Positions 1 to 36,042 of a stretch of DNA of 36,042 nucleotides are shown piece by piece; within the stretch, counting starts at the first letter, position 1; each line of letters opens with the position of its first letter. This DNA is from an uncultured Pseudomonadota bacterium. Lineage in GTDB: Bacteria; Pseudomonadota; Alphaproteobacteria; UBA9219. The translations under genes and the position numbers were made by a program. The DNA is taken from NCBI GenBank assembly GCA_903869345.1, contig CAIPYM010000059.1:1-36042 (forward strand), written 5' to 3'. The notes under the pieces were generated by a model that was not told the origin of the DNA, made no database searches, and worked only from the letters and a program-made list of their open reading frames with translations.

Positions 1-2
1 CG

Positions 3-251
3 ACGGGTCCACGCGGGGGCCAACGCCACGGTAAGGCAGAAGAATCGGCGAGGGCCACGCGGAGGACGACATGGGCGGAGTTTACGCCTCCCCCTGTTCC
101 GCGTCATGCTGAAAAGCGAGCGTTTCAGAGTCCCCCGACACCCCGCCCGAGGAGGATGGGTTTTTGGAGGAGATTTAGCAACGTTGCGTGGGGCCTCATG
201 CGCGGCGCGGAGAGAGGCCAAAGAGCTACTCTCGTTGCCTTCTCATCACTC
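3..251 (+). CDS. Possible 3' end of an upstream gene (unrecognised)
   Basis: The frame beginning at base 3 is open from the window edge to a TGA at 249-251. It would encode an Arg/Pro-rich C-terminus ending in FSSL, with no family I recognise. A second plus-strand frame is also open here, from the edge to about 348, so openness alone proves little in GC-rich DNA. I list it because the stretch otherwise holds nothing, and a gene entering from the left is the simplest explanation. It could equally be non-coding. Confidence 0.2.
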
Positions 252-266
252 TGACATACGAACCTC

Positions 267-1313
267 TCAGAGGGGGGGATCTACCACCTTTGAGGATGCT
301 TTGTTTACAGACAGACCAGGAACGGCGAGAGATTTGTTGTGGAGGTGATCGGCCACGTTTGGATAAGGTTTATCCTTCACGGCTTCCAGCATGATATTCA
401 TTAATTCCTGTTTCTGTTCCCTGGTCCCACCATCTTTTATCTTGTCCATAAAACCATGGTAAAGCTGCATGACTCGTTGTTTATGATTATATTCCTCGTA
501 GAGTTTTCGGTAGAATGCAATGGAACGCGCCCCAAAGACACTCAAGGCAACAAGTGGGATCGAAAATCCAAGTCTAAAAACAAGGAGCTTTGCGTCAAAA
601 TCATGAGGATCAAATTGCTTAAACATGTCATGGATCATCCAAGCTAAAATCCCCAATGGAACGATAAAGAGCGTGTAGAAAAAAACGATGGGCGTCTTGC
701 GTGTGTAGCGGTCTTTTGCGTCCACATAGGCACTGGCAAGGCCTGCGGTTGCCGCATCGGGGAGAAGTGCCCTGATTTCGCGACTAAGCTCAAGCCTCAA
801 TTTTTCCGTTTCACTTTTTTGTTTGTCACGCGATCCATTAAAGTCGTTTGATATTTTTTCAAAAAGGGTCTTAGCTTGCTTGTCAATCGAGGTCTTTAAA
901 GCGTCAGCCTGCTCGTGTGTTTGCTTCACAGCGTCCGCGTGTTGATTCACGGCATCAAAGAGTCCATTCAGTTTGTCATATATTTCCCCGGCCTCTTCGT
1001 TTGTCTCATCAATTGTTTCTTTTATCGTATTGACCTCATTGAGATTCGTCTTCACCGCATCAAGATGCTTCTGAATCTCCGTTTGCACCGTATCCATGCG
1101 ACCGTCGAGTGCACCCCGTTTTGTGTCGAGTTTGTTGAGGCTTTGTTCAAGGGAATCCATCTGTGTTCGGATTCTTTTTCGTTGCGTGTTGAAGCCCTTA
1201 CTCTCCGTTTTGCTAATTTCCTCTTCGGAAGAGCCTTCTTGGTCAACACGTTGAAGGTTGGGCAAAGAAATTTTTTCAGCAGGCGTATCACCGTTCCAAT
1301 TTGTTCCGTCCAT
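267..1313 (-). CDS. Coiled-coil protein with two C-terminal membrane helices, function unknown
   Basis: The 348-aa product has a charged N-terminus, a long heptad-like Glu/Lys/Asp/Leu region at about residues 45-180, then the motif LLPDAATAGLASAY (about 183-196). Two hydrophobic segments follow, at about 208-230 and 243-262, and a short soluble tail. No signal peptide is seen. The likely topology is a membrane hairpin with a large cytoplasmic coiled coil. The ATG at 1313 is preceded by AGGGAG at 8-nt spacing, which supports this start. The DNA is visibly AT-richer than purL beside it, with A/T-ending codons, suggesting acquisition by transfer. A similar LLPxAxxxGLAxA stretch occurs, as I recall, in uncharacterised bacterial membrane coiled-coil proteins. 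I cannot assign a function. Confidence 0.75.
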   Translation of the reverse strand: MDGTNWNGDTPAEKISLPNLQRVDQEGSSEEEISKTESKGFNTQRKRIRTQMDSLEQSLNKLDTKRGALDGRMDTVQTEIQKHLDAVKTNLNEVNTIKETIDETNEEAGEIYDKLNGLFDAVNQHADAVKQTHEQADALKTSIDKQAKTLFEKISNDFNGSRDKQKSETEKLRLELSREIRALLPDAATAGLASAYVDAKDRYTRKTPIVFFYTLFIVPLGILAWMIHDMFKQFDPHDFDAKLLVFRLGFSIPLVALSVFGARSIAFYRKLYEEYNHKQRVMQLYHGFMDKIKDGGTREQKQELMNIMLEAVKDKPYPNVADHLHNKSLAVPGLSVNKASSKVVDPPL

Positions 1314-1511
1314 AGTCCATGCTCCCTAGGCAAGCGTCAATCGCCATGACTTGAGCACAGTCTACAGATTTTTTTACAACGCACAAGCGAGTGATTTGTA
1401 TCAGACATACTAGACACCAATATACGTTCTCTTTCTCGTCTTTTACGAAAGCCAGAGATTGGGAGGCAACGGCCGAAGGGCAAAAGTCCGACCTCACCAG
1501 TAAGACCCAAT

Positions 1512-1560
1512 GCCGGGAGATGGATCGTCCCGGCCCCTTGCAGGGGCCTCGCGATGACGA
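1512..1560. repeat. Intergenic element with two overlapping hairpins
   Basis: GCCGGGA (1512-1518) pairs with TCCCGGC (1528-1534), and GGCCCC (1532-1537) pairs with GGGGCC (1543-1548) around a 5-nt loop. The two stems share bases 1532-1534, so they exclude each other. The minus strand begins CGTCATCGCGAGG, the opening seen in widespread proteobacterial interspersed palindromes. It lies just 3' of purL and could also end purL transcription, although no T tract follows. Confidence 0.5.
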
Positions 1561-1581
1561 GAAGGGCTCTGACGCTGGAGC

Positions 1582-3810
1582 TTATTCTGTCCCGCCCATG
1601 TACCCCGGCAACCAGCCCTCGTAGGCCTTGCGGAGAACAGCCAGCGTTAGGGGCGGGGAGCCAGGGAGGGTCAGCGAGGCCGTGCCGTCCGTGGTCCCGA
1701 CGTTCAGGCAGGACACCCCGGCGGCCTCGGCGCGGCGGGTCAGCGTGGACACGTCACGGGTCGTCACGACGTAACGTGCTTGGTCCTCGCCGAACCAGAA
1801 TCCCACATCCCGCGCGGGGCCTGCCAGGGCGCAACCGATGTCTCCGGCCAGGGCCATTTCCGCGACCGCGACCAGAAGCCCGCCGTCCGAAACATCGTGG
1901 CACGTGGTGATAAGCCCCTCGGCAATCAGGGCACGGATCAGGTCCCCCGCGCGTCGCTCGGCGGCCAGGTCCACGGGCGGCGGGGGGCCGTCCTCCCGGT
2001 TCGTCAACAGGCGCAGGATCAGCGATTGCCCCAGGTGCCCTGTGCCCGGCTCGCCCAGGACATAAACCCCCTCGCCCGGAGTCTTGAACGCGATTGTCGC
2101 TGTGCGCGTCACGTCCTCAATCAGCCCGACGCCGCCGACAACGGGCGTGGGCAAAATGGGCTCCCCGTCGGTCTCGTTGTAGAGGCTGCAGTTCCCCGAG
2201 ACGACGGGGTAATCCAGCGCCCGGCATGCTTCACTCATTCCCTGAACAGCGCCGACGAACTGCCCCATGATCAAGGGTTTTTCGGGATTTCCAAAGTTCA
2301 TGTTGTCGGTGATCGCCAAGGGCCTTGCCCCCACCGCACAGAGGTTCCGCCAGCTTTCGGCCACGGCTTGCTTGCCGCCCTCCACGGGGTCGGCTTCCAC
2401 GTAGCGCGGGGAGCAATCGACCGTCAGCGCCAAGGCCTTCCCCGTCCCGTGAACGCGCACCACCGCCGCGTCCCCTCCGCCGCTCGAATCTTCGGCCGTG
2501 TCCGCCCCCACGTGGCGATCGTACTGTTCCCAGATCCAGCGTTTGGAGCCTAAATCCGGTGTGCCCATCAGCTGCACCAGAACCGTCAGCGGACTCTCCC
2601 CCTGCGGCAACGTGCACGCGTCCGGTGCCAGCGCGGGGCGCGGAGGTGTGACCTCGTAGGGCCGATCATAGAGGGGCGCGTTTTCAACAAGCGGAGCGAT
2701 TTCAATGTCGCCCTCGATGCGTCCATGCCGCCGAATGACGATGCGGCCTGTGTCGGTCAGAGTCCCGATGGTTGCGCAGTCGAGCTCCCACTTTTTGAAA
2801 ATCCGCTCGGCTTCCTCGGCCCGGTCGGGGCGGAGGACCATCAACATCCGTTCCTGACTTTCGGACAGCAAGATCTCGTAAGCCGTCATGTCAGCGGCGC
2901 GAAGAGGCACGCGGTCCAAATCCAAATCCAACCCCAGCCCCCCGCGCGAGGCCATCTCCACCGCCGAGGACGTCAACCCCGCCGCCCCCATGTCCTGCAC
3001 GGCGATAATCGCGTCCGTGGCCATCAGCTCCAAGCACGCCTCAATCAGCAGCTTTTCCGTAAACGGGTCGCCCACCTGGACCGTCGGGCGCTGGCTTTCG
3101 GTGCCAGCGTTGAACTCGCCCGAGGCCATCGTCGCGCCCTTGATTCCGTCGCGCCCGGTCTTCGACCCCACGTACACCACAGGATTCCCAACCCCCGCTG
3201 CCTTGGCCGTGAACAGACGATCCGCCGAGGCGATCCCGACCGTCATGCAGTTGACCAAACAATTCCCGTTGTACCGGGCGTGAAAGTTGGTCTCGCCCCC
3301 CACGGTCGGAACGCCGACGCAATTCCCGTACCCGCCGATCCCCGCGACCACACCCGCGACAAGGCGGCGCGTGCGCGGATGCTCCGGCGCGCCAAAACGC
3401 AGCGCATTTAGGTTCGCAACAGGCCGCGCGCCCATCGTGAACACGTCGCGCAAAATGCCGCCCACGCCCGTGGCCGCGCCCTGGTAGGGCTCAATGTACG
3501 ACGGGTGGTTGTGGCTCTCCATCTTGAAGACCGCCGCAAGGCCATCGCCAATGTCCACAACGCCCGCGTTCTCGCCGGGCCCGATGAGCACCTGCGGCCC
3601 CGTGGTCGGAAATGTCCTGAGCCACTTGCGCGTGGACTTGTACGAGCAATGCTCCGACCACATCGCGGCAATGACGCCGAACTCGGCCTCCGTCGGCTCC
3701 CGCCCGCCGAGGATCCGCAGCGCCACGAGATATTCCTCCGGCGTCATATTGTGCTCGGCCAGCTTGCGGAGCGTTTCGGGGGGGAGAGGGGATGCAGAAA
3801 CGGACGCCAT
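1582..3810 (-). CDS. purL: Phosphoribosylformylglycinamidine synthase subunit PurL (FGAM synthase II)
   Basis: PurL is the ATP-binding synthetase subunit that converts FGAR plus ammonia to FGAM in de novo purine synthesis, with ammonia supplied by PurQ and assembly helped by PurS. The product is about 742 aa, the small PurL type rather than the ~1300-aa fused enterobacterial enzyme. Seen in sequence: [14 protein letters not shown] near residue 52, [35 protein letters not shown], a [13 protein letters not shown] loop, [10 protein letters not shown], and the C-terminal HDVSDGGL motif. These cover both AIRS-like halves. The ATG at 3810 is chosen; a GTG at 3819 (MLPMASV) is also possible, and neither has a strong ribosome site. 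The gene appears intact. The partner purQ is about 17 kb away and no purS is visible in the window. Confidence 0.97.
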
Positions 3811-3953
3811 AGGCAGCACACTCGCGAACAGGGATCAAAGCGGATCAACGAGAGGCCGTTATACCCACCCTCGTCCGAGCGCAAAAGATACCCCTGTGCG
3901 ATAAAATGATCCTGGGTTTTCGGGGGGGCGGTTGAGAAAGGCCCGGCGGGATT

Positions 3954-3979
3954 CCCTCGCCCCCGAAGGGCGGAGAGGG
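3954..3979. repeat. Intergenic GC-rich palindrome
   Basis: CCCTC (3954-3958) pairs with GAGGG (3975-3979), and CGCCC (3958-3962) with GGGCG (3968-3972), around a CCGAA loop. It lies in the 206-bp gap between purL and the upstream 578-aa gene. The minus strand reads CTCAACCCTCTCCGCCC, resembling common proteobacterial interspersed palindromes. It could also act as a terminator for the upstream gene, but no T run follows on either strand. Confidence 0.45.
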
Positions 3980-4016
3980 TTGAGGTGAAAAACCCTGGGA
4001 TAGGGGAGGAGGGCGT

Positions 4017-5753
4017 TTAGGGCGCGGGGTCACCTCTATACCTTGCCGCCCGAGCGAGTTGTTGTGAAGCACCAGGAACACCCGGCCGCGCCGTCGCGCC
4101 ACCGCTTTGAGAGGCTCGTGTCCCGCGGGCCTGCACCCGCGCCCCGAACGCCTGAGCCCGTTCCGCGGCGGCGGCTCTTGGATCCGCCGCGTAAGTGTCC
4201 TCATTAGCAGCCCTCCGATTTACACGAACGTCCTCTACTTCTAAGACTGGGGGCGGCGCGAGTGCCCCTATTTCCTGCGCGGCGTGATGAAAGGCTCTGG
4301 CAGTGGGGTCGTGAGCCGCGTGACCCCTCGCATCCGCTTGTTCAGTGATGCCGAGTTGCCCCAACAAAGCCGGCGTGGGCTCAAGGCCCTCGTTTCTCAA
4401 CGCTTCCCTCGCCAGGGCCGCTCTATGTTCGGGCGAACCTCGCAGGGCCCAGATCGCTCGTAACGCTCCAGTTGGCCCTGGCTCCATCACTGCCCTAAAA
4501 TCAGGCGAGTAGCCCGCTCTCTTCGCCTCTTTGTCCCGATAGTCCTTTGTTGCGGCTCCCTCTTCGCATTTCAGCATGTCCTCTCGGTGCGTGAAAGCCT
4601 CCCGCGCTGTTGTCAGCTGTCTTGCGTGCAGGGCCTCTTGCTCGGCCTGAGCTAAGGCAGCGGCAGCTGCTGCCGCCATTTTTGCAAACCCTCCCGAAGG
4701 GGGGCGTGAAGACCTCTCACCCCTCTCTGTCATGATGTGAAGATTTGCTAATTCATTAAGAGCTTTTCTATTGGCGAGAGTGGGGGCAACCCCTGCCATG
4801 TCCAGAGCCGTCTCGAGCCGGACCCGCCAGTGTGCCGCAGAATTCTCGTTAACCCAGACACGTCTACGAAGATCAGGGCGACCTGTTTCCGCTTCGTTTC
4901 TGGGTGGCAGGAGGAGTTCTCTCTGGTGGGGATCCCGTCCTTGCGCGATCGCATGCCTCTCGTCTGCAACTCTGCTCTCATCTTCAACCTTAAAGATGAT
5001 TCCAAGGAAGCGGTTCGCTTCCTGCAGCTGTGCCTCAGACACGACGGTTGAAGTCGTGTCGGTGGCCAGAGGCGTGAGGGCCTTCTGCTGGGGTTCGCCC
5101 GGAGTCACCACGTGCAGGGTGGTGGGACGAGCAGCGGCGGCGGGCTCCGGCGCGGCGGCTTGTGGGGCACTGGCTTGCGCCCGTGCCTCTCTGTTTCTCA
5201 ACTCGGCCTCAACGCCTTCTTTAACCATCCTGTTGATCTCTGCCGGAGTTACTCCCACCGTCTGCTCCGGTTGAGGCCGATTGGTGCTGGCAGTGGGGCG
5301 CAGCGTCATAGCTCCCGTGCCAACGAGAATCGTCAGGGATGTTGCATGCGTAGCATGGCCCAAGGCTTGAAAGGCCAAGGCTGTTCCGGCCAGAGCGCCC
5401 CATCCGGCTTTTCCCTTCCACCCCTCGGCAGAGGCCGTCTTGTCGATGGCCCAATCGGCAGCTTTGCCGGCAAGAGTCTTAACGATCAAGGAAGCTGAAA
5501 AAGTAACAAGAGAAGCCACCTGAAGCGCCGAACAACTCACGCGCCATGCCCCCGAACCAAGACCAAGGGTGGTTTTCCCCGTTCTTTGTGTCCGCGCGGT
5601 CATCCTCTGAGAGCGGGCGTGCCATCCGTCGGTCCATCCTGCTGCGCGAAACCCAACCTTTTGACTAATGCCAAAACACTCCGAGTTCTCGGTCCACCAC
5701 GTGCCGAGGCCGCTGCGAAACTCATCTGCAGGTCTGTTGGGTTGACTGGCCAT
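4017..5753 (-). CDS. Unrecognised Ala-rich protein with N-terminal hydrophobic segments
   Basis: The product is 578 aa from the ATG at 5753, which has GAGGGGA upstream at 7-nt spacing; an in-frame TTG at 5792 is less likely. Two weakly hydrophobic stretches occur, at about residues 65-95 (ends in an amphipathic SLIVKTLAGKAADW) and about 112-145 (Gly/Ala/Thr-rich). The rest is soluble: a Pro/Ala linker around 180-220, a charged middle, an Ala-tract helix (KMAAAAAAALAQAEQEALHA) and an Ala/Arg-rich C-terminus. No catalytic motif is visible. It is divergent from the ~1670-aa gene across about 264 bp, and the two share composition (Ala-rich, N-terminal Pro/Ala linkers), so a joint role is plausible but unproven. 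Codon use is less biased than in the housekeeping genes nearby. Confidence 0.75.
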   Translation of the reverse strand: MASQPNRPADEFRSGLGTWWTENSECFGISQKVGFRAAGWTDGWHARSQRMTARTQRTGKTTLGLGSGAWRVSCSALQVASLVTFSASLIVKTLAGKAADWAIDKTASAEGWKGKAGWGALAGTALAFQALGHATHATSLTILVGTGAMTLRPTASTNRPQPEQTVGVTPAEINRMVKEGVEAELRNREARAQASAPQAAAPEPAAAARPTTLHVVTPGEPQQKALTPLATDTTSTVVSEAQLQEANRFLGIIFKVEDESRVADERHAIAQGRDPHQRELLLPPRNEAETGRPDLRRRVWVNENSAAHWRVRLETALDMAGVAPTLANRKALNELANLHIMTERGERSSRPPSGGFAKMAAAAAAALAQAEQEALHARQLTTAREAFTHREDMLKCEEGAATKDYRDKEAKRAGYSPDFRAVMEPGPTGALRAIWALRGSPEHRAALAREALRNEGLEPTPALLGQLGITEQADARGHAAHDPTARAFHHAAQEIGALAPPPVLEVEDVRVNRRAANEDTYAADPRAAAAERAQAFGARVQARGTRASQSGGATARPGVPGASQQLARAARYRGDPAP

Positions 5754-5777
5754 GACGATTTCCCCTCGGGAGGAGGC

Positions 5778-5792
5778 TTGTTCCCCGAACAA
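5778..5792. promoter_or_regulatory. Palindrome in the 5' leader of the 578-aa gene
   Basis: TTGTTC-ccc-GAACAA is a perfect 6-bp inverted repeat with a 3-bp spacer, 25 bp upstream of the chosen ATG at 5753. It may be an operator or a small RNA hairpin. No known regulator site is matched with confidence. Confidence 0.3.
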
Positions 5793-5973
5793 AGCTCTCC
5801 CGACTCTTGTCCATTCTAAACATTCATCCTTAAGAATAGGTTTATATTTTGGGGAGGCACACCGTTAATGGTTTGTTGAGATGTGTTTCATTTTCGTAAA
5901 CGCCTTCTTCATGGTTTATTTGGGGTTTCTTCACGCTCTTTATACATGCAGATGTTACGATGGAGGAGGTAGG

Positions 5974-5991
5974 AAGGGCGAATCCGCCCTT
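5974..5991 (+). promoter_or_regulatory. Leader hairpin before the giant gene
   Basis: AAGGGCG (5974-5980) and CGCCCTT (5985-5991) form a perfect 7-bp stem with a 4-nt loop, followed by ATTTTGATT, the shape of a weak intrinsic terminator. It sits only 26 bp before the ATG at 6018, so it would be in the leader of the giant mRNA. A strong ribosome-site-like GGAGGAGG lies just upstream at 5962-5969 but has no start codon at normal distance. The surrounding 5800-6000 stretch is AT-rich and probably holds the divergent promoters; I could not place a convincing -35/-10 pair. Confidence 0.4.
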
Positions 5992-6017
5992 ATTTTGATT
6001 GAATAACGGTGGCCGCA

Positions 6018-9000
6018 ATGGGCGATGTTGTCGAAATGAAGGAAACGAGGCGACGAGCGCCAGCAACTCCCTCCCCTGGGAGTTACCGTCGTAGGTCTGT
6101 CAACACAGCAGAATACAAACGCAGATGGAGTGGGCCTGGGACTCGTCCTGGCACAGGCGATGCCGCCGATCTTTCCCCTGAAGCTGAACTGGAGGCTCCT
6201 GAGGCAAGCGCTGCGACAGAGCTCGGTTCAACGTCGGCGGCCTCTGCCGAAGAGTTGCCGGTTCTTGCTGCAGGAAGTGGAACGGATGGAGAACTCCCCA
6301 CATCGCTAGACGAACCCGAAGTTCAGGCCGCGACTGCTGGACCCTCTGAGCCCACTGAATCTCCAGCGGGTCTCCCTGCCGCGTCCGAGATCACCGCTGC
6401 CGCTTTGCCCGATGCGGTATCTGACCTAACGTCCGAGCTCGTACCGATCGAGGCTAAGCCGGCCCTTGCCGTGGGAAGCGGAGCGGCGGGCTCGCCCCCC
6501 CCGCTGCCACCCGAGGAGCCCGCGCCCCCCCCTGACTTCGCCTTGTCGGGGGCGACCAACGGTGCTTCTGCAGACCCCGAGTCCCAAGCCGCAGAACCTC
6601 AGGCGCCAGGAGAGAGCCCCGCGGCCGCGACCCCCGCTGCTCCGCGAGCTGCGCACACTTCTTTTTCCGTTCCAGGACTGGGTCTCGCTGCGCAGCTTTT
6701 GGACAGGACGTGGGGGCAAGCCTCGCACCAAGCACGGCGCTACGCGAAAGGGGTCGGACACAGATTAGGGGCCAGCACCGCAAGTGTGGAAGCTGCAGGT
6801 GAGAAGCAACTCGCGGCGATTATTCTCGCGGCCTACATCCTCGCGAACTCCAAGGCGATCAAAGTTCTGCTTGCAACGGCCAAGGAAGTTGAACAGGCCT
6901 GGCAGAACGTTAAGGCCGTGGACGCCAAATACGGCCACGCTGCGGCGGGTGTGGCAACCCTTGACGAGGTCGGAAAGCTGGGAGGGGAAGCTTACAAGGC
7001 CGCTCAACAAGGAAAGTACGCCCAACCCACGACGGCGGATGGAGCTCTGCGCTCAGCTCTGACGATTGGCGGGGAAATGCAAGCTGGCAAGCTGATCAGT
7101 GGGTGGCATGGCGCTCACATGACGGCCGCGGGGTGGGTTATCCGTGGAGAGGGTTGGGTCAACGCTGCCTCCTTTGTTGTCGGCCCCGCAAACGCCCACC
7201 CGTCACCCCAAGATGCCGCCGCTCTCTCGGGTGGCATGCTTGCTGATTCGCTTCTCCTGCAAGGAGCTGCTGCGGCCTCTCTTGTGGGCGCGCGTCATCT
7301 TCCGAAGTCCATGCAGGGTTTCGCGGGTGCGGGTGCTCAGGCCCTCGGAATGGCGGGGAGATTAGAAACAATAGCCGCCTTCACACGCACCGATGGCGCT
7401 GGCTATCAGGGATTGCAGGCGGCGCAGCGGGGCGACTTTGTGGAGGTCACAAAACTTACGGTCGGCACAGGCTACGCGTTCGCCGACCGACTGATGACAG
7501 ACGCTGTGGGCATTGAAGGCGGGGTTTCCGCCGTAGCCAACAAGGTCACGGCACTCAAAGACCAGGTCATGACGGGGCATACTGGAGACGCCGTGGGCGA
7601 GATCCTGCATGTCGTCCAGGCCAACGCCGAGCCCAAGACCGCGTCAGCAAATAACGCTGCCATTGATGAAGCGGCCCTCGGGTTCCGGGCGGGTGGACTC
7701 GTGAGGAGTGCTCTGCCCGGTCCCATGGCCGCCGCCGCTGGCTTGGGGTTGCAAACGTACGAAGGGTATCGGCTCGTTCAGTCCGCCCTGGGCCCCGAAT
7801 CGGCAGCAACGGATTCGGGCATAACCTATACGGAGCGCGTTGATTTTTCCGCCGAATCGCTGTGGGGCGGGGCTAAAGACTTGATGTGGGGGAAGGGCAT
7901 CAGAGCCCTTCCGGTTCCCGGCGCGACGCTCAAAGCGGGGCAGAACTTTGCCGGAAGCCTTCAACAGGTAGAAGGTGTCGTCAAGGTAGCGGCAGGGGTC
8001 ATCAACACACAGGGCGTTGCCCCTTCCTTCGCACGGGCGTGGAATCAGGGTCAGTATGGCACGCTGGTTGGCATAACGTTTGATACAGGTGTTGCGATTT
8101 CCGGGCTCGCGGTCAACGACATTCGCGGGCTGGGGGTGAGCGCGGCAGGCTTGGTTGCGGACGTCCATAACAGAGGCCTCGAACCTGTCGCCCGTGAACA
8201 CATCGGAGCCTCCTACGATTACGCCGTCCAGCGCATTAACGGAGCACGCGCCGACGCCCCGACAACGGCCAATGGGATCACGTCAGATGCCGTGTGGGGA
8301 ACGCTCGGTTTACGCGCAGGGGGCGGGCTGGCCCTTCGTGCTCGTGGTGGCCTGTTATCGCGTGGTGTGGGCGCTGAGGTGGCCAACGAGAGCTTAGACT
8401 CAACGATCGCTGCCCTAGCGGGCCCCAAGGAGGCCCCAGCTCCCGCACCGGCCCCAGGGGTTGATCCCGAAGCCGCACGTCTGAAGGCGGTTGTGATGCA
8501 CGCCAGGGTGAGCGGAGCAGTGGGGGCCCGTGTGACCGAGGCTCTCGCTTCCAGATTCGTGTTAGCAAAATTACCCGTCGGGGGTTCAGCCGTCCTCACG
8601 CACGCACAGGATTTTATAAAAGGTAGCGCATTGGCAACGAGTATCGTTCTGAGCGGTGCCGCCCTGTTCAACTCCGCCGCCAACGTTACCGGTGATATCT
8701 ATGATTATGCAAGACAGGGAAACTGGGAGGCTGTGTCGGAAATCGGCGGCGCGTGGGGGAACAGTTACGCCACAACCTTGCACGACGATCCGTCAGCGGC
8801 CCTGCACCAAGCCCAGGCGCAAACCCAAGAGGCTGTGACGGCAGCGCAGGACTACGTTGATGCCCATGGTGGGGTAAAAAAGGTTGCTAAAGAGGCTGGA
8901 CACACGGCCCTTGATATTGTGACCGACATTCCAGGAGCCATGCAAGGTGCTGCCAAATACCTCCGCGACACTGCACCCTCCGGCCAAACATCCGCCGAGG

Positions 9001-11036
9001 TTTCGGCGACGATTGGCCATAGCGCGATGGAAGTGTCGGGTCTCAGCCGCGTCTCATGGAAAGCGGCAGGATGGTTGAAGAATGTGAGCCCAAGTCGCCT
9101 TCTGCAAGAACTAACGTCGATTCCGCGCGCACTTCTCACAGGTGAAGCCATCGCAAGCTTTGTCGATGGGGTTCTCGCCATTCCAAGAGCTGTCCTCGGC
9201 TCCAGCAAGGAGATGCCGACCGCGACAAGCGTCCAGGGTATCTCCCAGCGGGAGATCGACCAAAGACTCGACAACAGCGCTCAGCTTCAAGCGGGTGCCC
9301 TAGAACATGGAGCGGCGGCTGGGGCAGCTGCCTTTGGTGCAGGCTTTGCGGGGGGGTCGGGAGTGGGTGCTCCCGTCGGCTTCGGCCTTGCTATTGTTTC
9401 AAATGTTGAAAGACTAAACGCAGCCGGACACTTCGTAGCAGCACGGGAACGTGCCGACGGGATAGGGCCTGTCAAAGATATGGCTTGGGAAGCAGGGGAC
9501 TACAAAACGTGGACTAGCCTTGAAGTTCAACTCGATGCGAGAACTTTGGGCGTGGTGGGCCATGATGTCGCGGCGCTTCCGGGCAAATTTCAAAGGGGCA
9601 TGGACAGAAGATTTGAACAAGAGGAAGCGTTGTTTCGCCACAACGCCGCCTCCGGGGCTTACGCAGATAGCGGCGATCGTTTCCTAACAATTCTTCACAA
9701 GGAAGGCTGGGGACCTGCGGCCCAGTACCGAGGGGACGGCATCAAAGCCGGTTATAGGGATTATGTGACCTGGAGGGATGGTCTCACGGCGGAGCGTCTT
9801 GCGGGGGATAGGGTGAATGCTGGTCAGGGTCTGGACCTTCCCCCCCCTCCGGCGGTGCGAGCGGTCAATTTTGTGCGCGAACACGGGGTTGTAGGCACGG
9901 CCCGCATCGTGGCGGGTAAAGTGCAAGCAGTCGCCGTGCCGCTTGCGGCTCCGGTGTCTTCCGGTAGCTTGGCGGCTATGGATCATGGGCGCGTCGGTTA
10001 CGGCGCGGCAGCCCCCGAACCGACGATTCAAGAACTTACGGCGCAGCTTGGGGTCAAGCTTGGCCCTGCATCACCTCTCGGCATGATGGGGGGTGGGCAC
10101 TCTGCGGTCTTGGCAGCTGCCCCTGCCAGAGCGTCCTCCTATGCTCCCGCCGCGCGGAGGGAGAACGGCCAGCCTCCGGACGCGCAGCACGGACCGACAA
10201 CAACGATTCCCCATGTGGGGATGGCAGCAACCGAGGGCATGCCCTTGGCTCTGGCGGGGGCTCATCCCATTATTCTTCCTCCAAGGCAAGGGGGGGCTGG
10301 GGCCAATCCCACTGCGCCGCCCGATGCTGCACGTCTTGAACGGGGTCTGGCCGAAAACGGAATCTCGCTTCAAGACATTGCTCAACGAGTTGCTGCAGAA
10401 GGCCCCCTCGCGGCGCAGGGCGTTGTTCCTGTTCCCTTCGCCAGCCTTGTTCAGATTCATCTTGAGGGTGCTGGGGGGCAAGCCTTCGAGCCCCTTGCGG
10501 GCGGCGGGGGAGCGCTCCCCTCCACAGGCCCATTAGGGACCGTTGGGCAGTATCCGCCGAATGGTCCCGCAGCTGACAGAATCCAATTTAACCCCGACGC
10601 AAATCTTTTCAGCCCTCCGCCCCTTGCTTTTCACAAGGCCGCCACGGCGATGACGGCTCCCCCTCCGGGCCTTGGCCAACCTCCCAATGCGCTATTTGGA
10701 CAAGCCGCTGATGCGGTCACGTCCCCCGCCGGACCTGCGGGACCCCAGGGCGTCGGAGCTACCGACGGTATCCACACCCCTGTGGGTGAGGCGTCTAACG
10801 GACAGGCGTCTGGTCAGGCGAATGGAGACATAACCCTCAACGCAAACCCCGACCCAGCTCGCCTGACAAGCGGTGCCGATCCGAGCTTTAGCGGAGACCC
10901 CAGCGGGCTGAAGGGTTCGTCCACCCTTGGCGGCGACTCCAGCCTTGCGGGACCCACGGTGCCCCATCGTCCCATCGGCGGCGGACATGGCCCCCTTGCT
11001 GCTCATGCCGCTCCCGTGATGACACTGGGCATGTAA
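6018..11036 (+). CDS. Giant Ala/Gly-rich protein with recurring G-aromatic motifs, function unknown
   Basis: About 1672 aa from the ATG at 6018. GTG 6009 and ATG 6036 are in-frame alternatives; a stop at 6000 limits upstream extension, and none has a strong ribosome site. Residues 1-210 are Pro/Ala/Glu-rich and probably disordered. Residues 220-1400 are Ala/Gly-rich helical segments with hydrophobic stretches, including a glycine-zipper-like GAAAGAAAFGAGFAGGSGVG near 1100. The C-terminal ~270 residues are Pro/Gly/Ala-rich low complexity. Five copies of a short motif (small residue, Gly, polar, Tyr/Phe/Trp) occur near residues 332, 471, 677, 901 and 1160 (QQGKY, QRGDF, NQGQY, RQGNW, EAGDY, numbered from 6009). 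There is no signal peptide, TonB, toxin or enzyme motif. A secreted effector or large surface/envelope protein is possible; this is inference. It is divergent from the 578-aa gene. Confidence 0.78.
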   Translation: MGDVVEMKETRRRAPATPSPGSYRRRSVNTAEYKRRWSGPGTRPGTGDAADLSPEAELEAPEASAATELGSTSAASAEELPVLAAGSGTDGELPTSLDEPEVQAATAGPSEPTESPAGLPAASEITAAALPDAVSDLTSELVPIEAKPALAVGSGAAGSPPPLPPEEPAPPPDFALSGATNGASADPESQAAEPQAPGESPAAATPAAPRAAHTSFSVPGLGLAAQLLDRTWGQASHQARRYAKGVGHRLGASTASVEAAGEKQLAAIILAAYILANSKAIKVLLATAKEVEQAWQNVKAVDAKYGHAAAGVATLDEVGKLGGEAYKAAQQGKYAQPTTADGALRSALTIGGEMQAGKLISGWHGAHMTAAGWVIRGEGWVNAASFVVGPANAHPSPQDAAALSGGMLADSLLLQGAAAASLVGARHLPKSMQGFAGAGAQALGMAGRLETIAAFTRTDGAGYQGLQAAQRGDFVEVTKLTVGTGYAFADRLMTDAVGIEGGVSAVANKVTALKDQVMTGHTGDAVGEILHVVQANAEPKTASANNAAIDEAALGFRAGGLVRSALPGPMAAAAGLGLQTYEGYRLVQSALGPESAATDSGITYTERVDFSAESLWGGAKDLMWGKGIRALPVPGATLKAGQNFAGSLQQVEGVVKVAAGVINTQGVAPSFARAWNQGQYGTLVGITFDTGVAISGLAVNDIRGLGVSAAGLVADVHNRGLEPVAREHIGASYDYAVQRINGARADAPTTANGITSDAVWGTLGLRAGGGLALRARGGLLSRGVGAEVANESLDSTIAALAGPKEAPAPAPAPGVDPEAARLKAVVMHARVSGAVGARVTEALASRFVLAKLPVGGSAVLTHAQDFIKGSALATSIVLSGAALFNSAANVTGDIYDYARQGNWEAVSEIGGAWGNSYATTLHDDPSAALHQAQAQTQEAVTAAQDYVDAHGGVKKVAKEAGHTALDIVTDIPGAMQGAAKYLRDTAPSGQTSAEVSATIGHSAMEVSGLSRVSWKAAGWLKNVSPSRLLQELTSIPRALLTGEAIASFVDGVLAIPRAVLGSSKEMPTATSVQGISQREIDQRLDNSAQLQAGALEHGAAAGAAAFGAGFAGGSGVGAPVGFGLAIVSNVERLNAAGHFVAARERADGIGPVKDMAWEAGDYKTWTSLEVQLDARTLGVVGHDVAALPGKFQRGMDRRFEQEEALFRHNAASGAYADSGDRFLTILHKEGWGPAAQYRGDGIKAGYRDYVTWRDGLTAERLAGDRVNAGQGLDLPPPPAVRAVNFVREHGVVGTARIVAGKVQAVAVPLAAPVSSGSLAAMDHGRVGYGAAAPEPTIQELTAQLGVKLGPASPLGMMGGGHSAVLAAAPARASSYAPAARRENGQPPDAQHGPTTTIPHVGMAATEGMPLALAGAHPIILPPRQGGAGANPTAPPDAARLERGLAENGISLQDIAQRVAAEGPLAAQGVVPVPFASLVQIHLEGAGGQAFEPLAGGGGALPSTGPLGTVGQYPPNGPAADRIQFNPDANLFSPPPLAFHKAATAMTAPPPGLGQPPNALFGQAADAVTSPAGPAGPQGVGATDGIHTPVGEASNGQASGQANGDITLNANPDPARLTSGADPSFSGDPSGLKGSSTLGGDSSLAGPTVPHRPIGGGHGPLAAHAAPVMTLGM

Positions 11037-11062
11037 CCCCCTCTCGCCGAAAGTTCTTCCTT

Positions 11063-11096
11063 CCCGCCAGTCCTTGGACCGAATCCTTTTGGCGGG
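11063..11096. terminator. Inverted repeat after the giant gene
   Basis: CCCGCCA and TGGCGGG form a 7-bp stem enclosing a small inner hairpin (GTCC-tt-GGAC), starting about 27 bp after the stop of the giant gene. There is no T tract, so a Rho-independent role is uncertain. It opens the 479-bp gap (11037-11515) before rpoB, which otherwise holds only the promoter candidates listed separately. Confidence 0.4.
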
Positions 11097-11313
11097 GCAT
11101 GACGTCGTGCCCTTTTCAGAATCGGAACCAAAACAATCCTTGAATTCAGGTCTTCGCCGGGATGCTGCTTGCGAGAAAAACGACGGCCGCCGCGTACGAT
11201 TTTTCTTGCTTTGAGGGGCCAAAAAGCGTATCGACAAATCCATGGCGTACTGTATCCGCGTTTCAGCCGATTCGCGGGTTTTTGGGGGCCTTGCGGGTCC
11301 TTTGCCCCGGTCA

Positions 11314-11341
11314 TTGCCTAGGATTAAAGGGTCGTTATAGA
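11314..11341 (+). promoter_or_regulatory. Candidate sigma-70 promoter P1 for rpoBC
   Basis: TTGCCT (11314-11319), a 16-bp spacer and TATAGA (11336-11341) match a housekeeping promoter. It lies about 175 bp before rpoB in a gap that lacks the rplKAJL genes that usually drive rpoBC, so a local promoter is needed. Read from sequence only. Confidence 0.5.
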
Positions 11342-11393
11342 CCTAAAAACCTAAAATCGGCGTCTAAAAACCCCGAAAAAGAGAAAAAAATCC

Positions 11394-11422
11394 CTTGCCT
11401 CTGGGTTCTTCACTCCCCATAG
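11394..11422 (+). promoter_or_regulatory. Candidate second promoter P2 for rpoBC
   Basis: A second TTGCCT followed by a 17-bp spacer and CATAGT lies about 80 bp downstream of P1, just after a purine-rich AAAAAGAGAAAAAAA tract. Using the same -35 hexamer twice suggests tandem promoters. Downstream of it, GC-rich bases at 11458-11495 could fold (CCGAG-ac-CTCGG, then a T-rich stretch) and may act as a leader structure. Weaker than P1. Confidence 0.35.
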
Positions 11423-11515
11423 TGCGGCGGCTTTTGATCCGAGGACGAGGTTCGGGACCCCCGAGACCTCGGCTCCGGGGTTTTGGGTTTTGTCGTTCAA
11501 GCAGGGAGAGATGTC

Positions 11516-20130
<8,615 letters not shown>

Positions 20131-20232
20131 GAGCGGACCTCATTCCCGTCCAAGCAGACGAATCGGTCCATTCCTGAGTCGGCCTTGCGGCTTGACTCCC
20201 GCATGGATCGCCTCGATCTGCGTTGCAAACCG

Positions 20233-20302
20233 TCGCGTGGAGGCGTTGAGGAACGGTCGGCTTGAAGATTGAGGGCGGCCTCCACCCTCTTGCACGGCGA
20301 GA
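20233..20302. repeat. 70-bp palindrome-bearing interspersed repeat, copy 1
   Basis: This 70-bp segment matches 23988-24057 with 8 mismatches by eye and no gap. It has 8-bp inverted arms, GTGGAGGC (20237-20244) and GCCTCCAC (20278-20285), whose starts are 41 bp apart in both copies. Both copies lie between converging genes, and each is followed at once by a stable hairpin. Confidence 0.75.
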
Positions 20303-20325
20303 AAGAGAGGACGCCCCTCTCTTTT
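20302..20325. terminator. Bidirectional intrinsic terminator between rpoC and purQ
   Basis: AAAGAGAGG (20302-20310) pairs perfectly with CCTCTCTTT (20316-20324) around a 5-nt loop, with a further T after it. The A/T-rich stem base gives a T run on both strands, suiting termination of both rpoC (plus) and purQ (minus). Confidence 0.7.
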
Positions 20326-20356
20326 GGCAGACAGGTTGTGTCGGCCCCTATCCCTA

Positions 20357-21019
20357 CTACCCCACCGCCTCCACCAACCCCGCGAACAGGGCCGCGCCGT
20401 CGGTGTTGCCGTGGAGGGGCTCAATCGCGCGTTCGGGGTGGGGCATGAGGCCGAGCACGTTGCCCCCCTCGTTGAGGACGCCCGCGATGTCATGAACCGA
20501 ACCGTTGGGGTTTTGGGCGTACCGGAACGCAACGCGGCCCTCGCCTTCAAGTCGTTTCAAAGTTTCGGCGTCGGCCGTGTAATTCCCCTCACCGTGCGCA
20601 ATCGGCAGCGTGATGGTCTGTCCCTTGCGGTAACGCCGCGTGAAATCGGACGTGGCGTTTTCCACCTTCAGCGCCACGGGCTTGCACACAAACGTCAGGT
20701 CTTTATTCCGAATCAACGCTCCGGGCACCAATCCGGCTTCGCACAAAATCTGAAACCCGTTGCAAATGCCCAAAACGCGCACCCCCTTCGCGGCGGCCTC
20801 GCGTACCGCCCGCATGACGGGAGCCTGCGTCGCCATAGCCCCGGTCCGGAGGTAATCGCCGTACGAAAACCCACCGGGGAGCACAATCAGGTCGAGCGGC
20901 GGGAGGGCGGTTGCAGCATGCCAAAGCCACGCGGGCTCGTGCCCTGTGACGAGACGTAAGGCCTCCCACGTGTCCCGGTCGCAGTTCGAGCCGGGGAAAA
21001 CGACAACAGCGGCACGCAT
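20357..21019 (-). CDS. purQ: Phosphoribosylformylglycinamidine synthase glutaminase subunit PurQ (FGAM synthase I)
   Basis: PurQ hydrolyses glutamine and channels ammonia to PurL in purine synthesis. The product is 220 aa from the ATG at 21019 ([16 protein letters not shown]), which has AGGAAAGG just upstream; the longer frame to 21088 adds 23 residues outside the family. Class I glutamine amidotransferase features are visible: [17 protein letters not shown], the nucleophile Cys in [16 protein letters not shown], and the C-terminal MPHPERA carrying the catalytic His and Glu. It converges on rpoC and is divergent from rpmB. purS, which often sits directly upstream of purQ, is not there. Confidence 0.97.
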
Positions 21020-21142
21020 ACCGGACCTTTCCTTCGTATCCCCGAGGCTTGGACAACCCTGCCGAGCGCCATTAAGAGCCATTCGCAAACCGTGTCAACC
21101 GGGGCACGTCGCCTGCAATCAAAAGCACGATCAAAAGCCGCC

Positions 21143-21172
21143 TTGACGGGAACGCAGCGGAGCACGTATAAA
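21143..21172 (+). promoter_or_regulatory. Sigma-70-like promoter of rpmB
   Basis: TTGACG (21143-21148), an 18-bp spacer and TATAAA (21167-21172) lie about 50 bp before the rpmB start. This is the best housekeeping promoter match in the window. Confidence 0.65.
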
Positions 21173-21222
21173 GCCGCTCTTGATCGTTTTCGAAGATCGT
21201 TCTTAACAAAAAGGGTTGGGTT

Positions 21223-21516
21223 ATGGCGCGAGTCTGCTCTGTTACGGGAAAGAAGCCCCACTTTGGCAACAAGGTGAGCCACGCGAACAACAAGACGCGG
21301 CGGCGCTGGCTGCCCAATCTTCAGATGTGCTCGTTCCCGTCCGATATCCTGGGCAAGGCCGTGCGCCTGCGTCTGACGGCCAACGGCATTCGCACCGTGG
21401 AGCACAAGGGCGGCGTGGACGCCTGGCTCTTGGACACGCCCCTGAGCCGCCTGGACGACGAGGCCAAGGTTCTCCGTAAGCGCCTGGAAAAGGTCCAAGC
21501 CACCAAAGCGGCCTAA
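21223..21516 (+). CDS. rpmB: 50S ribosomal protein L28
   Basis: The 97-aa product begins MARVCSVTGKKPHFGNKVSHANNKT, the standard L28 N-terminus, followed by the basic RRRWLPNLQ and the LRLTANGIRTVEHKGG core. It lacks paired CxxC motifs, so it is the zinc-independent form. L28 is a late-assembling large-subunit protein. The gene stands alone behind its own promoter; a CCTTCC-ggtc-GGAAGG hairpin follows a few bases after the stop. Confidence 0.97.
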   Translation: MARVCSVTGKKPHFGNKVSHANNKTRRRWLPNLQMCSFPSDILGKAVRLRLTANGIRTVEHKGGVDAWLLDTPLSRLDDEAKVLRKRLEKVQATKAA

Positions 21517-21522
21517 GGTTTC

Positions 21523-21567
21523 CTTCCGGTCGGAAGGGTGCTCGGCCGTAGGAGGACTCGTACGGCC
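21523..21567 (+). terminator. Paired hairpins after rpmB
   Basis: CCTTCC-ggtc-GGAAGG is followed by GGCCGTA and TACGGCC arms around a 10-nt loop, then CAAAAGGACCTTTT. Two stems and a weak T stretch could stop rpmB transcription. They sit at the start of the 329-bp gap 21517-21845, which also holds the 21599 repeat and the 21787 palindrome. Confidence 0.45.
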
Positions 21568-21598
21568 CAAAAGGACCTTTTCCCCAGCCGTGTCCCCC

Positions 21599-21680
21599 CG
21601 TCATCCCGGCGCACGCCGCAGATCCCGAACCGTTTTCCGGGGGGGCTGCGCCCTGGCCCCCGGCTTTCGCCGGGGTGACG
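21599..21680. repeat. Interspersed inverted-repeat element
   Basis: CGTCATCCCGGCG (21599-21611) and CGCCGGGGTGACG (21668-21680) are 13-bp arms that pair at 12 positions plus one G-T, enclosing 56 bp. The arm sequences resemble CGTCATCCCGGC-type interspersed palindromes found between genes in many proteobacteria. No open frame of interest lies inside. Confidence 0.6.
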
Positions 21681-21786
21681 AGGCGAAAATACCGTGACAC
21701 GCGAGAATCCATGCCGTGTCGCCGAATATCTGCGTGTCCGTCCCCCTGCGCTCCTCCTTTGATGGATGTCAAAACAGAGGGGTCAA

Positions 21787-21803
21787 ATCAGAGTACCTCT
21801 GAT
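21787..21803. promoter_or_regulatory. Palindrome upstream of the PRC-barrel gene
   Basis: ATCAGAG-tac-CTCTGAT is a perfect 7-bp inverted repeat with a 3-bp centre, about 43 bp before the start codon. It could be an operator for the cassette or a leader hairpin. I could not match it to a known regulator, nor find an EcfG-type GGAAC promoter. Confidence 0.35.
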
Positions 21804-21845
21804 GTCATGGTGAATTCTCACCAGACAACTTGGAGGCACCGTCTC

Positions 21846-22256
21846 ATGAAACACGCTACGACAAAGAACGCCCTTTTAATGGCCAGCCTCGCGTTGCTGG
21901 GAACGGGGACTTTTATTCTGCCCGTCCACGCAGAAAACATGATGCAGACCATTGAGATGGTCCGAGTGGACGTTCAAAAACTGTCCACGGGGTACCGCAC
22001 CTCGCAAATCATGGGCAAGAGTGTTGTCAATGATGCGAACGAACCCATCGGGAAAATTGACGACCTGATTGTCAGCCCCGACGACAACAAATCGGCTTAT
22101 GTCATTCTTTCCGTCGGTGGTTGGCTTGGCATGGGGACACGTCTGGTTGCCCTGCCTTACGACCAGCTTCACATCACGAGCGCACGGATTACGCTGCCGG
22201 GCGCCACCAAAGAAGGCCTGAAGAACCTGCCTGAGTTCAAATACAAAACGACGTAA
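21846..22256 (+). CDS. Exported PRC-barrel domain protein
   Basis: The 136-aa product starts at the ATG at 21846 with TTGGAGG 9-10 nt upstream. A Sec signal peptide occupies about residues 1-29 (basic start, [17 protein letters not shown] core, VHA cleavage site). The mature part carries a PRC-barrel core: the [19 protein letters not shown] segment, then [29 protein letters not shown]-barrel proteins are small beta-barrel modules; exported ones in alphaproteobacteria are often stress-linked and of unknown biochemical role. It is the first gene of a five-gene plus-strand run (21846-23874). Confidence 0.88.
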
Positions 22257-22265
22257 TGACAACCT

Positions 22266-22294
22266 GCGGGGTGACACATGATGTGTCATCCCGC
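22266..22294 (+). terminator. Strong intercistronic hairpin
   Basis: GCGGGGTGACACA (22266-22278) and TGTGTCATCCCGC (22282-22294) form a 13-bp stem with one G-U pair and a 3-nt loop, 9 nt after the PRC-barrel stop and 30 nt before the next start. With no T tract it may stabilise or separate messages rather than fully terminate. Confidence 0.55.
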
Positions 22295-22324
22295 GATTTC
22301 CTTCATCCTCAAAGGAGAATAATC

Positions 22325-22684
22325 ATGAAATACACGCTTCCCTCCGCCATGCTTGTGATGATGCTCGGTTTAGCGGCCTGCACAGGCCCTGCGGGGCCTC
22401 GTGGTGCCCCTGGCAACCAAGGCAACACGGGGTACACCGGGTACACGGGCGCAACCGGAGCAACCGGCAGTCAAGGCAACACGGGTTACACAGGCGCAAC
22501 GGGTGCGACCGGCAACACGGGTTATACGGGAGCGACAGGGGCTCCTGGCGAACAAGGGGATACGGGCTACACCGGCGCCACGGGTGAACAAGGCGCTCAA
22601 GGAAGCCCCGGCAAAAAGGGGACGACGGGGGCCAAAGGGAAAACCGGCACGAACGGTAGCCCCACAACCGTTATCGTTCAGTGA
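22325..22684 (+). CDS. Collagen-like lipoprotein
   Basis: The 119-aa product from the ATG at 22325 (AAAGGAG about 10 nt upstream) has a lipoprotein signal ending in the lipobox LAAC, with Cys19 as the lipidated residue. From residue 21 it runs through 31 uninterrupted Gly-X-Y triplets to residue 113, then TTVIVQ. The X/Y composition is rich in Thr, Ala, Tyr and Gln; units such as [12 protein letters not shown] recur, and the last third turns basic ([12 protein letters not shown]). There is no globular trimerisation domain. Known bacterial collagen-like proteins form triple helices on the cell surface; here the stalk would be anchored to a membrane by lipid. It sits between the PRC-barrel and DUF3309 genes. 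Confidence 0.9.
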
Positions 22685-22695
22685 CGGAGGATCCC

Positions 22696-22854
22696 ATGTC
22701 ACTCGGCACCGTCCTTCTGATTGTCCTCATCATCCTCCTGATTGGTGGTCTCCCCACATGGCCGCATAGCCGGACCTGGGGATACTACCCTTCGGTGAGT
22801 CTCGGGACGATCGTGTTGATTGTCGTCGTTCTGATGTTGTTGGGCCGTCTTTAA
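22696..22854 (+). CDS. DUF3309 family small membrane protein
   Basis: The 52-aa product begins MSLGTVLLIVLIILLIGGLP and continues TWPHSRTWGYYPS, then a second hydrophobic helix ending LLGRL. This is the characteristic two-helix DUF3309 pattern with the central Pro-Thr-Trp-Pro turn. GGAGG stands 5 nt before the ATG. It should be an inner-membrane hairpin of unknown function; relatives are common in alpha- and betaproteobacteria. It lies 11 bp after the collagen-like gene and 28 bp before dps, so co-transcription is likely. Confidence 0.88.
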   Translation: MSLGTVLLIVLIILLIGGLPTWPHSRTWGYYPSVSLGTIVLIVVVLMLLGRL

Positions 22855-22882
22855 ATCCCCTCAGCCTAAAAAGGAGCACCCC

Positions 22883-23377
22883 ATGACCACACCCACCCCC
22901 CTTCGTCCGCTCAATCCCTCCCACAATGCGGTCGCCCAAACGTTGCAAAATGTTCTCGCAAGCACCTATGGACTGTACCTGATGACGCACAACTATCACT
23001 GGAATGTTGAGGGGTCGAACTTTGTCCCTCTGCACACTCTGTTCGAAGGCCAATACACCGCGTTGTTTCTTGCGGTCGACACGATTGCCGAACGCATTCG
23101 CGCGTTAGGTGAGTACGCCCTGCCGTTTGAGGGAAAGGATATCGTCCAGATTTCGACGATGACCTCCAACGCCCTGAACAAGGAAACGGCGGCCCATGAT
23201 CGCGCGGAGCGAATGCTGCATAACCTGATTGATCTCAACGAGACCGTCATCAAAAGTTGCCAGGCCAGCAAAAAAGCCGCGCAAAACACCCACGATGACG
23301 AAACCGAGAATCTCATGGTTGAGAGGATCACGGCCCATCAAAAAGCGCTGTGGATGTTGCAAAGCACGGCCAAGTAA
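22883..23377 (+). CDS. dps: Dps family DNA-binding ferritin-like protein
   Basis: The 164-aa product has the Dps four-helix-bundle pattern: YHWNVEG then FVPLHTLFEGQY and LAVDTIAERIRALG, giving the inter-subunit ferroxidase His, His, Asp and Glu ligands. Dps dodecamers oxidise ferrous iron with hydrogen peroxide and protect DNA during stress. The N-terminal tail has no basic residue before Arg8, so strong DNA binding through that tail is not evident. AAGGAG precedes the ATG at 22883. It lies in the exported/envelope gene run, suggesting a shared stress response. Confidence 0.92.
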   Translation: MTTPTPLRPLNPSHNAVAQTLQNVLASTYGLYLMTHNYHWNVEGSNFVPLHTLFEGQYTALFLAVDTIAERIRALGEYALPFEGKDIVQISTMTSNALNKETAAHDRAERMLHNLIDLNETVIKSCQASKKAAQNTHDDETENLMVERITAHQKALWMLQSTAK

Positions 23378-23490
23378 TTTTTCACTTTTGGGAGGAAGGG
23401 GTTGGACCCTCGCGCCGCCCCTTCGTTCCAAGCCATCCTTGGGGAGTCACGACGGGCGTGTCCTTTCAACGACGGCAAGGAGATCCTGCC

Positions 23491-23874
23491 ATGACGACGG
23501 ACGCCCCGGAAAAAACGATCACCGTTGAAGACGATGAACGTCTCTTCGAGCAGTACCTCGACATCTGCAACGACGTCCTCGAAAAAAACAAGGATAAATT
23601 TCCTTACATGGAGATATGGCGGGCGCGATGGAAAAAGCTCGGTCCGGATCACAAGCTCCTCTGTGCCGTTTACAATGATCGACCCAAAATCACGTACACC
23701 CTTCAGCTGACCGAGGACATGAAGATCAAGATTCTCGAAAAAACGCATGCCGTGCCCAACGACGCCTGGCCCTTCAAATACAGCTATTTAAAACACGTCG
23801 TTGAACATCCCAAGGACTACCTCGATCATCCCGCCGACCTGGACTGGGGGTGGCTGAATGCCATCTTTGGGTGA
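23491..23874 (+). CDS. Conserved-looking 127-aa soluble protein, function unknown
   Basis: The ATG at 23491 has AAGGAG 8 nt upstream (23477-23482). The product is acidic at its N-terminus and rich in aromatic residues: FPYMEIWRARWKKLGPDHKLL in the middle and a C-terminus with WPFKYSYLKHVVEHP and LDWGWLNAIF. No signal peptide or membrane segment is seen. I do not recognise the family. It ends the plus-strand cassette 113 bp after dps; the gap holds no clear terminator or promoter. Confidence 0.75.
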   Translation: MTTDAPEKTITVEDDERLFEQYLDICNDVLEKNKDKFPYMEIWRARWKKLGPDHKLLCAVYNDRPKITYTLQLTEDMKIKILEKTHAVPNDAWPFKYSYLKHVVEHPKDYLDHPADLDWGWLNAIFG

Positions 23875-23987
23875 GACATCACGCGTGTCCCAACGTTGTT
23901 GGATCGAAGCGGCATAATCGATGGATATTCTTTGGGTGGAAGAGCTTTCCGAGACGTTATCGTCAGTCCAAACAAGAACCCGACATA

Positions 23988-24057
23988 TCGCGTGGAGGCG
24001 ATGAGAAACCGTCTGCCTGAAGAGTGAGGGCGGCCTCCACCTTCTTGCACGGCAAGA
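23988..24057. repeat. 70-bp palindrome-bearing interspersed repeat, copy 2
   Basis: Matches 20233-20302 with 8 mismatches and no gap. The inverted arms GTGGAGGC (23992-23999) and GCCTCCAC (24033-24040) are identical to those of copy 1 and identically spaced. It lies in the 295-bp convergent gap 23875-24169. Confidence 0.75.
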
Positions 24058-24083
24058 TCCCCTCTCCCCTCCGTGGGAGAGGG
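24058..24083. terminator. Perfect 10-bp hairpin between convergent genes
   Basis: CCCCTCTCCC and GGGAGAGGGG pair perfectly around a CTCCGT loop, immediately after repeat copy 2. It may terminate transcription from both sides. There is no T tract, and the sequence also resembles common proteobacterial palindromic repeats. Confidence 0.5.
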
Positions 24084-24169
24084 GTATCAACGTTTCAGGA
24101 TGTAGAAATCTTACCGCTATCCAGCCCCCCGAGCATCGGAGGCAAGCCAACACGCGCAGGCGATCGGAG

Positions 24170-25276
24170 TCAAGGTGTGGGAGAAGGCGTTGGAGGAGGC
24201 GTTGGAGTGCGAGGGCGAGGGCTCTTCGGAGAGGCCGTATATGCCTGGTGGACGCAGTCGCTGACAAATTCAAAGGTCCCGTCCATCGTGTAAATGCCGT
24301 CACCTGGCAAGTCCAACACTCTTCCCAGCGCCGTGTTGACAGCCCGACACATGGCCTCAGCGGGGATCTGTTGCCCCTCTGTTGTCCCCAATAAGAGAGT
24401 TATCGCCGCAACGAGCCCTTGCCGAACCGGTGCTATATCTGACTCGGCCGCTTCCCTCCGATGAAACAAATCCGCAGCAGCATGGAGAGCAACCACTATG
24501 GACTCTCTTGGCTCCCACAAGCAAAGGGGAAAAGGACCATGAGGTGGAATTAAGCCTAAGCAGAAAAAAACAGCCCGTCCAAGATCACGGTTCGCATCAT
24601 AAAGCGGCGGGCTACCTGTCCTCATCGTGCGCATTGTAGAATAAGGTTTTCTTTGATTGTGTCCTAAGGGGGCTTGCTTGGAAGAAGTGGGTTTCTTTTT
24701 CAAAACAACATTTGCTTTTCGAACGCTCTCCTCAATCAACGTAATCATAGTCGGCAGCATTTGGTCAACGGATATTCCCAAAACATCGCACCAGGCCCTA
24801 GTAATATCACAGGGAAGCCTTTTCCTGTTCTTCACAACAGGGTCTCCCCCCTCGCACAAAAGGACCGCTTCTGCGATAAGCTTTCGTTCAACACGCCTCC
24901 TAACTCGTTCGTCTGTTGGATTCAGACGGCAACATTCCTCAACAGCCAGAAGAGCCCTTCCGAGGGATTCGGCCTGCGCCATCGGCTTCTGCCATACGGT
25001 GCCCGCCTCCAGACCAAACTGAGGGGATAAGTTGAGGTGCTTAAAAACAGCAATGCCAAGCATTAATTCTCTGGAACAACACCGCAGACTGACCGCTTTT
25101 GCAACAATTTTTCCCCAGGTCTCCTCCAGCCATGGTGGTCGTACTGGTTGTCCCTTCATGCTTTGTTCCCACCTCATCAAAACAGATTGCCAAATTTTAG
25201 CCGCACGGAACAAAAAAGCCCATCTAACATCGTTGCGCACCGGGTCAACTTGATGCATGCCCAGCCTGCCCAGCAT
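24170..25276 (-). CDS. Unrecognised 368-aa protein with Pro/Thr-rich tail
   Basis: The ATG at 25276 (MLGRLGMHQVDP) is preceded by AGGTGAG about 10 nt upstream; the frame runs up to 25363 but lacks a better start. The product is mostly helical and soluble, with several Cys residues (RCCSREL, ECCRLNP), a basic middle (VVLKKKPTSSK) and a low-complexity C-terminus PRPRTPTPPPTPSPTP. A helical segment VRQGLVAAITLLLGTTEGQQ lies near residues 285-305. No domain or motif of known function is visible. The DNA is AT-richer with weaker codon bias than uvrB beside it, which suggests foreign origin. It is divergent from uvrB and converges on the 127-aa gene. Confidence 0.65.
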   Translation of the reverse strand: MLGRLGMHQVDPVRNDVRWAFLFRAAKIWQSVLMRWEQSMKGQPVRPPWLEETWGKIVAKAVSLRCCSRELMLGIAVFKHLNLSPQFGLEAGTVWQKPMAQAESLGRALLAVEECCRLNPTDERVRRRVERKLIAEAVLLCEGGDPVVKNRKRLPCDITRAWCDVLGISVDQMLPTMITLIEESVRKANVVLKKKPTSSKQAPLGHNQRKPYSTMRTMRTGSPPLYDANRDLGRAVFFCLGLIPPHGPFPLCLWEPRESIVVALHAAADLFHRREAAESDIAPVRQGLVAAITLLLGTTEGQQIPAEAMCRAVNTALGRVLDLPGDGIYTMDGTFEFVSDCVHQAYTASPKSPRPRTPTPPPTPSPTP

Positions 25277-25480
25277 AACAATTCTTCTCACCTTTCCGCA
25301 AATACTTTCATGCCTTCCAATGTATGGACCCCCCTTTTTTCTCGAAGGCGTCTTGGGGCCCATGCTCCAGAAGGTTCACGGCCTTGGCTTGCCTTGACGC
25401 GGAGGCTTCCGTCGCGTTTTTGAAGTCGTTAAGACTCTCACAAACCGTGTACGCTTCCCTTTTGTTTCAGCGGAAACCCC

Positions 25481-27634
25481 ATGCCCCTTCCCTCTGCCCA
25501 GGGTCCAGACCCCCTTTCCCCGCGCCCTGAGGTTCAGCGGGCGTTTGAGCTTGTCTCGCCCTTTGAGCCAGCCGGGGATCAGCCGGAGGCTATCGCGTGG
25601 TTGGAAGCGGGAATCCGTGCCGGGGGCAAGGACCAGGTGCTGCTCGGTGTTACGGGCTCGGGCAAAACGTTTACCATGGCGCATGTCATCCAGCGCCTGC
25701 AGCGCCCGGCCCTGGTGCTCGCGCCGAACAAGACCCTCGCGGCCCAGCTGTACGGTGAGATGAAAGCGTTTTTTCCGAAGAACGCTGTCGAGTATTTCGT
25801 GAGCTACTACGACTATTACCAGCCCGAGGCCTACGTCCCGCGCACGGACACGTACATCGAAAAAGAGGCGATGATCAACGAGCAGCTGGACCGTATGCGC
25901 CATGCCGCGACGCGCGCGCTTTTGGAACAGGACGACGTGATCCTTGTCGCCTCGGTTTCGTGCATCTACGGCATCGGGTCGGTGGAGACGTACCAGACGA
26001 TGACTCTCGCCTTGACCGAAGGCGCGACCCTGGACCGGCAAGAGCTTTTGGCCAAGCTCGTTACCCTGCAGTACCGGCGCAATGACCTCGGGTTTGGGCG
26101 CGGCGATTTTCGCGTGCGCGGCGACACGGTAGAGGTTTTTCCGGCGCACTTGGACGACTGTGCGTGGCGGCTCACGCTTTTCGACGACACGCTGGAAAGC
26201 GTGACCGCGTTCGACCCTCTGACGGGGGAGCGCGGGGCCAAGTTGGGGTCCGTAAAGCTCTACGCCAACAGCCACTATGTGACGCCCAAGCCCTCGCTGG
26301 ACCAGGCGGCACAGGCGATCAAGCGGGACTTGAAGATTCGCCTCGAAGAGCTTTTGCAGGAAGGAAAATTGCTGGAAGAACAGCGCTTGCGGGAGCGCGT
26401 GACGTTCGATCTGGAGATGATGGCCGCGACGGGAAGTTGCGCCGGGATTGAGAACTATTCGCGCTACCTCACGGGACGCGCGCCGGGGGAACCGCCCCCG
26501 ACGCTTTTTGAATACCTGCCCAAGAACGCCCTGCTGTTTGTGGACGAAAGCCACGTGATGGTCCCCCAGCTTCACGCGATGTACCGGGGCGACCAACAGC
26601 GCAAGGGGACGCTCGCGCGGTACGGGTTCCGTCTGCCCTCGTGCGCGGACAACCGCCCGCTGAAGTTTGAGGAATGGGACGCGATGCGCCCCACAACCGT
26701 CTTTGTCTCGGCCACGCCCGGCCCGTGGGAGTTGGAGCGAACCGGCGGCGCGTTTATTGAGCAAGTCGTGCGCCCTACGGGTCTCATTGACCCGCCCGTT
26801 GACATCCGCCCGACCGAGCGCCAGGTGGACGACCTTTTGGCCGAGATTAAAATCACCGTTGGCAAGGGGATGCGCGTTCTCGTCACAACGCTGACCAAGA
26901 AAATGGCCGAGGCCCTTGCGGACTACCTCGCCGAGGCGGGCGTGAAGGCTCAGTACCTGCATTCAGACGTGGAAACGCTGGAGCGCATCGCCATTATCCG
27001 GGATCTGCGCCTGGGCGTCGTGGACGTGCTCATCGGGATCAACCTGTTGCGCGAGGGCCTTGATATCCCCGAATGCGGCCTCGTCGCCATTCTGGACGCG
27101 GACAAAGAAGGGTACCTGCGCTCTCGCACCGCGCTGGTTCAGACCATTGGGCGAGCGGCCCGCAACGTGGACGGACGGGCGATCCTGTACGCGGACACGA
27201 TCACGAAAAGCCTTCAAGCCGCTTTGGAGGAAACAGGCCGCCGTCGGGCCAAGCAGCTTGCTTACAACGCCGAGCACGGTATCACGCCCGCGAGCATTCG
27301 CAAGGAGATTGGGGCCATTCTGGGGTCGGTCTATGAGCGCGGCGACCACGTCACGGTCCCGGCAGGACTGGCTACCGAAGCCACGCTGAGCGGCAAGGAC
27401 CTCCGTGCGCACCTGCACGACCTCGACAAGCGCATGCGCGAGGCTGCCGCCGACCTGAACTTTGAAGAAGCCGCCCGTGTGCGCGACGAAATCCGGCGGC
27501 TCGAAGCGCGGGAGATGGAACTGGACGTTGTTGGGACCGGGGACCTCGCACCTACGGCGTCCCCTCCTGCCCGTCCGCCAATCGCTCGCAGGGCTGGCCA
27601 AAAGAGTCGAAATCGCAACAAAAAACCGGGTTAA
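25481..27634 (+). CDS. uvrB: UvrABC excinuclease subunit B
   Basis: UvrB is the damage-verifying helicase-like subunit of nucleotide excision repair, loaded by UvrA and partnering UvrC. The 717-aa product has Walker [10 protein letters not shown] at about residue 56, the DNA-clamping beta-hairpin [20 protein letters not shown], the helicase motif [10 protein letters not shown], the motif V/VI region [19 protein letters not shown] and QTIGRAARN, and a C-terminal UVR domain ([17 protein letters not shown]). A Pro/Arg/Lys-rich tail ends the protein. The ATG at 25481 is preceded only by a weak AGCGGAAA. No clear SOS box was found upstream. A partial copy of the gene's 3' end lies downstream. Confidence 0.98.
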
Positions 27635-27682
27635 AATATCCCATGCCCCCCGGCGAAAGCCCTTACACCCCCCTAAAAAGTT

Positions 27683-27720
27683 CGACGGCTGGAGGCGCGA
27701 GAGATGGAACCGGACGTTGT
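27683..27720 (+). pseudogene. Decayed copy of the uvrB 3' end
   Basis: This 38-bp segment matches the uvrB coding bases starting at 27494 (encoding [13 protein letters not shown]) with 5 mismatches. Four of them are third-codon-position synonymous changes; one turns Leu into Pro. The reading frame stays open from 27677 to a TAA near 27838 but has no start and no recognisable continuation. It lies in the 320-bp gap 27635-27954 between uvrB and rpmG. Confidence 0.6.
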
Positions 27721-27870
27721 GGTCCAGGAAACGGATAGAAACAAGATTCGTGACGTTTTTCTCGGCGTCCCTCGCGAACTGTCACTTCGACACAGGGGTG
27801 AGGCATGCTCTGTTCCACTTCAAGGTGCGCTCTCCTAACAAGCCGTGTTGAAAATCCCTGAAAAAAGCGA

Positions 27871-27898
27871 GGGCCTGCTTGACAAAGCAGGCCCCTTT
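27871..27898 (+). terminator. Intrinsic terminator after uvrB
   Basis: GGGCCTGCTT (27871-27880) and AAGCAGGCCC (27885-27894) form a perfect 10-bp stem with a GACA loop, followed by CTTT and preceded by an A tract. It lies about 235 bp after uvrB and 57 bp before rpmG, so it may end uvrB transcription or act as an rpmG leader attenuator. Confidence 0.65.
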
Positions 27899-27954
27899 CG
27901 GGAGAGTGCGGCACGGCCCGGAAGGGGTCCGGCAAGGGCCAAGGAGAAAGCATC

Positions 27955-28134
27955 ATGGCAAAGAGCAAAAACGACATTAAACTTGTGAGTTCGGCGGGAA
28001 CGGGCGTTTTTTACGTCACCAAAAAGAACCCCAAGCAGACAACCAAGAAGCTTGAGCTCAAGAAGTACGATCCGCGGGTGCGCAAGCACGTGGTCTTCAA
28101 AGAGGGCAAGATCAAGGAAAGCAAGAAGACGTAA
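27955..28134 (+). CDS. rpmG: 50S ribosomal protein L33
   Basis: The 59-aa product [20 protein letters not shown] continues with [20 protein letters not shown] and [14 protein letters not shown], the classic alphaproteobacterial L33. It lacks the two CxxC zinc motifs, so it is the zinc-independent form. AAGGAG lies 8 nt before the ATG. L33 sits near the ribosomal E site. The gene is single, between the uvrB terminator and gyrA; the 194-bp gap to gyrA shows no convincing promoter or terminator. Confidence 0.96.
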
Positions 28135-28328
28135 GTCCACCAAGGGGGACTCGGGGTAACCCGCCCTTTCCCCCCCACGCGTCTTGGCGCCATGTTGGGG
28201 GCGCGAAGTTTTGAGGCCCGCGATCGGGGACATGACGCATAAGGGCGGGCATCGGGAGGACCAGAGGTCTTCCCGAGAACGGCGGCTTTTGGGGACAGGC
28301 GAGACGGGCTTTCCGAGGGGATGTTGAC

Positions 28329-31109
28329 GTGACCGAGACCACACCTTCCGCACCGGATGAACCCAAGGCTCTTGCCAACGTGGCGGGAGTCGCCATCGAA
28401 GACGAGATGCAGCGTTCGTACCTCGATTACGCGATGAGCGTGATCGTGGCGCGGGCTCTGCCCGATGCGCGGGACGGCCTGAAGCCCGTGCACCGGCGCA
28501 TCCTCTACGCGATGCGCGAAGGGGGCTACGACAGCAGCAAGCCCTACAAGAAATCCGCCCGCATCGTCGGCGACGTGATGGGTAAATACCACCCGCACGG
28601 CGATTCCGCGATTTACGATGCCATGGTGCGCATGGCGCAAGACTTTTCGATGCGCCTCGAGCTTGTGGACGGGCAAGGTAACTTCGGCTCGATGGACGGC
28701 GACCCGCCTGCCGCCATGCGTTACACCGAAGCGCGATTGGCCAAGGCCGCCGAGGTTCTTTTGGAGGACATGGACAAAGACACGGTCGATTTCCAGCCGA
28801 ATTATGACGAATCCACGCGGGAGCCCATTGTGCTGCCCGCGCGATTTCCGAACCTGCTCGTGAACGGCGCGGGCGGAATCGCGGTCGGCATGGCGACCAA
28901 CCTCGCCCCGCACAACCTCGGCGAAGTATGCGACGCCTGCATTGCGTTCATCCGGGATCCCACGATCAGCCTGGAAGCCTTGATGTCGATTTTGCCGGGC
29001 CCCGACTTTCCCACGGGCGGGATCATTCTCGGCCGCGTCGGATGCCATGCGGCCTTCGCCACGGGACGCGGTTCTATGGTGGTGCGTGCACGGACCCACG
29101 TGGAAGAGGTGCGCAAGGACCGCTCGGCCATTATCGTGACCGAAGTTCCCTACCAGGTGAACAAACAGCGCTTGATCGAGCGCATTGCCGAATGCGCCCA
29201 AGAGAAAATCATTGAAGGAATCGCGGACCTCCGCGACGAATCGGACCGTGACGGCGTGCGCGTGGTGATTGAAATCAAGCGCGACGCGATGCCGGACATC
29301 GTGCTCAACCAGCTGTTCAAGCACACGCCGCTTCAGACGAGCTTCGGCGCGATGATGCTGGCGCTGGACCGAGGCCGGCCTGCGCTCATGACGCTCCGCG
29401 ACATTTTGCGCAGTTTTGTGGCGTTCCGTGAAGACGTGATCCGCCGCCGCACCGCGTTTGAACTGCGCCAAGCGCGGGAACGGGCGCACCTGGGCATCGG
29501 CCTGGCTGTCGCAGTCGCCAACCTGGACGACATGATCGCGCTCATTCGCCGCGCGGCCAATCCCGGTGTGGCCAAGCAAGAGTTGATGGACCGTGGGTGG
29601 CCCGCGCGGGATGTGGCCTCGCTGATCGCGCTCGTGGACGACACGGCCTTGCCCGAGGACGGCACCTACCACCTGACCGAAGCCCAAGCGAAAGCCATTT
29701 TGGACCTGCGCTTGCACCGCCTCACGGGGCTGGAGCGGGACAAGATCGGCGCGGACCTGCGCGCCCTTGCCGAGAAAATCGCGGACCTTCTGGAGATTCT
29801 AGCGAACCCCGAGCGCGTTCGGACGATCATGGTGGAGGAGCTCACGGCCGCGCGGGACGCCTTTGCGACGCCGCGCCGGACCACGATCGAAGAGCAAGAG
29901 TTTGAAACCGACATCGAAGACCTCATTCAACGCGAAGATATGGTCGTGACCATCAGTTGCGCGGGGTACGCCAAGCGCGTGCCGCTGGGCACCTACCGGG
30001 CGCAACGGCGCGGCGGCAAAGGTCGGGCGGGCATGGCGACGCGCGAAGAAGACGCGGTCAACGATGTGTTTGTGGCCTCCACGCACGCGCCCGTGTTGTT
30101 TTTCTCGTCGCGTGGCAAGGCGTACCGACTGAAAGTGTACGCGCTGCCCCTCGGGACGCCACAGGCCCGTGGAAAGGCGCTGGTGAATCTCTTGCCGCTT
30201 GAACAGGGCGAGACGATCACGGCCATTCTGCCGCTGCCCGAGGATTCCGCCGCTTGGGCGGGCCGCTTCATGGTCTTCGCGACGGCCGCCGGAACCGTGC
30301 GGCGAAACGCGCTGACAGATTTTGAAAACGTGCGACAAAACGGCCTGATTGCCATGAAGCTGGAGGAAAGCGACCGCCTGATCGCCGTCAGCGCGTGCTC
30401 GGAGAACGACGACCTGCTGCTCGCCACACGCCAGGGCAGGGCGTTGCGCTGTCCGGTTTCGGATGTGCGCGTGTTTGCGGGCCGCACGTCCGTGGGTGTG
30501 CGCGGCCTTCGTCTGGCCGAGGGGGATGAGCTTATCAGCCTTTCGATCTTGCACCATCAAGAGGCGACCGCCGAGGAACGCGCGGCCTATTTGCGCCAGG
30601 CGTCGGCTCTGCGCCGTGCAGCGGGCGACGAGATCCCGGACGATGCGGCCTCGCCCGCGAAGGATGGGGGGGCCGACGAGGATGAAACGCCCGAGGGCAC
30701 GGGGCTCACGCTCTCGCCCGAGCGTTTTGCCGAATTGGCGGCGGGGGAGGATTTCATCCTCACGGTTTCCGAACGCGGGTTTGGCAAGCGGTCCTCGGCC
30801 TATGATTACCGCGTCACGGGACGCGGCGGGCAAGGGCTTTTGAATCTCGACATCACGCCCCGCACGGGGCCCGTTGTCGCGGCGCGTCTCGCGCGTCCGG
30901 GGCAAGACGTGATCCTGGTCACCGACAGCGGCCAGATCATCCGCACCCCCGCCAATCAGATTCGCGTGGCGGGCCGCCGGACCCAGGGCGTCACCCTCTT
31001 CCGCGTGGACGACGGCGAACGCGTCGTCTCGGTTGCTGTGCTGGACGAGGACAAGGCTGCGGGGGACGTGGATGAGGGCGGGGACGTGGACGTGGCAGAG
31101 AACACGTAG
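28329..31109 (+). CDS. gyrA: DNA gyrase subunit A
   Basis: The 926-aa product is the DNA-cleaving subunit of gyrase, which introduces negative supercoils with GyrB. The GTG start at 28329 has GAGGGG at 8-nt spacing. Seen: the N-terminal breakage-reunion domain, the quinolone region [17 protein letters not shown] with Ser93 and Asp97 (equivalents of E. coli Ser83 and Asp87, unmutated), the catalytic Tyr132 in [10 protein letters not shown], and the GyrA box QRRGGKG at 559-565, which marks gyrase rather than topoisomerase IV. The C-terminal pinwheel carries an acidic insertion at about 765-800 and an acidic tail. gyrA precedes dnaG and rpoD on the same strand. Confidence 0.98.
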
Positions 31110-31117
31110 GGACGGAA

Positions 31118-31136
31118 ACGCCCAGTTCTGCTGGGA
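31118..31136 (+). terminator. Weak hairpin after gyrA
   Basis: CCCAG-ttctg-CTGGG lies about 12 bp after the gyrA stop, followed by ATGTTAGGGGCTTT. The stem is short, so termination is doubtful. It is listed because a separate dnaG promoter candidate follows. Confidence 0.3.
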
Positions 31137-31214
31137 TGTTAGGGGCTTTATCGGCGATCGGCTACAGGGCATGGGGTATGGCGTTGAAAAGCCCTGAGGA
31201 CTCCGCCGGGGCGT

Positions 31215-31243
31215 TTGGCCGTTCATGGGCGGTCGGGTAGACT
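31215..31243 (+). promoter_or_regulatory. Candidate promoter of dnaG-rpoD
   Basis: TTGGCC (31215-31220), a 17-bp spacer and TAGACT (31238-31243) lie 55 bp before the dnaG start. The spacing is ideal but both hexamers are imperfect. Confidence 0.4.
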
Positions 31244-31297
31244 GCACGTTTGTGCAACCCGAGGAAGCCCGCACGTTGGGCAGGGTCCGAGATCGGT

Positions 31298-33216
31298 ATG
31301 CCTTTCCCTCCCGCTTTTCTGGACGAGCTTCGCGCTCGGGTGCCGCTCTCGGCGCTCGTGGGACGGCGGGTGCGGTTGGTCCGCGCGGGCCGGGAGTTCA
31401 AGGCCTGCTGCCCTTTTCACCACGAAAAGACTCCCAGCTTTTATGTGAACGACGGCAAACAATTTTACCACTGCTTTGGCTGCGGCGCGCATGGCGACGT
31501 GATTGGCTTTACCATGCGTCACGATCGTCTGAGTTTCCCCGAGGCCATTGCGCAGCTTGCGGGCGAGGCGGGGATTCCCGTGCCCACCAGCGCCCCGGAC
31601 GAGCGCGAGGCGGCCTCGCACGAAAAGCGTCTTCGCCATGCGCTGGAATCCGCGACCGCGTGGTTTGAAGATCAACTCTTCCGTCCTGCCGGGCGCGAGG
31701 GGGTCGAGTATTTTCGCGCACGCGGCTTGTCCGACGAAACGATCCGGCGGTTTCATCTAGGGTACGCGCCGCGCGAGGGCTCGGCCTTGGTCCAGGCCCT
31801 GAAGCAAGCGGGATGCGAGCTTGACGATTTGCAGGTCTTGGGATTGACCCGCGCCGATGCTGTGCGCGGCGGGGCGTACAGCTTTTTCCGTCACCGCGTT
31901 CTGTTCCCCGTCAGTGATCGCCGGGGTCGGACCGTCGCGTTCGGGGGGCGGGTGTTGGGGGAGGGCGAGCCCAAGTACCTGAACTCGCCGGAACATCCGC
32001 TTTTTCACAAAGGCAAGACGCTCTACAGCCTGTCGCGGGCGCGGGGTGCGATGGGGGAAGGTCAACCCCTGATTGTGGTCGAAGGCTACATGGACGTGAT
32101 TGCGCTGGCCGAAAACGGCTACGCGGGCGCGGTGGCTCCGCTGGGGACGGCGCTGACCGAGGATCAACTCGCGCTGCTCTGGCAGACCCTTCCGCCCGCC
32201 GGGGCGCGGGGCCCGGATCAGGGCGATAGCCCTATCCTGTGCTTTGATGGTGACACGGCGGGGCGTCGTGCCGCGGCAAGGGCGCTGGATCGGGCGCTGC
32301 CTCTTTTGACGCCCGACAAGACGCTCCGCATTGCGTGGATGCCCGAGGGTGCGGACCCCGATAGCCTCATCCGCTCGGGCGGGCGAGCGGCGTTTGCGGC
32401 CGTTCTGGAGCGAGCACAACCGTTGGCCGAGGCCCTCTGGAGCCTTGCGCTCGCGGGCCAGCGGACCACCACGCCGGAAGAGCGGGGGAGGGTGCTTGGG
32501 GCCCTGCGGCGGCAGGTGGCTCAGATTGGCGATGAAACGCTCCGCCGCCTGTACGAAGACGACATCCGCAGGCGGTTTGCGGAGACCTTCCGGGCCCCGG
32601 CGAGGGCGGCGGCTTCGGGGGGGTGTGGGATCGGAATCGTAACAACGCATCTTTTCAAGGGGGGGGCACTTTCCGGGGCGCGGGGGGAATCGTTGGCGGG
32701 GGCTCGGCCTTGGCTCCGCGCAAGCCCACGGACGTGCGACGCAAGATCGGGCGGACCCTCTTGGCCCTCGTCCTGAATCATCCGCCTTTATTTGCGGAAG
32801 TGGGCGAAGACTTGGCACGCGTAAGTTTTGACGAGTCCTCGCTGGAGGCGGTTCGAGCGGCTCTGGTGACTTTTTTTAGCCAGGACGGGCACGAAAGCCT
32901 TGACGCGGCGGAGGTTTATCGCCATGTCTCAGGGGAACAAGAGGACTCCCCCGCGCTGCGGAAGGGGTTGGTTGAGGTGTTGTCCGAATCCACGTACGCG
33001 GATTCTCCGGCGGCGAAACCGGATCGCCCGCAGGAGGAAGTTCGCGCCGCATGGCATCGGACGTGGAGGCGCCACGTGACTCTGGCTATGGAGGCGGACC
33101 TGAAAGGGGCCCAGGCGCGTTACAGCGCTGATCCGTCCGACGACAATCTCGCCCGCGTGATGGCCTTGCAAGCTTGTCTGGAATCGGCGCGGAGCCTTGG
33201 CGAGGACGCGGCGTAA
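31298..33216 (+). CDS. dnaG: DNA primase DnaG, interrupted by a one-base frame change
   Basis: Primase makes RNA primers for replication and is recruited by DnaB. From the ATG at 31298 the first frame shows the CHC2 zinc finger (C38, H41, C59, C62), the RNA polymerase fold with TOPRIM motifs (VVEGYMDVIAL and DGDTAGRRAAAR), and runs to a stop at 32776. From about residue 442 that frame becomes nonsense, while the -1 frame (open from about 32623 to 33216) encodes the expected C-terminal helicase-binding domain (RRKIGRTLLALVLNHPPLF onward). One extra G in the 7-G run 32617-32623, or in the G runs 32659-32666 or 32682-32687, would restore a protein of about 639 aa, the normal length. Sequencing error, real mutation or recoding cannot be told apart here. 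It precedes rpoD by 48 bp. Confidence 0.9.
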
Positions 33217-33264
33217 CGTTGCGCCGCATGATGTAACCCACCAACGAAGAGGGCCTTTCCCGTT

Positions 33265-35769
33265 ATGGCGAGCCGTTCCAAATCTTCCCCTCGCGCCGCG
33301 CGGCCTTCGTCCAAGGCGGTGGCGTCCAAGCGTGCGCCTTCGGCGAAAGCGACGAAACCTGCAGCCACCAAGGTGGCCTCCGTTAAGGCGAAGCCTGCGA
33401 AAGGGATGAAGGCGTCTCACAAAGCGACGCCCCACACATCTCAAAAACCCTCGCCGTCCAAAGCTGCTGTTGCGCTTCCGCCGAAGGGGAAGTCGATCGT
33501 CGCGCACGAGTCCAAGGCCATGAGCGGCAAGACCGCGACCAAGGCTTCACCCAAGATTGAGACCAAGTCTGCACCCCACCTTCCGGCGGGGCCGGTGAAA
33601 GGGACGCCTGCGAAAGTCGCTAAGCCGCCTGTCGTCAAGGTGGCTCCTCCTGCGCCCAGACCTGCCGACGACGAGCCGCACGATCCTCTGGAGTTTGTGC
33701 TGGACGAGGCCCCGGTGATTGCCGCCGAGGATTCAGGTGAGGCCCCCATTACCGGTACCGCCGATGCCGCCGTGAAAAAGATGATCGAGCACGGCAAGGA
33801 GCGGGGCTACGTCACGATTGACGAAATCAACGCTGCCTTGCCGCAGGACCGACTGAATTCGGACCTGATCGAAGACACGATGGCGCTGCTCTCCGAAATG
33901 GGGATCAACGTCATCGAGGCCGGGGAGGACGAGGAAACCGCCGAGGCCAAACCTGCCGACGGCGACTCGGACGAAACCGCCGAAGCGCGTGGCAACGTGG
34001 ATGCGGAAGCTGCTGGACGAACGGATGACCCTGTACGTCTTTATTTGCGGGAAATGGGCTCGGTGGAGCTGCTGAGCCGCGAAGGTGAAATTGCGATTGC
34101 CAAGCGCATCGAAGCGGGCCGCGAGATGACCATTGCGGGCATCTGCGAGTCGCCGTTGACGCTTCAGGCGCTGCTGGGGTGGTACCGGGCTCTCAAGGAG
34201 GGTCGCCTGCTGCTGCGTGATGTCATTGACCTGGAGGCGACCTACGGTGGTGGCCCCGGTGGTGCCGTTGAGGGCGCGGTGGAAGGTGGACGCCCTGCTG
34301 CAGAAAGTGACGTGCCGATCCGCGACGTCCCGGAGGGCGATGTCAGTCCGGCGGCGAGCGCGGAAGGCGAATTTGTGGAGGGCGAGGGGGAGGACGAAAA
34401 CCTGTCGCTGTCCGTTTTGGAAGACAAGCTCAAGCCCCAAGTTTTAGAAACGTTTGAGAACATCGCTGTCGCGCACGAGAAACTGGCACATCTGCAGGCA
34501 CAGCGGAGCGCGGCTCTGACGCGGGGCGAAGAGCTCTCTCCCGCCGCGCATAAAAAGCTTGAAGCGGTCAAACGTGAGTTGATGGACCTGATTCGCACGG
34601 TGCGCCTCAGTACGTCGCGGCTCGAGTCGCTCATTCGGCAGGTGTACGCGCTCAACCGCCGCTTGCTCATGACCGAAGGGCGCCTTCTAAGGCTTGCGAC
34701 CGATTCCGGCATCAAGCGCGACGATTTTCTCGGACGCTACGCGGGGCATGAGCTCGATCGTGCGTGGCTCACGCCGGTGTTCGCGCCCACGCCAGCTACG
34801 GCGACCAAAGCCCCCGCAAAAGCAACGCCTGCCAAGTCCGGCAAGACTCGTGCGGCGGAGGGGGCCAAGGGCGCGACGGCGTCGCTCCCCGATGTGAAGG
34901 CGTGGACGCGGTTTCTGGAACGCCACGAAGCCGAGGTGGAACGTCTTCGCGCCGAAATGGTCGCTGTTTGCGACGAAGCCGGGTTGCCGTTGGATGATTT
35001 CAAGCGCATTGCGCTGACGATCCAAAAAGGCGAACGCGAGGCCAACCGTGCCCGCAAGGAAATGGTCGAGGCCAACCTGCGGCTCGTGATTTCCATTGCC
35101 AAAAAGTACACGAACCGGGGCTTGCAGTTCCTGGATCTCATCCAAGAAGGCAACATCGGTCTGATGAAGGCGGTCGAAAAGTTTGAATACCGCCGGGGGT
35201 ACAAGTTCTCGACGTACGCGACCTGGTGGATCCGGCAGGCCATCACGCGGTCCATCGCCGATCAAGCGCGCACGATCCGCATCCCCGTGCACATGATTGA
35301 GACGATCAACAAACTGGTCCGCACAAGCCGTCAGGTGCTGCACGAAATTGGGCGCGAGCCGACGCCCGAGGAATTGGCCGAGCGGCTCCACATGCCACTC
35401 GAGAAAGTGCGCAAAGTCCTCAAAATTGCGAAAGAGCCGATCAGCCTTGAGACCCCTATCGGGGACGAGGAGGATTCGCACCTCGGCGATTTTATCGAAG
35501 ACAAGAACGCTGTTCAACCCCTGGATTCGGCTATTCTGGGCAATCTGCGTGAGACCACGACGCGCGTTCTGGCTTCGCTGACGCCTCGGGAAGAGCGCGT
35601 CTTGCGCATGCGCTTTGGCATCGGCATGAACACCGACCACACGCTGGAGGAAGTCGGCCAGCAGTTCGGCGTTACGCGCGAACGCATTCGCCAAATCGAG
35701 GCCAAGGCGCTCCGCAAACTCAAGCATCCCTCGCGGTCTCGGAAGCTGCGGAGCTTCTTGGATACGTGA
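33265..35769 (+). CDS. rpoD: RNA polymerase sigma factor RpoD (sigma-70)
   Basis: The 834-aa product is the housekeeping sigma factor. Domains in order: a Lys/Ala/Pro-rich extension (1-110), an acidic linker, region 1.1 at about 167-223 ([20 protein letters not shown]), region 1.2 at 254-285 ([12 protein letters not shown]), a long non-conserved region, region 2 from residue 600 ([35 protein letters not shown]), region 3, and region 4 from 773 ([32 protein letters not shown]). It is well above the usual ~610-680 aa because of the N-terminal extension and an Ala/Lys/Thr-rich insertion at about 510-540. The ATG at 33265 has a GAGGG about 10 nt upstream. It is probably co-transcribed with dnaG, a common pairing. 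Confidence 0.98.
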
Positions 35770-35916
35770 TGAGGTTTCCTTAATTTCGCGTTTTCCCAGC
35801 CTTCCGCATTCTCTTCAGAATCACTGCACTTGTGGTAGAAGGGGAAGGGGCCCCTGTTCTTCCGGGCGGGTTCGGCTTCCAGGGGATTTCTGCACGCGGG
35901 GCTTTGACGCGCCACG

Positions 35917-36042
35917 ATGTTGTCGCTTCGGTTTTCTTCAGGGCTTGCGCTGGTGGCCGCGGGGGTGCCGGGGGTGGCTCCGGGCGCGGGGCTGGCCAAC
36001 CCGCACGGCGGAGTCGGGGCGGCGGGTCAGGCGGAGATCAGC
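35917..36042 (+). CDS. Start of a two-partner-secretion (TpsA/haemagglutinin-like) exoprotein, cut by the window edge
   Basis: 42 codons are visible. An Ala/Gly/Val-rich signal peptide spans about residues 1-27 and ends GLA, followed by NPHGGVGAAGQAEIS. The mature start Asn-Pro-x-Gly-Gly-x-x-x-Ala-Gly-x-Ala-x-Ile is the signature opening of the filamentous-haemagglutinin N-terminal secretion domain, which is exported through a TpsB/FhaC pore. An in-frame stop at 35905 makes the ATG at 35917 the only reasonable start, though no good ribosome site precedes it. The 147-bp gap after rpoD holds only an AGGGGCCCCT palindrome. The call rests on a short stretch. Confidence 0.6.
   Translation, partial: MLSLRFSSGLALVAAGVPGVAPGAGLANPHGGVGAAGQAEIS

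Follow-up and report, generated by a model that had tools for sequence, protein, structure and literature searches.

The question raised by this locus is why dnaG, an essential gene, is read in two frames in the deposited sequence, and whether this split belongs to the cell or to the assembly. The window, i.e., the whole stretch of 36,042 nucleotides from an uncultured Pseudomonadota bacterium that was analyzed, contains dnaG with its 5' end at position 31298, flanked by gyrA and rpoD. An earlier note had assigned the zinc-finger and TOPRIM parts to one frame and the helicase-binding C-terminus to the -1 frame, had placed the switch among three G homopolymers, and had offered recent decay, a wrong read, or recoding by slippage as explanations. 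The split itself was corroborated by Pfam analysis, homology, and G+C content by codon position. The frame-0 product scored 418 bits against TIGR01391 and contained the Pfam domains Zn_ribbon_DnaG, DNAG_N, and Toprim together with a DnaB_bind segment (PF10410). In the -1 frame, Pfam DnaG_DnaB_bind was matched weakly (E = 0.002, under its cut-off), and similarity to the C-terminal domain of DnaG proteins from the same family (up to 42% identity) was retained along the entire length of the C-terminus. Because the -1 part is homologous throughout, the C-terminal domain is taken to be under selection. The phase of the G+C content by codon position changed between ~32558 and ~32678. The three runs of 7, 8, and 6 G are present where they had been described (Table 1).

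Table 1. Coordinates of features at the dnaG locus and of the frame break in cdsA; positions refer to the window unless another locus is given.
Feature	Position	Strand	Remarks
dnaG, frame 0	31298..32776	+	zinc ribbon, primase core, TOPRIM, start of linker; homology stops near 32590
-1 frame, open from stop to stop	32536..33216	+	linker and C-terminal DnaB-binding domain; homology from ~32704; TAA 33214-33216
Interval that necessarily holds the frame change, by homology	32590..32704	+	codon usage favors the part before 32617
GC-rich imperfect inverted repeat	32580..32700	+	MFE -53.7 kcal/mol, z -1.86
G7 run	32617..32623	+	phase suits -1 tandem slip (TCG GGG GGG)
G8 run	32659..32666	+	phase suits -1 tandem slip (AAG GGG GGG G)
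G6 run	32682..32687	+	
cdsA (phosphatidate cytidylyltransferase), -1 frame break	L173 (G000:C33) ~3179-3200		found by tblastn

The position of the frame change was delimited by homology and by codon usage. With 18 DnaG proteins from the same family, tblastn similarity in frame 0 stopped at 32590-32662 (mostly at 32590) and resumed in the -1 frame at 32704-32758; the linker between these two borders is unconserved. A scan based on the codon usage of this genome gave a posterior with a peak at 32566-32610 and ~80% of its weight before 32617; the G7 run received 2.7%, the stretch from there up to the last base of the G8 run 4.0%, and all later positions 13%. Resting on composition, this result does not fix a single base. 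About a tenth of the weight was found within 32617-32687. From ~32593, the -1 frame reads as a normal-looking glycine-rich linker (GPGEGGGFGGVWDRNRNNASFQGGGTFRGAGG), and frame 0 reads as RAPARAAASGGCGIGIVTTHLF over the same stretch; the remainder of frame 0 beyond ~32590, which closes with the TGA at 32774-32776, is probably non-coding. A switch among the G runs was thus not confirmed, with most of the codon-usage weight upstream of them and a wider interval permitted by homology. As judged from composition, the frame change probably lies just upstream of the G runs and need not involve them.

The dnaG genes of relatives were compared at the family level and above (the set contained no genome of the same genus). 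All complete dnaG genes of the same family were single-frame (607-733 aa), and none carried a G run of six or more in the linker; C runs of 6-7 were present in the linker of three same-family genes. Three further same-family copies reached contig ends. Among the same-family genes, no conserved slip site of the kind expected for a dnaX-type mechanism was found. In a wider check of 110 loci, 94 were continuous, 3 ran off a contig end, 12 were unscored by motif, and 1 was broken. The latter belongs to another family of the order (genome G023; L022, G023:C237) and is interrupted near residues 170-200, a place at which dnaG of the congener G017 is intact; dnaG breaks in draft genomes thus arise sporadically and at unrelated places. 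The comparison of frame and G runs therefore provided no backing for recoding, given that the same-family genes are continuous and lack the runs.

G/C runs of at least 7 occur at 28.5 per 100 kb in this genome versus 3.2 and 3.5 in two same-family relatives (1.15 Mb sampled), an about eight- to ninefold excess. Their number is in line with the GGG/CCC-rich trinucleotide composition of the genome, as 329 runs were observed versus 337 in one Markov draw from this composition, and most of those located within genes are not accompanied by a frame break. On these grounds, a tendency of this genome toward errors at G runs was rejected. Among runs located in genes that keep one frame on either side of the run, a start at the third codon position, i.e., the -1 slippery phase shown by both the G7 and the G8 run of dnaG, was observed for 29 of 52 sense G7 runs and for 8 of 18 G8 runs. 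Hence, this phase is not avoided in ordinary genes of the genome, and efficient slipping on such runs would affect those intact genes, too. Two further features were recorded in the genome. Near position 16800 of L143 (G000:C3), the minus strand encodes a protein with HAFRW...GG repeats that also contains a long tract of glycine residues. A G11 tract is located at positions 11551-11561 of L154 (G000:C14), where a gene shifts by +1 between a membrane-like N-terminus and an HATPase_c sensor-type protein; the tract may act as a switch for phase variation, or its length may have been miscounted.

Frame breaks elsewhere were surveyed in 1.15 Mb of this genome, taken in stretches, using the proteins of two relatives and dnaG neighborhoods of the family and of Alphaproteobacteria as queries (317 loci by 300-base bins); E. 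coli core-gene regions served as an additional set (154 loci, partly overlapping the first set). After inspection of the surveyed loci, the breaks in dnaG and cdsA were the only real ones left. Other tblastn candidates (three in L146, and those in L183, L198, and L177) were discarded because they looked, on inspection by eye, like shadow ORFs, neighboring genes, or matches to rRNA. The cdsA gene, which is unrelated to dnaG and essential in well-studied bacteria, is split between ...GAVILILGG and RALYEWLRL... by a -1 change as in dnaG (site GGGCGGGCGC), and the part after the break matches CTP_transf_1, beginning at position 36 of the profile. Neither a homopolymer of six or more nor a slippery run is present at the cdsA break. 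Breaks of the same type in two unrelated essential genes of one assembly, one of them without a slippery site, argue for rare consensus errors rather than for programmed slippage. A home-made ab initio frameshift HMM run over 859 kb of this genome revealed no excess of breaks over two relatives, with 12 filtered events versus 10 and 9 (1.4 per 100 kb versus 2.9 and 2.4); these were mostly ATGA gene overlaps.

We consider it highly probable that the break is a one-base error of the consensus or assembly, or a minority variant, in an otherwise ordinary dnaG with a GC-rich linker, and that the gene is single-frame in the cell. The assembled dnaG would then lack one base or, with the same effect on the frame, contain two additional ones, with the fault most likely situated in the linker between ~32590 and ~32623, and the continuous gene of the cell would most likely give rise to a single full-length primase. 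The fault would stem either from a failure of consensus calling or assembly at a stretch that is GC-rich, strongly self-complementary, and dotted with G runs, or from a minority variant absorbed into the consensus of what appears to be a metagenome assembly. Long GC-rich hairpin stretches are known to be hard to sequence and assemble, and the inverted repeat found here (Table 1), which was equaled in stability by 8 of 200 shuffles, covers the doubtful site and does not lie downstream of it. Among the three options of the earlier note, the wrong read is accordingly the best supported one, since the relatives are continuous and cdsA is also broken. Counting against an error, the assembly is otherwise clean (two real breaks in several hundred conserved loci sampled), and it would be slightly coincidental for a random error to fall next to two G runs that are in phase. 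In the GeneTack survey of prokaryotic frame transitions, BLAST-validated singletons were expected to represent sequencing errors and not genuine indels (PMC3711429). The dnaG break resembles these singletons in its occurrence in one genome, the homology on both sides, and the unconserved shift site (PMC3711429); no difference from them was found, and the nearby G runs are ordinary for this genome.

It is quite unlikely that the indel is genuine, i.e., that the cell or a fraction of the population carries a recently broken allele which persists at low frequency or is compensated by a low level of slippage. A metagenome consensus may pick up such a minority allele, and the break looks recent because each frame retains its character; on the other hand, the disruption of cdsA as well would require two lethal lesions in one lineage. 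Moreover, no second complete DnaG was found in this genome, which is rated 99% complete, and the other primase-like genes are partial. These are two extra genes with DUF7146 and Toprim_3 domains (L002 1426-2451 and L003 1417-2364; G000:C60 and C66), one of which carries a DnaG-type zinc ribbon and which possibly originate from mobile elements; neither of the encoded proteins matches the helicase-binding domain, and a rescue by a second primase was rejected. Neither a dispensable gene nor an intact second copy, as expected for a pseudogene, was thus encountered, and the -1 part still has the appearance of a selected C-terminus. These results make the recent decay considered by the earlier note improbable.

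Lineage-specific recoding, in which a complete primase and a shorter one missing the helicase-binding domain would arise through a -1 slip of the ribosome or RNA polymerase at the G7 or the G8 run, or through gain of a base in the transcript there, is decidedly unlikely. In dnaX, an internal Shine-Dalgarno sequence precedes the slippery run at similar spacing to the purine-rich GAGGG motif that sits 10 nt upstream of the G7 run in dnaG. The two cases also have in common that a replication gene contains an in-phase slippery run and that the short product would lack the C-terminal domain, and homology is retained in both halves of dnaG. Unlike dnaX, the locus studied here has neither a conserved site nor a structure behind the run, the switch is probably located upstream of the run, and the frame-0 stop follows ~50 codons on. 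In folding tests restricted to nested structures, neither the 67 and 97 nt downstream of the G7 run nor the 94 nt downstream of the G8 run were more stable than shuffled sequences (z +0.66, +1.56, and +0.59, respectively), and no stimulatory structure of the dnaX type was identified downstream of the G runs. The occurrence of the same phase in runs of single-frame genes likewise speaks against recoding. No paper linking dnaG with programmed frameshifting was found in the literature searched. Wernegreen et al. (cited in PMC3711429) reportedly described in 2010, as the title has it, homopolymer frameshifts in essential genes that are ancient and kept by selection. Going by that title, they share with dnaG a break within a gene that must work, and differ in that the dnaG break is confined to one genome, at a site that need not be the run. 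Apart from the run phase and the GAGGG motif, all tests able to favor recoding were neutral or negative, leaving the dnaX-like recoding proposed earlier without positive support. We assign a very small probability to the reading that -1 slippage at one of the linker G runs lets this lineage form two primases from a single dnaG, of which one is devoid of the helicase-binding domain. A split primase with catalytic and helicase-binding parts as separate proteins is extremely improbable, for although a GTG at 32623 opens the -1 ORF from which (or from a later start) the second protein would be made, nothing resembling a Shine-Dalgarno sequence precedes it at the usual spacing, no ATG lies nearby, and none of the relatives has a split dnaG.

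For the highly probable case of an error in the assembled sequence, the locus mainly serves as a warning: when one draft genome shows a frame break, even next to homopolymers, that break has to be compared with relatives, with the phase of the same runs in intact genes, and with other essential genes of the assembly concerned. Should slippage nevertheless prove true, dnaG would become the second replication gene from which a short and a long product are made by recoding, and slippage would represent a new means of setting how often primase meets helicase.
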